This document shows, piece after piece, positions 1 to 64,000 of a stretch of 64,000 nt of DNA. The position numbers and the translations under genes are program-made. The DNA is from Agromyces agglutinans (lineage in GTDB: Bacteria > Actinomycetota > Actinomycetes > Actinomycetales > Microbacteriaceae), in contig NZ_WJIF01000010.1 of NCBI RefSeq assembly GCF_009647605.1, positions 1-64,000 of the forward strand, written 5' to 3'. The notes beneath the pieces are model-generated. The model was not told where the DNA came from. It ran no database searches and worked only from the letters and a program-made list of their open reading frames with translations. The stretch's first letter is position 1. Every line of letters starts with the position of its first letter.

Positions 1-38
1 CCGGGGCGCGCGGCCCGGGCCGAGCGCTCGCCTGCCCT

Positions 39-1772
39 TCAGGCCGCGCGCAGCCCGCGCGCGCGGCCCGACTCGAGCTGCAGCTCGGCGCCCGCCCAGC
101 GGCGGCGGAGCCACCGGTCGTGGCTGGCGATCACGACCGCGCCGGGGTATCCGCCGAGGGCGTCCTCGAGGTCGGTCGCGAGCCCGAGCGACAGGTGGTT
201 CGTCGGCTCGTCGAGCAGGAACACGTGCGGCGGACGCGCGATCACGAGCGCCAACGCGAGCCGGCGCTGCTGCCCGACCGAGAGCACCCCGACCGGCCGA
301 TCGGCATCGCGCGGCGAGATGAGCCCGAGCGACGACAGCGGTACCTGCTCGGCCCGCCGCTCCCCCAGCGTGCGCTCGTACAGCGCGCGCGGCGAGGCAT
401 CCGGCTCGGCGAAGCGCACGTCCTGCTCGAGCAGGCCGACGCGGAGTCCGCGACGACGCTGCACCGACCCGCTGTCGAGCGAGACGCGACCGGCGAGCAC
501 GCCGAGCAGCGTCGACTTGCCGGCGCCGTTCGCGCCCGTGACGAGCAGCCGCGCCGTCGGCGCGAGCTGCAGCGACGCCACGTGCAACCGGTCGGCGACC
601 GTGGCATCCGTCAGCTGGATCAGCAGCCCGCCCTCGTCGGCCAGCGCGTGCGCGCCCGACGGGATGCCGGCGAAGGAGAGCGGTTGCGGGGGCTTGCGCA
701 CCTGCTCGCGCTCGAGCGTCTCGAGCCGCTGCTCGGCGTTGCGCACCCGCCGCGACACCGTGCGGGCGACGTTCTCGCCCTTGAAGTGCCGGATGAACTT
801 GTCGTTGTCGGTCGCCGCACGCCCGGGCGCGACCTGCCGGGCGCTCTCCGCGACGGCCAGCCGCAGCCGCTTCAGCTCGGCCTGTTCGTCGACGTACTGC
901 CGCTCCCAGCGGGCCCGCTCGTCGGCCTTCGCCGCGAGGAACTCGCTGAATCCGCCGCCGAAGACCGTCGCGCCGGCCGCCGGCGAACCGGATGCCGCGG
1001 TCGCGACCCCACCCGACGCCAGGCGCCGCGCGGGGTCGAGGTCGAGCAGTCCCGTGGCCACGCGATCGAGGAACGCGCGGTCGTGGCTCGCGAAGACGAC
1101 CGGACCGCGCCACGCGCGCAGGCGCTCCTCGAGGAACGCGACCGCCGCGTCGTCGAGGTGGTTCGTCGGCTCGTCGAGCAGCAGCGCGTCGGGTGCACGC
1201 AGCAGCAGCGCCGCGAGCGCGAACCGGCTGCGCTGGCCACCCGACACCTCGCCGATCGTCCGGTCGTGGTCGATGCCCGCGACGCCGAGTCCGTCGAGGA
1301 GCTCGTCGCGGCGGGATTCGGCCGACCACACATCGGCACGCTCGGCCGCGTCGAGCGCCGCCGAATAGCGGGCGGATGCCTCGTGCCCGTCGGTCGCGAG
1401 CGCCGCCGCGGCCTCGTCGAGTTCGCGCTCGATGGCGCGGACCTCGGCGAGGGCGTGCTCGAGCAGGTCGGCGATGCGATCGGTCGGCTCGAAGGCGACC
1501 TCCTGCAGGAGCAGGCCGATGCGCGGTGGACGGGTGATGCGGCCGCCGACCTCGGCGATCGAGGGCGGGGCGGTCGACGAGGCATCCGCCGACGTGTCGC
1601 CGGCGAGCAGTCGCAGCAAGGTGGACTTCCCGGCGCCGTTCTCGCCGATCAGGCCGAGGCGGTCGCCCCGGGACACGGTCACGGACAGGTCGGCGAGCAC
1701 CCGGCGCTCGCCGTAGGAGACGGAGAGTCCGTCGGCACGGAGATGGTCTGAGAAGGAGATCTGTACGGGCAT
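39..1772 (-). CDS. ABC-F family ATPase with two ABC domains
   Basis: A 577-aa cytoplasmic protein with two ABC ATPase domains and no membrane segment, the layout of ABC-F proteins that act on the ribosome (translation factors or antibiotic protection). Domain 1 has Walker A GENGAGKST at about residues 43-51, signature SGGQ near 177-180 and Walker B LLLDEPTNHLD at 197-207. Domain 2 has GANGAGKST near 413-421, LSVGQQ near 497-502 and FLLDEPTNHL near 518-527. A charged linker of about 120 residues, with an NDKF segment near 323-326, separates them. The ATG start has AAAGGG about six bases upstream. The gene stands alone, with 256 bases before it in which I see no clear leader peptide. Whether it gives drug resistance or is a housekeeping factor cannot be decided from sequence. 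Confidence 0.93.
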   Translation of the reverse strand: MPVQISFSDHLRADGLSVSYGERRVLADLSVTVSRGDRLGLIGENGAGKSTLLRLLAGDTSADASSTAPPSIAEVGGRITRPPRIGLLLQEVAFEPTDRIADLLEHALAEVRAIERELDEAAAALATDGHEASARYSAALDAAERADVWSAESRRDELLDGLGVAGIDHDRTIGEVSGGQRSRFALAALLLRAPDALLLDEPTNHLDDAAVAFLEERLRAWRGPVVFASHDRAFLDRVATGLLDLDPARRLASGGVATAASGSPAAGATVFGGGFSEFLAAKADERARWERQYVDEQAELKRLRLAVAESARQVAPGRAATDNDKFIRHFKGENVARTVSRRVRNAEQRLETLEREQVRKPPQPLSFAGIPSGAHALADEGGLLIQLTDATVADRLHVASLQLAPTARLLVTGANGAGKSTLLGVLAGRVSLDSGSVQRRRGLRVGLLEQDVRFAEPDASPRALYERTLGERRAEQVPLSSLGLISPRDADRPVGVLSVGQQRRLALALVIARPPHVFLLDEPTNHLSLGLATDLEDALGGYPGAVVIASHDRWLRRRWAGAELQLESGRARGLRAA

Positions 1773-2028
1773 GCGAGCCCTTTCGCGAACATGCCCCCGG
1801 ACGGGCGCGTCGACGGTCGCGGGTCGGGCACCGGTGCACCTCGCACACGCCGCCGACTCGCCCGCCCGGGAGCGGAAACGGTCGATTCCCGCCGGGCATC
1901 TGCCGCTCGCGTGGAGGCACGGCTACGCTGTCGCGATCAGCGGAACGGGCACACCACGGGTCTACGGCGCCTCAGGCGCGGGACGGTGGGTGTACTCACT
2001 TCATAGCGCAGACGACGATAGCAGAAAA

Positions 2029-3507
2029 TCAGGCCGCGAGGTTGAGCGACTTCGCGGTGGCCGCGAGCGACTCGGCCGCGGCCGCCGGGTCGGCGTTCAG
2101 CTTCACGCCGTAGTTCGGGATCATCTCGCGGATCTTCGGCTCCCACGACGCGAACCGGTCGGGAAAGCACCGCTGGAGCACGTCGAGCATGATCGGCGCG
2201 GCCGTCGAGGCGCCCGGCGATGCGCCGAGGAGGCCGGCGATCGTGCCGTCGGCACCCGTGATGACCTCGGTGCCGAACTGGAGCACGCCGCCCTTCTCGG
2301 GGTCCTTCTTCATGACCTGCACGCGCTGACCGGCGGTGATGAGCTCCCAGTCCTCCTTCTTCGCGGTCGGCATGAACTCGCGGAGGGCCTTCATCTTCGT
2401 GTCGCGGCTCGCGAGCAGCTCGCCGACGAGGTACTTCACGAGGTCGAAGTTCTTGGCCGCGACCTGGAGCATCGGGCCGAGGTTGTGCAGGCGCACCGAG
2501 AACGGCAGGTCGAACCACGTGCTCGACTTCAGGAACTTCGGCGTGAACCCCGCGTACGGCCCGAACAGCAGTGCGGTCTCACCGTCGACGACACGGGTGT
2601 CGAGGTGCGGCACCGACATCGGCGGGGCGCCGACGGCGGCCTTGCCGTAGACCTTCGCCTGGTGCTGCGCGACGATCTTCGGGTTCGTGGTGCGCAGGAA
2701 CTGGCCGGAGATCGGGAACCCGCCGAACCCTTCGATCTCGGGGATGCCCGAGTGCTGCAGCAGGGCGAGCGCGCCGCCGCCGGCGCCGACGAAGACGAAC
2801 TTGGCACGCACCGCGTCGGGGGTGTTGCCGACGAGGCGGCGCAGCTTGAGGTCCCACTCGCCGTCTTTGCGGCGCTTCAGCCACGTGACCTGGGTGTCGG
2901 TGTGCACCTCGGCGCCGCGGCGCTCGAGGTCGGCGAACAGGGAGCGCGTGAGCGCACCGAAGTCGACGTCGGTGCCCGCGGCGATGCGGGTCGCGGCGAC
3001 CTTGTGCCTCGGGTTGCGCTTCTTCGCGAGCAGCGGGGTCCACTCGGCGATCTGGTCGAGATCCTCGGAGTACTCGATGCCGGCGAACAGCGGCTGGTCC
3101 TTCAGCGCATCGACGCGCTTGCGCAGGTACTCGATGTTCGCCTTGCCCTTGACGAAGGTCATGTGCGGCGTCGAGTTGATGAACGAGTTCGGCTCGGGCA
3201 GGTCGCCCTGCTCGACCAGGTGCGCCCAGTACTGGCGGCTGATCTGGAACTGCTCGTTGATCGAGATCGCCTTGGCCGGATCGACCGAGCCGTCTTTTCC
3301 CTCGGGCATGTAGTTGAGCTCGCAGAGCGCCGCGTGGCCGGTGCCCGCGTTGTTCCACGCGTTGGACGATTCCTGCGCGACCTCGCCGAGACGCTCGTAG
3401 ACCCGGATGCTCCAATCGGGCTGGAGCCGGGAGATGAGGGAGCCGAGCGTGGCGCTCATGATGCCCCCGCCGATGAGCACGACGTCGACGGATTCCTCTG
3501 AATGCAC
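2029..3507 (-). CDS. mqo: malate:quinone oxidoreductase
   Basis: FAD-dependent, membrane-associated dehydrogenase oxidising malate to oxaloacetate and passing electrons to the quinone pool (TCA cycle). The N-terminus has the dinucleotide-binding motif GGGIMSATLG, and the protein runs colinearly with Mqo, including NNAGTGHAALCELNY and GASPGASTAAP. I place the start at a GTG giving VHSEESVDVV (492 aa). The longer ATG reading adds 16 residues that do not look like the family. The ribosome site before the GTG is weak (GGAA). Monocistronic. Confidence 0.93.
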   Translation of the reverse strand: MHSEESVDVVLIGGGIMSATLGSLISRLQPDWSIRVYERLGEVAQESSNAWNNAGTGHAALCELNYMPEGKDGSVDPAKAISINEQFQISRQYWAHLVEQGDLPEPNSFINSTPHMTFVKGKANIEYLRKRVDALKDQPLFAGIEYSEDLDQIAEWTPLLAKKRNPRHKVAATRIAAGTDVDFGALTRSLFADLERRGAEVHTDTQVTWLKRRKDGEWDLKLRRLVGNTPDAVRAKFVFVGAGGGALALLQHSGIPEIEGFGGFPISGQFLRTTNPKIVAQHQAKVYGKAAVGAPPMSVPHLDTRVVDGETALLFGPYAGFTPKFLKSSTWFDLPFSVRLHNLGPMLQVAAKNFDLVKYLVGELLASRDTKMKALREFMPTAKKEDWELITAGQRVQVMKKDPEKGGVLQFGTEVITGADGTIAGLLGASPGASTAAPIMLDVLQRCFPDRFASWEPKIREMIPNYGVKLNADPAAAAESLAATAKSLNLAA

Positions 3508-3569
3508 GATTTCCAGTCTATGTCGCGCACGGAGCGCCTCTTGACCGAGGGGCACCTCTGCGCTAGCGA

Positions 3570-3598
3570 GGCATCCGCTTCGTTATGCAACGGATGCC
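3570..3598. terminator. GGCATCCG/CGGATGCC hairpin
   Basis: Perfect 8-bp inverted repeat (3570-3577 and 3591-3598) with a 13-base loop, downstream of the small membrane protein gene on the minus strand and upstream of mqo. No T-run follows, as is usual at this GC. It is built from one inverted pair of the recurrent GGATGCC motif. Confidence 0.5.
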
Positions 3599-3622
3599 CC
3601 GCGCGGCGCGCAGCGGGCCCGT

Positions 3623-4039
3623 TCAGAGCGCGGCGATTCCGCCGATCAGCAGGCCGACGCCGGCGGTGAGGAGCCCGGCGGTGAGCGAGAGCGCGCCGAA
3701 CCAGAGCAGCCCGATGAGGCGGTTCGGCTTCTCGGGGTCCCGGCCGAGCACGGACAGGAAGAAGCCCGCCGGCATGGCGAGCGCGGCGATCGGCACGCCG
3801 AGGCGCGCGAGCCAGAGCCAGAAGCCGTCGAGCGCCGAATACTGCAGCAGCGAGAGCACCACGACCGACAACACGATCAGCACGGCGGCGTGGGCGTGGC
3901 CGGCGCGGAAGAAGTTCGTCTGCAGCCGGTTGGCCGGCGCGAGCCCGCGGACGACGCGCGTGAGGAACCACCCGCCGCTCTCGACCGTCACGAGGGCGAG
4001 CAGGAGGGCAGCGATGAGGGTGAGGTCGATACCGGGCAT
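3623..4039 (-). CDS. small four-helix integral membrane protein, function unknown
   Basis: A 138-aa protein with about four hydrophobic helices (near residues 5-22, 48-66, 72-95 and 110-135) and no catalytic motif I recognise. A conserved-looking polar segment, RLQTNFFRAGHAHA, lies between helices 1 and 2; its histidines could bind something but this is not testable here. It is divergent from a MerR-family regulator and shares an intergenic region with a perfect inverted repeat, so it is probably that regulator's target. ATG start at 4039. Confidence 0.75.
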   Translation of the reverse strand: MPGIDLTLIAALLLALVTVESGGWFLTRVVRGLAPANRLQTNFFRAGHAHAAVLIVLSVVVLSLLQYSALDGFWLWLARLGVPIAALAMPAGFFLSVLGRDPEKPNRLIGLLWFGALSLTAGLLTAGVGLLIGGIAAL

Positions 4040-4067
4040 GTCGGTGGCTCGTTTCAGGTCGAACGTG

Positions 4068-4113
4068 ATTGGATAGTACTGCTCTCCATTATTGGTGAGT
4101 TACACTATCCAAT
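4068..4113. promoter_or_regulatory. candidate operator/divergent promoter of the MerR pair
   Basis: Perfect 10-bp inverted repeat ATTGGATAGT (4068-4077) and ACTATCCAAT (4104-4113), separated by 26 bases, exactly between the two divergent genes. The segment is markedly AT-richer than its surroundings. Each arm carries a -10-like element on one strand (TACACT at 4101-4106 on plus; TACTAT on minus). Likely site of autoregulation and target control. Confidence 0.6.
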
Positions 4114-4126
4114 GCAAGGGATGCTC

Positions 4127-4765
4127 ATGCGGATCTCCGCACTCGCCGCCGAAGCCGGGATGCCGGTCGCGACCGTGAAGTTCTACCTCCGCGAGGGGCT
4201 CCTCCACGCGGGCACGCCGACCTCGGCCACTCAGGCCGTGTACGACGCGAGCCACGTTCGCCGGCTGCACCTCGTCCGGGCGCTCCTCGGTTCAGCCGGG
4301 CTCAGCGTGCAGCAGGCGCGCACGATCGTGGCCGTGATCGAGGCACCCGGGGACGACCTCTACCACGCGCTCGGCCGCGCCGTCGGTGCGCTGCCGCCGA
4401 CGCCCGCCGTGCCCGCGGCCGCGGCCGACGGCGGCGAGCCGTTCCCGCGGGCGCGCGCAGCGCTCGAGTCGCTCGGGCAGGTCTACGACCCCGACTTCGC
4501 GGCGGTCGCCCAACTCGAGTCAGCCCTGGCCTCGGCCGAGGCCGCCGGGCTGCCGGTCGACGATGAACGGCTGGAGCAGTACGGGCGTCACCTCGCGGCC
4601 CTCGCCGAGTTCGACCTCGATCGCCTGCCCGCCGACCCTGCGTCGGCCGTCGAGTACACCGTGCTCGGGACCGCCCTGCACGAACCCGTGCTGCTGGCGC
4701 TGCGCCGCCTCGCCCACCAGGACGCGGCGGTGCGGCGCCTCCAAGCGAGGCCAGAGAACGGTTGA
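4127..4765 (+). CDS. MerR-family transcriptional regulator
   Basis: A 212-aa DNA-binding protein. The N-terminal winged helix starts MRISALAAEAGMPVATVKFY with a YLREGLL turn and a conserved VRRLHLVRALL helix, as in MerR proteins that bind spaced inverted repeats. The C-terminal 130 residues are an Ala-rich helical effector region without a cysteine cluster, so metal sensing is unlikely. Three in-frame ATGs occur (4112, 4121, 4127). I chose 4127 because AAGGG ends six bases before it; 4112 lies inside the operator arm. The divergent small membrane protein is the obvious target. Confidence 0.85.
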   Translation: MRISALAAEAGMPVATVKFYLREGLLHAGTPTSATQAVYDASHVRRLHLVRALLGSAGLSVQQARTIVAVIEAPGDDLYHALGRAVGALPPTPAVPAAAADGGEPFPRARAALESLGQVYDPDFAAVAQLESALASAEAAGLPVDDERLEQYGRHLAALAEFDLDRLPADPASAVEYTVLGTALHEPVLLALRRLAHQDAAVRRLQARPENG

Positions 4766-4788
4766 GCCGACCCGCTGCACGCTCGACG

Positions 4789-4846
4789 GTGCGGCTTCCT
4801 CGCCGCAGTGCGTGGAAGAACCCACACCGCGGCGAGGAAGTCGCAC
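4789..4846. terminator. long hairpin between convergent genes
   Basis: An 18-bp inverted repeat with one G-T pair (4789-4806 and 4829-4846) whose loop can pair further (GTGG with CCAC). It lies between the convergent merR and eda genes and so can stop transcription from both sides. Confidence 0.6.
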
Positions 4847-4876
4847 CGCGGCGAGCATGCGGCCCCGCCGAGAGGG

Positions 4877-5479
4877 TCAGCGAAGGAGCGCCGCGAGTCG
4901 GGGCAGCTGGTCGGGATCCTCGAGCGCCGAGCCGACCGCGGCGACGCGCGCGCCGGCCTCGAGGAACGAGCCGACGTTGCCCGCGTCGAGCCCGCCGGTC
5001 GCGACGAACGAGATGCCGGGGAACGGCCCGCGCATCGCGCGGAACCAGCCTGCCCCGAGCGATGCGGCCGGGAAGGCCTTCAGCCAGGTGAGCCCGAGCG
5101 CCTGCGCGGCCATCACCTCGGTCGGCGTCGCGACGCCTGGCAGCGGCGCGAGGCCCGCGGCGAGCGCGGCCCGCACGACGGCCGCGTCGAGCCCGGGGCT
5201 CACGACGAACGAGGCGCCGGCGGATGCCGCGACCTCGACCTGTTCGACGGCGACCACGGTTCCGGCGCCGACGCGGGCGCCGCGCGCCCGGCCCGCCTCG
5301 GCGACGGCCGCGAGCGCCTCGACGTCCTCGTCGCGCTGGATGGGCAGTTCGACGACCTCGATGCCGAGGTCCCAGGCGGTGTTCGCGAGCTCGACGCTGC
5401 GCTCGACGCCCATGCCGCGGAAGATCGCCATGAGCGGTCGCCCGGCGAACAGGTCGTCGAAACTCGGGTTCGTGGTCAT
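4877..5479 (-). CDS. eda: 2-keto-3-deoxy-6-phosphogluconate (KDPG) aldolase
   Basis: A 200-aa class I aldolase cleaving KDPG to pyruvate and glyceraldehyde-3-phosphate in the cytoplasm. The sequence shows the catalytic Glu in VVELPIQRD (Glu44) and the Schiff-base lysine in WLKAFPAA (Lys134), with the phosphate-binding region ATGGLDAGNV after it. The ATG start overlaps the stop of the kinase gene upstream by four bases (ATGA), so the two are translationally coupled. Its substrate is the product of the neighbouring KDG kinase, making a complete lower branch from 2-keto-3-deoxygluconate. Confidence 0.92.
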   Translation of the reverse strand: MTTNPSFDDLFAGRPLMAIFRGMGVERSVELANTAWDLGIEVVELPIQRDEDVEALAAVAEAGRARGARVGAGTVVAVEQVEVAASAGASFVVSPGLDAAVVRAALAAGLAPLPGVATPTEVMAAQALGLTWLKAFPAASLGAGWFRAMRGPFPGISFVATGGLDAGNVGSFLEAGARVAAVGSALEDPDQLPRLAALLR

Positions 5480-6396
5480 GCGGCGGTCCCTTCGCCTCGG
5501 GGGAAGTCGGAGGTCGCGGCGAGCGCGATCGCGGCGCGTGCGTGGCCGGCGGCGAGTCGGCCGGCGGCATCGTGCCCGTCGAGCAGCGCGTCGAGGTGGC
5601 CCGCGGCGAATGCGTCGCCGGCGCCGACGACCTCGACCACGGCCACCGCCGGGGTGGCGACGAATGTCTCGACGCCGTCTCGGGTGACGGATGCCGCGCC
5701 GGTCGCGCCGTCCTTCACGACGACCTCCCGGGGTTCGGGCAGGAGGGCCCGCACCTCGGCGGCGCTTCGTGCTCCCCACAGCAGCTCGGCCTCGTCGAGT
5801 CCGACGAAGACGACGTCGGCACGTCGCGCGAGCGCGAGCAGGCGTTCCGCCGCGGCATCCGCCTGCCCGGCCGCCGCCCACAGCGCCGGCCGGTGGTTCA
5901 CATCGAACGACAGCGTCGCGGATGCCGCGGCGACACGGTCGAACGCGGCATCCGTGAATGCGGCGCACTCGGCCGACAGCGCCGGCGTGATGCCGCTCAG
6001 GTGCACCACGCGCACGTCGTCGAGCGGGAGCGCGTCGAGGAATGGCGGCGCGGTGCGGGAGGCAGCCGATCCGGCGCGGTAGTAGGTGACGGCGGCGCCC
6101 GGGTCCTTCACGTAGAGGCCGGTCGGAGCCGCGGGGTCGTGCACGAGCCAGCGGGTGTCGACGCCGCGCTCGGCCAGCTCGCCGGCGATTCGGCGACCGA
6201 GCGCGTCGTCGCCGAGGCGACCGGCGAAGGCTGCGGGCCGTCCGAGCGCGGCGAGGTGCGACGCGACGTTGGCCTCGGCGCCCGCGGCGTCGACGCGGAA
6301 GTCCTGCGCTCGCTCGAGCGGCTCGGCGGCGACGGGCACGACGAGCGCCATCACCTCGCCGATGGCGAGGACGTCGGGCTGCGGTCGACCGGTCAT
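5476..6396 (-). CDS. kdgK: 2-keto-3-deoxygluconate kinase (PfkB family)
   Basis: A 306-aa PfkB-family sugar kinase. It has the N-terminal AIGEVMALVVP, a GAEANVA glycine region and the C-terminal signature VVGAGDAFAAG holding the catalytic Asp. KDG specificity is inferred from the overlapping KDPG aldolase gene. The ATG at 6396 gives MTGRPQPDVLAIGE; longer readings run into the divergent promoter. First gene of a two-gene operon transcribed away from the deaminase-deacylase-IclR-RidA operon. Confidence 0.87.
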   Translation of the reverse strand: MTGRPQPDVLAIGEVMALVVPVAAEPLERAQDFRVDAAGAEANVASHLAALGRPAAFAGRLGDDALGRRIAGELAERGVDTRWLVHDPAAPTGLYVKDPGAAVTYYRAGSAASRTAPPFLDALPLDDVRVVHLSGITPALSAECAAFTDAAFDRVAAASATLSFDVNHRPALWAAAGQADAAAERLLALARRADVVFVGLDEAELLWGARSAAEVRALLPEPREVVVKDGATGAASVTRDGVETFVATPAVAVVEVVGAGDAFAAGHLDALLDGHDAAGRLAAGHARAAIALAATSDFPRGEGTAA

Positions 6397-6518
6397 GTCC
6401 CATATGCTGACCCCTGTGCAGCAGCAGCGCAAATGCGTTGCAGCATGTGCACAGCACCGCGTGAGCACCGCGTGAGCGTCGCGCGGCGCGGACCGGCAGC
6501 GATGGAAGCGAGCGACGG
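6397..6518. promoter_or_regulatory. divergent control region of the KDG/D-amino-sugar-acid cluster
   Basis: The 122-base space between the two operons holds GCAA-N5-TTGC (6429-6441), an overlapping CGCA-AA-TGCG element, and a perfect 11-bp direct repeat GCACCGCGTGA (6454-6464 and 6465-6475). These are the best candidate sites for the IclR regulator encoded downstream. I see no clear -35/-10 pair. Confidence 0.4.
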
Positions 6519-7877
6519 ATGCCCCACCTCGACACGTCAGCGCTCGCGGCCGCCGTCGCGGCCCTCGACGACGAGCGGCTGACGCCGGCCGACACGGGGC
6601 TGCCGGCACGCGCGGCCGGCTCGACCGTTCGCGAGTTCCTCGCGACCGCGCCGACGATCGACGAGTTCTGGACGCCGCTCGTGGTGCTCGACCGCAGCGC
6701 CCTCGAGCACAACGGCGACGTGATCCAACAGTGGGCGACCGGCCACGGCCTCGAGCTCATGCCGCACGGCAAGACGACGATGGCGCCCGCCCTGTGGCAG
6801 CTGCAGCTCGACCGTGGAGCAACGGGCCTCACGCTCGCCACACCGGGCCAGGTGCGCACGGCGCGCGACGTCGGCGTCCCGTCGATCCAGCTCGCCAACG
6901 CGATCGTCGCGCCGAACGCCCTCGCCTGGCTCGCCGGAGAACTCGCCGACCCGGCCTTCGCCTTCTGGTGCTGGGCCGACTCTGTGGCGACGGTCGAGGC
7001 CATGGAGCGCGGGCTCGCCGACTCCGGCGCCGACCGTGCGCTCGCCCGGCCGATCGACGTACTCGTCGAACTCGGCGCCGACGGCGGACGCACCGGTGCC
7101 CGCTCGGTCGACGAGGCGACGGCCGTCGCCGGCCGCGTCGCCGCCTCCCCCGTGCTCCGCCTCGCCGGCGTCGCCGGATACGAGGGCAGCCTCGGCCACG
7201 ATCGATCGACGGCCGCGCTCGCGGCGGTGCGCGGCTACCTCGATCGGATGCTCGAGCTGCTCGGCGCGGTGCGTGAGCTCGCCGATGACGACCGCGACGA
7301 CTGGATGCTCACCGCCGGAGGCAGCGCCTACCTCGACCTCGTGGCCGAGGCGTTCGCGCCCGCCACGGCAGACGCCGGCGTCCGCGTCGTGCTGCGCTCG
7401 GGCGCCTCGCTCGTGCACGACGAGGGCTTCTACGGCGGCATCTCCCCGCTCGAAGGCGAGCTCGCCGCCGCGATGCGCGGCTACGCGCGGGTCGTCTCCC
7501 ACCCCGAGCCCGGCCTCGCGCTGCTCGATGGAGGCAAGCGCGACTTCCCGTACGACGAGGGTCTGCCCGTGCCGCTCGCGGCGGGCCGCGACCTCGCGGC
7601 GGCGCGGCGGGCGGTCGCGACTGCGGGCCAGGCCGGCTCGGCCCGCCCCGGGTCATCCCTCGGCGATGCGCGGCCGCTCGGCGGGGCATCCGTCACCGCG
7701 CTCAACGACCAGCACGCCTACCTGCGATCGGATGCCCCGCTGCCCGTCGCCGTGGGCGACGTCGTCGCGCTCGGGCTCTCGCACCCGTGCACGGCGTTCG
7801 ACAAGCATCGCGTGCTTCCCGTCGTCGAAGGGCCGGATTCCGACCTCGTCGTCGGCCTCGTTCGGACGAGGTTCTAG
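6519..7877 (+). CDS. fold-type III PLP deaminase (D-serine dehydratase/D-threonine aldolase-like); predicted D-glucosaminate dehydratase
   Basis: A 452-aa PLP enzyme of the alanine-racemase-N/DSD superfamily. The PLP lysine is in MPHGKTTMAP (Lys85). The C-terminal metal site SHPC (His422, Cys424), which binds the divalent metal in D-serine dehydratases and D-threonine aldolases, is intact. Family members deaminate D-amino acids with a beta-hydroxyl to 2-oxo acids. D-glucosaminate fits this chemistry and would yield 2-keto-3-deoxygluconate, the substrate of the divergent kdgK. The next gene, an N-acyl-D-amino acid deacylase, starts directly after its stop, and RidA, which clears enamine/imine products, is in the same cluster. 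A general D-amino acid deaminase is the alternative. Confidence 0.85.
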   Translation: MPHLDTSALAAAVAALDDERLTPADTGLPARAAGSTVREFLATAPTIDEFWTPLVVLDRSALEHNGDVIQQWATGHGLELMPHGKTTMAPALWQLQLDRGATGLTLATPGQVRTARDVGVPSIQLANAIVAPNALAWLAGELADPAFAFWCWADSVATVEAMERGLADSGADRALARPIDVLVELGADGGRTGARSVDEATAVAGRVAASPVLRLAGVAGYEGSLGHDRSTAALAAVRGYLDRMLELLGAVRELADDDRDDWMLTAGGSAYLDLVAEAFAPATADAGVRVVLRSGASLVHDEGFYGGISPLEGELAAAMRGYARVVSHPEPGLALLDGGKRDFPYDEGLPVPLAAGRDLAAARRAVATAGQAGSARPGSSLGDARPLGGASVTALNDQHAYLRSDAPLPVAVGDVVALGLSHPCTAFDKHRVLPVVEGPDSDLVVGLVRTRF

Positions 7878-9470
7878 GTGGCGGAGACGACCCAGCGCGT
7901 GCTCATCCTCGACGTCGAGACCGTCGACGGCGAATCGCCGGTCGACGTGCTCGTGGAGGGCGGACGCATCGCGGCCCTCGCCCCGGCGGGCGTGCTCGAG
8001 GCCGAGGCATCCGCCATCGAGGGCCGCGGGCGGCTGGTCATGCCCGGCTTCGTCGACGCGCACTCGCACGCGGCCGCGCTGCTCGACGACCCCGGCGTGC
8101 AACTCGCGCAGCTGCGGCAGGGCATCACGACAGTCATCGCCGGTCAAGACGGCGTCGGCCCCGCACCCGGCGACGGCCGCTACGCGGCCGAGTACTTCGC
8201 GGCCATCGACGGGAGGCATCGCGGCTCTGCGGGCGGCGGCATCGGCGCCCTGCTCGCCGCGGCCGACGGCACCTCGCCGATCAACGTCGCCGCGCTCGTG
8301 CCCGCGGGCACCGTGCGGTTCGAGGTCATGTGCCGCGCGACGAGGGCGCCGTCGGCCGCCGAACTCGCCGCGATGGTCGCGCTCGTGCGCGAGGGGCTCG
8401 CCGAAGGCGCCGTGGGACTGTCGACCGGACTCGACTACGTGCCCGGCCTGTTCGCCTCGACCGACGAGCTCACCGCGCTCGCGCGACCCGTCGCCGAGGC
8501 CGGCGGCGTGTTCGTCTCGCACATGCGCGGCGGGTACGAGTCGGGATCCGCCTCCGGCATCGCCGAACTCACCGCGATCTCGCGCGGGTCGGGCGCGCCG
8601 ATCCACGTGTCGCACTTCCACGCCGAGCCGCACCTCGTGCTGGGCCTGCTCGACCGGCTCGAGGCCGACGGCATCGACGCGACCTTCGACGCGTACCCCT
8701 ACGGGCGCGGATGCAGCCTGCTCGGCATGCCGCTGCTGCCGCCCGAGATCTCGGTGCTGCCCGTCGACGCGCAGCTTGCCAGGCTCACCGACTCGGCCGA
8801 GCGCGAACGGCTGCTCGCCGAGTGGTTTCCGACGATCGTCGACTACCCGAGCCTCGGGCCGGACTGGCCGGCGATGCTCACCTTCGCGCACATCGGCGCG
8901 CCCGAGTACGACTGGGCGCACGGGAAGACCGTCGCCGAGGCATCCGTCACCGCCCGGCGCACGCCCGCCGAGTTCGCGCTCGACGTGCTCGTCGCGAGCC
9001 GGCTCGAGGTGAACGTGGTCATGGCCGTGCGCACGGAGCGCCGCGACGCCGACCTCGCGCGCATCCTCGCCCACCCCGCCGCGATGGGCGGGTCAGACGG
9101 CATCTTCGTCGGCCGGCATCCGCACCCGCGGGCGCGCGGCACGTTCGCGCGGTACCTCGAGCTGCTCGTGCGCGACGGGAGCCTCGACTGGGTGCGGGCC
9201 ACGGGGCTCGTCTCGAGTCGGGCCGTCGACCGCTTCGCGCTCGGTGACCGCGGACGCGTGCGCCCCGGCGCGATCGCCGACCTCGTGCTGGTCGACCCCG
9301 ACCGCGTCGGCGCCCGCGCGACCTACGACGACCCGCTCGCGACCGCGGTCGGCATCGACGACGTGCTCGTCGGCGGCATCCCGGTGCTCGCGGGCGGCGA
9401 GCTCACGGGCGAGGCGCCGGGGCGTGGCATCCGACGCGCATCTCGACCGACGGAACGGCAGGAGGCCTGA
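7878..9470 (+). CDS. N-acyl-D-amino-acid deacylase family amidohydrolase; predicted N-acetyl-D-glucosaminate deacetylase
   Basis: A 530-aa metal-dependent amidohydrolase. It has DAHSHA (His62, His64), the second histidine cluster HVSHFHAEPH, DAYPYGRG, and the late SDG...HPHPRARGTFARYL segment typical of D-aminoacylases. At the position where classical D-aminoacylases have a zinc-ligand Cys in a VGNCG context, this protein reads AGQDG (Asp91), so its metal centre may differ. The GTG start abuts the preceding TAG, implying coupled translation. In context it would deacetylate N-acetyl-D-glucosaminate to D-glucosaminate plus acetate; an N-acyl-D-amino acid substrate is the alternative. Confidence 0.85.
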   Translation: MAETTQRVLILDVETVDGESPVDVLVEGGRIAALAPAGVLEAEASAIEGRGRLVMPGFVDAHSHAAALLDDPGVQLAQLRQGITTVIAGQDGVGPAPGDGRYAAEYFAAIDGRHRGSAGGGIGALLAAADGTSPINVAALVPAGTVRFEVMCRATRAPSAAELAAMVALVREGLAEGAVGLSTGLDYVPGLFASTDELTALARPVAEAGGVFVSHMRGGYESGSASGIAELTAISRGSGAPIHVSHFHAEPHLVLGLLDRLEADGIDATFDAYPYGRGCSLLGMPLLPPEISVLPVDAQLARLTDSAERERLLAEWFPTIVDYPSLGPDWPAMLTFAHIGAPEYDWAHGKTVAEASVTARRTPAEFALDVLVASRLEVNVVMAVRTERRDADLARILAHPAAMGGSDGIFVGRHPHPRARGTFARYLELLVRDGSLDWVRATGLVSSRAVDRFALGDRGRVRPGAIADLVLVDPDRVGARATYDDPLATAVGIDDVLVGGIPVLAGGELTGEAPGRGIRRASRPTERQEA

Positions 9471-9471
9471 C

Positions 9472-10203
9472 ATGTCGCAGTCCGTCACGCGCGCCGCGCG
9501 CATCATCGACCGCATCGCGGGCGACCCGCGCACCGTCGCCGAACTCGCCGAGGAGTTCGGCCTGCACCGCTCGACGATGTTCCGCGAACTGCAGGCGCTC
9601 GAACAGGTGGGGTGGGTGCGGCGGCGGCCCAGCGGTCGCTACGCCCTCGGCACCCAACTCGCCGCGCTCTCCAAGCAGGCGCTCGACTCGCTCGACCTTC
9701 GCGACGTCGGCGGCGAGCACGTGCGGCGCCTGCACCGGCGCACCGGCAACACCGTGCACCTCGCCGCCCTCATGGACCGGTCGATCGTCTACGTCGACAA
9801 GGCCGAAGACGAGGCCGGCGTGCGCATGTACTCGCGCGTCGGCAAAGCCGTGATCCCCCACTGCTCAGCCGTCGGCAAGGCGATCCTCGCCGGGCTCGAC
9901 TCGCAGCGCCGCGACGAGGTGCTCGCCCGCACCACGTGGGAGCGGTACACCGACACCACCATCACGACGCGCGAGCGGTTCGACCGCGAACTCGCCGTCG
10001 TCTCAGCCCGCGGCTACGCGACCGACGACCGCGAGTTCGAGCCGTTCGTCAACTGCATCGCCGTGCCCATCACCTCGAGCGTGGGCGTCGTCGGCGCCGT
10101 CTCGGTCACGGCGATCCGCATGGTCGCCGACCTCGACCGGCTCGCCGTGCACCTGCCGATCATGCGCGAGACCGCCGACGCGATCTCGCGCGAGCTCACC
10201 TGA
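9472..10203 (+). CDS. IclR-family transcriptional regulator
   Basis: A 243-aa regulator with an N-terminal winged helix-turn-helix (TVAELAEEFGLHRSTMFREL, residues about 19-38) and a C-terminal IclR effector domain (YVDKAEDEAGVRMYSRVG, HCSAVGKAILAGL, CIAVPI). A strong AGGAGG lies six bases before the ATG, and the gene starts one base after the deacylase stop, so it belongs to the same operon. It probably senses a pathway intermediate (N-acetylglucosaminate, glucosaminate or KDG) and acts on the divergent region at 6397-6518. Confidence 0.93.
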   Translation: MSQSVTRAARIIDRIAGDPRTVAELAEEFGLHRSTMFRELQALEQVGWVRRRPSGRYALGTQLAALSKQALDSLDLRDVGGEHVRRLHRRTGNTVHLAALMDRSIVYVDKAEDEAGVRMYSRVGKAVIPHCSAVGKAILAGLDSQRRDEVLARTTWERYTDTTITTRERFDRELAVVSARGYATDDREFEPFVNCIAVPITSSVGVVGAVSVTAIRMVADLDRLAVHLPIMRETADAISRELT

Positions 10204-10207
10204 CCCT

Positions 10208-10229
10208 CGGATGCCCGCGCGGGCATCCG
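10208..10229. terminator. 22-bp perfect palindrome after iclR
   Basis: CGGATGCCCGC joined directly to its reverse complement, starting five bases after the iclR stop. It forms a stable hairpin and contains GGATGCC and GGCATCC as an inverted pair. It may end the iclR transcript or attenuate into ridA. Confidence 0.65.
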
Positions 10230-10290
10230 GCCCGCCCCGGCGACCGCCGGACCGACCACGACCGCCGATCACGCCATCACTGGAGGAACC

Positions 10291-10674
10291 ATGCCCAAGA
10301 CCGCCGTCACCCTGTCGAACGCCCCCAAGCCCGCCGGGCCGTACAGCCACGGGGTCGTCGCGAACGGATTCCTGTACACCGCCGGGTTCGGCCCGCAGGA
10401 CCCGGCCACCGGCCTCGTCGTCGAGGGCGGCGTGAAGGAGCAGACCCGCCAGGTGCTGCGCAACATCGGCGCCGTGCTCGCCGAGTACGGCCTCGGATTC
10501 GACGACGTCGTGAAGGTCACCGCGCACCTCGAGGACCTCGACGACTTCGCCGAGTACAACGAGGCCTACGCCGAGTTCTTCACCGAGCCGTACCCCGTGC
10601 GCACGACCGTCGGCTCGCGCCTTGCGAACATCCTCGTCGAGATCGACGTCGTCGCCGCGGTGCCCCAGGGCTGA
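10291..10674 (+). CDS. ridA: RidA-family enamine/imine deaminase
   Basis: A 127-aa small trimeric-type protein of the YjgF/YER057c/UK114 family, which hydrolyses reactive 2-aminoacrylate-type enamines and imines released by PLP dehydratases. The key arginine is in PVRTTVGSRL, and the YSHGVVANGFLYTAG and HLEDLDDFAEYN motifs are in place. TGGAGGAAC precedes the ATG. Its presence beside a PLP deaminase supports a dehydratase reaction there. A hairpin lies between it and iclR, so it may have its own promoter or be expressed at a different level. Confidence 0.93.
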   Translation: MPKTAVTLSNAPKPAGPYSHGVVANGFLYTAGFGPQDPATGLVVEGGVKEQTRQVLRNIGAVLAEYGLGFDDVVKVTAHLEDLDDFAEYNEAYAEFFTEPYPVRTTVGSRLANILVEIDVVAAVPQG

Positions 10675-10693
10675 CCCGGGCGGCCGAGAACGA

Positions 10694-10729
10694 CGGATGC
10701 CCCGTGATCGAGCGACCACGGGGCATCCG
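10694..10729. terminator. bidirectional terminator hairpin ridA/asd
   Basis: Perfect 13-bp inverted repeat CGGATGCCCCGTG / CACGGGGCATCCG (10694-10706 and 10717-10729) with a 10-base loop, between convergent ridA and asd. Again an inverted GGATGCC pair. Confidence 0.75.
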
Positions 10730-10746
10730 AGTTCCGAACGGGCGCG

Positions 10747-11826
<1,080 letters not shown>

Positions 11827-11918
11827 TCATTCCAGTGTGCAGGAGAACGCCGCGGCCGCAGGACGAATTCCGCGATCGCGTCCTGATCTGGCAGCTTTCT
11901 CCTGAAATGCGACCGAGA

Positions 11919-11944
11919 CCGGATGCCTCGGGCTGGGCATCCGG
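11919..11944. terminator. hairpin downstream of lysC
   Basis: Perfect 9-bp inverted repeat CCGGATGCC / GGCATCCGG (11919-11927 and 11936-11944) with an 8-base loop, just past the lysC stop on the minus strand and before asd. Another inverted GGATGCC pair. Confidence 0.6.
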
Positions 11945-11960
11945 CGAACGGATCGACGGG

Positions 11961-12479
11961 TCAGCGGCCGGTGCCGCCGTGCACCACCGCGTCGACGTCG
12001 GAGTCGAGGTCGAACGCGCTGTGCACCGCGCGAGCCGCATCGGCGACGCTGTCGGCGCGGGTCACGACCGAGATGCGGATCTCGCTCGTGGAGATCATCT
12101 CGATGTTGATGCCGGCCTCGTACAGCGCTTCGAACAGCTTCGCCGAGACGCCGGTCGCGCTGCGCATGGCGTTGCCGACCAGTGAGAGCTTGCCGATCTG
12201 GTCGTCGTACTGGAGCGCCTCGAAACCGATGGAGTCCTTCGCGTTGGCGAGCGCCGTGAGCGCCCGCTCGCCGTCGGCCTTCGGCAGCGTGAACGAGATG
12301 TCGGTGCGACCCGTGGTCGCGGCCGAGACGTTCTGCACGATCACGTCGACGTTCGCGTTGGTGTTCGCGACGATCTTGAAGATCTTGGCGGCGACACCCG
12401 GCTTGTCGGGCACGCCGACGACCGTGATCTTCGCCTCGGAGAGATCGACCGCGACGCCGGCGATGACGGACTCTTCCAC
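11961..12479 (-). CDS. predicted beta subunit of aspartate kinase from an internal start
   Basis: Inside lysC, in the same frame, AAGGAG (12490-12485), five bases and GTG (12479-12477) form an ideal initiation site. Translation from it gives 172 aa beginning [18 protein letters not shown], which is the two ACT domains. In Corynebacterium glutamicum and Bacillus the aspartokinase beta subunit arises from an in-frame start at this same place and has nearly the same length. Seen: the site and frame. Inferred: that it is used here. Confidence 0.65.
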
Positions 12480-13235
12480 TTCTGCTCCTTCGGGAAGGCG
12501 CGAGGGGTCGTAGACGATCGTCCCCTCGGAGTTGTTGAACGACGAACGGACATGCAGGGTCACGCCGTGGCGACGCGCGTACTCGACGGCGCGGATGTGG
12601 AGCACCTTCGCTCCGGACGCCGCGAGTTCGAGCATCTCCTCACTCGTGACCTTGTCGAGCTTGCGCGCCTTCTTGACGATGCGCGGGTCCGAGGTGAACA
12701 CGCCATCCACATCGGTGTAGATCTCGCAGACGTCGGCCTCGAGCGCCGCCGCGAGCGCGACCGCGGTCGTGTCGCTGCCGCCGCGGCCGAGCGTCGTGAT
12801 GTCGCGAGACTCGCGACTGAATCCCTGGAAGCCCGCGACGATGACGATCGCACCCTCGTCGAGCGCCTCGCGAAGCCGCACCGGGGTGACGTCGACGATG
12901 CGCGCGGCGCCGTGCGTGGCATCCGTGATCATGCCGGCCTGGCTGCCCGTGAACGACCGCGCATCGTGGCCCATGCTCTTGATGGCCATCGCGAGCAGCG
13001 CCATCGAGATGCGCTCCCCGGCCGAGAGCAGCATGTCGAGCTCGCGCGGCGCCTGGATCGGGGTGACCTCGCCGGCCAGGTCGAGCAGTTCGTCGGTCGT
13101 GTCGCCCATCGCGGAGACGGCGACGACGACGTCGTTGCCCGCCTTGCGGGTCTCGACGATGCGCTTGGCGACCCGCTTGATGCTCTCCGCATCGGCGACG
13201 GAGGACCCGCCGTACTTCTGCACGATCAGCGCCAT
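11961..13235 (-). CDS. lysC: aspartate kinase
   Basis: A 424-aa aspartokinase making aspartyl phosphate, first step of the aspartate amino-acid family. The N-terminus [20 protein letters not shown] and the [16 protein letters not shown] and [12 protein letters not shown] motifs form the catalytic domain (about residues 1-245). Two ACT domains follow (about 265-424) for feedback control. The ATG at 13235 has GGGAGA upstream; longer readings are not conserved. Length matches the alpha subunit of the corynebacterial enzyme, and an internal start with its own Shine-Dalgarno sequence suggests a separately made beta subunit. Confidence 0.96.
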
Positions 13236-13538
13236 GAGAGATCTCCCGGGGAATGCCGTGGTCGGCACGAGGCTGGTGGTGTGGGGCGGGCGACGGATGC
13301 ATCGCCCGTCGGACCATCCTACGGATGCGGGCGTGACGCCTTCGCCATATGACGGCGGTCGTCCCGGGCCTGAACCGCAAGTGAACACCTTTCCGGAAAT
13401 TGGTCGGATAGCTGCAAGTTGTACGGACAAGCCCGCGAATCTGTCGCGAGATGTTCACCTATGTTTCGGGCCGCTGGCGGTTCCCCGGGCACGTCGCCCC
13501 GACAGACTCGGAATCCGATCGTCAGAAAGGACCCCACC
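13236..13538. other. 303-base divergent intergenic region lysC/phosphodiesterase
   Basis: Holds the promoters of lysC (minus) and the secreted phosphodiesterase (plus). I see a perfect 10-bp palindrome TTTCCGGAAA (13390-13399) and a -10-like TATGTT (13460-13465) on the plus strand without a good -35. No open reading frame or RNA is evident. Confidence 0.35.
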
Positions 13539-16394
13539 GTGCGAAGAAGAAACCGTACCCTCGCCGTCATGGCCGGCTGCCTGGGCGCTGTGCTCCTGCT
13601 GCCCGCCGTGCCCGCGTTCGCCCACGAGGGCGACGAAGCAGCCGAACCCGCGGCATCCGCACCCGCGGCATCCGCGTTCAGCGAGGACTTCGATGCGCTC
13701 ACCACCGCGCTCGGACCCTCGGTGCACGAGACCCACATCCCGAAGAGCACCCTCGGCTGGACGCCCACCGCGCCGTCGGGCTGGACCGTCTCGAACGAGG
13801 CATCCATGGGCGTCAAGGGCAAGAGCGAGTGGCGCGGATGGACCTTCGCCACGCCGTCGTTCTGGACCGCCGCGCAGGGCGGCCAGGGCCGCGAGGACTT
13901 CACCAAGGGCTCGGGCGTCATCGCCGTCGCCGACAACGACGAGTGGGACGACGGCAACAACCCGGGCGAGCAGCTGTTCGCGAGCACGCTCGCCTCGCCC
14001 GCGATCCCCGTGACCGGCGGCTCGACCGTCCACGTGAACTTCGATTCGAACTACCGTCAGACCGGACCGCAGGTCGCGGCGCTCGAGGTCTCGTTCGACG
14101 GCGGCGCCCCGCAGCGCCTCTTCGAGTACTCGACGGCGGTGCTCGGCGACCAGGTCTACCTGCAGAACCGCACGCTGACCCAGCCGGTCGCCGTGCCGCA
14201 GGGCGCCGCGTCGATGCAGGTCAGCTGGGTCATCGAGCAGGCCACGAACGACTGGTATTGGGCCATCGACGACGTCAGCGTCGACGCCGCGCCGCGCGCC
14301 GGCGCCGAGTCGCCGCTGCCGAAGCCGGGCCCCCAGCCCTCCGACGTGCCCGCCGGCATCAGCGACCGAAAGGTGCTGTTCATCGACTTCGACGGCGTGC
14401 GCTTCGACAAGCTCGAGGAGTACGCGACCCCGAACATCGACGCCCTCGCCGCCGAAGGGCAGATCGGCGTCGGGTACATGCAGGACAACGCGCTCGGCCC
14501 GACCGTGTCCGGGCACGGCCACGCCAACCTGCTCTCGGGCGTCTGGGTCGACAAGCACCGCTCCCCCGACAACAACTTCACCAACCCGAACATCGAGGCC
14601 TACCCCGATTTCCTCACCCGCCTCGAACAGGTGAATCCCGGGTTCTCGACCTTCTCGACGGCCGACTGGAAGCCCCTCAACGACCACCTCATCCTCCGGC
14701 CCGACGTGAAGCTGCAGCAGACCGGCGCGTCGGCCGCGGCCACCGATGCGCAGAGCGTCGAGGACGCCGTGGAGGTGCTCGGCACGCGCGATCCCGATGC
14801 GATGGTCGTCTACCTCCACAACGGGGATGCCACCGGCCACGCCTACACGGCCGAATCGCCGCAGTACCGGACGACGATCGAGACGCTCGACCAGCAGGTC
14901 GGCCGGCTGGTCGACGCGATCAGGGCGCGCGCGACCTATTCCGAGGAGGACTGGCTGATCCTCGCGTCGACCGACCACGGCTTCACGGGATACGGCCACG
15001 GCGGCGACCAGCACCTCACGCGCATGATCTGGACCCTCGCCTCGGGCGGCGACGTGCCCGCGACCGGAGCCGCGACGAGCCAGTGGCGGCAGGTCGACAT
15101 CGCTCCGACCGTCTTCCGGCACCTCGGCGTGGCGATCGACCCCGCCTGGGGCCTCGAGGGCGTGCCGATCGGCACGGCGTCGACCGATCCGTTCGACACG
15201 GTCGCCGGCAGCCTCCGGGCCGTCGTCGACGAGCCGGCCAAGCCGGCGTACTCGGGCGGCTGGACGAAGCAGGCACCCGAGGGCTGGGCGATCGACGAGC
15301 GCACGCCCGCGGTGGGCGTGAGCGAGTACCGCGGCTGGTCGTTCATGGACGGCGAGTTCTGGGCGACGAGCGAGGAGGGACAGGGACGCGGCTCGTTCGT
15401 GCGGGCGCGCGATGTGGTCGCGGTCGCCGACCCCGACGAGTGGAACGACCTCGGCAACCCCGCCGGCAGCGGCGCCCGTTTCGATTCGACGCTGTACTCG
15501 CCGTGGCAGCCGGTGCGCCCCGGCGGTGCGGTCGACGTCTCGTTCCTCCAGCACTACCGGCACATGACGGCCGGCGTCCCGCAGCACGCCGAGGTCGTGG
15601 CCGAGTTCGACGACGGCACGAGCCAGGTGCTCTGGAGCCGCGACGGCGCCACGCAGGGGCTCCTGTTCGAGGTCAACCAGCCGGTCGCGCTGTCGACCGT
15701 CGCCCCGGACGGCGACGTGAGCCGGGTGCGCATCGGATGGCGCCTCTCGGACGGTGGCAACAACGGCTACTGGGCGATCGACGCCCCAGCGATCCGTGCC
15801 GATGCGGCGGTCGCTCCGACGGTCAGCGCATCGATCGCCGACGGCGCGCTGCTGCGCGGCAAGGCTGACGTCACGATGACGGTCGCCGGCGAACAGCTCG
15901 AAGCCTTCCACGCCCAGTTGTACACCGCGGACGGTTCGCAGGTGCCGTCGGTCAAGGGCTACCAGTGGGCGCCGACGACCGACTCGCTCACGCTGCCGGC
16001 GGTCGACTTCGGCGCCCTCGCCGACGGCCGCTACACGTTCGTGTTCTCCGCGAAGAGCAGGAACGGGCTGCGCGACGAGTTGAAGGTCGGCGTCGTGGTC
16101 GACAACTCGCGACCGGAGTTGGAGATCACCGTCGCCGACGGTCGGGTCGCGCTCGTGGCATCCGATGCCGTCGGCCTGCGTCGTGCCGCGGTGAACCTGT
16201 ACGACGCGGGCAATGCGAGGCTCCTGAAGGCGGTCGGATCGACGCCCGCGGCGACGCCGATCGCCACGGCCGAATGGGCCGGTGACTGGGCGCTGCCGAC
16301 GGGCCTCGCTGCGGGGACCTACACGGCGCGCGCCGCCGTCACCGATCTCGCGGGCAACACGCGGACGGTCACGGCGACGGTGACCGTTCCGTAG
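13539..16394 (+). CDS. secreted alkaline-phosphatase-superfamily phosphodiesterase with duplicated flanking domain
   Basis: A 951-aa exported protein. GTG start with AGAAAGGA upstream; signal peptide with basic RRRNR, a hydrophobic core and AFA cleavage near residue 28. Residues about 50-260 form a beta-rich domain (GWT...YRGW-like, QGRGDF, VAVAD-DEWDD, WAIDD). The centre (about 280-560) is a type I phosphodiesterase/phosphatase fold: metal-binding FIDFDGVRFDKL, nucleophile region GPTVSGHGHANLLSG, GDATGHAY and STDHGFTGYGHGG. Residues about 570-760 repeat the first domain (YRGWSF, QGRGSF, VAVADPDEWND, YWAIDAPAI). The C-terminus holds Ig-like modules. No sortase motif or C-terminal anchor is visible, so it is probably free in the medium. 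Substrate unknown. Stands alone, with a terminator after it. Confidence 0.85.
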   Translation: MRRRNRTLAVMAGCLGAVLLLPAVPAFAHEGDEAAEPAASAPAASAFSEDFDALTTALGPSVHETHIPKSTLGWTPTAPSGWTVSNEASMGVKGKSEWRGWTFATPSFWTAAQGGQGREDFTKGSGVIAVADNDEWDDGNNPGEQLFASTLASPAIPVTGGSTVHVNFDSNYRQTGPQVAALEVSFDGGAPQRLFEYSTAVLGDQVYLQNRTLTQPVAVPQGAASMQVSWVIEQATNDWYWAIDDVSVDAAPRAGAESPLPKPGPQPSDVPAGISDRKVLFIDFDGVRFDKLEEYATPNIDALAAEGQIGVGYMQDNALGPTVSGHGHANLLSGVWVDKHRSPDNNFTNPNIEAYPDFLTRLEQVNPGFSTFSTADWKPLNDHLILRPDVKLQQTGASAAATDAQSVEDAVEVLGTRDPDAMVVYLHNGDATGHAYTAESPQYRTTIETLDQQVGRLVDAIRARATYSEEDWLILASTDHGFTGYGHGGDQHLTRMIWTLASGGDVPATGAATSQWRQVDIAPTVFRHLGVAIDPAWGLEGVPIGTASTDPFDTVAGSLRAVVDEPAKPAYSGGWTKQAPEGWAIDERTPAVGVSEYRGWSFMDGEFWATSEEGQGRGSFVRARDVVAVADPDEWNDLGNPAGSGARFDSTLYSPWQPVRPGGAVDVSFLQHYRHMTAGVPQHAEVVAEFDDGTSQVLWSRDGATQGLLFEVNQPVALSTVAPDGDVSRVRIGWRLSDGGNNGYWAIDAPAIRADAAVAPTVSASIADGALLRGKADVTMTVAGEQLEAFHAQLYTADGSQVPSVKGYQWAPTTDSLTLPAVDFGALADGRYTFVFSAKSRNGLRDELKVGVVVDNSRPELEITVADGRVALVASDAVGLRRAAVNLYDAGNARLLKAVGSTPAATPIATAEWAGDWALPTGLAAGTYTARAAVTDLAGNTRTVTATVTVP

Positions 16395-16417
16395 CGAGCC
16401 GACGCGATGTCGATGCG

Positions 16418-16445
16418 GAGGGTCGGGGCGATCGCCCCGGCCCTC
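16418..16445. terminator. terminator hairpin after the phosphodiesterase gene
   Basis: Near-perfect 13-bp stem GAGGGTCGGGGCG / CGCCCCGGCCCTC with one T-G pair and a minimal loop, 24 bases past the stop. Confidence 0.75.
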
Positions 16446-16523
16446 ACGCATGCCCGCCGCCCGCGGCCGGATCGGCGGACCCGTGCGCGTCTGCGACGAA
16501 TACCGCTCCGCTAGCATGCGGAC

Positions 16524-17015
16524 ATGACGGAGCTGCTCGACGGATGGTCGGAGTTCAACGTCGCGATGCTCGGCGCGACGGCGGCGCTCGCGGGCCTGCT
16601 GATCGTCGCGATGTCGGTGAACATCGCCGAGATCCTGAAGACGCCGTCGCTTCCGGGTCGTGCAGCCGCGGCCCTGGCCGCCCTGATGGCCGCCATCGTC
16701 GTCACCGCGCTCGGGCTGGTCCCGAATCCGCCCGAGTGGCTGTTCGGTCTCGGCGCGCTGCTGGCCGGCGCACTCGCCGCGGTGTTCGAATACCGCGCGA
16801 CGCGCCTCCTCGTCGCCGAGGGCTCGCGCTTCGGCTCGCCGATCGCGAAGGCCGCGGCCGGTTGGCTGCCGGTCGGGCTGTTCCTCGTCGGCGCGGTGCT
16901 CGTGCTCGCCGGGCTCCCGTCGGCCGGACTCGCGTGGCTGGCCGGGGCATCCATCCTGGCGATCGCGTCGGCGATCCTGCACGCCTGGATCGTGCTCGTC
17001 GAAGTGCTGCGCTGA
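16524..17015 (+). CDS. small integral membrane protein, function unknown
   Basis: A 163-aa protein with an amphipathic N-terminus and about five hydrophobic helices (near residues 12-35, 50-65, 72-88, 108-130 and 135-160). No catalytic or transport motif is recognisable. Preceded and followed by short gaps; convergent with the SnoaL-like gene. The ATG at 16524 follows a poor ribosome site. Codon use is like its neighbours, so it is probably a real gene. Confidence 0.75.
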   Translation: MTELLDGWSEFNVAMLGATAALAGLLIVAMSVNIAEILKTPSLPGRAAAALAALMAAIVVTALGLVPNPPEWLFGLGALLAGALAAVFEYRATRLLVAEGSRFGSPIAKAAAGWLPVGLFLVGAVLVLAGLPSAGLAWLAGASILAIASAILHAWIVLVEVLR

Positions 17016-17053
17016 GGCGGGCCTCGAGTGCGCCGCGCCGACGCCACCGGCCG

Positions 17054-17413
17054 TCAGGTGCGCTCGCGCTCCATGTACCACTCGGTGAAATGGGTGGCCC
17101 GCCCGTCGGGTTCCAGGCGAACAGCCCAGAGGGTGTCGTAGTCCTTCGCAGCCGGGTACTCGACCCGGCCCTTCACGACGACCAACTCGGGTGTGTCGAC
17201 GAGCAGGCTCCAGTCGTATGCCCACGTGCCGGGCTCGTCCTTGCCCTCCAGCCACGCTGCGATGATCGCGTCGCGACCCCTCGCCGCCTCGGGGTCGTCC
17301 GGGCGGAACTCGTACACCGCGTCATCCGTGAACAACGCCCCGATGTCGGCCGGATCGTTGGTCTCCCACGCCTTGAGGTACCCCGCGACCCACTCTGCGC
17401 CCCTGCTCGCCAT
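17054..17413 (-). CDS. SnoaL-like/NTF2-fold small protein
   Basis: A 119-aa single-domain protein with the NTF2-like pattern: WVAGYLKAWETNDPADIGALFTDDAVYEF, a GRDAIIAAWL helix and a C-terminal strand THFTEWYMERE. Such folds act as small isomerases, cyclases or ligand-binding proteins, and the sequence does not say which. ATG start; lies between a convergent membrane protein gene and recR. Confidence 0.82.
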   Translation of the reverse strand: MASRGAEWVAGYLKAWETNDPADIGALFTDDAVYEFRPDDPEAARGRDAIIAAWLEGKDEPGTWAYDWSLLVDTPELVVVKGRVEYPAAKDYDTLWAVRLEPDGRATHFTEWYMERERT

Positions 17414-17486
17414 GGATCCGGTCTAGTCGGGCCCGACTCCGCCGTCAAGCCGACCGGAGGGCACTCCGGCGCGGGATGCCGCCGGC

Positions 17487-18083
17487 TCAGCCGACGACGC
17501 GCCGGCCCTCGAAGGCCCGACCGAGCGTGACCTCGTCGGCGTACTCGAGGTCGCCGCCGACGGGCAGGCCCGAGGCCAGGCGGGTGATCTTGATGCCGAG
17601 GGTCGTCAGCAGCCGGCTGAGGTAGGTCGCGGTCGCCTCGCCCTCGAGGTTCGGGTCGGTCGCGATGATGACCTCTTGCACGGTGCCGTCGGCGAGGCGC
17701 TGCATGAGCTGTCGGATGCGCAGCTCGTCGGGGCCGATGCCGTCGATGGGGCTGATCGCGCCGCCGAGCACGTGGTAGAGCCCGCGGAACTCGCGCGTGC
17801 GCTCGATCGCGACGACGTCTTTGGCCTCTTCGACGACGCAGATGAGCGCCGGGTCGCGGCGCGGGTCGCGGCAGATCGAGCACGTCGCCTGCTCGGAGAC
17901 GTTGCCGCAGATCTCGCAGAAGCGCACCTTGTCGCGTACCTCCATGAGCACCTCGGCCAGACGCGTGACGTCGAAATGCTCGGTCTGCACGATGTGGAAC
18001 GCGATGCGCTGGGCGGACTTCGGGCCGATGCCCGGAAGCCGGCCGAGTTCGTCGATCAGCTCTTGGACGATGCCTTCGTACAC
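17487..18083 (-). CDS. recR: recombination mediator protein RecR
   Basis: A 198-aa RecFOR-pathway protein. It has the helix-hairpin-helix [15 protein letters not shown] near residues 16-30, a four-cysteine zinc finger (CEICGN...CSICRD, near 54-71), a Toprim domain with [12 protein letters not shown], and a Walker-like C-terminal region ending GRRVVG. It follows dnaX by three bases, the classic dnaX-recR arrangement, and is surely co-transcribed with it. Confidence 0.97.
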
Positions 18084-18086
18084 GCG

Positions 18087-20618
18087 CTACCCACGCTCCC
18101 CGAAGCCGCGGGCGGGCAGCTCGACCTCTTCGAGGAAGGTCGCGCCGAGCACCTCGCGCACCACGGATTCGCCGTAGCGCTGGATGCCGTCGGACGCGGG
18201 GCGTGCGGCCGGCCGGCGCGCGGGCGCCGCAGACCGCGCCGGCGCTGCCGTGCGCGACTTCGCCGGGGCTACCGGGCCTGCCTGCACCGCGGGTGCCGCG
18301 GGCGCGGGCCCGGCATCGGGATCGGGGCCGGGCCCCGGATCGAACGGCGGCTCGAAGTCTTCGGGCGGCGCGTCGTCGTCGCTCGGCAGGTCGTCATCGA
18401 CGGCGTGGCCGGGCCGCTCGGCGACCGCGACCGCCGTCGGTGCGGAGTGATCGGCGGCGCGGGTGGCTGCACCGACCGCAGACCCGCCGCCACCGCTCGC
18501 CGGCGCCGTGCGTTCGTCGACGACGGATGTCCCGCCCGCGCCGTCTGCGGAAGCGGGGTCGGCTGGAATCGCGACGGTCGCCCACGAACCGACCGGGCCG
18601 GCGGGGGCCGCTGAGGTCGACCGCGCCGAGGCGGATCGCCCGGGAGCGCCATTCGGCCCCGACCCGGTACCCCCACCGGCACCATCAGGACCGCGGCCGC
18701 TCGGCGCGGATCCGTTCGAGGACCGTGCGACCGTGCCCGCCTCGCTCGACCGTGCCGCCGCACCGCTGCCGACACTCGGGCCTCCGCCGGCACTCGGCGT
18801 GGCCGCACCACCGGACGGCGCGCCTGCGGGCCTCGCCTCGCCGAGCCCGGCTGCCCCGCCGGCTCCGCCGCCCGGCTCGGCGCCATCGGCCGTACCGGCT
18901 CGGGCGCCCGGCCCCTCGGCGCGCGCGATGAACTTGACGCGGACTCCGAGCACCTCGGCGATCGCGTTGCGCAGCAGGTCGCCGACGGACTGACCGGGAG
19001 GGCCGCCTCGGAAGCCCGCGACGTCCTGCTCGCTCGGGAACCCGAGCACGAGCACGTCGTCGTCACGATAGTCGCGCACCTGGGCGGTGAAGGCGACCAT
19101 CCACGCGCTGCGCTTGGTGCGCTGGAGCGAGGCGAGCACCTCGGGCCACGCGTCTTTCACCTGCTGCAGGCTCACCGGACCGACCGGCGCCGGGCGCGGC
19201 ACGTTCGCCGGAGCACCGGCGCCGGCCGCACCGCCTGAAGCGGCCGCACCGCCGACACCGGAAGCAACCGGCTCCGCGGACCGCTGGGGCGCGCGCGCCG
19301 GAGCATCCACCGCAGGAGCATTCATCGCAGGCGACGCAGCTGCAGCCGCAGCGGGCACCGGCGCCTCGCGTTCGGGCGCGGACTCGACCCGCCGCGCCTC
19401 GCCGACGGGTGCTCCGGCCCCGGCCCCGCCGCCGCCGGCCGGAACCGCCCCCTCGACGCCGACGCGGCGCTCGAGCCGCTCGACCCTCGCGAGCGCTCCG
19501 CGCGCGGTGTCGTCGGAGGCCGGCACGAGCACGCGGGCGAGCATGAGCTCGAGGTGCAGTCGGGGCGACGTGGCCCCCGTCATCTCGGTGAGCGTCTGGT
19601 TCACGAGGTCGGCCACGCGCGAGAGCTCCGCCTGGCCGAACGCCTTGGCCTGCGCGGCCATGCGCGCGAGCTCGTCTTGGGGCAGGCCGCGCAGCACGGC
19701 CGCGGCCGCCTCGGGCGACGAGGCCGCGACCACGATGAGATCGCGCAGCCGCTCGAGCAGATCCTCGACGAAGCGGCGCGGGTCCTGGCCGGTCTGCACG
19801 ACCCGGTCGGCGGCGGCGAACGCCCCCGCCGCGTCTTTCGCGCCGATCGCGTCGACGACCTCGTCGAGCAGCGCCCCGTGCGTGTAGCCGAGCAGCGCGA
19901 CGGCCCGCTCGTAGTCGATCGTCGAGCCCTCGGAGCCGGCGATCAGCTGGTCGAGCAGCGACAGCGTGTCTCGCGGCGAGCCGCCGCCCGCGCGCACGAC
20001 GAGCGCGAGCACGCCCGGCTGCACCTGGATGCCCTCCTCTTCGCAGAGCTGCTGCACGTACTCGAGCATCGGCGCGGGCGGCACCAGCCGGAACGGGTAG
20101 TGGTGGGTGCGCGAGCGGATGGTGCCGAGCACCTTGTCGGGCTCGGTCGTGGCGAAGATGAACTTCACGTGCTCGGGCGGCTCCTCGACGAGCTTCAGCA
20201 GAGCGTTGAAGCCCTGCGGCGTCACCATGTGCGCCTCGTCGAGGATGAAGATCTTGTAGCGGTCGCGCGCGGGCGCGAAGACGGCCCGCTCGCGCAGGTC
20301 GCGGGCGTCGTCGACGCCGTTGTGGCTGGCCGCGTCGATCTCGACGACGTCGAGCGAGCCGCCGCCGCCGCGCGAGAGCTCGACGCAGCTCGGGCAGGTG
20401 CCGCAGGGCGTGTCGGTCGGGCCCTCGGCGCAGTTGAGGCAGCGCGCGAGGATGCGCGCCGACGTCGTCTTGCCGCAGCCGCGAGGGCCGCTGAACAGGT
20501 ACGCATGATTCACGCGGTCGGTGCGCAGCGCCGTCATGAGCGGCTCGGTCACCTGCGACTGGCCGATCATCTCGGCGAACGTCTCAGGCCGATAACGGCG
20601 ATACAGGGCGGTGACCAC
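18087..20618 (-). CDS. dnaX: DNA polymerase III subunit gamma/tau
   Basis: An 843-aa clamp-loader ATPase. It has Walker A GPRGCGKTTSARI near residues 44-56, a four-Cys zinc module (CLNC...CGTCPSC), Walker B FILDEAHM, and sensor region FATTEPDKVLGTIRSR. The clamp-loader part ends near residue 370. The rest is a long Ala/Gly/Pro-rich, low-complexity tail containing a domain V-like island (WPEVLASLQRTKRSAWMVAF) and a C-terminal YGESVVREVLGA segment. I see no A-rich slippery heptamer for a frameshifted gamma form. It heads an operon with recR. Confidence 0.97.
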   Translation of the reverse strand: MVTALYRRYRPETFAEMIGQSQVTEPLMTALRTDRVNHAYLFSGPRGCGKTTSARILARCLNCAEGPTDTPCGTCPSCVELSRGGGGSLDVVEIDAASHNGVDDARDLRERAVFAPARDRYKIFILDEAHMVTPQGFNALLKLVEEPPEHVKFIFATTEPDKVLGTIRSRTHHYPFRLVPPAPMLEYVQQLCEEEGIQVQPGVLALVVRAGGGSPRDTLSLLDQLIAGSEGSTIDYERAVALLGYTHGALLDEVVDAIGAKDAAGAFAAADRVVQTGQDPRRFVEDLLERLRDLIVVAASSPEAAAAVLRGLPQDELARMAAQAKAFGQAELSRVADLVNQTLTEMTGATSPRLHLELMLARVLVPASDDTARGALARVERLERRVGVEGAVPAGGGGAGAGAPVGEARRVESAPEREAPVPAAAAAASPAMNAPAVDAPARAPQRSAEPVASGVGGAAASGGAAGAGAPANVPRPAPVGPVSLQQVKDAWPEVLASLQRTKRSAWMVAFTAQVRDYRDDDVLVLGFPSEQDVAGFRGGPPGQSVGDLLRNAIAEVLGVRVKFIARAEGPGARAGTADGAEPGGGAGGAAGLGEARPAGAPSGGAATPSAGGGPSVGSGAAARSSEAGTVARSSNGSAPSGRGPDGAGGGTGSGPNGAPGRSASARSTSAAPAGPVGSWATVAIPADPASADGAGGTSVVDERTAPASGGGGSAVGAATRAADHSAPTAVAVAERPGHAVDDDLPSDDDAPPEDFEPPFDPGPGPDPDAGPAPAAPAVQAGPVAPAKSRTAAPARSAAPARRPAARPASDGIQRYGESVVREVLGATFLEEVELPARGFGERG

Positions 20619-20829
20619 GCGTCAATGCTAGACGCCCCCGCTGACAGCGGCGCCGTCGTGGATGCCCCGCCTGAGACCGCGGCCCGCGGCATCCGGATTC
20701 CACCGCATGCGACACGGAACGCCACCCCGCGCGTGCCGAGCCGCGGCCCTTCCGCGTCCGGGGCATCCGATGCGGCTACGATGCCAGCACTGAGGCACGG
20801 CGGCGATGGCGTCGCCGGAGGAGGACCTG

Positions 20830-21201
20830 ATGACGAGGACATTCACGCCCGAACGGGTCGCGAAGTTCCAGCGGCTGCTCGAAGCGGAGCGCAACGAGGC
20901 CGCCGCCCGCCTCGCCGAGCATCGCGAGGGCATCGACGAGGTGCGCGTCGCGAGATCGGATGCCACGGCCGACGACGAGCACGATCCCGAGGGTCCGACC
21001 ATGACCCAGGAGTGGTCGCAGCGCACCGCGGTGCTGGCCGACGCCGAAGCCGAGGTCGCCGAGGTCGACCGCGCCATCACCCGCCTCGCGGAGGGCGGCT
21101 ACGGCGTCTGCGAGCGCTGCGGCAAGCCGATCTCGGTCGCCCGGCTCGAGGCACGGCCCACCGCGACGCTCTGCATCGACTGCGCCCGGCTCATCCGCTG
21201 A
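20830..21201 (+). CDS. DksA/TraR-type C4 zinc-finger protein
   Basis: A 123-aa protein with an N-terminal coiled coil (TPERVAKFQRLLEAERNEAAARLAEH) and a C-terminal CERCGKP-...-CIDCARLI zinc finger (Cys-x2-Cys-x17-Cys-x2-Cys). In other bacteria such proteins bind RNA polymerase through the secondary channel; here the role is inferred. I chose the ATG at 20830 because GGAGGAGG ends five bases before it; an in-frame ATG at 20806 has none. Confidence 0.88.
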   Translation: MTRTFTPERVAKFQRLLEAERNEAAARLAEHREGIDEVRVARSDATADDEHDPEGPTMTQEWSQRTAVLADAEAEVAEVDRAITRLAEGGYGVCERCGKPISVARLEARPTATLCIDCARLIR

Positions 21202-22540
21202 GGTCTCCCGCCGTCCGAGCGTCGTCAGTGCCCGTCGCCGCCGGCCGCACCGCGGACAGTCCCGCGAACGACCGCAGGAGCAACGGGCTTCCGGCGATCA
21301 CGAGGTACAGGCCGGCGCACGTCGCCAGGGTCGCCGTGATGCCGAAGTGCTCGACCGCGAGACCGCCGGCGAGCGCCCCGACCGGCATCGTCGCCGCGAC
21401 GCCGGCCGTCATGGCACCGAATACCCGCGCCTTCATGCCGTCGGGGACGAGCGCGTACATCGCCGTCGCGATCATCGGGTTGATGGCGCCGGCCGCGAGC
21501 CCTGACAGCACGAGTACCGGGAGCAGCACCGGCGGTTCGGCGCCGAGCGCCATCGCGGTGTACGGCGGTGCGCCCGCGAGCACGAAGCAGGTGGCGAACA
21601 TCACGCGCCCCGACCAGCGATGGCCGATCGCGCCGAAGAGCACGGATCCGGTCAGGGCGCCCGCGGCGAAGCATCCGACCATGAAGCCGAGCAGCGACGG
21701 ATCGCCGAGGACCTCGGTCGCGTAGACGGGCTTCAGGACGGTCATCCCGGCGGCATCGATGGCGTTCGTGAGCGTCACGAGCAGCACGATGGCACGCAGC
21801 AGCGGCGCGCGTGCGATGAAGCGGATGCCCGCGACGAAGCCCGCCCGCGTGCCGCCGGATTCAGCGCCGGGTTCGGCGTCGGCGTCGACCGCGGTCGAAG
21901 CGACCCGCCTGGGCACCAGCACGAGGACGAGCGCTGCGGAGAGCGCGAAGCCCGCCGCGTCGACGATGAGCGCGGGCATGGGGCCGGCGAGGGCGACCAG
22001 CGCTCCCGCCGTGCCCGCGCCGATCATCGAGGCGGTGCGCTGCACGGCCGACTGAGTGCCCGCCGCACGCGTGAGCGGCGTTCGCGCGACGTCTGCCAGT
22101 CGGGGCATGAGCACCGTCTTGGCGGTATCGCCGGGTGGGTCGAGCAAGCCGCCGAGGAACACGAGCGCGAGCAGGGCGCCGAACGGCAGGCTCCCCGTCG
22201 CGTGCAGGAGCGGTATGGCGAGCACGGTCGCGCAGCTCGCGACATCCGCCGCGATACTCGACGTGCGGTAGCCGAACCGGTCGACGAGCACGCCTCCGAA
22301 GGCACCCCCGATGACGAGCGGCAGGGTGGCGAACACGCCCGCTGCCCCCGCTGCCAGCGGCGAGCCGGTCTGCTGGAGGGCGATGATGGGGATCGCGACG
22401 AGCGCGATCGCGTTGCCCGAGAGCGAGCAGAACTGCGCGAGGAACAGGGCGACGAGCGGAGCACGTCGTCGCGGAGCCACGTCGGTCGTCACGGGAGCTC
22501 CGGGCGCGGGAATGGCAGCCCCCCTCGCCTCGCCCGTCAC
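21191..22540 (-). CDS. MFS transporter (EntS-like exporter type)
   Basis: A 449-aa membrane protein with 12 predicted helices and the MFS_3/EntS-like pattern: LFLAQFCSLSGNAIALVAIPIIALQ in helix 1 and GGVLVDRFGYR in the 2-3 loop. Likely a proton-driven drug or siderophore exporter. The start overlaps the preceding ArsR-type regulator by four bases (ATGA), so it is co-expressed with, and probably controlled by, that regulator. Its 3' end overlaps the convergent zinc-finger gene by 11 bases. Confidence 0.9.
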   Translation of the reverse strand: MTGEARGAAIPAPGAPVTTDVAPRRRAPLVALFLAQFCSLSGNAIALVAIPIIALQQTGSPLAAGAAGVFATLPLVIGGAFGGVLVDRFGYRTSSIAADVASCATVLAIPLLHATGSLPFGALLALVFLGGLLDPPGDTAKTVLMPRLADVARTPLTRAAGTQSAVQRTASMIGAGTAGALVALAGPMPALIVDAAGFALSAALVLVLVPRRVASTAVDADAEPGAESGGTRAGFVAGIRFIARAPLLRAIVLLVTLTNAIDAAGMTVLKPVYATEVLGDPSLLGFMVGCFAAGALTGSVLFGAIGHRWSGRVMFATCFVLAGAPPYTAMALGAEPPVLLPVLVLSGLAAGAINPMIATAMYALVPDGMKARVFGAMTAGVAATMPVGALAGGLAVEHFGITATLATCAGLYLVIAGSPLLLRSFAGLSAVRPAATGTDDARTAGDLSG

Positions 22541-23184
22541 GGTCCGCTCCTCGGGAACACATGGGTGATCACGCGCACCGCTCGGGTGCCGGTGCGGCGC
22601 TCACGGCCACGCCGGAACCACTTCTCGCGCACCGCGGCGAGTTCGGCGCCGACATTGCGGAACTCCTCGAGCGTGAGGTGCGCGACCGCGTCGCTCGAGT
22701 CGGATGCGGCGACCCATTCGGGCTCGAGCCCGGCCTCCGCATCGATCGCGGCCAGGAGTTCGCGCCGGTACGAGTCGATCACGGTGCGTCGGTATTCGTC
22801 GGAGGCCGCCTTGGCCTCGGGGTCGCCGAGCAGGTCCGCCGCGTCGGAGGTGGTCACGTCGTGCGCGGCCCGCCACCAGCGCTCGCGCCGGTCGCGGGCG
22901 AGCCCGGGCGCCTCGACCACGAATCCGTGCTTCGCGAGGGTCTGCACGTGATAGCTCACCGTGCCCGCGGACTCGCCGACCTGCTCGGCCAGCATGCCGA
23001 CGGTCGCCGGCCCCGACACGCGGAGCAGTCCGAGCAGCCGCAGTCGCACCGGGTGCGCGAGCGCCCGCATCATGCCGGCATCGCGGACTTGGATGCGCCT
23101 CGGCTCGGCGGGGTCCGTCGGTTCCGGAGGATGCCCCGGGCCGGACCTCGGACGGCGCGGGGCATCGTCAGGCGAATCGGTCAT
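22537..23184 (-). CDS. ArsR-type winged-helix regulator
   Basis: A 215-aa regulator. Residues about 30-100 are an ArsR-like winged helix (MMRALAHPVRLRLLGLLRVSG, TVGMLAEQVGESAGTVSYHVQTLAKHGFV). An extended C-terminal region (about 110-215) probably senses ligand; no metal-binding cysteines are present. First gene of a two-gene operon with the MFS exporter. A repeat-containing operator lies 16 bases before the start, fitting autorepression relieved by the exported compound. Confidence 0.88.
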   Translation of the reverse strand: MTDSPDDAPRRPRSGPGHPPEPTDPAEPRRIQVRDAGMMRALAHPVRLRLLGLLRVSGPATVGMLAEQVGESAGTVSYHVQTLAKHGFVVEAPGLARDRRERWWRAAHDVTTSDAADLLGDPEAKAASDEYRRTVIDSYRRELLAAIDAEAGLEPEWVAASDSSDAVAHLTLEEFRNVGAELAAVREKWFRRGRERRTGTRAVRVITHVFPRSGP

Positions 23185-23199
23185 ACCCAGAGGCTACTC

Positions 23200-23231
23200 T
23201 GACAAGAACTCTTGTACAACAACTCTTGTCA
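23200..23231. promoter_or_regulatory. ACAAGA/TCTTGT operator upstream of the ArsR-MFS operon
   Basis: ACAAGA-AC-TCTTGT (23202-23215) is a perfect 6-bp inverted repeat, followed by a third arm TCTTGTCA (23224-23231). The outer TGACAAGA (23200-23207) and TCTTGTCA also form a perfect 8-bp inverted repeat. This short AT-rich island is the only sequence between the regulator start and the next gene. Confidence 0.65.
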
Positions 23232-23257
23232 ATATCGCGGCCGCCCGGCGGCGGGTT

Positions 23258-24391
23258 TCAGTCGCGGCGGCGGTACGCCGAGACCATCGGGCAGTCGAAC
23301 GGATCGCGCGCGGCGAGGCCGACCCGGTTCAGGTAGTCGATGACGATGCCGTACGACTGGAACAGGCCCGTCTCGGTGTAGGGGATGTCGTTCTCGCGGC
23401 AGTACTCGCGCACGATCTGCTGCGTGCGGGCCAGCGCCGGTCGCGCCATGCTCGGGAACAGGTGGTGCTCGATCTGGTAGTTCAGCCCGCCCATCGACGC
23501 GTCGATGAGACGCCCGCCGCGGATGTTGCGGCTGGTGAGCACCTGGCGCTCGAGGAAGTCGACGCGCGCTCCGCGCGGGATGAGCGGCATGCCCTTGTGG
23601 TTGGGCGCGAACGACGCGCCCATGTACACGCCGAACACGCCGAGCTGCACGAGCAGGAACGCGACAGCGAGCAAGGGCGGGAACGCCCAGAACACGAGCG
23701 CGACGACGCCGACGAGGCGCACCGCGATCAGCGTGATCTCGAGCCAGCGGCGCTTCACGCCCTGCTTGGCGACGACGTGACGGATGCCGTGCACGTGGAG
23801 GTTGATGCCCTCGAGCAGCAGCAGCGGGAAGAACAGGTACCCCTGCTTGCGCGTGATCAGGCGCACGAGCCCGCGGCTCTGCGCGGCGTCCTCCTCGAGG
23901 AAGGAGATCGTGTCCTTCTCGATGTCGGGGTCGCGGCCGATCACGTTCGGGTTGCCGTGGTGGCGCGTGTGCTTGTTCATCCACCAGCTGTAGCTGATGC
24001 CCACCACGAGGTTCGCGAGGAAGAGCCCGGCCCAGTCGTTCGCCGGCCCCGACCGGAAGATCTGGCGGTGCGACGCCTCGTGCGCCATGAACGCGAACTG
24101 CGTCAGCACGATGCCGAGCACGGCCGCGACGGCGAGCTGCCACCACGAGTCGCCGAGGGCGACGGATGCCGCGACGGCTGCGCCGCCCACGAGTGCCCAG
24201 AACACGGCCTTGCGCACGTAGAAGCCCACGAAGCGATCGAGCAACCCTTCGGCCTTGATCTGCCGCGACAGTCGCGCGAACCCGCTCTGCGCGGGGTCGA
24301 CGCGGTCGCGGTCGCCTCGGCGACCGGCGGTCGAGATCACGGGCGAGAGGGTGCCGACGGCACCCCCGGGTCGTTCGAGGACGGTGCTCAC
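23258..24391 (-). CDS. membrane fatty acid (acyl-CoA/acyl-lipid) desaturase
   Basis: A 377-aa di-iron membrane desaturase. The three histidine boxes are HEASHR, HTRHH and QIEHHLFP, with hydrophobic helix pairs between boxes 1 and 2 and before box 3. The QxxHH third box is typical of front-end and related acyl-lipid desaturases; the substrate and double-bond position cannot be read. It probably adjusts membrane fluidity. Monocistronic, ATG start. Confidence 0.93.
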   Translation of the reverse strand: MSTVLERPGGAVGTLSPVISTAGRRGDRDRVDPAQSGFARLSRQIKAEGLLDRFVGFYVRKAVFWALVGGAAVAASVALGDSWWQLAVAAVLGIVLTQFAFMAHEASHRQIFRSGPANDWAGLFLANLVVGISYSWWMNKHTRHHGNPNVIGRDPDIEKDTISFLEEDAAQSRGLVRLITRKQGYLFFPLLLLEGINLHVHGIRHVVAKQGVKRRWLEITLIAVRLVGVVALVFWAFPPLLAVAFLLVQLGVFGVYMGASFAPNHKGMPLIPRGARVDFLERQVLTSRNIRGGRLIDASMGGLNYQIEHHLFPSMARPALARTQQIVREYCRENDIPYTETGLFQSYGIVIDYLNRVGLAARDPFDCPMVSAYRRRD

Positions 24392-24553
24392 ATGCGCTCA
24401 TCTCGTCAGCGGAACGCACGAATGGGGAACAGACGAACGCTTCGAGTCTCACCGGCCGGGATCGACCGTGCTTCGACGGTACGTAGGCGGTTCCGACGAT
24501 GCATCACCCCGGTGAGCCATCTGCACCCCGTACCCCGGTAGGGGGCGCTCGCG

Positions 24554-25768
24554 CTACCCGACCGCCGCGAGCGCCTGCCGCGCGATCTCGAGTTCCTCGT
24601 TCGTCGGGACGACGAGCACGTCGACGCGCGAGGCATCCGTCGAGATGCGGCGCGCACCCCGCGCGCGCTCGTGGTTGCGCTCCCGATCGACCTCGACGCC
24701 GAAGCCCTCGAGGCCCGCGAGCGACCACTCGCGCACCATCGGCGAGTTCTCGCCGACACCCGCGGTGAACACGATCGCATCGACGCGGCCGAGCTGCGCG
24801 GCGTACGCGCCGACGTACGAACGCACCCGGTGCGTGTACACCTCGAGCGCGAGCATCGCGGCAGCGTCGCCCGAATCGGCCGCGGCCTGCAGGTCGCGCA
24901 TGTCGGCGTGCCCGCCGAGGCCGAGGATGCCGCTGCGCGAGTTCAGCAGCCGGTCGACCTCATCGGCCGAGAGGCCGGCACGCCGCTGGAGGTGCAGCAG
25001 CACGGCCGGGTCGACGTCGCCCGACCTCGTGCCCATGACGAGGCCCTCGAGCGGCGTCATGCCCATGCTCGTCTCGACGGAGCGTCCGCCCGAGATCGCG
25101 CACGCGGATGCCCCGTTGCCGAGGTGCAGCACGATCAGGCGAAGCTCCTCGACCGGGCGGCCGAGGAACTCGGCGGCGGCGCGCGACACGAACCGGTGCG
25201 ACGTGCCGTGGAACCCGTAGCGGCGCACGCGGTGCTTCGCGGCGACCTCGCGGTCGATCGCGTACGTGTAGGCCGCCGGGGGCATGGTCTGATGGAACGC
25301 CGTGTCGAACACCGCCACGTGCGGGACGCCGGGGAACGCGCGCTGCGCGGCCTCGATGCCCGCGAGGTTCGCCGGGTTGTGCAGTGGTGCGAGGGCCGAG
25401 AGCTCGTCGATGTTGATCTTCACGAGGTCGGTGATGATCGTCGGCTCGAAGAACCGCGCGCCGCCCTGCACGACCCGGTGGCCGACCGCGATCGGCGCGT
25501 GCTCCTCGAGCGAGGGGCCGTGCTCCGCGAACGCGTCGAGCATCACCTGGAACGCCGCGAAGTGGTCGGGCACGTCGACCGTCGAATCCCAGGCGGATGC
25601 CTCCGCGCCGCCGGCGCGCGCGGCGGACTCGTTGCGGTGCCGCGCCTGCCCGGCGTCGGCGCCGATGCGCTCGACGAGCCCGCTCGCGAGCGTCTCGGCG
25701 CGTTCGACCTCGATCAGCTGGTACTTGAACGAGGACGACCCCGAGTTGACGACGAGGACGACGCTCAT
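24554..25768 (-). CDS. ackA: acetate kinase
   Basis: A 404-aa ASKHA-fold kinase interconverting acetate plus ATP and acetyl phosphate. N-terminal VLVVNSGSSSFKYQLIE, GHRVVQGGARF, FDTAFHQTMP, RRYGFHGTSHRFVS and FTAGVGENSP are all present. Its start overlaps the pta stop by four bases (ATGA). Besides overflow metabolism it could recycle acetate released by the predicted deacetylase at 7878-9470. A short CCCC-GGTA-GGGG hairpin lies just past the stop. Confidence 0.97.
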   Translation of the reverse strand: MSVVLVVNSGSSSFKYQLIEVERAETLASGLVERIGADAGQARHRNESAARAGGAEASAWDSTVDVPDHFAAFQVMLDAFAEHGPSLEEHAPIAVGHRVVQGGARFFEPTIITDLVKINIDELSALAPLHNPANLAGIEAAQRAFPGVPHVAVFDTAFHQTMPPAAYTYAIDREVAAKHRVRRYGFHGTSHRFVSRAAAEFLGRPVEELRLIVLHLGNGASACAISGGRSVETSMGMTPLEGLVMGTRSGDVDPAVLLHLQRRAGLSADEVDRLLNSRSGILGLGGHADMRDLQAAADSGDAAAMLALEVYTHRVRSYVGAYAAQLGRVDAIVFTAGVGENSPMVREWSLAGLEGFGVEVDRERNHERARGARRISTDASRVDVLVVPTNEELEIARQALAAVG

Positions 25769-27924
25769 GCGTCGGATCCCTCGGCGGCCTGGATCGCGGT
25801 GATCGCGACGGTGTTCACGATGTCCTGCACGAGGGCGCCGCGCGAGAGGTCGTTCACAGGCTTGCGCAGCCCCTGCAGCACCGGTCCGATCGCCACCGCG
25901 CCGGCCGAGCGCTGCACCGCCTTGTAGGTGTTGTTGCCCGTGTTGAGGTCGGGGAAGATGAAGACCGTCGCCCGGCCCGCGACATCCGAATCGGGCAGTT
26001 TCGTACGCGCGACGGCGGCGTCGGCCGCCGCATCGTACTGGATCGGGCCCTCGACCGCGAGCTCGGGCGCGCGCTCGCGCGCGAGCGCGGTGGCCCGGCG
26101 CACCTTGTCGACGTCGGCGCCCGAGCCCGACTCCCCCGTCGAGTACGACAGCATCGCCACGCGCGGCTCGATGCCGAACTGCGCGGCCGTGCGCGCCGAC
26201 GAGATCGCGATGTCGGCGAGCTGCTCGGCCGTCGGGTCTGGCACGATCGCGCAGTCGCCGTAGACGAGCACGCGGTCGGCGAGCGCCATCAGGAACACGC
26301 TCGAGACGACCTCGACGCCCGGCTGCGTCTTCACGATCTCGAACGACGGGCGGATCGTGTGCGCCGTGGTGTGCGCCGCGCCCGAGACCATGCCGTCGGC
26401 GAGGCCCAGCTCGACCATCATCGTGCCGAAGTACGAGACGTCCTGAACCGTGTCGCGCGCCTGCTCGAGCGTGACGCCCTTATGGGCGCGGCGACGCCGG
26501 TACTCGTCGGCGAATCGGTACACGAGCACCGAGTCGTGGTTCGAGACGACCTGCGCCCGCGAGATGTCGAGGCCCAGCCCGATCGCACGGGCGCGGATCT
26601 CGATCTCCTCGCCGAGGATGGTGAGCTCGGCGACGTCGCGGGCGAGCAGCGTCGCGGCGGCCCGCAGGATGCGGTCATCGTAGCCCTCCGGCAGCACGAT
26701 GTGCTTGCGCGCGCGCCGCGCGCGTTCGAGCAGGCCGTACTCGAACATGAGCGGAGTCACGACGTCGGTGCGGGCGAGGTCGAGCCGGTCGAGCAGCGCC
26801 TGGCCGTCGACGTGCGTCTCGAACAGGGCGAGCGCGGTGTCGCGCTTGCGCTGCGACTCGGCGGCGAGGCGTCCGCGCGTCTGCGTGACGGCGACCGCGG
26901 TGTCGTAGCTCGAGAGCTCGGTGCGCAGGATCGGCAGGCCGGCCTTCAACCCCTCGATGAGGCGTTCGACGGCCTCGGGCGTCGGGAACCCACCGTTCAG
27001 GATGATGCCCGAGATCGACGGGAACGTCGCCGACGCGTGCGCGGTGAGCACGCCCAGCAGCACCTCGCTGCGATCGCCCGGCACGATGACGACCGCGCCC
27101 TCGATGAGGCGGGTCAGCACGTGCTCCATCGACATCGCCGCGATCACGACGCCGAGCGCCTCGCGGTCGAGCAGGTCGGGATCGCCCGCGTACAGCTCGC
27201 CGTCGACGGCGTGCATGATCGCTCGCATCGAGGGCGCCACGAGGAACGGGTCCTCGGGGATCGCCGAGATGAGCAGGCCTCCCGTCGTCGAGGCATCCGT
27301 CGCCCGCGCCTCGTCGGACGCCGCGCGCTCGACGGCGGCCGCGATCTCGACGAGCCGGCCGGGGTCGGCGCGGTTCGCGACGATGCCGAGCAGGGTCGCG
27401 TGCTCGCGCGCGAGTTCGTCGATCGCGAGCTCGGCGAGCTGCGCGAGGTCTTCGGGCGTGCGGGCGTCGCTCTCGCCGAGGCGCTCGGAGCGCACGCGCC
27501 CCTGGCCGACGCGGCCGCCGAGCACGAGCAGCACCGGGGCGCCGAGGTTCGCCGCGATGCGCGCGTTGAACGCGAGCTCGGTCGGGCTGCCGACGTCGGT
27601 GTAGTCGGATCCGAGCACCACCACCGCATCGCACTGCGCCTCGACCGCCTTGAACCGCCGGACGATCGTCGCCAGCGCCCCCTCGGGGTCGGCGTGCACG
27701 GCCTCGTACCCGACGCCGATCGCGTCGTCGTACGACAGGTCGACGACGCCCTCGTGCGCGAGCAACAACTCCAGCACGTAGTCGCGTTCGTCGGTCGATC
27801 GCGCCACGGGCCGGAACACGCCAACGCGCGTCGCCCGGCGGGTGAGGGTGTCGAGCGCGCCCAACGCGACGGTGGACTTGCCGGTGTTGCCCTCGGCGGA
27901 ACAGATGTAGATGCTGTGCGCCAC
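25765..27924 (-). CDS. pta: phosphate acetyltransferase (long, three-domain form)
   Basis: A 719-aa enzyme exchanging acetyl-CoA and acetyl phosphate. An N-terminal P-loop domain (ICSAEGNTGKSTVALGAL) of the BioD/CobB type, a central DRTGG domain, and a C-terminal catalytic domain (from about residue 400; LPEGYDDRILRAA, SGAAHTTAHTIRPSFEIVK) match the long Pta. I place the start at GTG 27924, giving VAHSIYICSAEG; the longer ATG reading adds 19 unconserved residues. First gene of pta-ackA. Confidence 0.95.
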   Translation of the reverse strand: MAHSIYICSAEGNTGKSTVALGALDTLTRRATRVGVFRPVARSTDERDYVLELLLAHEGVVDLSYDDAIGVGYEAVHADPEGALATIVRRFKAVEAQCDAVVVLGSDYTDVGSPTELAFNARIAANLGAPVLLVLGGRVGQGRVRSERLGESDARTPEDLAQLAELAIDELAREHATLLGIVANRADPGRLVEIAAAVERAASDEARATDASTTGGLLISAIPEDPFLVAPSMRAIMHAVDGELYAGDPDLLDREALGVVIAAMSMEHVLTRLIEGAVVIVPGDRSEVLLGVLTAHASATFPSISGIILNGGFPTPEAVERLIEGLKAGLPILRTELSSYDTAVAVTQTRGRLAAESQRKRDTALALFETHVDGQALLDRLDLARTDVVTPLMFEYGLLERARRARKHIVLPEGYDDRILRAAATLLARDVAELTILGEEIEIRARAIGLGLDISRAQVVSNHDSVLVYRFADEYRRRRAHKGVTLEQARDTVQDVSYFGTMMVELGLADGMVSGAAHTTAHTIRPSFEIVKTQPGVEVVSSVFLMALADRVLVYGDCAIVPDPTAEQLADIAISSARTAAQFGIEPRVAMLSYSTGESGSGADVDKVRRATALARERAPELAVEGPIQYDAAADAAVARTKLPDSDVAGRATVFIFPDLNTGNNTYKAVQRSAGAVAIGPVLQGLRKPVNDLSRGALVQDIVNTVAITAIQAAEGSDA

Positions 27925-28068
27925 GGGTTCCACCCTAGGCGGATGCCTCGCCCCGCGTCTCGCGACGGGCTGGGAGTTCACCGCACGGCGTTCGGTCTAT
28001 GCTGTCCGGGCACCGCGCACCCCTCGCGGTCGCCCAACCCACCCCCTTCCAGACACTGGAGTCTGCGC

Positions 28069-29499
28069 ATGAACCCCATCGCCGTGATCGGCGCGGGCCC
28101 CTCGGGCCTCGCCGGCGCACGGGCACTCGACCGGGCCGGCCTGCCCTTCGAGGTCTACGAGGCGGCCGACGACGTCGGCGGCCTCTGGAACATCGACAAT
28201 CCCCGGTCGACCGTCTACGAGTCCGCCCACCTCATCTCGTCGCGCACCACGACCGAGTTCGCCGAGTTCCCGATGGACTCGGCGACCGACTACCCCGGGC
28301 ATCGCGAGCTGCTGGCCTACTTCCGCGCCTACGCCGCGCACTTCGGGCTCACCGACCGCATCCGGTTCGGCACCCGCGTCACCGCCGTCGAACCGGTCGG
28401 CGACGACGCGAGCGGGCGCAGCGGATGGCTCGTCACCAGCGAGCCCGCGGGCGGCGGGGCATCCGTCACGCGCGCGCACTCGGCCGTCGTCCTCGCGAAC
28501 GGCACGCTCGCCGAGCCCAACGTGCCGGCCTTCGCCGGCTCGTTCGCCGGTGAGGTCCTGCACACGAGCGCCTACAAGCGCGCCTCCGTCTTCGACGGCA
28601 AGCGCGTGCTCATCATCGGCGCGGGCAACTCCGGGTGCGACATCGCGGTCGACGCGGTGCACCACGCGGCATCCGTGGACCTCTCGGTGCGCCGCGGGTA
28701 CTACTTCGTGCCGCGCTACCTGTTCGGCCGCCCCTCCGACACGCTCAACCAGGGCCGCCCGCTGCCGGCGCGCCTCAAGCAGGCGATCGACACGCGCGTG
28801 CTGCGGGCCTTCACGGGCGATCCGACGGCGTTCGGGTTCCCGAAGCCCGACTACCGCATCTACGAGTCGCATCCCATCGTCAACACGCTCGTGCTGCACC
28901 ACCTCGGCCAGGGCGACCTGCGGGTCATGCCCGACGTCGAGCGCTTCGACGGGCACACCGTGCACTTCAGGGGCGAGCACGACGGCGACGGCCCCAGCGC
29001 CGACTACGACCTCGTCGTGCTCGCCACCGGGTACCGGCTCGACTACCCGTTCGTCGACCGCGCGCACCTGAACTGGACGCAGGCCTCGCCGAGCCTCTAC
29101 CTCAACATCTTCCCGCCGTCGTTCAACGGGCTCTTCGTGCTCGGTATGATCGAGGCCTCGGGCATCGGCTGGCAGGGTCGCGCCGAGCAGGCCGACCTCG
29201 TCGCGGCCTACCTCGCCGCTGAGCAGGACGCGCCCGAGGCATCCGCCGCGTTCCGCCGCACCGCCGCCGGACCGTGGCCAGACCTCACGGGCGGGTACGA
29301 CTACCTCGGACTCGACCGCATGTCGTACTACGTGAACAAGGACGCGTACCGCAGGCAACTGCGCCGGCGCATCCGTTCGCTGCCCCGCCCCGCCGGCGCC
29401 GCAGCGGGCGGCGGCGCTGCCGTCGGCGGCGCGGCCGACGCGGCCGAGGCGGCCGACGCGGCCGACGCGACCGTCGCCGGCGAAGGGGCGCGCGCATGA
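28069..29499 (+). CDS. flavin-containing monooxygenase (FMO-like)
   Basis: A 476-aa FAD/NADPH enzyme. It has the FAD motif GAGPSGLAGARAL (near 8-20), DVGGLWN, the FMO fingerprint FAGEVLHTSAY, the NADPH motif IGAGNSGCDIA and the ATGYRLDYPF motif. Such enzymes oxygenate soft nucleophiles or ketones; the substrate is unknown. The last 35 residues are an Ala/Asp/Gly-rich tail outside the family fold. Its stop overlaps the transporter start (ATGA). ATG start with TGGAG eight bases upstream. Confidence 0.9.
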   Translation: MNPIAVIGAGPSGLAGARALDRAGLPFEVYEAADDVGGLWNIDNPRSTVYESAHLISSRTTTEFAEFPMDSATDYPGHRELLAYFRAYAAHFGLTDRIRFGTRVTAVEPVGDDASGRSGWLVTSEPAGGGASVTRAHSAVVLANGTLAEPNVPAFAGSFAGEVLHTSAYKRASVFDGKRVLIIGAGNSGCDIAVDAVHHAASVDLSVRRGYYFVPRYLFGRPSDTLNQGRPLPARLKQAIDTRVLRAFTGDPTAFGFPKPDYRIYESHPIVNTLVLHHLGQGDLRVMPDVERFDGHTVHFRGEHDGDGPSADYDLVVLATGYRLDYPFVDRAHLNWTQASPSLYLNIFPPSFNGLFVLGMIEASGIGWQGRAEQADLVAAYLAAEQDAPEASAAFRRTAAGPWPDLTGGYDYLGLDRMSYYVNKDAYRRQLRRRIRSLPRPAGAAAGGGAAVGGAADAAEAADAADATVAGEGARA

Positions 29500-30503
29500 A
29501 CCCCGACGACCTCGTCGTGAGCTTCGCTCCCGGTTCGATGATGATCCTCAACGTCGTGCTCGGCCTCATCATGTTCGGCATCGCGCTCGACACGTCGGTC
29601 GACGACTTCAAGGCCGTCGCGAAGGCGCCCCGCGCGATGGCGATCGCGCTCATCGCGCAGATCGTGCTGCTGCCCGCCGTGACGTTCGGGCTGACGCTCG
29701 TGCTCCAGGTGCAGGGGTCGATCGCGCTCGGCATGATCCTCGTGGCCTGCTGTCCGCCCGGCAACATCTCGCAGGTGCTCACCTACCGCGCACGCGGCAA
29801 CGTCGCGCTCTCGGTGTCGATGACCGCCGTCGCGAACGTGCTGTACATCTTCGTGCTGCCCCTGAGCCTCGCCTTCTGGGGCGGCCTGCACCCGACCGGA
29901 CGCGAGTTCCTCGAGGAGGTCAGCCTCAACGGGTGGCAGATGATGGCCGAGATCCTGCTGATCATCGGCCTGCCGTTCGCCCTCGGATTCCTGCTGCGGG
30001 CGCGGTTCCCACGGTTCGCGGCGAGGGTGCAGCCCTTCGCGCGCTGGATCAGCCTCATCGCGCTCGTCGGCTTCATCGTCGCCGCGCTCGTCGGCAACTG
30101 GGCGGTGTTCGTCGCCGTGCTCGGCATCGTGCTGTCGGTCGTCTTCCTCCACGACGCGATCGCCCTCGGCCTCGGCTACGCGAGCGCCCGGCTCGGCGGC
30201 CTCGCCCCGCGCGACCGCAAGGCCATCACGTTCGAGGTCGGCATCCGCAACGCGGGCCTCGGGCTCGGCCTCGTGTTCACCTTCTTCGGCGGGCTCGGCG
30301 GCATGGCCGTCGTCGCCGGCTGGTGGGGCGTCTGGGACATCATCGCCGGCCTCATCGTCGCGTCGCTCTGGGCGTGGCGCACGAAGCGGGCGGAGGGCGC
30401 CGGTGCGAGCGCGGGCGGCGGCGGCCCGGCGGGCGCGGGCGCGTCCGGCCCCGCCGCGGCCTCCGACGGGGCCGGAGCCGGAGCCCCCGGGGCGGCGTCG
30501 TGA
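29496..30503 (+). CDS. BASS (bile acid:Na+ symporter) family transporter
   Basis: A 335-aa membrane protein with nine to ten helices. It has the family features MILVACCPPGNISQVLTY and the crossover region FEVGIRNAGLGLGLVFTFF. Members import organic acids, sterol acids or keto-acids with sodium. The C-terminal 35 residues are an Ala/Gly-rich cytoplasmic tail. It overlaps both neighbours (ATGA at the start, GTGA at the end), so transporter, monooxygenase and SDR enzyme form one coupled unit. Confidence 0.9.
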   Translation: MNPDDLVVSFAPGSMMILNVVLGLIMFGIALDTSVDDFKAVAKAPRAMAIALIAQIVLLPAVTFGLTLVLQVQGSIALGMILVACCPPGNISQVLTYRARGNVALSVSMTAVANVLYIFVLPLSLAFWGGLHPTGREFLEEVSLNGWQMMAEILLIIGLPFALGFLLRARFPRFAARVQPFARWISLIALVGFIVAALVGNWAVFVAVLGIVLSVVFLHDAIALGLGYASARLGGLAPRDRKAITFEVGIRNAGLGLGLVFTFFGGLGGMAVVAGWWGVWDIIAGLIVASLWAWRTKRAEGAGASAGGGGPAGAGASGPAAASDGAGAGAPGAAS

Positions 30504-31453
30504 GGCGGGTGCTCGTCACCGGCGGCTCGGGATTCCTCGGCTCGTCCGCCGTGCGCGCGCTCGCGGGGCATCCGTCGATCGAAGCGGTCGTCTCGGGCGA
30601 CGTGCGCGAACCGGCCGCGCCGCTGCCCGACGGCGCGACGCACGAATCGCTCGACGTGACGGATGCCACCGGCATCGCCGACGTGCTCGCCCGCCACCGC
30701 ATCGACACGATCGTGCACCTCGCGGCCATCGTGAACCCGGGCACCGTCGGCGAGGAGGTCGAACGCCGCGTCGACGTCGACGGCACGAGGAACGTGCTCG
30801 AGGCCGCGGTCGCCGCCGGCGTGACGCGCCTCGTCGTCTCCTCATCGGGTGCCGCGTACGGGTACCACGCCGACAACCCGGTGTGGCTGACCGAGGACGA
30901 CGCCATCCGCGGCAACGAGGAGTTCAGCTACTCGCGCCACAAGCGGCTCGTCGAGGAACTCCTCGCGTCGTACCGGCAGTCGCACCCCGCGCTCGAGCAG
31001 GTCGTGCTGCGGATCGGCACGATCCTCGGGCCGTCGGTGCGCAACCAGATCACCGCGCTCTGGGATGCCCCGCGGCTGCTGCTCGTGCGCGGCAGCGAGA
31101 GCCCCTTCGTATTCGTGTGGGTCGACGACGTCGTCGGCGCGATCGTCGCCGGCGCGACCGGCACCGCGACCGGGGCGTTCAACGTCGCGGGTGACGGGCG
31201 GGTCACGGTGCCCGAGATCGCCGAGCGGCTCGGCAAGCGCACGGTGGCGGTGCCGGCGGGAGTGCTTGCCGCGGCGCTGCGCGTCGGGCGGGCGCTGCGG
31301 CTGACCGTGCACGGGCCGGAGCGGGTCGGGTTCCTGCGGTACCGCCCGGTGCTCGACAACACCCGGCTCAAGCGCGACCTCGGCTACACGCCGGCCAAGA
31401 CGAGCCGTGAGGCGTTCGAGGCGTTCGTCGCGGCGCGGTACCCGGGCGTCTGA
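30500..31453 (+). CDS. NAD-dependent epimerase/dehydratase (extended SDR)
   Basis: A 317-aa extended short-chain dehydrogenase. It has the Rossmann motif VTGGSGFLGSSAVRAL at the N-terminus, the SSSGAAYG active-site serine region, the catalytic YSRHK and a family C-terminus. Start is a GTG overlapping the transporter stop (GTGA). Substrate may be a sugar nucleotide or a hydroxylated lipid/steroid-like compound; linkage to a BASS transporter and an FMO favours a small-molecule rather than cell-wall role, by inference only. Confidence 0.85.
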   Translation: MRRVLVTGGSGFLGSSAVRALAGHPSIEAVVSGDVREPAAPLPDGATHESLDVTDATGIADVLARHRIDTIVHLAAIVNPGTVGEEVERRVDVDGTRNVLEAAVAAGVTRLVVSSSGAAYGYHADNPVWLTEDDAIRGNEEFSYSRHKRLVEELLASYRQSHPALEQVVLRIGTILGPSVRNQITALWDAPRLLLVRGSESPFVFVWVDDVVGAIVAGATGTATGAFNVAGDGRVTVPEIAERLGKRTVAVPAGVLAAALRVGRALRLTVHGPERVGFLRYRPVLDNTRLKRDLGYTPAKTSREAFEAFVAARYPGV

Positions 31454-31509
31454 GCGTCGGGCCTGCCTCCCGCGGTTCGTCCGGGGCATTCGGCTCGGGT
31501 AGACTGTGC

Positions 31510-31600
31510 GAGGCTCCTCACGTGGCGCCATCCAGGCCAACTCCCCCAGGGCGGAAACGCAGCAAGGGTAACCGGGCTCTGGCGGGTGCGTGAGGGGTCC
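31510..31600 (+). ncRNA. ffs: signal recognition particle RNA, small bacterial type
   Basis: The conserved SRP domain is visible: the AGGCC...GGGCGGAAACGCAGCAAGGGTAACC core with the GGAA apical tetraloop, closed by GGCTCCTCACG pairing with CGTGAGGGGTCC at the ends. The promoter before it has TAGACT (31500-31505) as -10 with a weak -35 (TTCGTC). It ends four bases before tRNA-Ser. The exact 5' end is uncertain by a few bases. Confidence 0.9.
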
Positions 31601-31603
31601 CCG

Positions 31604-31688
31604 GGAGGATTCGCCTAGTGGCCTATGGCGCACGCTTGGAAAGCGTGTTGGGTGCAAGCCCTCGGGGGTTCGAATCCCCCATCCTCCG
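31604..31688 (+). tRNA. tRNA-Ser(GGA)
   Basis: An 85-base class II tRNA. The acceptor GGAGGAT pairs with ATCCTCC, the anticodon arm CGCTTGGAAAGCG has anticodon GGA (reads UCC and UCU), a variable arm is present, and the T arm is GGGGGTTCGAATCCCCC. Discriminator G; no encoded CCA (GCT follows). Confidence 0.95.
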
Positions 31689-31690
31689 CT

Positions 31691-31733
31691 GATGACGAAA
31701 GCGCTCGCCCGAAGGGTGGGCGCTTTCGTCATC
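31691..31733 (+). terminator. terminator of ffs/tRNA-Ser
   Basis: A 20-bp stem (31691-31710 with 31714-31733) containing two G-T pairs and a GAA loop, starting two bases after the tRNA. Very stable; the transcript end of the SRP RNA/tRNA unit. Confidence 0.85.
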
Positions 31734-31751
31734 AATGGGCGCTGTGGATTC

Positions 31752-31800
31752 GGGAGGAGGGGACGCGAAGCGGACCCGACGGTTCCCCCATCCTCCGCCA
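31752..31800 (+). repeat. duplicated tRNA-Ser 3' end (tRNA-like remnant, with CCA)
   Basis: TCCCCCATCCTCCGC (31784-31798) repeats exactly the last 15 bases of the tRNA locus (31675-31689), 109 bases downstream, and here is followed by CA so that the acceptor end reads G-CCA. Upstream GGAGGA (31753-31758) can pair with TCCTCC, but D and anticodon arms are missing, so this is not a working tRNA. Confidence 0.6.
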
Positions 31801-31843
31801 TGTGGAAGAGCGCCGCGCCCGAAGGGTGTGGCGCTCTTTCACA
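31801..31843 (+). terminator. second terminator, same architecture
   Basis: A 20-bp stem (31801-31820 with 31824-31843), three G-T pairs, GAA loop and the same CCCGAAGGG apex as the first terminator 110 bases upstream. It directly follows the tRNA-like remnant. Confidence 0.75.
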
Positions 31844-31973
31844 TCATGTGGGGCCGTGCGCACGGCGATGGATGCCTCGCCCAGCGGCAGAGCGTAGCGC
31901 ACGCGCGCCGGAATCCCATGTCCTCATTAATGCCGAATGGCGCCGTTCCGCGGAGTTCCGCATGATGTGAGAG

Positions 31974-32585
31974 ATGTCAGCGATGCCGGCGAAAATCAGG
32001 AGTGGGGACGCAGGGGGCTCCTTCGCAGCATCGACGGCAGAAGGGGGCGACGGCCTCAGGGTGCTTTCCCTGAGGCCTCGTCGCTCGCTGGCCATCGGCA
32101 TCGGCCTCCAGATCGCGATCGTCGCATTGCCGCTGATCGGCATCGTCGCGTGGACGGAGCAGCAGTCGCATCCGGGCGTCCGCTCGGCGCTCGTGTGGGC
32201 GGTGCTCATCATCGCCGCGTCCGCGCTGTACGCGGTCTTCCGCTACCGCCGCACGGGCATCACCGTGAGCCGGTACGGCGTCGTGGAGCGCGGGTTCTTC
32301 GGCCGCACGGCCAGCGTCTCGGTGCGCGACATCGCCGCGGTCGTCCGGCTCGATCTCTACCGGGGGGCGAGCGACGAGACGACGCCGCAGCTGTTCATCG
32401 TGGACCGCGACGGCCGCTGCCTCGTGCGCATGCGCGGTGCCTTCTGGGATGAGGCGGCCATGGACGCCGTGGCCGATTTCCTCGACATGGAGCAGACCGT
32501 GCGCCGCGATCCGGTGTCGGCGGCCGAGCTCCACGCGAGCGATCCGAAGCTCCTGTACTGGTGGGAGCGTCCGTTCGTCGGCTGA
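31974..32585 (+). CDS. membrane protein with PH-like cytoplasmic domain, function unknown
   Basis: A 203-aa protein. After a short polar N-terminus come two hydrophobic helices (about residues 38-60 and 70-88), then a bacterial-PH-like domain (YRRTGITVSRYGVVERGFFGRTASVSVRDIAAV...LFIVDRDGRCLVRMRG). The ATG at 31974 has a poor ribosome site; a second ATG nine bases on is possible. It lies downstream of the tRNA locus with no partner gene. Confidence 0.75.
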   Translation: MSAMPAKIRSGDAGGSFAASTAEGGDGLRVLSLRPRRSLAIGIGLQIAIVALPLIGIVAWTEQQSHPGVRSALVWAVLIIAASALYAVFRYRRTGITVSRYGVVERGFFGRTASVSVRDIAAVVRLDLYRGASDETTPQLFIVDRDGRCLVRMRGAFWDEAAMDAVADFLDMEQTVRRDPVSAAELHASDPKLLYWWERPFVG

Positions 32586-32622
32586 CGGGGCACGCCGAAC
32601 CTCGCCCGTGACCGCGCGCGGC

Positions 32623-33249
32623 TCAGTCCGTCGTCCCGATGCCGAGCAGCGGGGCATCCGGCCGGCTCGACGGCAGTTCGTGGAAGCCGAGCCGATCGTA
32701 GAACGCGCGCGCAGCGGTGTTCGCCGGGTCCATGCCGAGGTGCACGGCGGGCACGCCGCGTTCGGCGAGTGCCGCGCGCAGCGTGTCGATGAGCCGGCGC
32801 CCGAACCCCTGCCCCTGCAGCTCGGGCAGCAGGTCGATGTGCAGGTGCGCGGGGTACGCCGCAAGTTCGGCGATGCGCATGCGCGCGGGATCGCGTCCGG
32901 CGCGCAGCAGGTCGGCCTCGGTGAACCTCGGCTTCGCCGCGGTCGGTGGGCCGGCGACCGGATGCCTCGCCGCGAAGCCGGGGCCCCACTCGCGCTTCCA
33001 CCAGTCGATGAAGTCGGCGGTGTCGGCCACGCCGATCACGTAGCCGGCCGCTCGCCCGGTGCCGTCGTCGACGATGAACGCGAGGTCGGGCGCGTAGTCG
33101 ACGTACGGCAGGGCGAAGACCTCGGGCATGAGCGAGTCGTCGGAGTAGACGCCCGTCGCGTCGCCGCCGCCCGCGGCCGTGAGCAGGCAGATGTGCGCGA
33201 TCCGGTCGCGGTCGGCGGGGCGGTACGGCCGGATGAACGCCGCGCTCAT
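32623..33249 (-). CDS. GNAT-family N-acetyltransferase
   Basis: A 208-aa acetyl-CoA-dependent acetyltransferase of the GNAT fold. It begins FIRPYRPADRDRIAHICL; the acetyl-CoA pyrophosphate loop is LPELQGQGFGRRLIDTL, followed by GMDPANTAARAFYDRLGF. Acceptor unknown (small molecule or protein). Its start overlaps the stop of the HerA-like ATPase gene (ATGA), so they are co-translated. Confidence 0.9.
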   Translation of the reverse strand: MSAAFIRPYRPADRDRIAHICLLTAAGGGDATGVYSDDSLMPEVFALPYVDYAPDLAFIVDDGTGRAAGYVIGVADTADFIDWWKREWGPGFAARHPVAGPPTAAKPRFTEADLLRAGRDPARMRIAELAAYPAHLHIDLLPELQGQGFGRRLIDTLRAALAERGVPAVHLGMDPANTAARAFYDRLGFHELPSSRPDAPLLGIGTTD

Positions 33250-35192
33250 CGGCGGCGCCTCGTGCCGAAGATGCCCTCGACGACGCTCGTGAGCACGTCG
33301 CGGGTCGCCTTCGATCCGAGCACCTGGTCGAGCACCGAGCCTCCGCCCGACGACCGCGACGTCGAGGGCGCCCGAGAACGCGACGAGCCCGACGAGCCCG
33401 ACGCCCCGGTGCGTTTCATGAGCCGGTCGTACTCGGCCTGCGCGGCCTTCGCCTCCTTCTCGCGCTGCTTCTCGATCGCCGCCTGCTGCTTGGCGTACTC
33501 GGCGTCGGCCGCAGCCTTCGCTTCGGCGGCCTCGGCCGCGCGCGCGGCCTCGGCGGCGGCGTTCATCTTCGCGGTCAGCCGTTCGTGCGCGGACTCGCGG
33601 TCGACGGGCGTGCCGTACCTCGCCTGCAACGGCGAAGACGCGACGGCCTGGTCGATCGCGGCATCCGGTGTCGGCGACATGAGCGCCTGCGGCGCGCGCA
33701 GTCGCGTCCACGCGACCGGGCTGGGCGCGCCCTTCTCGTTCATGACGGTGACGATCGCCTCGCCGGTGCCGAGGGTGGTCAGCACCTCCTCGAGGTCGTA
33801 GGCGGACTTCGGGTACGTCGAGACCGTCGCGCGCAGCGCCTTCGCGTCGTCGGGCGTGAACGCGCGCAGTTGGTGCTGCACGCGCGATCCGAGTTGGGCG
33901 AGCACGTCGGCGGGCACGTCCTTCGGGGTCTGCGTGACGAAGAACACGCCGACCCCCTTCGAGCGGATGAGCCGCACGGTCTGCACGACCTGCGCGAGGA
34001 AGTCCTTGGACGCGTCGGCGAACAGCAGGTGCGCCTCGTCGAAGAAGAACACGAGCTTCGGCTGGTCGAGGTCGCCGACCTCGGGCAGGTCGTTGAACAG
34101 GTCGGCGAGCAGCCACATCAGGAAGGTCGAGTACAGCGCCGGCTTGTCGGCGACGCCCGGCACCTCGAGCAGGCTCACGATGCCGCGACCATCGGATGCC
34201 ACGCGCAGGAACTCGGCCGTGTCGATCTCGGGCTCGCCGAAGAAGGCGTCGGCGCCGGCCTCCGCGAACGCCACCAGCTCGCGCAGGATGACCCCGACCG
34301 TCGCCTTGCTCAGGCCGCCGAGGCCCTCGAGCTCGGCCTTGCCCTCGTCGCTCGTGAGGTACTGCAGCACCGCGCGCAGGTCTTCGAGGTCGAGCAGGGC
34401 GAGCCCCTGGTTCTCGGCGTAGTGGAAGACGAGGCCGAGGCTCGACTCCTGCGTGTCGTTGAGTCCGAGCACCTTGCTGAGCAGGAGCGGCCCGAAGCCG
34501 GCGACGGTGGCACGGATGGGCACGCCCTTTCCGATGCCGCCCAGCGAGAAGAACTCGACGGGGAACGATGCGGCGCTCCACACCTGACCGATGCCCTCGG
34601 TGCGCTTCAGCAGCTTCTCGTTGCCCTCGCCCGGCGTGGCGAGGCCCGAGAGGTCGCCCTTGATGTCGGCGGCGAACACCGCGACGCCCGCGGCCGAGAG
34701 CTGCTCGGCGAGCACCTGGAGCGTGCGGGTCTTGCCGGTGCCGGTCGCGCCGGCGACGAGTCCGTGGCGGTTCGTCATCGCGATCGGGATGCGCACGGGC
34801 ACACCGGGCAGCGCCTCGCCGTTGACGAGGGCGCCCATCTCGAGGGCCTTGCCCTCGAACGCGTAGCCGAGGCGCACGGCGTCGACGTCGGTCTGCGAGA
34901 GCGGGCCGGATGCCTCGGCGGCCGCGGTCTCGGCCGGGGCGGTCTCGGCGGGAGGGCCGGATGCCGCGTCGGCCGCCGCCTGCACGTCGGCTGCGGCCTG
35001 CGCATCGGCCGCCTGCGCGGCTGTTGCCGCCTGCTCGGCCGCCGCGGCCTGTGCGTCAGCCGCCGCCTGCGCGGCCGCCGCAGCCTCCTCGGGCTTGCGG
35101 ATCGCCTCCTGCGCCTGCGCCTGGAGCGCCTCCGCCGCCGCAGCGGCCCGCTCGGCCGCCTCCCTCGCCTGCTGCACCGCATCGTCGGACAT
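33246..35192 (-). CDS. HerA-like/DUF853 ATPase
   Basis: A 648-aa ATPase related to HerA/FtsK helicases. Residues 1-95 are an Ala/Gln/Glu-rich, probably coiled or disordered segment. The core starts near 100, with Walker A GATGTGKT (148-155), Walker B KLVFFFDEAHLLF, and the VGVFFVTQTPKDVPADVLAQLGSRVQHQLRAF segment diagnostic of DUF853 proteins. A second coiled coil and a Ser/Gly-rich tail end the protein. Family proteins are thought to be DNA-translocating ATPases of unknown role. No nuclease (NurA-like) gene is adjacent. Confidence 0.88.
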   Translation of the reverse strand: MSDDAVQQAREAAERAAAAAEALQAQAQEAIRKPEEAAAAAQAAADAQAAAAEQAATAAQAADAQAAADVQAAADAASGPPAETAPAETAAAEASGPLSQTDVDAVRLGYAFEGKALEMGALVNGEALPGVPVRIPIAMTNRHGLVAGATGTGKTRTLQVLAEQLSAAGVAVFAADIKGDLSGLATPGEGNEKLLKRTEGIGQVWSAASFPVEFFSLGGIGKGVPIRATVAGFGPLLLSKVLGLNDTQESSLGLVFHYAENQGLALLDLEDLRAVLQYLTSDEGKAELEGLGGLSKATVGVILRELVAFAEAGADAFFGEPEIDTAEFLRVASDGRGIVSLLEVPGVADKPALYSTFLMWLLADLFNDLPEVGDLDQPKLVFFFDEAHLLFADASKDFLAQVVQTVRLIRSKGVGVFFVTQTPKDVPADVLAQLGSRVQHQLRAFTPDDAKALRATVSTYPKSAYDLEEVLTTLGTGEAIVTVMNEKGAPSPVAWTRLRAPQALMSPTPDAAIDQAVASSPLQARYGTPVDRESAHERLTAKMNAAAEAARAAEAAEAKAAADAEYAKQQAAIEKQREKEAKAAQAEYDRLMKRTGASGSSGSSRSRAPSTSRSSGGGSVLDQVLGSKATRDVLTSVVEGIFGTRRRR

Positions 35193-35251
35193 GGGCCGAT
35201 CCTATCGACGCGGCCCGACCACCTCGCGGTCCGGCCTCGCGGTCGGCACGG

Positions 35252-36394
35252 TCAGTCGATGGCGTGCACGCGCACCTCGGCGGCCTTGACCGCGAGCCAC
35301 GCGTCGTCGCCCGGCGCGAGTCCGAGCTCGGCGAGCGCCGCGGCGGTGACATCGGCCTGCAGCGCCGGCGCCTCGAACCGCAGGCGTGCACCGCCGGGCG
35401 CCGGATCGATCGCCGTGATCCGGTCGCTCCAGATGTTGCGCAGGCTCGTGCCCTCGGGCCGTCGCGAAGCCACGATCACCGAGGCGGGACGGAACACGGC
35501 GGCGGCCGGCTCACCGTCGTGCAGCTCGTCGACGGCGACGCCCTGGAACCGGTGGCCGGCCGCCAGCACCGCGTCGCCCGCCGCAGCCCCGAGCACGAGG
35601 TTCACGCCCGCGATGGCCGCCGTGAACGGACTGCGCGGCGCCGCGAGCACCGCCGCGGTGACGCCCTCGTCGACGATCCGCCCGCGCTCGAGCACCGCGG
35701 TGCGGTCGGCGAGCACGACGGCGTCGAGCACGTCGTGGCTCACCACGATCGCCGACGTGCCGGTCGCCGCGAGCTGTTCGCGGAGCATCCGCCGCACATC
35801 GATCACGATCTCGGCGTCGAGCGAGGCGAAGGGCTCATCGAGCAGCAGCACCGCTGGTGCCGCGGCGAGCGCGCGGGCGATCGCCGCGCGCTGGCGCTGC
35901 CCGCCCGACAGCTCGGCCGGCCGCCGGTCGGCGAAGCCGCCGAGCCCGACCCGGTCGAGCCACTCGCCGGCCAGTTCGGATGCCTCGCACCGCGGCCGGC
36001 CCGCGGCGCGGGGTCCGAACGCGACGTTCTGCGCCGCCGTGAGGTGCGGGAAGAGGCAGGGGTCCTGGCCGAGCAGGCCGATGCGCCGGTGTTCGGGGCG
36101 AACGTGGGTCGTGGCCGCGACCTCGTCGAGCACCCGGCCGTCGAGCACGACCCTGCCCGTGTCGGGGCGGAGGAGCCCGGCGAGGAGGCCCAGCAGCGTC
36201 GACTTGCCCGCGCCGTTCGGGCCGAGGAGCGCCAGCACCTCGCCGGGTCCGAGCGCCACGGAGACGTCGAGCTCGAAGCCGTCACGCGCGAGCGCCAGGT
36301 CGGCCGTGAGGGCGCCGCGCGAGGCATCCGTGACCGTGCGATGCGGCGACGCGGTCCCACGCGTGCCCGCGCCCTGCCCCGCGCTCGCGTTCAC
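35252..36394 (-). CDS. modC: molybdate ABC transporter ATP-binding protein
   Basis: A 380-aa ATPase: Walker A GPNGAGKST, signature LSGGQRQRAAIARAL, Walker B VLLLDEPFASLD and the H-loop VVSHD. A C-terminal TOBE/MOP domain (about residues 300-380; LRNIWSDRITAI, AALAELGLAPGDDAWLAVKA) binds oxyanion and is typical of ModC. The GTG start overlaps the modB stop (GTGA). Last gene of the modE-like-modA-modB-modC operon. Confidence 0.93.
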   Translation of the reverse strand: MNASAGQGAGTRGTASPHRTVTDASRGALTADLALARDGFELDVSVALGPGEVLALLGPNGAGKSTLLGLLAGLLRPDTGRVVLDGRVLDEVAATTHVRPEHRRIGLLGQDPCLFPHLTAAQNVAFGPRAAGRPRCEASELAGEWLDRVGLGGFADRRPAELSGGQRQRAAIARALAAAPAVLLLDEPFASLDAEIVIDVRRMLREQLAATGTSAIVVSHDVLDAVVLADRTAVLERGRIVDEGVTAAVLAAPRSPFTAAIAGVNLVLGAAAGDAVLAAGHRFQGVAVDELHDGEPAAAVFRPASVIVASRRPEGTSLRNIWSDRITAIDPAPGGARLRFEAPALQADVTAAALAELGLAPGDDAWLAVKAAEVRVHAID

Positions 36395-37200
36395 GCCGCG
36401 CTCCCCGGGCGCCATCCGCGCACGAGCACGAGGATGACCACCGCGACGACGAGCAGCACGAGCGACAGCGCGACCGCCGCCCCCTGGCTCACGCCCGCGC
36501 CGTTGAACGCCGTGTAGATGGCGAGCGGCATGGTGCGCGTGGTGCCGGCGGCGTTGCCCGCGAAGAGCGCGGTCGCGCCGAACTCGCCGAGCGCGCGGGC
36601 GAAGCAGAGCACGGTCCCGGCGACGAGCCCGGGCGCCGCGAGCGGCAGGGTGACTCGCCGGAAGGCGTGCCAGCGACTCGCACCGAGCGTCGCCGCGACG
36701 CGCTCGTACCCGGTTCCGGCCGCGCGCACCGTGCCCTCGACCGAGAGCACGAGGAACGGCAGTGCGACGAAGACCTGCGCGATCACGACGGCGGCGGTCG
36801 TGAACGGCAGCCGGAGGCCCAGTCCGAGCTCGAGCGCCTGGCCGACGAGGCTCGTGCGTCCGAGCAGGAACAGCAGCGCGATGCCGCCGACCATGGGCGG
36901 CAGCACGAGCGGGATGGTCACGAGCGCGCGCAGCCAGCCGGCGACGCCGGGCGACGCCCGCGCGATCACCAGCGCCAGCGGCACGCCGAGCAGCAGGCAG
37001 CAGGCCGTCGCGGCGGTCGCGGTCGCCAGCGAGAGGCCGAGGGCGCTCATCGCCTCGGGCGAGGTCGCGTCGGCGACGAAGGTCGACCACTCGACGCGGG
37101 CGACCAACGCGACGAGCGGAAGCACCAGCACGGCGACCGCGAGTGCCGCGGGCACCACGACGATCGGCGGGATGTCGCGCAGCGCGCCGCGGCCGCTCAT
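36391..37200 (-). CDS. modB: molybdate ABC transporter permease
   Basis: A 269-aa inner-membrane permease with about six helices and the EAA-loop region (TLGASRWHAFRRVTLPLAAPGLVAG) that contacts ModC. It overlaps modA (ATGA) and modC (GTGA) by four bases each, showing tight coupling. Confidence 0.94.
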   Translation of the reverse strand: MSGRGALRDIPPIVVVPAALAVAVLVLPLVALVARVEWSTFVADATSPEAMSALGLSLATATAATACCLLLGVPLALVIARASPGVAGWLRALVTIPLVLPPMVGGIALLFLLGRTSLVGQALELGLGLRLPFTTAAVVIAQVFVALPFLVLSVEGTVRAAGTGYERVAATLGASRWHAFRRVTLPLAAPGLVAGTVLCFARALGEFGATALFAGNAAGTTRTMPLAIYTAFNGAGVSQGAAVALSLVLLVVAVVILVLVRGWRPGSAA

Positions 37201-38066
37201 GGTGCCCCGAACCCTCGCGCCTCGAGCACCGCACGGCCCCGTTCGCCGCGCACGAAGTCGACGAACGCGGCCGCGGCGGCCGGATTCCCGGCATCGGCGA
37301 GCGCCGCGATCGGGTACCGGTTGACGACCTCGTCGGCACGAGCCGGCATGACGGACTCGACGTCGGCGGCGCCGATGGTGCCCGCGCCCTCGACGTCGGT
37401 CGCGTAGACGAGACCGGCGTCGGCCTCGCCCGAGCGCACCTTCGTGAGCACTGCGGTGACGTTCTGCTCCTCGCTGACGGGCGTCACCTCGACGCCGTCA
37501 AGGGCGAGCAATTGCTCGGATGCCGCGCCGCACGGCACTTCGGGTGCGCAGAGCACCACCGCGAGGCCCGGGTCCGCGAGGTCCTCGATCGCGTCGAGCT
37601 CGCCCGGGTTGCCCGCGGGCACGACGATGCGCAGCGTGTTCGTGGCGAAGGGGTGGGGGTCGCCCGTGATCAGGCCGGCATCGTCGACCGTCGTCATGGT
37701 GCGCTCGTCGGCCGAAGCGAAGACGTCGGCAGGTGCGCCCTCGACGAGCTGGGCCGCGAGCGTCGACGACCCGTCGGCCACGATCGGGCGAATATCGACG
37801 CCCGGATGCTCCGCCTCGAAGTCCGCCCCCAGTTCTTCGAACGCGCCCGCGAGCGAGGCGGCGGCGTACACCGTCACCTCGCCGGTGAGCGCGGCACGGT
37901 CACGATCGGCGGATGCCGCGGGCGAGACATCCGACCCACCCGGCGCGCACCCGGCGAGGGCGACGACGCACGCGAACCCGGCGAGCGCGGCAGCGACCCT
38001 CGCGGTGCCGACCCCCGCGCGGTGCGGGCGGACGCGCGAGCCGGCCTCCGGCCCGCTACCGGTCAC
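37197..38066 (-). CDS. modA: molybdate-binding lipoprotein
   Basis: A 289-aa extracytoplasmic binding protein. Lipoprotein signal with lipobox ALAGC near residue 39. It has the ModA pattern VTVYAAASLAGAFEEL, DGSSTLAAQLVEGAPADVFASAD and TVLTKVRSGEADAGLVYATD. It captures molybdate (or tungstate) for ModBC. The GTG start overlaps the stop of the regulator gene (GTGA). Confidence 0.95.
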   Translation of the reverse strand: MTGSGPEAGSRVRPHRAGVGTARVAAALAGFACVVALAGCAPGGSDVSPAASADRDRAALTGEVTVYAAASLAGAFEELGADFEAEHPGVDIRPIVADGSSTLAAQLVEGAPADVFASADERTMTTVDDAGLITGDPHPFATNTLRIVVPAGNPGELDAIEDLADPGLAVVLCAPEVPCGAASEQLLALDGVEVTPVSEEQNVTAVLTKVRSGEADAGLVYATDVEGAGTIGAADVESVMPARADEVVNRYPIAALADAGNPAAAAAFVDFVRGERGRAVLEARGFGAP

Positions 38067-38467
38067 CGCGCCCCCTGCGGGGTCTCGACGATGACCGAGG
38101 TCGCCTTGACGACCGCGACGGCGAGCGATCCGGGCTCGAGGCCGAGCTCGTCGACCGCCTCGGCTGACACCAGCGAGACCACCCGGTGCGGGCCCGCCTG
38201 GATGTCGACCTGCGCCATCACGCCGTCGCGCTGCACGCGCGTGACGAGGCCCACGAACCGGTTGCGGGCGCTGCGGGCGACGCTCGAGGGATCACCCGCG
38301 GCGTCGGCGAGCTCGACCGCGCGTCGTGCGGCCTCGGCGCCGTCGACGACGAGCCGGCCCGACCCGTCGGTGGAGGCCGCGAGTGCACCCGCGTCGATCC
38401 ACCGCCGGACGGTGTCGTCGCTGACGGCGAGCAGGTCGGCGACCTCGGATATCCGATACTGCGGCAT
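38063..38467 (-). CDS. HTH-TOBE molybdate-responsive regulator/binding protein (ModE-like)
   Basis: A 134-aa protein. N-terminal helix-turn-helix of the MerR/excisionase type (YRISEVADLLAVSDDTVRRWIDAGAL, residues 4-29) and a C-terminal TOBE (Mop) domain (about 65-130; NRFVGLVTRVQRDGVMAQVDIQ). This small actinobacterial version would sense molybdate and control the operon it heads. I prefer the ATG at 38467 to the one 45 bases upstream, which lacks a ribosome site. CGATAC (38454-38459) and GTATCG (38478-38483) form an inverted repeat around the start that may be its own operator. Confidence 0.85.
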   Translation of the reverse strand: MPQYRISEVADLLAVSDDTVRRWIDAGALAASTDGSGRLVVDGAEAARRAVELADAAGDPSSVARSARNRFVGLVTRVQRDGVMAQVDIQAGPHRVVSLVSAEAVDELGLEPGSLAVAVVKATSVIVETPQGAR

Positions 38468-38585
38468 ACCTGGCACTGTATCGCCGCATCTGCGGATCGG
38501 CGAGGGCGTCATGCGCGAATTCGTGCGTCGCCGGATGACGCTCCGGCACTGCCGCGCGCCATGACCGCGGGGCTAGCGTGGGGGC

Positions 38586-39782
38586 ATGCCATTCCCACCC
38601 CTCGTCGAACCGGCCGCGGCGCTGCCGCCGACCGAACGCGGGCGGACCGATCGCCAGCGTCGGCTGCCCGAACTCGGCGAGCTCGGCCAGCGCCGGCTCG
38701 CGAACGCACGCGTGCTGGTACTGGGCGCCGGCGGGCTCGGCGCGCCCGCGCTGACCTGGCTCGCCGCGGCGGGCATCGGCACGATCGGCATCGTCGACGA
38801 CGACGTGGTCGAGCTCTCGAACCTGCACCGCCAGCCCGTGCACGGCATCGCCGACATCGGCCGGCCGAAGGTCGACAGCGCGGCAGAGGCCGTCGCGGCG
38901 CTCGCGCCCGACACCGTGGTGCGCCGGCATCCGGTGCGGCTCGACCGCGCCAATGCCGCGTCGATCCTCGGCGGGTACGACCTCGTGATCGACGGCACCG
39001 ACACGTTCGAGACTCGCTACCTCGTCGACGACACGTGCGCCGAGCTCGGCCTGCCGCTCGTGTGGGCCAGCGTGCTGCGATTCGACGCACAGCTGTCGGT
39101 GTTCTGGTCGCGGCCGCCGGCGGGTGAGCCCGTTCGGCTGCGCACCGTCTTCCCCGAGCCGCCCGCGCCTGGCGAGGTGCCCTCGTGCGCCGAGGCCGGG
39201 GTGCTCGGCGCGCTCTGCGGCCAGGTCGGCGCGATGATGGCGCAGGAGGCCGTGAAGCTCATCACCGGCATCGGCGAGCCCCTGCTCGGCCGGCTCGTCG
39301 TCGTGGACGCGCTGCGCGGCCGCCAGCGCGAGATCACGCTGCGTCCGGCGCCGGTGACGGATGCCACGCGCACGGACGCCACGTCGCCGACGATCACGCG
39401 GATCGACGTCGCCGCGCTCGCGGAACGGCTCCGGCGGCGTGATGAGGCGAGTGCGGACCAGCCGGACGACGCCTTCGTGCTCGTCGACGTGCGCGAGCCC
39501 GAAGAGTTCGTGGCCGGCTCCATCCCCGGCGCGGTGCCGCTGCCGCTCGGCGAGGTCCTGCGCGATCCGGCTGGGGCCCGTGCACGCATCGCCGCAGCCG
39601 CCGCGGCCGCTGGTCTTCCCCTGGTCGACGCCCACACCCCGGTCGTCGTGCACTGCCTCGTCGACCTCCGTGCCGAGCGCGCGGCGGTCGCGCTCGCTTC
39701 GGCGGGCGAAGCGGTCACGGTGCTGGAAGGCGGGTACACCGCCTGGCGTGCAGCGGCCGAGCCGTCGGTGACGCCGGCATGA
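38586..39782 (+). CDS. moeB: MoeB-type adenylyltransferase fused to a rhodanese domain
   Basis: A 398-aa E1-like enzyme. It adenylates the C-terminal Gly-Gly of MoaD (VLVLGAGGLGAPALTWL, IDGTDTFETR, catalytic region PSCAEAGVLG), followed by a rhodanese domain (about residues 290-395; VLVDVREPEEFVAGSIPGA, active-site Cys in VVVHCLVDLRAERA) that can supply sulfur. The CxxC zinc motif that usually precedes FPEPP is replaced (PVRLRTVFPEPP) and the second CxxC pair is also absent, so the structural zinc seems lost. First gene of moeB-moeA-moaC-mobA-moaD. Confidence 0.92.
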   Translation: MPFPPLVEPAAALPPTERGRTDRQRRLPELGELGQRRLANARVLVLGAGGLGAPALTWLAAAGIGTIGIVDDDVVELSNLHRQPVHGIADIGRPKVDSAAEAVAALAPDTVVRRHPVRLDRANAASILGGYDLVIDGTDTFETRYLVDDTCAELGLPLVWASVLRFDAQLSVFWSRPPAGEPVRLRTVFPEPPAPGEVPSCAEAGVLGALCGQVGAMMAQEAVKLITGIGEPLLGRLVVVDALRGRQREITLRPAPVTDATRTDATSPTITRIDVAALAERLRRRDEASADQPDDAFVLVDVREPEEFVAGSIPGAVPLPLGEVLRDPAGARARIAAAAAAAGLPLVDAHTPVVVHCLVDLRAERAAVALASAGEAVTVLEGGYTAWRAAAEPSVTPA

Positions 39783-41032
39783 GCGACACGCCCCCGGTCG
39801 AGGTCGAGGTGCACCTCGCCGACCTCCTCGCGGCGACGCATCGGCTGCCCGCCGTGACCGTGCCGCTGGCCGCCGCGCTCGGCCGCGTGCTCGCGACCGA
39901 CGTCGTCGCCGTTCAGCCGGTGCCGCGCTTCGACAACTCCGCCATGGACGGCTACGCGGTGCGCCGGGCCGACGTCATCGGGGCTTCCGAAGCCGACCCG
40001 GTCGCGCTCGACGTGATCGGCGAGGTCGCGGCCGGCAGCGCCGACGATCCGCCGCTCTTCCCCGGCCAGGCCGTGCGCATCATGACGGGTGCCGCGCTGC
40101 CGACCGCGGCCGACGCCGTCGTGCCGGTCGAGCACACGGCCGGCTACCGCGCGTCGCGCGCGTGGGCCGAGGTCGGGGCATCCGTCGAGGTCGTCGTGCC
40201 CGCCGTGGCGGGGGCGCACGTCCGCCGCGCCGGCGAGGACCTCTCGGTCGGCGACCTGGTCCTGCCCGCCGGCGTGGTACTCACGCCGTTCCGACTCGGC
40301 GCGGCGGCCGCCGCCGGCGTCGGCGAGGTCGAGGTCGTCCGCGCGCCGCGGGTCGCGGTCGTCGCGACGGGCGACGAGCTCGTGCCTCCCGGAACCGTGC
40401 CCGCGCGCGGGCAGATCCCCGAGTCGAACTCGGTGCTGCTCGCCGCCGCGGTCGCCCGCGCGGGAGGGGAAGTCGTCTCCGTCGCCAGGGTCGGCGACGA
40501 CCCCGCAGACCTCCTCGCCCACCTCGACCGGCTCGCGACCGAGCGCTCGCCCGACCTCGTCGTCTGCACGGGCGGCGTGTCGGTCGGCGCGCACGACGTC
40601 GTGAAGGCCGCACTCACGGGTCGCGGTGTCACGTTCCGCGGCGTCGCCATGCAACCCGGCAAGCCGCAGGCGTTCGGCCGCCTCGACTCGGGCGCGCTCT
40701 GCGTCGGGCTGCCCGGCAATCCCGTCTCGGTCGCGGTCTCGTTCGAGGTGTTCGTGCGCCCGGCGCTGCAGGCTATGCAGGGCCTCGCCCCGGTCGGCGC
40801 TGCCCGCACCGAGGCCGAGGTCGCCGACGGCTGGCGGAGCCCGCCAGGGCGCCGACAGTTCATGCCGATCGCGTTCGGGGCCGACGGACGCATCCGGCGC
40901 GCCACCGGGGGCGGATCGGGCTCGCACCTGGCCGGAGGCCTCGCGCAGGCCGAGGGATTCGCGATCGTCGCGGCCGAGGCATCCGAGGTTTCACCGGGCG
41001 ACCGCCTGCCTGTCATGCTGGTCGAATCATGA
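39779..41032 (+). CDS. moeA: molybdopterin molybdotransferase MoeA
   Basis: A 417-aa enzyme inserting molybdate into adenylylated molybdopterin. It contains RFDNSAMDGYAVR, MTGAALPTAADAVVPVE, the MPT-binding domain with GDELV...IPESNSVLLAAAV and TGGVSVGAHDVVK, and a C-terminal domain from GLPGNPVSVAVSFEVF. Overlaps moeB and moaC by four bases each (ATGA). Confidence 0.96.
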   Translation: MSDTPPVEVEVHLADLLAATHRLPAVTVPLAAALGRVLATDVVAVQPVPRFDNSAMDGYAVRRADVIGASEADPVALDVIGEVAAGSADDPPLFPGQAVRIMTGAALPTAADAVVPVEHTAGYRASRAWAEVGASVEVVVPAVAGAHVRRAGEDLSVGDLVLPAGVVLTPFRLGAAAAAGVGEVEVVRAPRVAVVATGDELVPPGTVPARGQIPESNSVLLAAAVARAGGEVVSVARVGDDPADLLAHLDRLATERSPDLVVCTGGVSVGAHDVVKAALTGRGVTFRGVAMQPGKPQAFGRLDSGALCVGLPGNPVSVAVSFEVFVRPALQAMQGLAPVGAARTEAEVADGWRSPPGRRQFMPIAFGADGRIRRATGGGSGSHLAGGLAQAEGFAIVAAEASEVSPGDRLPVMLVES

Positions 41033-41514
41033 ACGAGGCATCCGGCACCCCCTTCACGCACCTCGACGATGCCGGGCACGCGCGCATGGTCGATGTCACG
41101 CGGAAGGCGCCGACGGTGCGCACCGCGACCGCCGAGGGATTCGTGCGCTGCCCCGGGCCGACCGTCGCCGCACTGCGCGACGGCAGCGTGCCCAAGGGCG
41201 ACGTGCTCGCCGTCGCGCGCATCGCCGGCATCCAGGCCGCGAAGCGCTGCGCCGAACTGCTGCCGCTCGCGCACGTGATCGGCGTGCACGCGGCGTCGGT
41301 CGACCTCGAGGTCGTCGACGACGGCGTGCGCGTCCGCGCGACCGTCGGCACGGCCGACCGCACCGGGGTCGAGATGGAGGCGTTCACGGCCGTGTCCGTC
41401 GCCGCGCTCGCGGTCGTCGACATGGTCAAGGGCCTCGACAAGGACGTCTCGATCGAGGGCGTGCGACTGCTCGCCAAGACCGGCGGCAAGTCGGGCGACT
41501 GGGTGCGGAGCTGA
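41029..41514 (+). CDS. moaC: cyclic pyranopterin monophosphate synthase MoaC
   Basis: A 161-aa enzyme completing cPMP formation from the MoaA product. It has FTHLDDAGHARMVDVTRKAPTVRTA, KGDVLAVARIAGIQAAKR, LPLAHVIG and the C-terminal EGVRLLAKTGGKSGDW. ATG overlaps the moeA stop. Confidence 0.97.
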   Translation: MNEASGTPFTHLDDAGHARMVDVTRKAPTVRTATAEGFVRCPGPTVAALRDGSVPKGDVLAVARIAGIQAAKRCAELLPLAHVIGVHAASVDLEVVDDGVRVRATVGTADRTGVEMEAFTAVSVAALAVVDMVKGLDKDVSIEGVRLLAKTGGKSGDWVRS

Positions 41515-41518
41515 GCCG

Positions 41519-42469
41519 ATGAGCGGGCGGTCCGGTCTCGACGCGGTCGATGCGGTCGACGCTCTCGGCGCGGTCGACGCAATCGTGCTCGCCGGCGGGC
41601 GGGGGTCGCGTCTCGGCGGCGCGTCGAAGGCGCGGCTCACCGTCGGCGGGCGACGGCTCGTCGACCGAGTGACGGATGCCGCGGCCGAGGTCGGGGCGCG
41701 ACGCGTGGTGGTCGCGGGGCCGGACGCGGGCTCGGCGCGCGACGTCGACCTGCGGCACGTCGTCGACGATCCGCCCTTCGGCGGCCCGCTCGCCGGCCTC
41801 GCGGCGGCGCTCCCCGAGACGGATGCCCCGGTCGTGCTGCTGCTCGCGTGCGACCTGCCCTTCGCGGACGAGGCCTTGCGAGGGCTGCTCGCCGCGCTCG
41901 AGGCCGCACCCGGCGCCGACGGAGCCGTGCTGCACGACGCCGAAGGCCGCGCGCAGTGGCTGCTCGGGGCGTACCGCCGCGAAGCGATCGCGGCCGGGAT
42001 CGAGCGGCTCGGCGACGTGCGCGACCTGCCGGCGCGGGCCCTGCTCGAACCGCTCACGCTCGTCGCGGTACCGGCGACCGGCCACGCCGCGTTGGACGTG
42101 GACCGGTGGCGCGACCTCGCGCGGGCGTCGGTGCTCGCCGGCGTCGGCAGCGCTGTCGCCCCGCCGTCCCGCCCTCATCCGTCCACCACACCAGGAGGTC
42201 CAGCCGTGGCCGAATCGACCAATGCCCCCCTGCCGCCCGAAGCGCTCGACGACTGGGTCGCCGCCCTCGCCGAACGCCTCGGGCTCCGTCGCGATGACGT
42301 GCCGGTCGGTGCGGTGCTCGACCTCGCGCGCGACGTGGCGCATGGCGTCGCGCGTCCGGCGGCGCCGCTCAGCACGTTCATCGTGGGCCTCGCGGCCGGG
42401 CGATCGGGTGACCTCGAGGGCGCCACGCGCATCGCGGCCGAGCTCGCGGCCGAGTGGGCGGAACGCTGA
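41519..42469 (+). CDS. mobA: MobA-type molybdenum cofactor nucleotidyltransferase fused to a DUF6457-like domain
   Basis: A 316-aa protein. Residues 1-205 are a nucleotidyltransferase (IVLAGGRGSRLGGASKARLTVGGRRL, the PPFGGPLAGL segment, LACDLPFADE) attaching a nucleotide to molybdopterin. After a Pro-rich linker (about 205-228) comes an 85-residue helical domain (LDDWVAALAERLGLRRDDV...STFIVGLAAGR) found near Moco genes in actinobacteria. Within the linker, AGGAGG precedes an in-frame GTG (42206), so the second domain may also be made alone. Its stop overlaps moaD (TGATG). Confidence 0.9.
   Translation: MSGRSGLDAVDAVDALGAVDAIVLAGGRGSRLGGASKARLTVGGRRLVDRVTDAAAEVGARRVVVAGPDAGSARDVDLRHVVDDPPFGGPLAGLAAALPETDAPVVLLLACDLPFADEALRGLLAALEAAPGADGAVLHDAEGRAQWLLGAYRREAIAAGIERLGDVRDLPARALLEPLTLVAVPATGHAALDVDRWRDLARASVLAGVGSAVAPPSRPHPSTTPGGPAVAESTNAPLPPEALDDWVAALAERLGLRRDDVPVGAVLDLARDVAHGVARPAAPLSTFIVGLAAGRSGDLEGATRIAAELAAEWAER
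42193..42208 (+). promoter_or_regulatory. internal ribosome-binding site and GTG start within mobA
   Basis: AGGAGG (42193-42198), seven bases, then GTG (42206-42208) in the mobA frame, giving an 87-aa product beginning VAESTNAPLPPEALDDW. It is the strongest Shine-Dalgarno sequence in the moeB-moaD operon and coincides with the start of the second domain. Confidence 0.55.
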
Positions 42470-42708
42470 TGGCGACCGTCAGGTACTTCGCCGGCGCCGC
42501 CGAGGCCGCGGGTCGTGATGAGGAACGGCTCGGGGCATCCGACCTGGGAGCGCTGCGCGCAGCGATGCTCGCCGCCCACGGCGACGCGCTCGCGCGCGTG
42601 CTCGGGCGCTGCAGCATCCTCGTGAACGGCCGTCGCGTCGACGACGACGCAGCGCCGATCCGCCACGACGACACGGTCGACATCCTCCCGCCGTTCGCGG
42701 GCGGGTAG
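42469..42708 (+). CDS. moaD: molybdopterin synthase small subunit MoaD
   Basis: A 79-aa ubiquitin-like sulfur carrier ending in DILPPFAGG; the C-terminal Gly-Gly is adenylated by MoeB and thiocarboxylated. It starts VRYFAGAAEAAGRDEE. Overlaps the mobA stop (TGATG). Last gene of the plus-strand operon, convergent with moaA. Confidence 0.95.
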   Translation: MATVRYFAGAAEAAGRDEERLGASDLGALRAAMLAAHGDALARVLGRCSILVNGRRVDDDAAPIRHDDTVDILPPFAGG

Positions 42709-42770
42709 GCCACGGGGTCGGCACAAGGGGGCGGGCAGGCGCGGGGGCGGGCGCGCCAGGCGGGGCGGGG

Positions 42771-43781
42771 TCAGCCGCCGATCGCTGACATGGGGCGGTC
42801 GGGCTGGAGGAAGCCCTCGTCGTCGATGCCGTGCCCCGCGCGCTTGCCGAGGATGCTGCGCCGCATGAGGTCGGCGATCTGGTCGTCGGTGCCCTCACCG
42901 CGCAGCAGGGGCAGCAGGTCGTCCTCCTCGCGCGCGAACAGGCAGTTGCGCATCTGGCCGTCAGCCGTGAGCCGAACCCGGTCGCAGGCCCCGCAGAACG
43001 GCGCCGTGACCGAGGCGATCACGCCGACCGTCGCCGGCCCGCCGTCGACCAGGAAGCGCTCGGCCGGGGCGGCGCCCCGCTCGCCGATGGGCGTCAGGGT
43101 GAACACCTCGCGCAGCGCCGCGAGGATCTCCTCGCCCCGGATCATCTCGACCCGCGACCAGATGTGGCCCGCGTCGAGCGGCATCTGCTCGATGAAGCGC
43201 ATCTCGGCCTCGTGCTCGACCGCGAAGCGCACGAGGTCGACCAGCTCGTCCTCGTTGACGCCGCGCATCGGCACCGCGTTCAGCTTGATCGGCGCGAAGC
43301 CGGCCGCATGCGCGGCGTCGATGCCCGCGAGCACGTCGTCGAGGCGGTCGCGGCGGGTCAGCTCGGCGAACCGGTCGCGCCGCAGGGTGTCGATGCTGAT
43401 GTTCACGCGCGCGAGGCCCGCCTCGGCGAGCGCGTCGGCCAACTCGACCAGTCGGAGGCCGTTCGTGGTCATCGAGACCTCGAGCGGCCCGTGCTCGCCC
43501 TCGATCGCGTGCATGCGTCGGACGACATCGACCACGTCGCGCCGCAGCAGCGGCTCGCCGCCCGTGAGGCGCACCTCGACGATGCCCAGCGACGCCGCGA
43601 CGCGGGCGACGCGCTCGAGCTCGTCGGTCGTCAGGATGTTGTCCTTCGCGAGCCACGGCACGCCCTCAGCGGGCATGCAGTACGTGCAGCGCAGCGAGCA
43701 GCGATCGGTCAGCGAGATGCGCAGGTCGCGATGCACGCGCCCGAATCGGTCGACGAGCCGGCCCCGCGACGGCTCGGTCAT
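42771..43781 (-). CDS. moaA: GTP 3',8-cyclase MoaA (radical SAM)
   Basis: A 336-aa radical-SAM enzyme starting Moco synthesis from GTP. N-terminal cluster CSLRCTYC, LTGGEPLLR, MTTNG, C-terminal cluster CGACDRVRLTADGQMRNC, and the conserved C-terminal Gly-Gly (MSAIGG). ATG overlaps the moaE stop (ATGA). Third gene of mog-moaE-moaA. Confidence 0.97.
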   Translation of the reverse strand: MTEPSRGRLVDRFGRVHRDLRISLTDRCSLRCTYCMPAEGVPWLAKDNILTTDELERVARVAASLGIVEVRLTGGEPLLRRDVVDVVRRMHAIEGEHGPLEVSMTTNGLRLVELADALAEAGLARVNISIDTLRRDRFAELTRRDRLDDVLAGIDAAHAAGFAPIKLNAVPMRGVNEDELVDLVRFAVEHEAEMRFIEQMPLDAGHIWSRVEMIRGEEILAALREVFTLTPIGERGAAPAERFLVDGGPATVGVIASVTAPFCGACDRVRLTADGQMRNCLFAREEDDLLPLLRGEGTDDQIADLMRRSILGKRAGHGIDDEGFLQPDRPMSAIGG

Positions 43782-44206
43782 GCGAGCCCCACCCAGTGCG
43801 CGTCGCCGTCGGCGGTGTTCTGCTTCTTCCACACGGGCAGTTCGGCCTTCACGGCCTCGACGAGCGCCCGGCAGATCTCGAACGCCTCCGCGCGGTGCGC
43901 CGTCGACACCGCGCACACGAGCGCGAGGTCGCCGACCGCCAGCAGGCCGGTGCGGTGGCTGACCGCGACGCGGACGCCGTCGGCCGCGAAGCGGCCGGCC
44001 AGTTCGTCGAGCACCCGGCCGGCGTCGGGGTGCGCGAGGTACTCGAGCGCGACAACGGTGCCGGATGCCTCGGGGTCGTGGTCGCGCACGACCCCGACGA
44101 ACGTGGCGACGGCGCCCGCGCCCGGGTCGGCGACCGCGTCGAGGTGCGCCGCGACATCGAGCGGTTCGGCTGAGATGGCCGCGAGCGTCGCGCGCACGGC
44201 GCCCAT
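43778..44206 (-). CDS. moaE: molybdopterin synthase catalytic subunit MoaE
   Basis: A 142-aa catalytic subunit that with MoaD adds two sulfurs to cPMP. It has TFVGVVRDHDPEASGTVVALEY, the HRTGLLAVGDLALVCAVSTAHRAEAF core and the active-site lysine region AELPVWKKQ. Starts within the mog stop codon (TGATG). Confidence 0.96.
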   Translation of the reverse strand: MGAVRATLAAISAEPLDVAAHLDAVADPGAGAVATFVGVVRDHDPEASGTVVALEYLAHPDAGRVLDELAGRFAADGVRVAVSHRTGLLAVGDLALVCAVSTAHRAEAFEICRALVEAVKAELPVWKKQNTADGDAHWVGLA

Positions 44207-44712
44207 CAGTGATCGCCGCCGTCGAGCTGCGCGATGACGTGCGGCGCGAGCGCCAGCACCAGTTCGAGTCCGTCGGACGCGCCGCCCGGCGAACCCGGCA
44301 GGTTCACGACGAGGGCGCCGCCCGTGCCCGGTTGCGCCGCGATGCCCGCGAGCCCACGCGACAGCACGGCCGTCGGCACGCGCTCGGCGCCGGCGCGGCG
44401 CAGTGCCTCGGGGATGCCGGGGATCTGCTGCTCGAGCAGCGGCGCGGTGCCCTCGGGCGTGTGGTCTCGCGGGCCGAGGCCGGTGCCCCCGCTCGTGACG
44501 ACGAGGCGGGCACCCGCCGCGACGGCGCTGCCGATCGCCGCGCCGACCGTGTCGACGCCGTCGGACACGATCGCGGCATCCTCGACCGTGAACGCTGCGC
44601 CGCGCAGTCGCTCGACGAGTACCGGCCCCACCGCGTCGGCGCGCTCCCCGCGGGCGCTGCGGTCGGAGACGATCACCACCGCGGCACGGAGCGGAGCCGT
44701 TTCGAGGTCCAT
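44206..44712 (-). CDS. mog: molybdopterin adenylyltransferase (Mog/MoaB family)
   Basis: A 168-aa enzyme adenylating molybdopterin before MoeA acts. It has AVVIVSDRSARGERADAVGP, TSGGTGLGPRDHTPEGT and LPGSPGGASDGLEL. First gene of the minus-strand Moco operon. Confidence 0.93.
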   Translation of the reverse strand: MDLETAPLRAAVVIVSDRSARGERADAVGPVLVERLRGAAFTVEDAAIVSDGVDTVGAAIGSAVAAGARLVVTSGGTGLGPRDHTPEGTAPLLEQQIPGIPEALRRAGAERVPTAVLSRGLAGIAAQPGTGGALVVNLPGSPGGASDGLELVLALAPHVIAQLDGGDH

Positions 44713-44805
44713 TCCCCCAGCGTAGACGCCGCCCCGTGACGGGGAGGTTTCCGGCGACGTACTCCGACGCGCGGCCGGGAGCGGTGGCCGCCGCCGCCAC
44801 CCCGC

Positions 44806-45267
44806 TCAGGACGGGAAGGGCAGGGCGCGGCCGGTCTCGACGAACGACTTGAAGCTCGAGAGCACGAGCGGCCACGACTGCTCCGTGTGCTCCCGCGCCG
44901 GGTGACCCGGGCTCCACTCGTCGTTGGTGCAGGTCAGCTTCGTGAGCCCCTCGTCCGCGGACTCGATGAGCCAGGTCAGGCGGCTCGAGAGCTCGGCGTG
45001 GTTCTCGCGGTAGGTCGGGCCCGGGTGTTCGGTCACCTGCAGCAGGCGCGGCTCCTCGGCCTGCAGCACCTCGCCGTAGACCTGTACGGTCTCGTCGCCG
45101 TCCTGGCCGGGGCCGACGTACTCGTAGCTCGCGCCGGGAACCAGGTCGCCGCGGATCACGCTTCCCCACATCACGGCGCGGCTGCCCTCGTCGCCGGTGA
45201 TCGCGTTCCAGACGGCCGCGGGCTCGGCGGCGATGTAGATGGTCATCGTGAAATCGGTGTCGGTCAT
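44806..45267 (-). CDS. SRPBCC (AHSA1-like) domain protein
   Basis: A 153-aa helix-grip protein: FTMTIYIAAEPAAVWNAITGDEGS, central beta strands, and the C-terminal helix HTEQSWPLVLSSFKSFVETG. Family members bind hydrophobic ligands or act as co-chaperone-like proteins; no specific role is evident. I take ATG 45267 (MTDTDF); a longer reading would run into the divergent AraC gene's upstream region. Confidence 0.85.
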   Translation of the reverse strand: MTDTDFTMTIYIAAEPAAVWNAITGDEGSRAVMWGSVIRGDLVPGASYEYVGPGQDGDETVQVYGEVLQAEEPRLLQVTEHPGPTYRENHAELSSRLTWLIESADEGLTKLTCTNDEWSPGHPAREHTEQSWPLVLSSFKSFVETGRALPFPS

Positions 45268-45367
45268 GTCTTCGACGCTACGCAGCGCCGAGACGGAGAT
45301 CTTGGACGAATGCGACATCCCGCCCCGGAGCCCCCGCGCGGCGATGCCGCACCCGATACTGGGAACG

Positions 45368-46243
45368 ATGGCCGACGACTACTGGCGTTCCCGAGCCGGT
45401 GCGCCGCGAAGCCGGGGCGTGCTGGCTCCGCGGCCCGGCGACCCGCCGCTTACGGCGGGCGTGCCCGGCGACGAGCCGCCGGACGGGGCCCCGCTCCGGA
45501 TGACCAGGCTCGCCCCGTCGCCCCGGGCCGCCGAACTCGTGCGGCACTACTGGATTCCGCGCTGGAACCTGGGCGAGGGTCCGAGCGTCACGCAGCGGGT
45601 GCTCGAGTACCCCACGGCGAACCTCGTCATCGGCGACGGCCGGGCCGACGTGCACGGCACCGCGATCGGACTGGGCAGCCGGACCCTCACCGGCGACGGC
45701 GAGGCGTTCGGGGTGCTGCTGCAACCGGGGGCCGCCCGGGCGATCGCGGGCATCGCCGCCCGGCGGCTCGTGGGCTCGAGCGCGGCGCTCGATCGCGCGG
45801 GGGTCGCACCGCTCGTCGCCGAGGTCGAGGCCCGCGTCGCCGACGGCGACGACGCCGGCGCGGTGCACGCGTTCGAGTCCTGGCTCGCGCCGCTCGGGAT
45901 CGAGGTGAACGACGACGCCCGACTCGTGCGCGACCTCGTCGCCCGCGCCGAGGAGGACCGCCGGCTCGTGCGCGTCGACCAGCTCGCCGCCATCGCGGGC
46001 GTCGGCGTCCGGCAGCTCGAGCGCCTCGTGCGGGAGCAGCTCGGGCTCACCCCCAAGTGGCTGATCCGCCGCTACCGGCTCCAGGAGGCCGCGACGAGGC
46101 TCACCGCTGCCGACCGTCCGGCGCTCGCCGACCTCGCCGCCGAACTCGGCTACGCCGACCAGGCGCACTTCACGCGGGAGTTCTCGGCCGTCGTGGGCGT
46201 GCCACCCGGCCGGTACCTGCGCGAGGCGGAGGGAGGAGCATGA
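45368..46243 (+). CDS. AraC-family transcriptional regulator
   Basis: A 291-aa regulator. Residues about 45-150 form a sensor domain of the DUF6597 type (LAPSPRAAELVRHYWIPRWNL...TANLVIGDG). The C-terminal AraC HTH has VDQLAAIAGVGVRQLERLVREQLGLTPKWLIRRYRLQEA and LADLAAELGYADQAHFTREF. ATG with GGGAA four bases upstream. Divergent from the SRPBCC gene, a common pairing, and overlapping the kinase gene downstream. Confidence 0.9.
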   Translation: MADDYWRSRAGAPRSRGVLAPRPGDPPLTAGVPGDEPPDGAPLRMTRLAPSPRAAELVRHYWIPRWNLGEGPSVTQRVLEYPTANLVIGDGRADVHGTAIGLGSRTLTGDGEAFGVLLQPGAARAIAGIAARRLVGSSAALDRAGVAPLVAEVEARVADGDDAGAVHAFESWLAPLGIEVNDDARLVRDLVARAEEDRRLVRVDQLAAIAGVGVRQLERLVREQLGLTPKWLIRRYRLQEAATRLTAADRPALADLAAELGYADQAHFTREFSAVVGVPPGRYLREAEGGA

Positions 46244-47088
46244 GCGACCTCGGCCCCGTCTCCCCCGGCTACGCCGCCGACGCCGCGTGGCTCAACCGCT
46301 GGCGGCTGCGGCCCGACGGCGACGCGCGCACGACGGCGTCGAGCCGGCTGATGCCCGTGCACACCTGGGCGGGCGAACCCGCGATGCTGAAGCTCTCGCG
46401 ACTCGAGGAGGAGCGGCGCGGCGGCCAGCTCATGATCGCGCTCCACGGCAACGGTGTCGCGCGCGTGCTCAGGCACGACGGTCGCGCCGTGCTGCTCGAG
46501 CGTGCGACGGGCGAACGCGACCTCGTGGCCATGGTGCGGGCCGGCGCCGACGACGAGGCGACGCGCGTCGTCTGCGCCGTCGGCGAGCGCCTGCACGGGG
46601 CATCCGAGGAGGTGCTCGCGCTGCGCCCCCCGCCGCCGCTCGTCGAGCTGCCGACTTGGTTCCGCGAGCTGTTCGAACGCGCCGACGACCTCGAGCCGTT
46701 CCATCGGCACGGTGCCGCGATCGCCGATGCCCTGCTCGAGGATGCGCGCGACCGCGTCGTGCTGCACGGCGACCTGCACCACGGCAACGTGCTCGACTTC
46801 GGCGAGCGCGGATGGCTGGCCATCGACCCGAAGGGCCTCGTGGGCGAGCGCGGCTTCGACTACGCGAACCTGCTCTGCAACCCGTCGCACGAGCGCGCGC
46901 TCGAGCCCGGGCGACTCGAACGCCAGCTCGCCGTCGTGGTCGACGCGACGGGTATCGAACGGGCCCGCATGCTCGACTGGCTCGTCGCGTGGTGCGCGCT
47001 GTCGTCGACCTGGTTCGCGATCGACGACGACCCCGGGCACGCCGGGTCCTCGGCCGCGATCGGCCGGCTCGCGCTGTCGCTGCGGTGA
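46240..47088 (+). CDS. aminoglycoside-phosphotransferase-family kinase (APH(6)/hydroxyurea-type)
   Basis: A 282-aa kinase-fold enzyme. Catalytic loop HGDLHHGNVLDF and metal-binding AIDPKGLVGERGFDYANLL match the APH(6)/hydroxyurea phosphotransferase group. It might phosphorylate streptomycin-like drugs, but most chromosomal members have unknown substrates. GGGAGGAG lies directly before the ATG, which overlaps the AraC stop (ATGA). Possibly induced with that regulator. Confidence 0.85.
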   Translation: MSDLGPVSPGYAADAAWLNRWRLRPDGDARTTASSRLMPVHTWAGEPAMLKLSRLEEERRGGQLMIALHGNGVARVLRHDGRAVLLERATGERDLVAMVRAGADDEATRVVCAVGERLHGASEEVLALRPPPPLVELPTWFRELFERADDLEPFHRHGAAIADALLEDARDRVVLHGDLHHGNVLDFGERGWLAIDPKGLVGERGFDYANLLCNPSHERALEPGRLERQLAVVVDATGIERARMLDWLVAWCALSSTWFAIDDDPGHAGSSAAIGRLALSLR

Positions 47089-47127
47089 GGGTGTGTGGTG
47101 GCCCCCGGGTCTCTCGCTCCCTCCGTC

Positions 47128-47200
47128 ATTCAGGAAATCCGCGCTCGTGTGCGGCGCGCCGGTCCCCGACACGCCGGGCGGCTCGAAGAACTTCCTGAAT
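47128..47200. repeat. 73-nt palindromic repeat, copy A
   Basis: Begins ATTCAGGAA and ends TTCCTGAAT (perfect 9-bp terminal inverted repeat), with CGTGT...ACACG inside. Copy B at 48311-48383 has the same length and orientation and matches at about two thirds of positions, including an unbroken GACACGCCGGG block. The pair brackets the AbiEi/DUF559 gene. Copy A also lies between convergent genes and could act as a terminator. Confidence 0.75.
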
Positions 47201-47215
47201 CACCGGTGGCGCGGG

Positions 47216-48178
47216 TCACCCGAGGAACGACGAGTGCCCTCGCGCCGCGCGGATGAGCTTCGCGTCGGCGACCGTCCGCTCGACGGCAGCGAGCACCGTC
47301 GGCCAGTCGTCGAGCACCTGTGCCGCCGCAGGACGGACGAGCGGAACGCCGAACGACTGGGCGACGAGCGTGCGATCGCGGTCGCCGAGGAACTGCGACT
47401 GCGTGCGGTGGAACGCCCACCCGTCGACCTCGAACAGGACGCACCCGTCGATGAGCCCGTCGAATCGCCCATGACCCGCGAACAGGAACTGAGGAACGAC
47501 CTCGAACCCGGCGTCCAGCAGACGCCGCACGAACAGCGCCTCGACGCCGGAACCGACCTGTTCGGAGTGCGAGTCGACGCGAAGCCCCACGCGCGCGGGC
47601 GCGTCGGCGACGATTCGCTCCACCACCGGACGAGGAAGCACGCGCTCGGACACGACCGTGTCGACCGCGGCCTGTGCATGCTCGGGATCGAGGCATCGGA
47701 CGGCCTGCGCGAGCGCATCTTCCGGCGAGACGATCCAGTCGAGGACACGATCGGACGCGGCATCCGTTCGCCAGTGCACGCGGACCGCGGGACGTCGATC
47801 AGCGAGAAGGATGCCTCGGCGGAGACCGTCAGGTGTCTTGGGGTGCCAGACCGGTCGCGCTGATCCAGGCACCTCGGGCGGAGTGCGGTGGAGCCTCGCG
47901 GCGTTCCGCGGCACGTGGACATGGAGCGCCCGGTCCCTCCCGCTCCAGACGCCGTACCGCGACAAAGCGGACGCGCACCCGATGCGGCCGTGCAGGAGGA
48001 TCGCGCGGATCTGGTCGGGATCGGCGTGTGGTGTCGCGTACCAGCCGGGACGGAGCCTGCGGAGCGTCGATCGATCGATCGCTTCGCGCAGCTCGCGGTC
48101 GGTGACGCGGTACCGGCGCAGCGTGCGGAGGTGCGCGACCTCTCCGAGGAGGCCGAAGACGACATCGAGGTCGGACAT
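47216..48178 (-). CDS. AbiEi-like winged-helix plus DUF559 endonuclease-like protein
   Basis: A 320-aa protein. The N-terminal part resembles type IV antitoxin AbiEi winged helices (LRTLRRYRVTDRELREAI, LRRLRPGWYATP, GCASALSRYGVW). The C-terminal part (about residues 205-310) looks like a DUF559/Vsr-like PD-(D/E)xK fold (EALFVRRLLDAGFEVVPQF, GRFDGLIDG, LFEVDGWAFH, DRDRTLVAQSFG). The usual ExK is ExD here (FEVDG). A cognate AbiEii toxin gene is absent. Bracketed by two 73-nt palindromes, which suggests a moved accessory gene. Function unknown; defence or regulation are guesses. Confidence 0.8.
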   Translation of the reverse strand: MSDLDVVFGLLGEVAHLRTLRRYRVTDRELREAIDRSTLRRLRPGWYATPHADPDQIRAILLHGRIGCASALSRYGVWSGRDRALHVHVPRNAARLHRTPPEVPGSARPVWHPKTPDGLRRGILLADRRPAVRVHWRTDAASDRVLDWIVSPEDALAQAVRCLDPEHAQAAVDTVVSERVLPRPVVERIVADAPARVGLRVDSHSEQVGSGVEALFVRRLLDAGFEVVPQFLFAGHGRFDGLIDGCVLFEVDGWAFHRTQSQFLGDRDRTLVAQSFGVPLVRPAAAQVLDDWPTVLAAVERTVADAKLIRAARGHSSFLG

Positions 48179-48310
48179 CGGCTCAGCCTGCAGCCGTCGG
48201 GCCGCTGCGACGGTCACGCGCGGCAGGTTCGTGGACGGCGGCCGGGAAACCACGGGGGTGAGGGACCAGTCGGATGCGGCACCCCGCCGCCGCCGCTCAC
48301 CGCATCGGCG

Positions 48311-48383
48311 ATTCAGGAATCTCGGGAGCCTCGTCCGCGTGTCGGTGGGCGACACGCCGGGAGGCGGCGAGATCTTCCTGAGT
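48311..48383. repeat. 73-nt palindromic repeat, copy B
   Basis: Begins ATTCAGGAA and ends TTCCTGAGT. CGTGTCG-GTGGG-CGACACG forms a perfect 7-bp central hairpin, and TCTCG/CGAGA and GCCTC/GAGGC extend the stem. Directly repeated relative to copy A. Lies 133 bases upstream of the AbiEi/DUF559 start, within a 338-base gap. Confidence 0.75.
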
Positions 48384-48425
48384 TGCGAGAGAGGGCCGGG
48401 GACGAAGTCGCGTCGCGGAGGAGAC

Positions 48426-48489
48426 GGCAGGTGAGGGCGATGGCAGGTGAGGGCGAGGGCAGGTGAGGGCGAGGGCAGGTGACGGCGAC
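48426..48489. repeat. four tandem 16-bp repeats
   Basis: Four consecutive copies of GGCAGGTGAGGGCGAG with one to three changes (starts 48426, 48442, 48458, 48474), between copy B and the oxidase stop. Purine-rich on one strand; no coding potential. With copy B this is all I see in the 338-base gap 48179-48516. Confidence 0.8.
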
Positions 48490-48516
48490 GGCGAGGCGAC
48501 GGCGGGTGAACCCCGC

Positions 48517-49860
48517 TCAGAGCCCGATGCGCGCGAGGTAGTCGTTGCGGAGGCGGCCGTCGGGATCGAGGCGGGCGCGGAGCGCCGCGAAGTCGTCGAA
48601 CCTCGGGTAGCGGGCGCGGAGCTCCTCGGCCGGCAGCGCGAACAGCTTGCCCCAATGGGGGCGCGCCGTCGCGGGCAGCGCGGCCTCGATCACCGGCAGC
48701 AGTGCCGTCACGCCGGGCTCGTCGAGCCTCCAGGTGAAGTGGATACCGACGACGTCGCGCTCCGACGCCGGGCTCAACCAGAGGTCGTCGGCGCGCACCG
48801 TGCGCACCTCGCAGACCTGCAGCAGCGGTGCGATGCGCCCGGCGAGCGATCGGATCGCCTCGACCGCGGCGACCGCGTCGGCGCGCGGCACGAGGTACTC
48901 CGACTGCAGTTCGGCCCCGGCAGACGGCGTGAACTCGAGCCGGAAGTGCGGCAGCCGCTCGAACCACGGCCCCGGCTCGCCGAGCTGCGGCGTGCAGGCA
49001 TCGGCCGTCAGTCCGATGATCGGATGCCTCGCCTCGGTCGCCGCGCGGCCGCCGAGGCGGGCGACGACCTCGGCGCGGCGTCGAGAGGCATCGTCGCCGG
49101 CCGCTGCGTCGCCGACCGCTGCGTCGCCGACCGCTACGTCGTCCGCTTCGACCGCGGCGGGAGGCATCCGCTGCTTGATCCACAGCTGGTCGGCCCGGTC
49201 GGCGTCGACCCACCTCGTGAAGACGCTCACGCTCGTGCCGAGGCCCGTGACGGCGTCGAGGTCGGCGAGGATCGCGTCCCACGACGGCGACTCGAACACG
49301 TGCTGGGCGACGTCGTAGGTCGGCTCGACGTCGAGTTCGACCGCGGTGACGACCCCCAGGGCGCCGAGATGCACGACCGCCCCCGCGAAGTCGGGATCGC
49401 CGCGCCGGAGGGTCACGGGCTCGCCCGACACGGTCACGATCGTGAGCGCGCGCACCGCACTCGCGAGCGAGCCGATCGCGTCGCCCGACCCGTGGGTGCC
49501 GGTCGCGATCGCGCCGGCGACCGAGATGTGCGGCAGCGAGGCCAGGTTCGCGAGCGCGAGCCCCCCTTCGTGCAGGCGCGGTGCCAGGTCTCCGTAGCGG
49601 ATGCCTCCCGCGACGCGGACCGCGGCAGCGAGCTCCGCACCCGACCGGACGACCTCGACCGTCCGGGGCATCCGGTCGGTCGCGATCAGCGTGCCCGTCG
49701 TGTCGGCGAGATCGTTGAACGCGTGCCGCGTGCCGAGCACGCGGACCGGCCCGTCACCCGCGAGCGCTTCGAGAAGCTCATCGTGCGACGAGGGATGCAC
49801 GATGCGCGACGCGCGGTAGGCGAGGTTGCCCGCCCAGTTGCGCTGCTCGGGATCGGTCAC
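48517..49860 (-). CDS. FAD-binding alditol/xylitol-oxidase-like oxidoreductase
   Basis: A 447-aa VAO-family flavoenzyme. The region VRVLGTRHAFNDLADTTG carries the histidine used for covalent FAD in alditol oxidases; HISVAGAIATGTHGSG and the C-terminal RPHWGKLFALPAEELRARYPRFDDF match that family. It would oxidise sugar alcohols with oxygen; substrate unproven. A three-fold VGDAA repeat (near residue 240) comes from a 15-bp repeat in the DNA. GTG start with GGAGG five bases upstream. It follows the arabinan genes on the same strand, so L-arabinitol or xylitol is plausible. Confidence 0.88.
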   Translation of the reverse strand: MTDPEQRNWAGNLAYRASRIVHPSSHDELLEALAGDGPVRVLGTRHAFNDLADTTGTLIATDRMPRTVEVVRSGAELAAAVRVAGGIRYGDLAPRLHEGGLALANLASLPHISVAGAIATGTHGSGDAIGSLASAVRALTIVTVSGEPVTLRRGDPDFAGAVVHLGALGVVTAVELDVEPTYDVAQHVFESPSWDAILADLDAVTGLGTSVSVFTRWVDADRADQLWIKQRMPPAAVEADDVAVGDAAVGDAAAGDDASRRRAEVVARLGGRAATEARHPIIGLTADACTPQLGEPGPWFERLPHFRLEFTPSAGAELQSEYLVPRADAVAAVEAIRSLAGRIAPLLQVCEVRTVRADDLWLSPASERDVVGIHFTWRLDEPGVTALLPVIEAALPATARPHWGKLFALPAEELRARYPRFDDFAALRARLDPDGRLRNDYLARIGL

Positions 49861-49906
49861 GCGGTCCTCCTGCGGGTCGGGACGGGGCATCCGGTCTCCA
49901 CCGTAC

Positions 49907-50902
49907 TCACCAGTCGGCGACCGGCCAGCCCTCGGCGTCCCACCGCAACGGCACCAACGCGAGCTGGAACGCGCCGTCGAGCCGGGCGTCGTAGTAGTGC
50001 AGTGCGAGGGTGTCGCCGAACACGGACTGGCCGCCCGGCCCGATGCGGTCGCCCTCGGCCTCGAGCACCGGCTCGTGCCCGTCGAGGAGCATCGGCGTGC
50101 CGTCGCGGTCGAGGTACGGGCCCGTCACCTCGTCGGCCCGGCCGACCGCGATCGAGTACGTGCTGTCGAGGCCCTGGCAGCACGCGTCGCGTGAGACGAA
50201 CAGGAACCAGTCGCCGTCGTGCTCGACCAGGTACGGCGCCTCCACGGCGTTCGGCGGGGCACCGCGGTCGGCCAGGCGCAGCGGTTCCGAGGCATCCGCC
50301 CGCAGCCCGCTCGGCCACGCGAGCTCCACCATTCGGATGCCGCTCCAGAACGAGCCGAAGGCCATCCACGGCGTGCCGTCGTCGTCGACGACGGCCGCGT
50401 CGATCGCGTTGAAGTCGTCGCGCGACGACGACTCGAGTACGGCCCCGCGGTCGACCCATTCGTACTCGGGGTCCTCGGGGTCGAGCGTCTCGTTGGTCGC
50501 GAGCGCGATCAGCGACGTGTTCTTCCCGAAGGTCGAGGCCGAGTAGTAGAGGTACCAGGTGCCGTCGTGCTCGACGAGCTCGGGCGCCCAGAGATTCTTC
50601 ACGCCGGGGATCGCGGTCTCGATCCACTCGGGCTGCTCGTCCCACACGGTGCCGCGCGACACCCAGTGCGTCCCGTCCTCGGACGAGCGGATCTGGATGG
50701 TGCCGTGGTCGCTCGTCTCGCTCCCCGTCGAGTACACGTACCAGGTGTCGCCCTCGCGGGCGAGCGCCGGGTCGTGCGTCGAGAGATCGCCGGTGAGCTC
50801 GCGCGCACCCGGCGGGGCGCACGCCGCGAGACCCGCGACCAGGCCTGCCACGAGGCCTGCCGCGAGCAGCGCGGCCGACGCCCCGCCGAGTCGACGCCGC
50901 AT
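49907..50902 (-). CDS. GH43 arabinan hydrolase lipoprotein
   Basis: A 331-aa exported glycoside hydrolase with a lipobox LAAC after a hydrophobic repeat (LVAGLVAGL). The five-bladed propeller catalytic residues are visible: Asp base in THDPALARE, Asp in FNAIDAAVVDDDG, Glu acid in NAVEAPYLVEHDG. The DACCQGLDSTYSI segment is typical of arabinan endo-1,5-alpha-L-arabinosidases. It would cut arabinan at the cell surface for import by the linked ABC system. Its ATG overlaps the GH51 stop (TGATG), which decides this start over one 24 bases upstream. Confidence 0.9.
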   Translation of the reverse strand: MRRRLGGASAALLAAGLVAGLVAGLAACAPPGARELTGDLSTHDPALAREGDTWYVYSTGSETSDHGTIQIRSSEDGTHWVSRGTVWDEQPEWIETAIPGVKNLWAPELVEHDGTWYLYYSASTFGKNTSLIALATNETLDPEDPEYEWVDRGAVLESSSRDDFNAIDAAVVDDDGTPWMAFGSFWSGIRMVELAWPSGLRADASEPLRLADRGAPPNAVEAPYLVEHDGDWFLFVSRDACCQGLDSTYSIAVGRADEVTGPYLDRDGTPMLLDGHEPVLEAEGDRIGPGGQSVFGDTLALHYYDARLDGAFQLALVPLRWDAEGWPVADW

Positions 50903-52398
50903 CAGCCGAGGGCGATCGCCGACCACGACACCGGCGGCAGCGTGACGGTGACGACGCCGTCGGCCAGCGTCGCGCCCACGAGGCCCGTGAGCCCGACCCG
51001 GTCCTGCTCGGCGAGGGTGTTCTTGGCGTACACGTCGTCGTCGAAGAGGCTCACGGCCTCGGTGATCTCGTTCACGCCGAGCTGCGCGACGTCGACCTGC
51101 ACCTCGATGGGCGTGCGTCCGCGGTTCACGAGGAAGACCGCGGCGGCGCCCTCATCGCTCGTCACGACCGAGTCGACGAGGGGCGCATCGCCGTAGACCT
51201 CGGTCGAGTACGTGCCGACGTCGATGCGCGGGCGCAGCACCTCGCCGCGTGCGAGGCGCGAGGTCACCGAGAACGGGAAGAAGGTCGTCTGGCGCCACGC
51301 GTCGCCGCCGGGCTCGGTCATGATCGGGGCGATGACGTTGACGAGCTGGGCGAGCGAGGCGCTGGCCACCCGGTCGTGGTTCTTCAGGAGGGTGATCAGC
51401 AGGTTGCCGAGCACGACGGCGTCGGCCACCGAGTAGACATCCTCGAGCTGGCGGGGCGCGTAGCGCCACTCCCCGTTGACCTCGTCGGACTCGCGGTGCT
51501 CGTCGAGGTACCAGATGTTCCACTCGTCGAACGAGAGCTGGATCTTCTTCTTCGACTTCAGCTTGTTGCCGACGTGGTCGGCCGTCGCGACGACCGTCTC
51601 GATGAAGTACTGCATGTCGAGCGACGACGCGAGGTACGAGTCGAGGTCGTCGCCGCGCTCCTGGTAGTAGGCGTGGCACGAGATGAAGTCGACGTGCTCG
51701 TACGTGTGCTCGAGCACCGTGCGCTCCCAGTCGCCGAACGTCGGCATCGACGACGAGGACGACCCGCACACGACGAGCTCGAGGCCCTTGTCGGCGGCCT
51801 TCATCGCCTGCGCCGTGCGGGCGGCGATCTTGCCGTAGTCGTCGGCGGTCATGTACCCGGTCTGCCACGGGCCGTCCATCTCGTTGCCGAGGCACCACAT
51901 GCGGATGTCGTGCGGCTCGGGCGTGCCGTTCGCGATGCGCTGGTCGCTGAGTGCCGTGCCCGACGGGTGGTTGCAATACTCGAGCAGGTCGAGCGCCGCC
52001 TCGATGCCGCGGGTGCCGAGGTTGACCGCCATCATCAGCTCGGAACCGGTGAGCTTCAGCCACCGCGAGAACTCGTCGACGCCGACCTGGTTGGTCTCGA
52101 GCGAGTGCCACGCGAGGTCGCGGCGCACCGGGCGCCGGTCGCGCGGCCCGACGCTGTCCTCCCACCGGAAGCCGGACACGAAGTTGCCGCCCGGGTAGCG
52201 GATCGTGGTCGAGCCGAGTTCGCGGACGAGGTCGACGACGTCCATGCGGAACCCGTCCTCGTTCGCCGTCGCATGTCCGGGCTCGTAGATGCCGTCGTAG
52301 ACGCAGCGCCCGAGGTGTTCGACGAACGAGCCGAAGATGCGGCGGTTGATCGGGGCGACGACCGCCTCGCGGTCGACGCTGATGAGTGCCTTGTTCAC
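50902..52398 (-). CDS. abfA: GH51 alpha-L-arabinofuranosidase
   Basis: A 498-aa cytoplasmic enzyme (no signal peptide) releasing L-arabinose from short arabino-oligosaccharides. Acid/base Glu in WCLGNEMDGPWQTG, nucleophile Glu in QLSFDEWNIWYLD, plus the N-terminal FGSFVEHLGRCVYDGIYEPG. It follows the two permease genes and is coupled to the GH43 gene, so imported fragments are finished inside the cell. Confidence 0.95.
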   Translation of the reverse strand: MNKALISVDREAVVAPINRRIFGSFVEHLGRCVYDGIYEPGHATANEDGFRMDVVDLVRELGSTTIRYPGGNFVSGFRWEDSVGPRDRRPVRRDLAWHSLETNQVGVDEFSRWLKLTGSELMMAVNLGTRGIEAALDLLEYCNHPSGTALSDQRIANGTPEPHDIRMWCLGNEMDGPWQTGYMTADDYGKIAARTAQAMKAADKGLELVVCGSSSSSMPTFGDWERTVLEHTYEHVDFISCHAYYQERGDDLDSYLASSLDMQYFIETVVATADHVGNKLKSKKKIQLSFDEWNIWYLDEHRESDEVNGEWRYAPRQLEDVYSVADAVVLGNLLITLLKNHDRVASASLAQLVNVIAPIMTEPGGDAWRQTTFFPFSVTSRLARGEVLRPRIDVGTYSTEVYGDAPLVDSVVTSDEGAAAVFLVNRGRTPIEVQVDVAQLGVNEITEAVSLFDDDVYAKNTLAEQDRVGLTGLVGATLADGVVTVTLPPVSWSAIALG

Positions 52399-52482
52399 TG
52401 GAGTTTCCTTATCGAGGCAGGGGTGGTGGAGCGTCGGATGCCGGCGGCGTTCGCCGAGGCATCCGTGGATTCGAATGCGCAG

Positions 52483-53418
52483 CTACTTGATCGAGCCGAT
52501 GGTCAGGCCGCCCTGCCAGTAGCGCTGGAGGAAGAGGAAGGACAGGATCAGCGGCAGCACCGAGATGAAGGCGCCGGACGTGATCAGGTTCCATACCTGC
52601 TCGCCGCCCGCGCCGGCGTTCGACAGCGCGGTCCAGCGGTTGAGGCCGACGGTGACGGGCAGCAAGTTCGGGTCGGTGAGCACCGCGAGCGGGAGGAAGA
52701 AGTTGTTCCAGGTGCCGACGACCGACAGCAGCAGCACCGTGACGATGGCGGGCTTGAGCAACGGCAGCGCGACCTGGAAGAACGTGCGGATCTCGCCCGC
52801 GCCGTCGATGCGGGCCGCCTCGAGCATCTCGTCGGGCACGGCGTCCTGCGTGTAGACGCGCATCAGGTAGACGCCGAACGGGCTCAGCAGGCTCGGCAGG
52901 ATCACGGCCCACGGCGTGTTGATCAGCCCGTACTGGCTCAGCAGCATGAACGTCGGGATGACGAGCGCCGTCAGCGGCACCATGATGGAGCCGAGGATGA
53001 TGCCGAACACGGCGCCGCGGCCGCGGAAGCGGTACTTCGCGAACCCGTACCCGGCGAGGATCGAGAGGATCGTCGCGCCGATGCCGCCGGCGAACGCGTA
53101 CAGGAACGAGTTGCCGAGCCAGGTCCAGTAGATGCCGTTCTGCTGCGTGAACAGGCCCGCGATGTTCTCGAACAGGGCGAAGTGGTCGTCGAACCAGAAC
53201 GCGGGGCTCGAGAACAGGCCCGAGGTGTTCTTCGTCGCCGCGACGAACAGCCACCAGATGGGGATCACGAAGTAGATCGCGAGGATGATCAGGAACACGT
53301 GCGAGCCGATGCGGCGCCCGCCGGTGCGGGCCCGGCCCGGTCCGCGGCCGGCACGGCTGGGCGTGCCCGTGACGGTCGTCAGCGGTTCGCGCTCGTCGGT
53401 GCGTGCGTGGAGGGTCAT
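52483..53418 (-). CDS. carbohydrate ABC transporter permease (MalG type)
   Basis: A 311-aa permease with six helices; EAA motif DEMLEAARIDGAGEIRTFFQVALPLLKPA. A 35-residue charged N-terminus precedes helix 1. Its ATG overlaps the stop of the partner permease (TGATG). No ATPase is encoded in the cluster, so a shared MsmX/UgpC-like ATPase elsewhere probably drives it. Confidence 0.92.
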   Translation of the reverse strand: MTLHARTDEREPLTTVTGTPSRAGRGPGRARTGGRRIGSHVFLIILAIYFVIPIWWLFVAATKNTSGLFSSPAFWFDDHFALFENIAGLFTQQNGIYWTWLGNSFLYAFAGGIGATILSILAGYGFAKYRFRGRGAVFGIILGSIMVPLTALVIPTFMLLSQYGLINTPWAVILPSLLSPFGVYLMRVYTQDAVPDEMLEAARIDGAGEIRTFFQVALPLLKPAIVTVLLLSVVGTWNNFFLPLAVLTDPNLLPVTVGLNRWTALSNAGAGGEQVWNLITSGAFISVLPLILSFLFLQRYWQGGLTIGSIK

Positions 53419-54383
53419 CACTTCAGTCCGCTCTGCTTGCGCGTGAGGAAGAGGAACAGGTACGAGCCGGCGAAGACGAGGATGCCGAGGGCGAACGCGA
53501 TCGTCGACGCGTAGTTGAACTGGCTGTAGCTGAAGGCGAGCGAGTACGCGTACATGTTCGGCGTGTACGCCGCGTCGATGGCGCCCTGCGCGATGTTGCG
53601 CAGCACGACGGGCTCGGTGAAGAACTGCAGCGTGCCGATGAGCGCGAACGTGATCACCATGACCATCGACGACGAGATCATCGGGATCTTGATGCGGGTC
53701 GCGGTCTGGAAGCCGTTCGCGCCGTCGATCCGGGCCGCCTCGTAGATCGACGGGTCGATCGAGCGCAGCGCCGCGAAGATGACGACCATGTAGTAGCCCG
53801 ACCACTGCCACGTCACGATGTTGACGAGGCTGCCGAAGATCGAGTCGGGCGCGAGGAAGTTCGGCGCATCCAGGCCGACGAAGTCGAACAGGGTCGAGCT
53901 CGGTCCGAACCGCGGGCTGTAGAGGAAGCTCCACATGAGGGCGCCGATCACGACCGGGATCGCGTACGGCGCGAAGATCAGCAGGCGCGACAGCTTCGAG
54001 AGCCAGCTCGTGAGGCTGTCGAGCACGAGGGCCGCGACGAGGGCGACGAGCAGCTGGGCCGGGATCATGACGATCGCATACGCGCCGACCCGCAGCAGCC
54101 CCTCGAGGAACAGCGGGTCGGTGAACGCCTTCACGTAGTTGGCGATGCCCGTGAACTGCGTGCCCGTCGCGAGCGTCGAGGTGAACAGGCTCATGCCGAA
54201 CGCGTAGAACAGCGGGAAGACGAGGAACGCGGCGAAGACCACGAGGAACGGCGTCACGAACAGCCATCCCCAGCGCTGGCGGCGCCGCTCCAGGCGGGAA
54301 CCGCGCCGCTTCGGGCGGGGCTCGGATGCCGCGCTCGTCGCGGCCGGCCGCGGCGGGGCCGCCGCGGTGGTGTCGATGCTCAT
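53418..54383 (-). CDS. carbohydrate ABC transporter permease (MalF type)
   Basis: A 321-aa permease: a Ser/Pro-rich cytoplasmic N-terminus, six helices, and EAA motif PSIYEAARIDGANGFQTATRIKIPMISSS. Partner of the MalG-type permease with overlapping stop/start, and separated from the binding-protein gene by a 28-base hairpin. Confidence 0.92.
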   Translation of the reverse strand: MSIDTTAAAPPRPAATSAASEPRPKRRGSRLERRRQRWGWLFVTPFLVVFAAFLVFPLFYAFGMSLFTSTLATGTQFTGIANYVKAFTDPLFLEGLLRVGAYAIVMIPAQLLVALVAALVLDSLTSWLSKLSRLLIFAPYAIPVVIGALMWSFLYSPRFGPSSTLFDFVGLDAPNFLAPDSIFGSLVNIVTWQWSGYYMVVIFAALRSIDPSIYEAARIDGANGFQTATRIKIPMISSSMVMVITFALIGTLQFFTEPVVLRNIAQGAIDAAYTPNMYAYSLAFSYSQFNYASTIAFALGILVFAGSYLFLFLTRKQSGLK

Positions 54384-54424
54384 CGCTTCGTCCTTCGTCG
54401 TCGAAAGGGTTCGGGGCGGTTCCC

Positions 54425-54452
54425 CCGGCGGCCCGCGGTCACGGGCCGCCGG
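54425..54452 (-). terminator. intra-operon hairpin between binding protein and permeases
   Basis: Perfect 11-bp inverted repeat CCGGCGGCCCG / CGGGCCGCCGG with a 6-base loop, ten bases past the binding-protein stop. Hairpins here commonly stabilise the binding-protein mRNA or partly stop transcription, giving more binding protein than permease. Confidence 0.65.
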
Positions 54453-54461
54453 AGGGCCGGA

Positions 54462-55802
54462 TCACTTGAGGGTGAAGCCCTGCTCGCCCGCGTACTTCTC
54501 GAGCGAGGCCTGCAGGTCGTCGAGCGCCTGGTCGGAGCCCTTCTCACCCTGCACCATCGCGAACAGCTGCTCGGTCAGCTGGTCGTACGCGTAGTTCTGG
54601 AACGGGCTGAACGTGAAGCCCTCGTAGCCGGCCGCGGCCTCGAGGAAGACGTCCTTGTTGATCTGCTGGCCGCCGAAGAACGGGTACTCGAGGTCGCGGA
54701 AGTAGTCGGACTCGAGGATCGGCTTCCACAGCGGGAACAGCGCGGCCTCCTCGATGCCGAGCTTCCACGCCTCCTCGGTGCCGAAGACCTCCTTGGCGAC
54801 GACCGCGGCCGCCTCCTTGTCCTTCGCCTGGCTCGTCACCGCGAAGGTCGAGCCGCCCCAGTTGATCTGCACGGGGTTCGCGGCATCCCACTGCGGGACC
54901 GGAGCGGCGCGCCACACGGCGTCGCTGTCGGCGTCGGAGAGGCCGCCGAGGTAGCCGGGGCCCCACGCCGCGGCGACGTAGATCGCGTACGAGCCGTCGA
55001 CGAGCTTGGTGTTGTAGTCGGCGGTGAAGGCGTCGTCGGTGGCGACGAGGCCCTTCTCGACGAGGTCGTTCCAGTACGCGAGCACCTTCTTCGAGCCCTC
55101 GTCGTTGACCTCGATGCCGATCTCGGTCGGGTTGGCGTTGTCGTACTCGAACGGCACCGAGCCGGCCTGGGCGAAGAGCGCCTGGTTGTAGGCGCGGCCG
55201 TTGGTCGGGAAGTCGGCGAGCACGCCGGGCGCGCCCGCGTCCTTCAGCGCCTGGGCCGCGGCGGCGAACTCGTCCCACGTGGTGGGCGCGGCGATGCCGT
55301 ACTGGTCGAGGATGTCCTGGCGGTAGAGCATGCCCATGGGGCCGCCGTCGACGGGGATCGCGTAGACCGCGTCGCCCGAGGAGACGTCCTTCCACGCACC
55401 GGCGGTGTAGTCGGCCTCGACGTCGGCGGCGCCGTACTCGGAGAGGTCGACCAGCGCGTCGCGGATCGAGAAGCTCGAGAGGACCTCGGCCTCGAGCATG
55501 ATCACGTCGGGTGCGCCCGAGCCCGCCTCGATCGCGGTCGAGAACTTGGTGTACTCGTCGTTGCCCTGGCCGGCGTTCGTCCAGCAGATCTGGACGTCGT
55601 CGTGGGACTCGTTGAACAGGTCGACGACCTGCTCGAACGCGGGGTACCAGGCCCAGACGCTGACCTGGGTGGCATCGGCGTTCACGATCTTGTTCGTGCA
55701 TTCGCTCGAAGCCGAGTCGCCGCCGTCGCCGGGCGCGCAACCGGTCAGGGCGGCGGCCGAGACGGCGGCCACCCCGGCGATTGCCAGGAGCTTGCTCTTC
55801 AT
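54462..55802 (-). CDS. sugar-binding lipoprotein of ABC importer (arabino-oligosaccharides)
   Basis: A 446-aa type 1 extracellular binding protein. Lipoprotein signal MKSKLLAIAGVAAVSAAALTGC with the modified Cys at 22. Family features: VSVWAWYPAFEQVVDLFNE, GAPDVIMLEAEVLSSF, WDEFAAAAQAL. Arabino-oligosaccharide specificity is inferred from the linked GH51 and GH43. First gene of its operon, behind a LacI-type operator. Confidence 0.92.
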   Translation of the reverse strand: MKSKLLAIAGVAAVSAAALTGCAPGDGGDSASSECTNKIVNADATQVSVWAWYPAFEQVVDLFNESHDDVQICWTNAGQGNDEYTKFSTAIEAGSGAPDVIMLEAEVLSSFSIRDALVDLSEYGAADVEADYTAGAWKDVSSGDAVYAIPVDGGPMGMLYRQDILDQYGIAAPTTWDEFAAAAQALKDAGAPGVLADFPTNGRAYNQALFAQAGSVPFEYDNANPTEIGIEVNDEGSKKVLAYWNDLVEKGLVATDDAFTADYNTKLVDGSYAIYVAAAWGPGYLGGLSDADSDAVWRAAPVPQWDAANPVQINWGGSTFAVTSQAKDKEAAAVVAKEVFGTEEAWKLGIEEAALFPLWKPILESDYFRDLEYPFFGGQQINKDVFLEAAAGYEGFTFSPFQNYAYDQLTEQLFAMVQGEKGSDQALDDLQASLEKYAGEQGFTLK

Positions 55803-55903
55803 CTGAGGTGCTCTTTCTCTCGCGGTGTTCGACACCGTTGTCTGCTGTGCGGAGGCCCCCGACCGCGGCGAGGGAGCAGACTCCCCGTCGAGATCGAGCG
55901 CTT

Positions 55904-55963
55904 TACAACGTTGTAGGTAAACGTTGTACGAGACATATTGGACTCGACTCCGCACGCTGTCAA
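55904..55963 (-). promoter_or_regulatory. promoter and LacI operators of the arabinan operon
   Basis: On the minus strand TTGACA (55963-55958) is a perfect -35, with CAATAT 17 bases on as a weak -10. Just downstream is a perfect 12-bp palindrome TACAACGTTGTA (55904-55915) and a degenerate second copy (55917-55928, 9 of 12). Repressor bound here would block transcription. Confidence 0.85.
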
Positions 55964-56013
55964 GTCGCGGCTTCCGGGCGTCCGGCGCCGGGCGCACGGG
56001 CGCGCGCGGGGAC

Positions 56014-56078
56014 CGGATGCCGCGGCGCGGGCGACGAACGGATGCCACGGCGCGGGCGACGAACGGATGCCACGGCGG
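56014..56078. repeat. 25-bp tandem repeat, about 2.6 copies
   Basis: CGGATGCCGCGGCGCGGGCG plus ACGAA forms a 25-bp unit at 56014-56038, repeated at 56039-56063 with one change, and partly again at 56064-56078. Each unit begins with GGATGCC. It lies past the lacI stop, within a 308-base gap that otherwise holds only the promoter and operators. Confidence 0.8.
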
Positions 56079-56110
56079 CCCACGAGGCCGGCCACGAACT
56101 CAGGCGCGCG

Positions 56111-57133
56111 TCATCCGATCGCGGTGGACTCTCGCTCGACGACGCGGAACGGCACCTCGACCTCGCGCGGCGCCGGCCCGCCCTCGCCGGCGTTGATGCG
56201 CTCGACCAGGAACTCGACCGCGGTCTCGGCGATGAGCCGCCGTCCGGGGTCGATCGTCGAGAGCGTCGGCATCGTGTACCGGGTCTCGTCGAGGTCGTCG
56301 AAGCCGATGATGCGCACGTCGTGCGGCACGCGCAGCCCCGCCTCCTGCAGCACGCGCATCGCGCCGAGCGCCACGGCGTCGTTGAACGCGAAGACCGCGT
56401 CGAACTCGACCCCGGAATCGAGGATCTGCCGCATGAGCCGCGCCCCGTCGGAGCGGAACCAGGTGCCGCCCGGCGGCACGAGCCGCTCGTCGAAGGGCAG
56501 CCCCGCGGCCTCGAGCGCCTCGCGATAGCCGCGCAGCCGGAGCCCTGCCGATCCGATCACCTCGCCCTCGTGCGCGCCGAGCGCGGCGATGCGGGTCGAC
56601 CCGCGTTCGATGAGGTGCTCGGTCGCGGCCCTCGCGGCCTCGACGTTCTGCATGGTCACGTGGTCGGTCGGCCCGCCGAAGATGCGCTCGCCGAGCAGCA
56701 CGAGCGGCACGGGCGCCCGGCGGAGTTCGGCGACGTCCTCGTCGCGCAGGGCGAGCACGCTGTAGAGCACGCCGTCGACGCCGCGCTGGATCGCGGCCTC
56801 GACGACCTCGAGTTCGCCGGCCGGGCCCTGGTCGGCGCGGATCTGCTCGATCAGCACCGAGAGGCCGTGGGCCGCCGCGGCCGTCATGACGTCGTCGGCG
56901 AGCTCCGCGAAGTACACGTTGCGGAGGTCTGGCATGACGAGGCTGATGAGTCCGGTGCGCCCGGAGCGCAGCAGCCGGGCCGCCCGGTTCGGCCGGTAGC
57001 CGGTCTCGGCGATCGCCTGTTCGACCTTCTCGCGGGTCGCCGGGCGGATGTGCGGATAGTCGTTGATCACGTTCGAGACGGTCTTGATCGACACGCCGGC
57101 GAGCCGTGCGACGTCGTGGAGCGTCGATGCCAT
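56111..57133 (-). CDS. LacI-family repressor of the arabinan operon
   Basis: A 340-aa regulator. HTH TLHDVARLAGVSIKTVSNVINDYPHIRPATREKV with hinge helix PNRAARLLRSG, then a periplasmic-binding-protein-like effector domain (FDDLDETRYTMPTLSTIDPG). The same TACAACGTTGTA palindrome lies before its own start and before the importer operon, so it represses both. Effector is probably arabinose or an arabino-oligosaccharide. Confidence 0.95.
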   Translation of the reverse strand: MASTLHDVARLAGVSIKTVSNVINDYPHIRPATREKVEQAIAETGYRPNRAARLLRSGRTGLISLVMPDLRNVYFAELADDVMTAAAAHGLSVLIEQIRADQGPAGELEVVEAAIQRGVDGVLYSVLALRDEDVAELRRAPVPLVLLGERIFGGPTDHVTMQNVEAARAATEHLIERGSTRIAALGAHEGEVIGSAGLRLRGYREALEAAGLPFDERLVPPGGTWFRSDGARLMRQILDSGVEFDAVFAFNDAVALGAMRVLQEAGLRVPHDVRIIGFDDLDETRYTMPTLSTIDPGRRLIAETAVEFLVERINAGEGGPAPREVEVPFRVVERESTAIG

Positions 57134-57153
57134 GGGTCCTCCCGCACCAACTC

Positions 57154-57165
57154 TACAACGTTGTA
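57154..57165. promoter_or_regulatory. LacI autoregulatory operator
   Basis: Perfect palindrome TACAACGTTGTA, 21 bases upstream of the lacI ATG and identical to the site at 55904-55915. Confidence 0.88.
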
Positions 57166-57184
57166 ACGATCCGGCAGGGCCGGG

Positions 57185-57988
57185 TCACCGCGCGCGCCGC
57201 GGCGGCGTCACATGCGCCTCGGCGCGCACGCGGTTGATCTCCGACCGCCATGCCGTCCACGCCAGTCGCTCGCGCTCGAGCGGCCCGGCGAGCGCGGCCC
57301 ACACGAGCAGTGCGACGCCGGCGCCGACGAGGAACCCGCCGATCGTATCGGTGAGCCAGTGCGCGCCGAGGTACGTGCGGCTGATCGCCATCAGCACCGT
57401 GTACGCCGCGCCGGCGACGAACACCCAGAAGCCGGGAGCGATCACGGCGAACGCCACCGCGATCGTCGCCGCGTTCGCCACGTGCCCCGACGGGAACGAG
57501 CCGAGGTCCGAGACCACCATGATGTCCTCGGGCCGCGCTCGGCCGAACAGGTGCTTGAGCAGTTGCACGACCCCGGCGCTCGCCGCCGACGCGACGATGA
57601 AGTACAGCGCCCCCCACGGGCGCCGGCACGCGATGAGCACGATCGCCGCGAGCACGGGCACGACGAACACGCCGACGATGCCGCCGCCGAGCCAGTTCAT
57701 GAGCAGCGCGAACACCTCGCCCATCGGCCCGCGAAGGGTCAGGATGTCCTCGGCCCACTCCTCGTCGAGCTCGACGAGCATGCCCGAACGCAGCACGACG
57801 AGCAGGCCGAGCACGGCGGCGATGCCCACCGCGACGGACCCGGCGATGAGCGGCACGCGCCGCCCCATCGCGCGGGCGCGCTGCTCGCGCCGGACGGGAT
57901 GCAGCGCACCGGCATCGCTCACGGACTCCGGTCCGCGAGTGGACTCGCCGGCCGAGGCATCCGTCACGTCGTCCTGGTCAGCCCCCAT
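57185..57988 (-). CDS. PAP2-superfamily membrane phosphatase
   Basis: A 267-aa membrane enzyme with about six helices after a 40-residue polar N-terminus. The three-part active site is complete: KHLFGRARP, FPSGH and SRTYLGAHWLTD. Such enzymes dephosphorylate phosphatidic acid or polyprenyl pyrophosphates on the outer leaflet. Stands alone between lacI and an MFS gene. Confidence 0.93.
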   Translation of the reverse strand: MGADQDDVTDASAGESTRGPESVSDAGALHPVRREQRARAMGRRVPLIAGSVAVGIAAVLGLLVVLRSGMLVELDEEWAEDILTLRGPMGEVFALLMNWLGGGIVGVFVVPVLAAIVLIACRRPWGALYFIVASAASAGVVQLLKHLFGRARPEDIMVVSDLGSFPSGHVANAATIAVAFAVIAPGFWVFVAGAAYTVLMAISRTYLGAHWLTDTIGGFLVGAGVALLVWAALAGPLERERLAWTAWRSEINRVRAEAHVTPPRRAR

Positions 57989-58097
57989 CCGACCACCGTA
58001 CCGAGCGTCGCGCGATCGCGGGCGATGCGCGCCGACGGTCGCGCGACCGGTCGGTCGCGACGCGCGCCCTCGGTCGCGCGTCGCGCGCCCCGCCGCG

Positions 58098-59384
58098 TCA
58101 GTCGGCGAGCGGCGGCACCGTGCGCGGGCGGATCAGCGCCCACAGCGCGATGATCGCCACGGATGCCGCGAGCAGCATGACGAACGCCATCGGCACCGCG
58201 CTGCCCACGCCGAGCAGGCCGATCAGCGGCGAGATCACGCCGGCCAGGCCGAAGTTCAGCGCGCCCAGCAGCGACGCGGCGGTGCCGGCCTCCGAGCCGT
58301 GGCTCGCGAGCGCGAGCACCTGGACCGCCGGGAACGAGAAGCCGCACGCGAGGATGAAGAACCACAGCGGGATCGCGGTGCCCCAGAACCCGGCGCCCGC
58401 CGAGTCCAGGCCGATGATGGTCGCCGCCATCACGAAGTGCACGATCGTCGTGACGGCCAGGATCCACTGCGGCGGCACCGGGCCGCGCATCAGCCGCGAG
58501 CTCGTCTGCACGCCGATGATGACGCCGATCGAGTTGACCGCGAACAGCAGGCCGTACTCCTGCGCGTTGAAGGCGTAGACCTCCTGGAACAGGAACGACG
58601 ACGTCGACAGGTAGCCGAAGAGCCCCGTGAACGTCATGCCGCCGACGATCGCCGCGCCGAGGTAGACACGGTCGCGGAACAGCGCCGCGTACCGCGAGCG
58701 CATGGTCGAGTGGCCCGCGACGTGACGGCGTGCGGGCGGCAGCGTCTCGACGATGAAGAAGGCGACGGCGAGCACGACGACCGCGCCGTAGGCCGCGAGC
58801 ACCCAGAAGATGCCCCGCCAGTCCATGACGCCGAGCAGCTGCGACCCGATGACGGGCGCGAGCACGGGCGCGAGGCCGTTGACCAGCGCGAGGCGCGAGA
58901 GCATGCGCACGAGCGGCTTGCCGCCGAAGAGGTCGCGCACCATCGCCATGGCAACGACGCCGCCCGCGGCCGCGCCGAAGCCCTGGAGCAGGCGGAACAC
59001 CGAGAGCCACACGATGTCGGGCGCGAACGCCGCACCGACGGATGCCACGATGTGCAGGATCGTGGCGAGGATGAGGGGCAGTCGGCGACCGACCTTGTCG
59101 CTCCACGGGCCCACGATGAGCTGGCCGAAGCCGAAGCCGATCATCGTGCCCGTGAGGGTCAGCTGCACGGCCGACGCCGAGACGCCCAGCTCGTCCTGCA
59201 GCACCGGGAATGCCGGCAGGTAGAGGTCGACCGTGAACGGCCCGAGTGCGGTCAGCGCGCCGAGCACGAGCACGTAGACGAGCCGCTGGCGGCTGCTCAG
59301 CGCGTCGCCGGGGTGCGCCGTGACGACGGGCGTCGAGCGGGTGTCGTCGGGCCGGATGATGGGGATGGAGCTGGTTGCGGACAC
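58098..59384 (-). CDS. Bcr/CflA-type multidrug MFS transporter
   Basis: A 428-aa 12-helix exporter: GPFTVDLYLPAFPVLQDELGVSASAVQLTLTG in helix 1 and GPWSDKVGRRLPL in the 2-3 loop, diagnostic of Bcr/CflA drug exporters. GTG start at 59384 with AGGAAG upstream; the longer reading is not conserved. No regulator overlaps it. Confidence 0.92.
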   Translation of the reverse strand: MSATSSIPIIRPDDTRSTPVVTAHPGDALSSRQRLVYVLVLGALTALGPFTVDLYLPAFPVLQDELGVSASAVQLTLTGTMIGFGFGQLIVGPWSDKVGRRLPLILATILHIVASVGAAFAPDIVWLSVFRLLQGFGAAAGGVVAMAMVRDLFGGKPLVRMLSRLALVNGLAPVLAPVIGSQLLGVMDWRGIFWVLAAYGAVVVLAVAFFIVETLPPARRHVAGHSTMRSRYAALFRDRVYLGAAIVGGMTFTGLFGYLSTSSFLFQEVYAFNAQEYGLLFAVNSIGVIIGVQTSSRLMRGPVPPQWILAVTTIVHFVMAATIIGLDSAGAGFWGTAIPLWFFILACGFSFPAVQVLALASHGSEAGTAASLLGALNFGLAGVISPLIGLLGVGSAVPMAFVMLLAASVAIIALWALIRPRTVPPLAD

Positions 59385-59567
59385 AGAACTTCCTACGGGC
59401 GTGCGCGAGCGGATGCGGGATGGGCGCTCGCCGTCGCGCGCCGCATGGGAACGGCGGCGTCGCGAGGACGCCGCCGGGTTCGATGAGCCGGTGGAGCGGG
59501 CTCGAATCGATTCGACTGGCATCCAGTGTACCGCGCGGGCACCTGCTCTTCGCAACGGGCCGGTCGC

Positions 59568-60755
59568 TCAGGCGACCGGGCCGTCGCCGATCGGGTCGGC
59601 CAGGAGGTCCGCGAACGCGGCCTCCGCGGCGCCGATGAGCAGTCGATCCTCGCCCAGGGCCGCGACCCGCAGGTCGAGCTCCTCGACCGCGGCCGGCATG
59701 GCCTGCGCGGCGACGGCGTCGCGCAGCGCGTCGGGGTCCTGCTCGGCGATCGTGGCGAGGAACCCGCCGAGGATCACGACCGACGGGTTCAGCACGTTCA
59801 CCGCGTTGGCGAGCGCCGTGCCGAGGATGCGCCGCTGGCGCGCCAGCTCGTCGGCAACGGCGGGCGAGCCGGTCGCGACGATCGCCGCCGCGAGCGTGGG
59901 CTCATCGGCCAGCCGGAGGCCCACGACGTCGAGGAGGCGGCGCCGGCTCACCTCATCCTCGAGCACACCGCCCGGCGCGCGGCGGTCGCCGGGGGCGTCG
60001 ATGCCGGGGCGGTTCTGGCCGAACTCCCCCGCGTACCCGCCGACGCCGCCGACGGGGCGGCCGTGCACGATCAGCCCGCCGCCGATGCCGCTGGCACCGC
60101 CGTTGAGGTAGACGAGATCGTCGACGCCGCGCCCGGCGCCGAAGAGGTGCTCGGCGATCGCGCCGAGGCTCGCATCGTTGCCCACCGCGGCGGGCAGGCC
60201 CGTGGCCTCCTCGACGAGGGCGCGGAGCGGGGCATCCGCCCACTCGAGGTGCGGCGCGAGCCGCACGAGCCCGTCGGACGCGCGGACGAGGCCCGGCACG
60301 GCGAGGCCGACGGCGACGAGCCGTGCGTCGCCGAGGCCCGCGTCGCCGGCGCCGCGCCACCGTTCGACGACCTCCCGCACCAGGGCAGCGGTCTGCTCGG
60401 GGCTCACCACCTCGTCGGTCTCGACGCGCTCGCGCACGGCGATGGTGCCGTCGAGCCCGACGGCGGCGATGGTGACGGCGTCGACCTCGGGGTTCACGGC
60501 GATCGCGAGCACGCCCGGGTGCGCGGCGATCACGGGCGACGGGCGGCCGACACGGTTGGTCGGGTCGGGCGCGCGCTCCTCGACGAGGCCGAGGTCGGCG
60601 AGCTCGGCCGCGAGCGACGCGACCGTCGAGCGGTTCAGGCCGGTGGCCGCGGTGAGCCGGGCACGCGACATCGGCCCCTCGAGGTGCACGAGTCCGAGGA
60701 GTTTCGAGAGGTTTCGACGGTGCACGCCGTCGAAGGTGCCGGGCCGGTCTGTCAC
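59568..60755 (-). CDS. ROK-family transcriptional repressor
   Basis: A 395-aa regulator. N-terminal winged helix (HRRNLSKLLGLVHLEGPMSRARLTAATGLNRSTVASLAAEL, about residues 12-52) and a ROK sugar-kinase-like domain (AVGNDASLGAIAEHLFGAGRG, VYLNGGASGIGGGLIV). The zinc-binding CxCGxxGC motif usual in ROK proteins is missing: after GEFGQ the sequence reads NRPGIDAPGDRRAPGGVLEDE. Divergent from a sugar ABC importer, which it presumably represses. Confidence 0.92.
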   Translation of the reverse strand: MTDRPGTFDGVHRRNLSKLLGLVHLEGPMSRARLTAATGLNRSTVASLAAELADLGLVEERAPDPTNRVGRPSPVIAAHPGVLAIAVNPEVDAVTIAAVGLDGTIAVRERVETDEVVSPEQTAALVREVVERWRGAGDAGLGDARLVAVGLAVPGLVRASDGLVRLAPHLEWADAPLRALVEEATGLPAAVGNDASLGAIAEHLFGAGRGVDDLVYLNGGASGIGGGLIVHGRPVGGVGGYAGEFGQNRPGIDAPGDRRAPGGVLEDEVSRRRLLDVVGLRLADEPTLAAAIVATGSPAVADELARQRRILGTALANAVNVLNPSVVILGGFLATIAEQDPDALRDAVAAQAMPAAVEELDLRVAALGEDRLLIGAAEAAFADLLADPIGDGPVA

Positions 60756-60815
60756 GCTGCCACTCTAGGTTTCCGCGGGTCGCGAGGCATCGGCGCCGCG
60801 CCGAATTTGTTGCGC

Positions 60816-60844
60816 TTGACGGCAAATCGCCGCGCACGTATATT
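60816..60844 (+). promoter_or_regulatory. sigma-70-type promoter of the second sugar importer
   Basis: TTGACG (60816-60821), 17 bases, TATATT (60839-60844): the best -35/-10 pair in the window, about 55 bases before the binding-protein ATG. Confidence 0.85.
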
Positions 60845-60861
60845 CGAGACGTCCAGATCAC

Positions 60862-60881
60862 TTTCGACGTGGAAGTCGAAA
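60862..60881 (+). promoter_or_regulatory. candidate ROK operator
   Basis: TTTCGAC-GTGGAA-GTCGAAA, a perfect 7-bp inverted repeat with a 6-base spacer, between the promoter and the start codon. A related palindrome TTCGACGG-N6-CCGTCGAA lies inside the ROK gene (60713-60734). Confidence 0.55.
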
Positions 60882-60899
60882 CTTTCGAGAGGTTCAACG

Positions 60900-62192
60900 A
60901 TGAACAGACGCAGCACCAGGCTCGTCGCCCTGGGAGTGACCGCCGGGCTGACGGCGCTCACGCTCGCCGGCTGCAGCCCGTCGGGCGACGGCGGCGACGG
61001 CGACGGCGACGTCACGCTCACGTGGTGGCACAACGCCACCTCGGGCCCGCTCCCCGACGTCTGGGAGGAGGTGGCGACCGAGTTCGAGGAGGCGCACCCC
61101 GGCATCAACGTCGAGCAGACCGGCTACCAGAACGAGGAGCTCCAGCGCACGCTGATCCCGAACGCCCTCGCGGCGGGCGACCCGCCCGACCTCTTCCAGG
61201 TCTGGCCCGGCGGCGAGCTGCGCGACCAGGTCGCCAACGACTACCTCATGCCCCTCGACGACGTGCTCGGCGACACGATCGACAGCGTCGGCGCGACCGC
61301 CACCCCGTGGCAGGTCGACGGCGAGACCTACGGCATCCCCTTCACGTTCGGCATCGAGGGCTTCTGGTACAACACCGACCTGTTCGAGCAGGCCGGTTTC
61401 ACCGAGGCCCCCGCGACCCTCGACGACCTCAACGCCGCGGTCGAGCAGCTCCGCTCCACGGGCGCTGCGCCCATCGCCGTCGGCGCGGGCGACAAGTGGC
61501 CCGCCGCGCACTGGTGGTACCAGTTCGCGCTCCACTCCTGCTCGCCCGAGACGCTGAAGGCGGCGGAGGCCGAGTTCGACTTCAGCGACGAGTGCTGGGT
61601 CGAGGCCGGCGAGCAGCTCCAGACCTTCATCGGCACCGAACCCTTCCAGGAGGGCTTCCTCGGCACGCCCGCCCAGCAGGGCGCCGGCAGCTCGGCGGGC
61701 CTCGTCGCCAACGGCCAGGCCGCGATGGAGCTCATGGGCCACTGGAACGCCGGCACGATCGGCGGGCTGACCCCTGACCAGCAGGTCCCCGAGTTCCTCG
61801 GCTGGTTCCCCTTCCCGGCCATCCCCGGTGCCGACGGCGACCCCACGTCGACCCTCGGCGGCGGTGACGGCTTCGGATGCTCCGCCGACGCGCCGCCGGA
61901 GTGCGCCGAACTGCTCGAGTACATCATGAGCGAAGAGGTCCAGAAGAAGTTCGCGGCGTCCGGCTCGGGCATCCCGACCGTGCCCGCAGCGCTCGACGCC
62001 CTCGAGGACCCGAACCTGAAGCTCGTCGCCGACGGGCTCGCCAACTCGTCGTACGTGCAGCTGTGGTTCGACACCGCGTTCGGCACCACCGTCGGCAACG
62101 CGATGAACGAGGGCATCGTGAACCTCTTCGCCGGCGCCGGCACCCCCGAGGACATCGTCACGAAGATGCAAGCCGCGGCGGACACCCTCTAG
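60900..62192 (+). CDS. sugar-binding lipoprotein of a second ABC importer
   Basis: A 430-aa type 1 binding protein with lipobox LAGC (Cys near 25) after MNRRSTRLVALGVTAGLTAL. Features: LTWWHNATSGPLPDVWEEVATEFEEAHPGINVE, DPPDLFQVWPGGELRDQV, and YGIPFTFGIEGFWYNTDLFEQAGF, typical of sugar binders. Four cysteines in the mature part (SCSPET, DECWVE, GFGCSADAPPECAE) could form two disulfides. Sugar unknown. The ATG lies 19 bases after the candidate operator. Confidence 0.92.
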   Translation: MNRRSTRLVALGVTAGLTALTLAGCSPSGDGGDGDGDVTLTWWHNATSGPLPDVWEEVATEFEEAHPGINVEQTGYQNEELQRTLIPNALAAGDPPDLFQVWPGGELRDQVANDYLMPLDDVLGDTIDSVGATATPWQVDGETYGIPFTFGIEGFWYNTDLFEQAGFTEAPATLDDLNAAVEQLRSTGAAPIAVGAGDKWPAAHWWYQFALHSCSPETLKAAEAEFDFSDECWVEAGEQLQTFIGTEPFQEGFLGTPAQQGAGSSAGLVANGQAAMELMGHWNAGTIGGLTPDQQVPEFLGWFPFPAIPGADGDPTSTLGGGDGFGCSADAPPECAELLEYIMSEEVQKKFAASGSGIPTVPAALDALEDPNLKLVADGLANSSYVQLWFDTAFGTTVGNAMNEGIVNLFAGAGTPEDIVTKMQAAADTL

Positions 62193-62194
62193 TC

Positions 62195-63205
62195 ATGCCC
62201 GCCCTGCTCGAATCGGCCGGGCCCGCGACCTCCGCGGGCCCGGCCCCCTCCCCCGCCTCCTCGACCAGGCCGAGCCGGCGACGCGCCGGAACGATCCGCA
62301 AGCGCATCGAGATCGCCGTCTTCGCGGGCCCCGCCCTCGTCGTCTTCCTCGGCTTCGTGATCCTGCCCGTGCTGCTCGCGGCGGTATACAGCCTCTACAA
62401 CCTCCCGCCCGCCTTCAAGTGGGAGAACCTGGCCGAGCCCGAGCGGTTCATCGGCCTCGACAACTACGTGCGCGCGCTCACGACGCCCGAGTTCCTGCGC
62501 GCGATCGGCAACAACTTCACGATCCTCGTGCTGTCGCCGCTCATCCAGGGCCCGATCGCGATCATGGTCGCCCTGCTCCTGAACCGGCGCATGCGGGGTC
62601 GCTCGGTCTTCCGCCTCCTCATCTTCGTGCCGTACGTGCTCGCCGAGGTCATCGCGGGCCTGTCCTGGAAGCTGCTGCTGCAGCCGCAGGGCGGCGTCAA
62701 CGCGATGCTCGAGGCGGTGGGCCTCGGCGCCCTCCAGCAGAACTGGCTCGCCGACCCGAACATCGCGCTCTGGACGATGTTCGGCATCCTCACCTGGAAG
62801 TACGTCGGCTTCGCGATCATCCTGATGCTCGCCGGGCTCCAGGGGGTGCCCGAGGAGCTCTCGGAGGCGGCATCCATCGACGGCGCCGGCTGGTGGCAGA
62901 TCCAGCGGCACATCACCATCCCGCTGTTGGGGCCCACGATCCGCATCTGGGCGTTCCTGTCGATGATCGGCGCCCTCCAGCTCTTCGACATGGTCTGGGT
63001 CACGGTCGCGCCGACCGTGCGCAGCATGTCCACCGAGACCATGGCGACCTACATGGTGCAGCAGGGCCAGTTCGCCGGGCAGCCCGGCTACGGCAGCGCC
63101 ATCGCCGTCATCCTCTTCCTCATCTCCCTCGTCGTCGCGCTGGTCTACCAGCGCTTCGCCCTCCGCCGCGACCTCGCCGGCGCCGTCACCACTGGAGTGC
63201 GCTGA
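62195..63205 (+). CDS. sugar ABC transporter permease (MalF type)
   Basis: A 336-aa permease: a Pro/Ser-rich cytoplasmic N-terminus (about 40 residues), six helices, EAA motif EELSEAASIDGAGWWQIQRH. The ATG is two bases after the binding-protein stop and has no clear ribosome site, so it probably depends on coupled translation. Confidence 0.92.
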   Translation: MPALLESAGPATSAGPAPSPASSTRPSRRRAGTIRKRIEIAVFAGPALVVFLGFVILPVLLAAVYSLYNLPPAFKWENLAEPERFIGLDNYVRALTTPEFLRAIGNNFTILVLSPLIQGPIAIMVALLLNRRMRGRSVFRLLIFVPYVLAEVIAGLSWKLLLQPQGGVNAMLEAVGLGALQQNWLADPNIALWTMFGILTWKYVGFAIILMLAGLQGVPEELSEAASIDGAGWWQIQRHITIPLLGPTIRIWAFLSMIGALQLFDMVWVTVAPTVRSMSTETMATYMVQQGQFAGQPGYGSAIAVILFLISLVVALVYQRFALRRDLAGAVTTGVR

Positions 63206-63206
63206 C

Positions 63207-64000
63207 ATGACCGTCACTTCCGCCATCACGACCGGCAGGGCCCGATCCGGGCCGCCCGCCGGTCGTGGCCGAGCCGGCCGCGCCGGGCGCGGTCTCGGCC
63301 GCGGCACCGCCGGCCGCGGGTTCGACTGGGGCCAGCCCTTCGTCTACCTGATCGCCCTCGTCGTCGCCGGCCTCGCGATCGGCCCCGTGCTCTACGTCAT
63401 CATCGGCGGCTTCCGCACGACGGCCGACCTGAACGCGAACCCGGCCGGCATGCCCGACCCGTGGGTCTTCCAGAACTACGCGACCGTGCTCGGCTCCTCG
63501 CGCTTCTGGGGCAACGTGCTCGCGAGCATGATCCTCGCGTTCGCGACGACCGCCGGGGTCGTGGTGCTCGGCATCATGGCCGCGTTCGTGATCGCGCGCT
63601 ACGAGTTCCGCGGCCGCCAGACGCTGTACACGCTGTTCACGGCGGGCCTCATGTTCCCGCTCACCGTCGCCGCGCTGCCGCTCACGCTGCTGCTGCGCAC
63701 GATCGGCCTGCACGGCACGTACCTGGGCGTGATCATCCCGTCGATCGCGTTCGCGCTGCCGACGACGATCATCATCCTCGTGCCGTTCCTGCGGGCGATC
63801 CCCGCCGAGCTCGAGGAGGCGGCCGCGATCGACGGCACGAGCCGCATCGGGTTCTTCTGGCGCATCCTGCTGCCGCTCTCGATGCCGGGACTCATGACCG
63901 TCGGCGTGCTCGCATTCGTCGGCAGCTGGAACGGCTACCTCCTGCCGCTGCTCGTGATCTCCACGGGCACGCTCCCCCAGGACCTCTGGCCGCTGCCGCT
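63207..64000 (+). CDS. sugar ABC transporter permease (MalG type), cut by window end
   Basis: The first 264 residues of a permease: an Arg/Gly-rich N-terminus (about residues 9-40), then at least five helices and EAA motif AELEEAAAIDGTSRIGFFWR. The C-terminus continues beyond the window. TGGAG lies about ten bases before the ATG. No ATPase gene is visible in the part seen. Confidence 0.9.
   Translation, partial: MTVTSAITTGRARSGPPAGRGRAGRAGRGLGRGTAGRGFDWGQPFVYLIALVVAGLAIGPVLYVIIGGFRTTADLNANPAGMPDPWVFQNYATVLGSSRFWGNVLASMILAFATTAGVVVLGIMAAFVIARYEFRGRQTLYTLFTAGLMFPLTVAALPLTLLLRTIGLHGTYLGVIIPSIAFALPTTIIILVPFLRAIPAELEEAAAIDGTSRIGFFWRILLPLSMPGLMTVGVLAFVGSWNGYLLPLLVISTGTLPQDLWPLP

Follow-up and report, generated by a model that had tools for sequence, protein, structure and literature searches.

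Actinobacteria are well known to possess chitin LPMOs. Chitin chains cut by LPMOs end in an aldonic acid, N-acetyl-D-glucosaminate (GlcNAc1A). In Gammaproteobacteria using oxidised chitin, the ong cluster of Pseudoalteromonas prydzensis ACAM 620 encodes a working pathway with the same gene roles as those discussed below, in which RidA is essential (PMC9537276). The initial annotation of our locus had pointed to a pathway of this kind. When 12,220 terrestrial and 2,455 marine genomes were surveyed, it was complete in Gammaproteobacteria and one Achromobacter (PMC9537276). Our literature search for a route for the LPMO-oxidised chitin product yielded the ong papers only, and no such route in actinobacteria. 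Here we describe a gene cluster within a 64,000-nt stretch of the Agromyces agglutinans genome (the window) which probably encodes an actinobacterial catabolic pathway for GlcNAc1A and D-glucosaminate.

Like the ong cluster and that of Vibrio sp. THAF191d (L057), the window cluster combines a deacylase, a fold-III PLP deaminase, RidA, a KDG kinase, a KDPG aldolase (present in the Vibrio clusters) and a local regulator. Clustered genes for a deacylase, a PLP deaminase, a RidA and a KDG kinase, a mark of the ong pathway, are found here as well and are conserved in the genus. On the minus strand lie an eda-type KDPG/KHG aldolase gene (4877..5479; PF01081, E 2.4e-35) and, overlapping it by 4 nt, kdgK, whose product is a KDG kinase-type member of the PfkB family (5476..6396; PF00294, E 4.6e-47). 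The plus strand carries, divergently, the OngC-like fold-III PLP deaminase (6519..7877; PF14031, D-ser_dehydrat, E 1.5e-16, together with PF01168), the OngB-like deacylase of D-aminoacylase fold (7878..9470; PF07969, Amidohydro_3, E 3.1e-19), an IclR-family regulator (9472..10203; PF01614, IclR_C, E 6.4e-39, and PF09339, E 2.3e-12) and a RidA-family enamine/imine deaminase with an OngD-like role (10291..10674; PF01042, E 2.1e-34; TIGR00004, 116 bits, above the 106.25 cut-off). All six frames are open, and profile matches bear out the gene families given in the initial annotation; it was also correct that the cluster has no transporter or chitinase gene. The ong pathway differs in having an OngA-type GH20 and an SSS importer within its cluster, as well as TonB receptors, all of which are lacking from the window cluster, and its regulator OngR is of the MurR/RpiR type rather than IclR.

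In the proposed pathway, the deacylase would convert N-acetyl-D-glucosaminate to D-glucosaminate and acetate, the PLP deaminase would release ammonia to give 2-keto-3-deoxygluconate, RidA would clear enamine/imine intermediates, and KdgK and Eda, the latter acting last on KDPG, would yield pyruvate and glyceraldehyde 3-phosphate. We infer both the substrate and the order of reactions from gene families, motifs, linkage within the genus, a conserved operator, and amino-sugar and aldonate neighbours in relatives, all of which are directly observed. Uronate or gluconate catabolism was considered and rejected, because no uronate gene was among the scanned neighbours of the cluster and the deaminase would be superfluous.

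The PHGKT lysine and SHPC metal site of the deaminase are intact, as had been claimed, with K85, H422 and C424 identical in 72 of 72 aligned homologues. Its best solved match is the D-serine deaminase 3gwq (E 3.9e-56); 3gwq and the D-threonine aldolase family share the fold-III PLP family with it, but the context in the window is that of a sugar acid and not of a D-amino acid. For the tree and the residue table, deacylases below 440 aa, deaminases below 340 aa and matches below 150 or 100 bits were excluded. In the tree, Vibrio OngC joins Agrobacterium (100/96) and then Roseateles/Comamonadaceae (100/94) and falls apart from the window deaminase, although the placement of Vibrio OngC is uncertain because its branch is long.

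In the deacylase the cysteine that serves as zinc ligand is missing (GQDG, with Asp91, in place of GNCG), a feature that had been overlooked in the initial annotation. Its sequence is 30% identical to that of Vibrio OngB, and its top solved relatives, besides the unnamed amidohydrolase 9g5m, are N-acyl-D-glutamate deacylase 3gip (E 6.3e-51) and D-aminoacylase 1m7j (E 1e-46) rather than PpOngB (9kb1, E 2.1e-32). Compared with PpOngB (PMC12017989), the HxH motif, the metal-ligand pair His222/His252, the catalytic Asp368 and the equivalents of Tyr194, Tyr285, Arg379 and Ser292 are kept, whereas Cys97 (subtype V metal site) is replaced by Asp, Glu226 by Tyr, Lys254 by His, Ser290 by Gly and Ser291 by Cys; position 298 (Gln in PpOngB, where it forms the specificity code together with Ser292) aligns as Leu or Arg depending on the alignment, which is unsure in this loop. 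Asp in place of Cys97 was found in 38/38 deacylases of the window type and 14/14 of the Tsukamurella type (at least 50% identity), and to judge from the alignment Asp91 may serve as the metal ligand instead of Cys. In PpOngB, Lys254 holds the substrate carboxylate, for which Tyr285 and Arg379 also serve, and this Lys is strictly conserved both in that enzyme and among D-aminoacylases (PMC12017989). The corresponding residue is His in 37/38 window-type sequences (one has a gap) and Thr in 14/14 Tsukamurella-type ones. The window enzyme and 27/38 of its type have Ser at position 292; the other 11/38 and all 14 Tsukamurella-type sequences have Thr there, the D-aminoacylase residue. Since the metal ligand and Lys254 are changed, we did not place the deacylase in the OngB family (the new CE family of PMC12017989). 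The D-aminoacylases AfDam and BbDam have a Cys/His/His site, Lys254 and Thr292 where the window deacylase has Asp, His and Ser, and 3gip and 1m7j likewise keep the Cys ligand and Lys254 (PMC12017989). Overall, deacylase and deaminase are lineages separate from those of the Pseudoalteromonas ong system, with the same proposed chemistry, and different families supply the regulator and the transporters.

These affinities bear on the general degradation of N-acyl-D-amino acids (e.g., N-acetyl-D-Ser or N-acetyl-D-Thr), by the deacylase, a D-Ser/D-Thr deaminase and RidA with kdgK-eda nearby for some other reason, which we regard as unlikely. That the solved structures closest to deacylase and deaminase are D-amino acid enzymes, the missing part of the GlcNAc1A residue code, the many relatives with Thr at 292 and the fact that OngC also deaminates D-Ser and D-Thr (PMC9537276) all speak for such a role. 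So do look-alike sets in Comamonadaceae and Azospirillum, where relatives of the deacylase stand with oligopeptide (Opp) ABC transporters and without kdgK-eda; the two look-alike deacylases, however, retain Cys97, which the actinobacterial types do not.

Linkage of kdgK-eda would not be explained by plain D-amino acid catabolism. Among the 33 same-genus genomes having both deaminase and deacylase (our own included), kdgK and eda adjoin the pair in 28, in the conserved layout eda-kdgK<>ongC-ongB. Linkage in related genomes, whose absence would have refuted the initial annotation, holds within the genus but is less frequent outside, where both genes lie within 10 kb in 8 of 26 labelled entries with an Asp-type deacylase. 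This neighbourhood tally files G031b and G029b under other genera although each is an additional copy from a same-genus genome, and G132b is likewise the additional copy of G132. Named taxonomic breadth is incomplete, as it draws on 80 of the 113 loci confirmed, of which few came from actinobacteria. The deaminase was not near the deacylase in 6/17 phylum-wide deacylase loci, and eda was in none of the nine g109 loci (from nine of 11 matched genomes). That the genes are simply co-inherited without forming one pathway is nevertheless highly improbable; gene order differs between genera, and kdgK and/or eda are not nearby in 18 of the 26 entries outside the genus, but the conserved divergent layout, the overlapping genes and the conservation of an operator argue against it.

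This putative operator (6429..6453, no strand assigned) is a degenerate copy, with two mismatches, of GTTGC-N7-GCAAC, which occurs at one mismatch or fewer in 20/24 kdgK<>ongC gaps. Presumably it is the IclR site, and the IclR regulator would bind there and act on the divergent promoter region. With the longer form of the operator, the window copy (three mismatches) was the sole match in its own genome, the same number as for a reversed-pattern control, and no distant trans regulon was found with this pattern. Outside the gaps, two sites were present in 69 loci, and a single base-shuffled version of this 1.36 Mb likewise gave two. An unlinked kdgK-eda in G193 is preceded by a further copy, which together with the common operator speaks against a mere N-acyl-D-amino acid role; it was missing at the other two of three unlinked kdgK-eda loci read (G165 and G189). 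The short pattern was not commoner across G193 than its reversed control (6 vs 10), and two further sites resembling the operator (L213 and L214, from G076 and G193) had no adjoining pathway gene.

The kinase and aldolase are consistent with KDG as intermediate, with some room for its C4 epimer. KdgK is closest to the solved 2-keto-3-deoxygluconate kinase 1v19 (E 2e-37). The aldolase has both the PF01081 family match and the catalytic-lysine feature of KDPG aldolase, its LKAFP motif carrying what we take to be the catalytic lysine, and its motifs give mixed signals on KDPG vs KDPGal. The same route could serve another 2-acylamido-2-deoxy-aldonic acid, either N-acetyl-D-galactosaminate (leading to KDGal) or an N-acyl-glucosaminate of other glycans or lipids, though we give this little credence. 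In its favour, the top NCBIfam models of the kinase are bifunctional KDG/KDGal kinases (scores below cut-off), the aldolase scores 143.4 bits to the eda model TIGR01182 (cut-off 156.05) against 125 to the KDPGal model, also under its cut-off, the deacylase pocket is unlike that of OngB, and GH20 enzymes are generally not GlcNAc-specific; against it, GlcNAc is indicated by the association with AA10 and by the NagB/NagK-like genes that adjoin the cluster in relatives.

GH20 and GntP partners in relatives also count against an N-acyl-D-amino acid role. Two genomes, both with AA10, have a GH20-ongB-ongC-ridA run in which GH20 and ongB overlap by 4 nt (G127 and G145), and in Cellulosimicrobium funkei (L111) a GH20 (beta-N-acetylhexosaminidase) gene is joined to the deacylase-deaminase pair. 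Elsewhere the pair stands with nagB, ROK and GH20 (G450), the operator, an OngB fragment and GH20 occur together (G109), or eda is followed by GH20 41 kb away from the deaminase (G116). In total, GH20 was nearby in 0/35 same-genus genomes and 4/39 other labelled entries. A GntP-family permease is in the cluster in Tsukamurella (L034; 373.5 bits to the gluconate model, above the 292.75 cut-off), Arthrobacter (L060), G109, G470 and 7/9 fetched g109 loci; the D-serine transporter DsdX belongs to the same family (220 bits). The A. agglutinans genome has no GntP gene, and has three GH20 matches and one GH18 outside the cluster. In the same genus, an Opp ABC transporter lies beyond kdgK-eda, followed by GH4 and a BadF/NagK-like kinase in 3/4 loci read further; 20/35 genomes have GH4 no more than 11 kb from the deaminase. 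In the neighbourhood tally given above, 14 of the 35 same-genus genomes (our own included) were read as ~4-kb loci, so that ridA, iclR, Opp and GH4 are under-counted there. As Opp also adjoins kdgK-eda in this genus, we rejected an Opp transporter as proof of peptide uptake. A GH4 locus in our own genome gave no sign of being a displaced Opp/GH4/NagK module, only the GH4 (34%) matching among the queries.

The deaminase is present in 15/18 carriers of AA10 (chitin LPMO) vs 57/181 other genomes (Fisher p 2.5e-5, uncorrected for kinship, with 10 of 82 deaminase-positive genomes, E above 1e-40, counted as negatives), a further point against the N-acyl-D-amino acid role. Within the family's other genera the test showed no association (1/1 vs 17/59, p 0.3). 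A search for AA10 genes, also suggested earlier, gave none in our own genome, and the focal strain would therefore be a scavenger of oxidised sugar freed by others. The oxidised-amino-sugar substrate put forward by the initial annotation is thus supported by the GH20, GntP and GH4/NagK-like neighbours, the operator and the AA10 association. This support is limited by the partly present deacetylase residue code, the lack of AA10 in our own genome and the lack of nearby GH20 in the genus, and the sugar may differ at C4.

It is conceivable, though we advance it tentatively, that Actinomycetota have an oxidised-chitin pathway of their own, put together from different branches of the enzyme families used by the parallel proteobacterial one, with a family of GlcNAc1A deacetylases that have an Asp/His/His metal site, the IclR operator GTTGC-N7-GCAAC and, in this genus, a fuller form. 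In the latter, Opp would import the disaccharide GlcNAc-GlcNAc1A, the NagK-like kinase would phosphorylate it, and the GH4 6-phospho-glycosidase would split it inside the cell, passing GlcNAc1A to the cluster. According to PMC13325158, this dimer is left uncut by the chitobiase SmCHB; if true, the fuller form would deal with the dimer that SmCHB spares. If the pathway proposed for the cluster is right, actinobacteria, including strains without AA10 genes, would recover both carbon and nitrogen from oxidised chitin. The two lineages would also be a natural test of the way in which the D-aminoacylase fold has come to take a sugar acid more than once, with an altered metal site.

The region at 4877-10674 contains six intact genes in two divergent arms: the minus strand bears eda and kdgK, which overlap by 4 nt, and the plus strand encodes a PLP deaminase, a deacylase with the D-aminoacylase fold, an IclR regulator and RidA. 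The initial annotation had described the PLP lysine and the SHPC metal site of the deaminase as intact, and the alignment bears this out, K85 (PHGKT) and H422/C424 (SHPC) being identical in 72/72 deaminase homologues. As we read it, the cluster would convert N-acetyl-D-glucosaminate (GlcNAc1A) through D-glucosaminate, 2-keto-3-deoxygluconate (KDG) and KDG-6-phosphate to pyruvate and glyceraldehyde 3-phosphate, both substrate and order of steps being predicted. One flank carries a MerR regulator and, farther away, malate:quinone oxidoreductase (mqo); the opposite flank carries members of the aspartate-semialdehyde dehydrogenase and aspartokinase families. The window spans bases 1-64000 of contig C2 in a 3.9-Mb genome, and its mean G+C is ~72%. 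A large type I phosphodiesterase/nucleotide pyrophosphatase protein with bacterial Ig-like domains is encoded at 13419-16394.

The deaminase was searched for in 199 genomes, the focal one included, and matched in 82, strongly (E <= 1e-40) in 72. Within the genus, 35 genomes have a strong match, 33 of them with a window-type deacylase nearby, and both kdgK and eda are also nearby in 28 of these 33; the exceptions are G004, G011, G046 and G047 (neither gene) and G017 (no eda). Outside the genus, a deacylase with Asp at position 97 (Asp-type) accompanies 26 of 39 deaminase-bearing genome copies. Both kdgK and eda lie within 10 kb in 8 of these 26, and 13 have one or more of the genes kdgK, eda, GntP, GH20 and MHS-type MFS. 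The linkage of kdgK-eda to the other genes is therefore strong within the genus and patchy beyond it. Phylum-wide, the deacylase matched at E <= 1e-40 in 37 of 396 genomes; the deaminase adjoins it in 11 of 17 loci examined, and six are without it. At 7001-10800 of locus L069 (G133), IclR-kdgK is divergent from deaminase-eda with the operator described below, and the 12-kb stretch has no deacylase match, so this arrangement would suit free D-glucosaminate. The window's cluster also occurs on a Microbacterium sp. plasmid (L035:7992-12227), where annotation or matching breaks each of kdgK, deaminase and deacylase into pieces, reflecting either decay or sequencing errors.

The gap between kdgK and the deaminase in relatives contains the motif GTTGC-N7-GCAAC, a putative operator to which IclR would bind. 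Scanning both strands of 69 loci with at most one mismatch to GTTGCNNNATNNGCAAC, we found it in 20 of 24 such gaps, the exceptions being L035, L072, and the window and L048 (2 mismatches each); the window's copy is degenerate. The motif is present in all nine loci examined of the genus g109, and a further copy lies upstream of the deaminase in L065. Two other sites were found across the 69 loci, and one base-shuffle of the same loci also gave two. In G193, where ~0.4 Mb separates kdgK-eda from the deaminase, kdgK is preceded at ~60 nt by a copy; the unlinked kdgK-eda loci of G165 and G189 have none. The short pattern occurs 6 times genome-wide in G193 versus 10 for the reversed control, so that the evidence lies in the position of the operator and not in its number.

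In Pseudoalteromonas, OngB (deacylase), OngC (deaminase) and KdgK convert GlcNAc1A to KDG-6-phosphate, as established by deletion and enzyme assay, and growth requires the RidA protein OngD (PMC9537276). The ong layout is seen in Vibrio sp. THAF191d, where GH20, eda, kdgK, an SSS-like transporter, RidA and OngB are divergent from OngC and an RpiR-type regulator (SSS and GH20 were named by inspecting translations). Relative to the PpOngB residues described in PMC12017989, Vibrio OngB keeps Cys97, Glu226, Lys254, Ser290-292 and Gln298, whereas window-type deacylases have Asp97 and Tyr226 (38/38 each), His254 (37/38, one gap) and Ser (27/38) or Thr (11/38) at 292, and the Tsukamurella type has Asp97, Tyr226, Thr254 and Thr292 (14/14). 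The window deacylase does keep the HxH motif, His ligands, catalytic Asp, Tyr194, Tyr285 and Arg379, and its Asp91 (position 97) may have a metal role. Asp97 is not exclusive to the actinobacterial types, as several archaeal and other relatives combine it with Lys254. In a tree of 72 deaminases, with weak support for some inner branches and a long Vibrio branch, Vibrio OngC groups with Agrobacterium, Roseateles and Comamonadaceae outside the window's set; four divergent actinobacterial deaminases fall weakly near that group, and one copy from the window's family pairs with a Curtobacterium copy, which makes Microbacteriaceae the probable family. The predicted pathway would work like ong, yet lies outside the ong lineage. 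In two Aeromonas, OngB and OngC are only distant or absent, according to PMC11653859. A literature search, with most subscription journals outside its coverage, found no GlcNAc1A or oxidised-chitin pathway in Actinomycetota.

D-amino acid modules can resemble this layout. Plasmid loci of Comamonadaceae (L058) and Azospirillum (L062) carry an Opp-type ABC transporter, a D-aminoacylase and a gene annotated as alanine racemase; without kdgK, they are D-amino acid sets that mimic the ong arrangement. The Comamonadaceae deacylase has Cys97 and Thr292, which, together with the lack of kdgK, matches the expectation for a D-aminoacylase. On Klebsiella variicola (L032) and Pantoea (L033) plasmids, a deaminase of the family is accompanied by IclR, an amino-acid ABC transporter and RidA, with no deacylase or kdgK match, and this set is probably a D-amino acid module.

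Partners in relatives suggest an amino-sugar substrate. In G127 and G145, both with AA10, a co-directional run encodes a BCCT transporter, a GH20 beta-N-acetylhexosaminidase, the deacylase, the deaminase and RidA, with a 4-nt overlap between the GH20 and deacylase genes; Cellulosimicrobium funkei (L111) has the run GH20-deacylase-deaminase-RidA. In G450, nagB, a ROK regulator and GH20 adjoin a Tsukamurella-type deacylase and deaminase; in G116, eda and, after it, GH20 lie at a distance of 41 kb from the deaminase. In total, 4/39 copies outside the genus have GH20 close to the deaminase, as against 0/35 same-genus genomes; in one of the four, G094, the deacylase is Cys-type. At the G094 locus (L079), the deaminase has GH20, a NagB-family gene, RidA and a Cys-type D-aminoacylase in its vicinity. 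At L211:6284-8422 (G109), an operator-like site precedes a short piece of a deacylase gene and a GH20 gene, apparently what is left of a second GH20-deacylase unit. In a betaproteobacterial Roseateles MAG (L129, 6025-11356), GH20 and RidA are divergent from a deaminase and Cys-type deacylase.

AA10 is present in 18/199 genomes. With kinship ignored, a strong deaminase occurs in 15/18 genomes with AA10 versus 57/181 without (Fisher p 2.5e-5): 8/8 versus 27/52 for the window's genus (p 0.009), 1/1 versus 17/59 for the family's other genera (p 0.3) and 6/9 versus 13/70 for other families (p 0.005). Among these 15 carriers of both genes, G083 lacks a nearby Asp-type deacylase. A search of the focal genome returned no AA10 gene, one GH18 and three GH20 matches.

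A GntP-family gene (aldonate-type permease) lies within the clusters of Tsukamurella, Arthrobacter, G109 and G470. Among nine loci examined in g109 (11 genomes matched, 6-10 Mb), it is present in seven, kdgK in eight and eda in none. Of the 21 same-genus genomes for which a 20-kb locus was read, 16 encode an Opp-type ABC transporter within 10 kb, mostly immediately past kdgK-eda. Transporters of the Opp type and the GntP family can also handle D-amino acids or D-peptides and therefore carry less weight than GH20, kdgK-eda and the operator. Three of four same-genus loci read further (G023, G026 and G034) encode a BadF/NagK-like kinase and a GH4 enzyme, the latter having as its best solved match the putative 6-phospho-beta-glucosidase 5c3m (E 2.6e-84). 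G023 also has a confirmed ROK regulator, and the fourth locus, G038, has mqo in place of GH4 and the kinase. By match positions, GH4 is <=11 kb from the deaminase in 20/35 same-genus genomes. The window is without the Opp/GH4/NagK-like part, its place being occupied by MerR and mqo. SmCHB leaves the dimer GlcNAc-GlcNAc1A, as stated in PMC13325158, a gap that would be closed by a route combining GH4 with the kinase.
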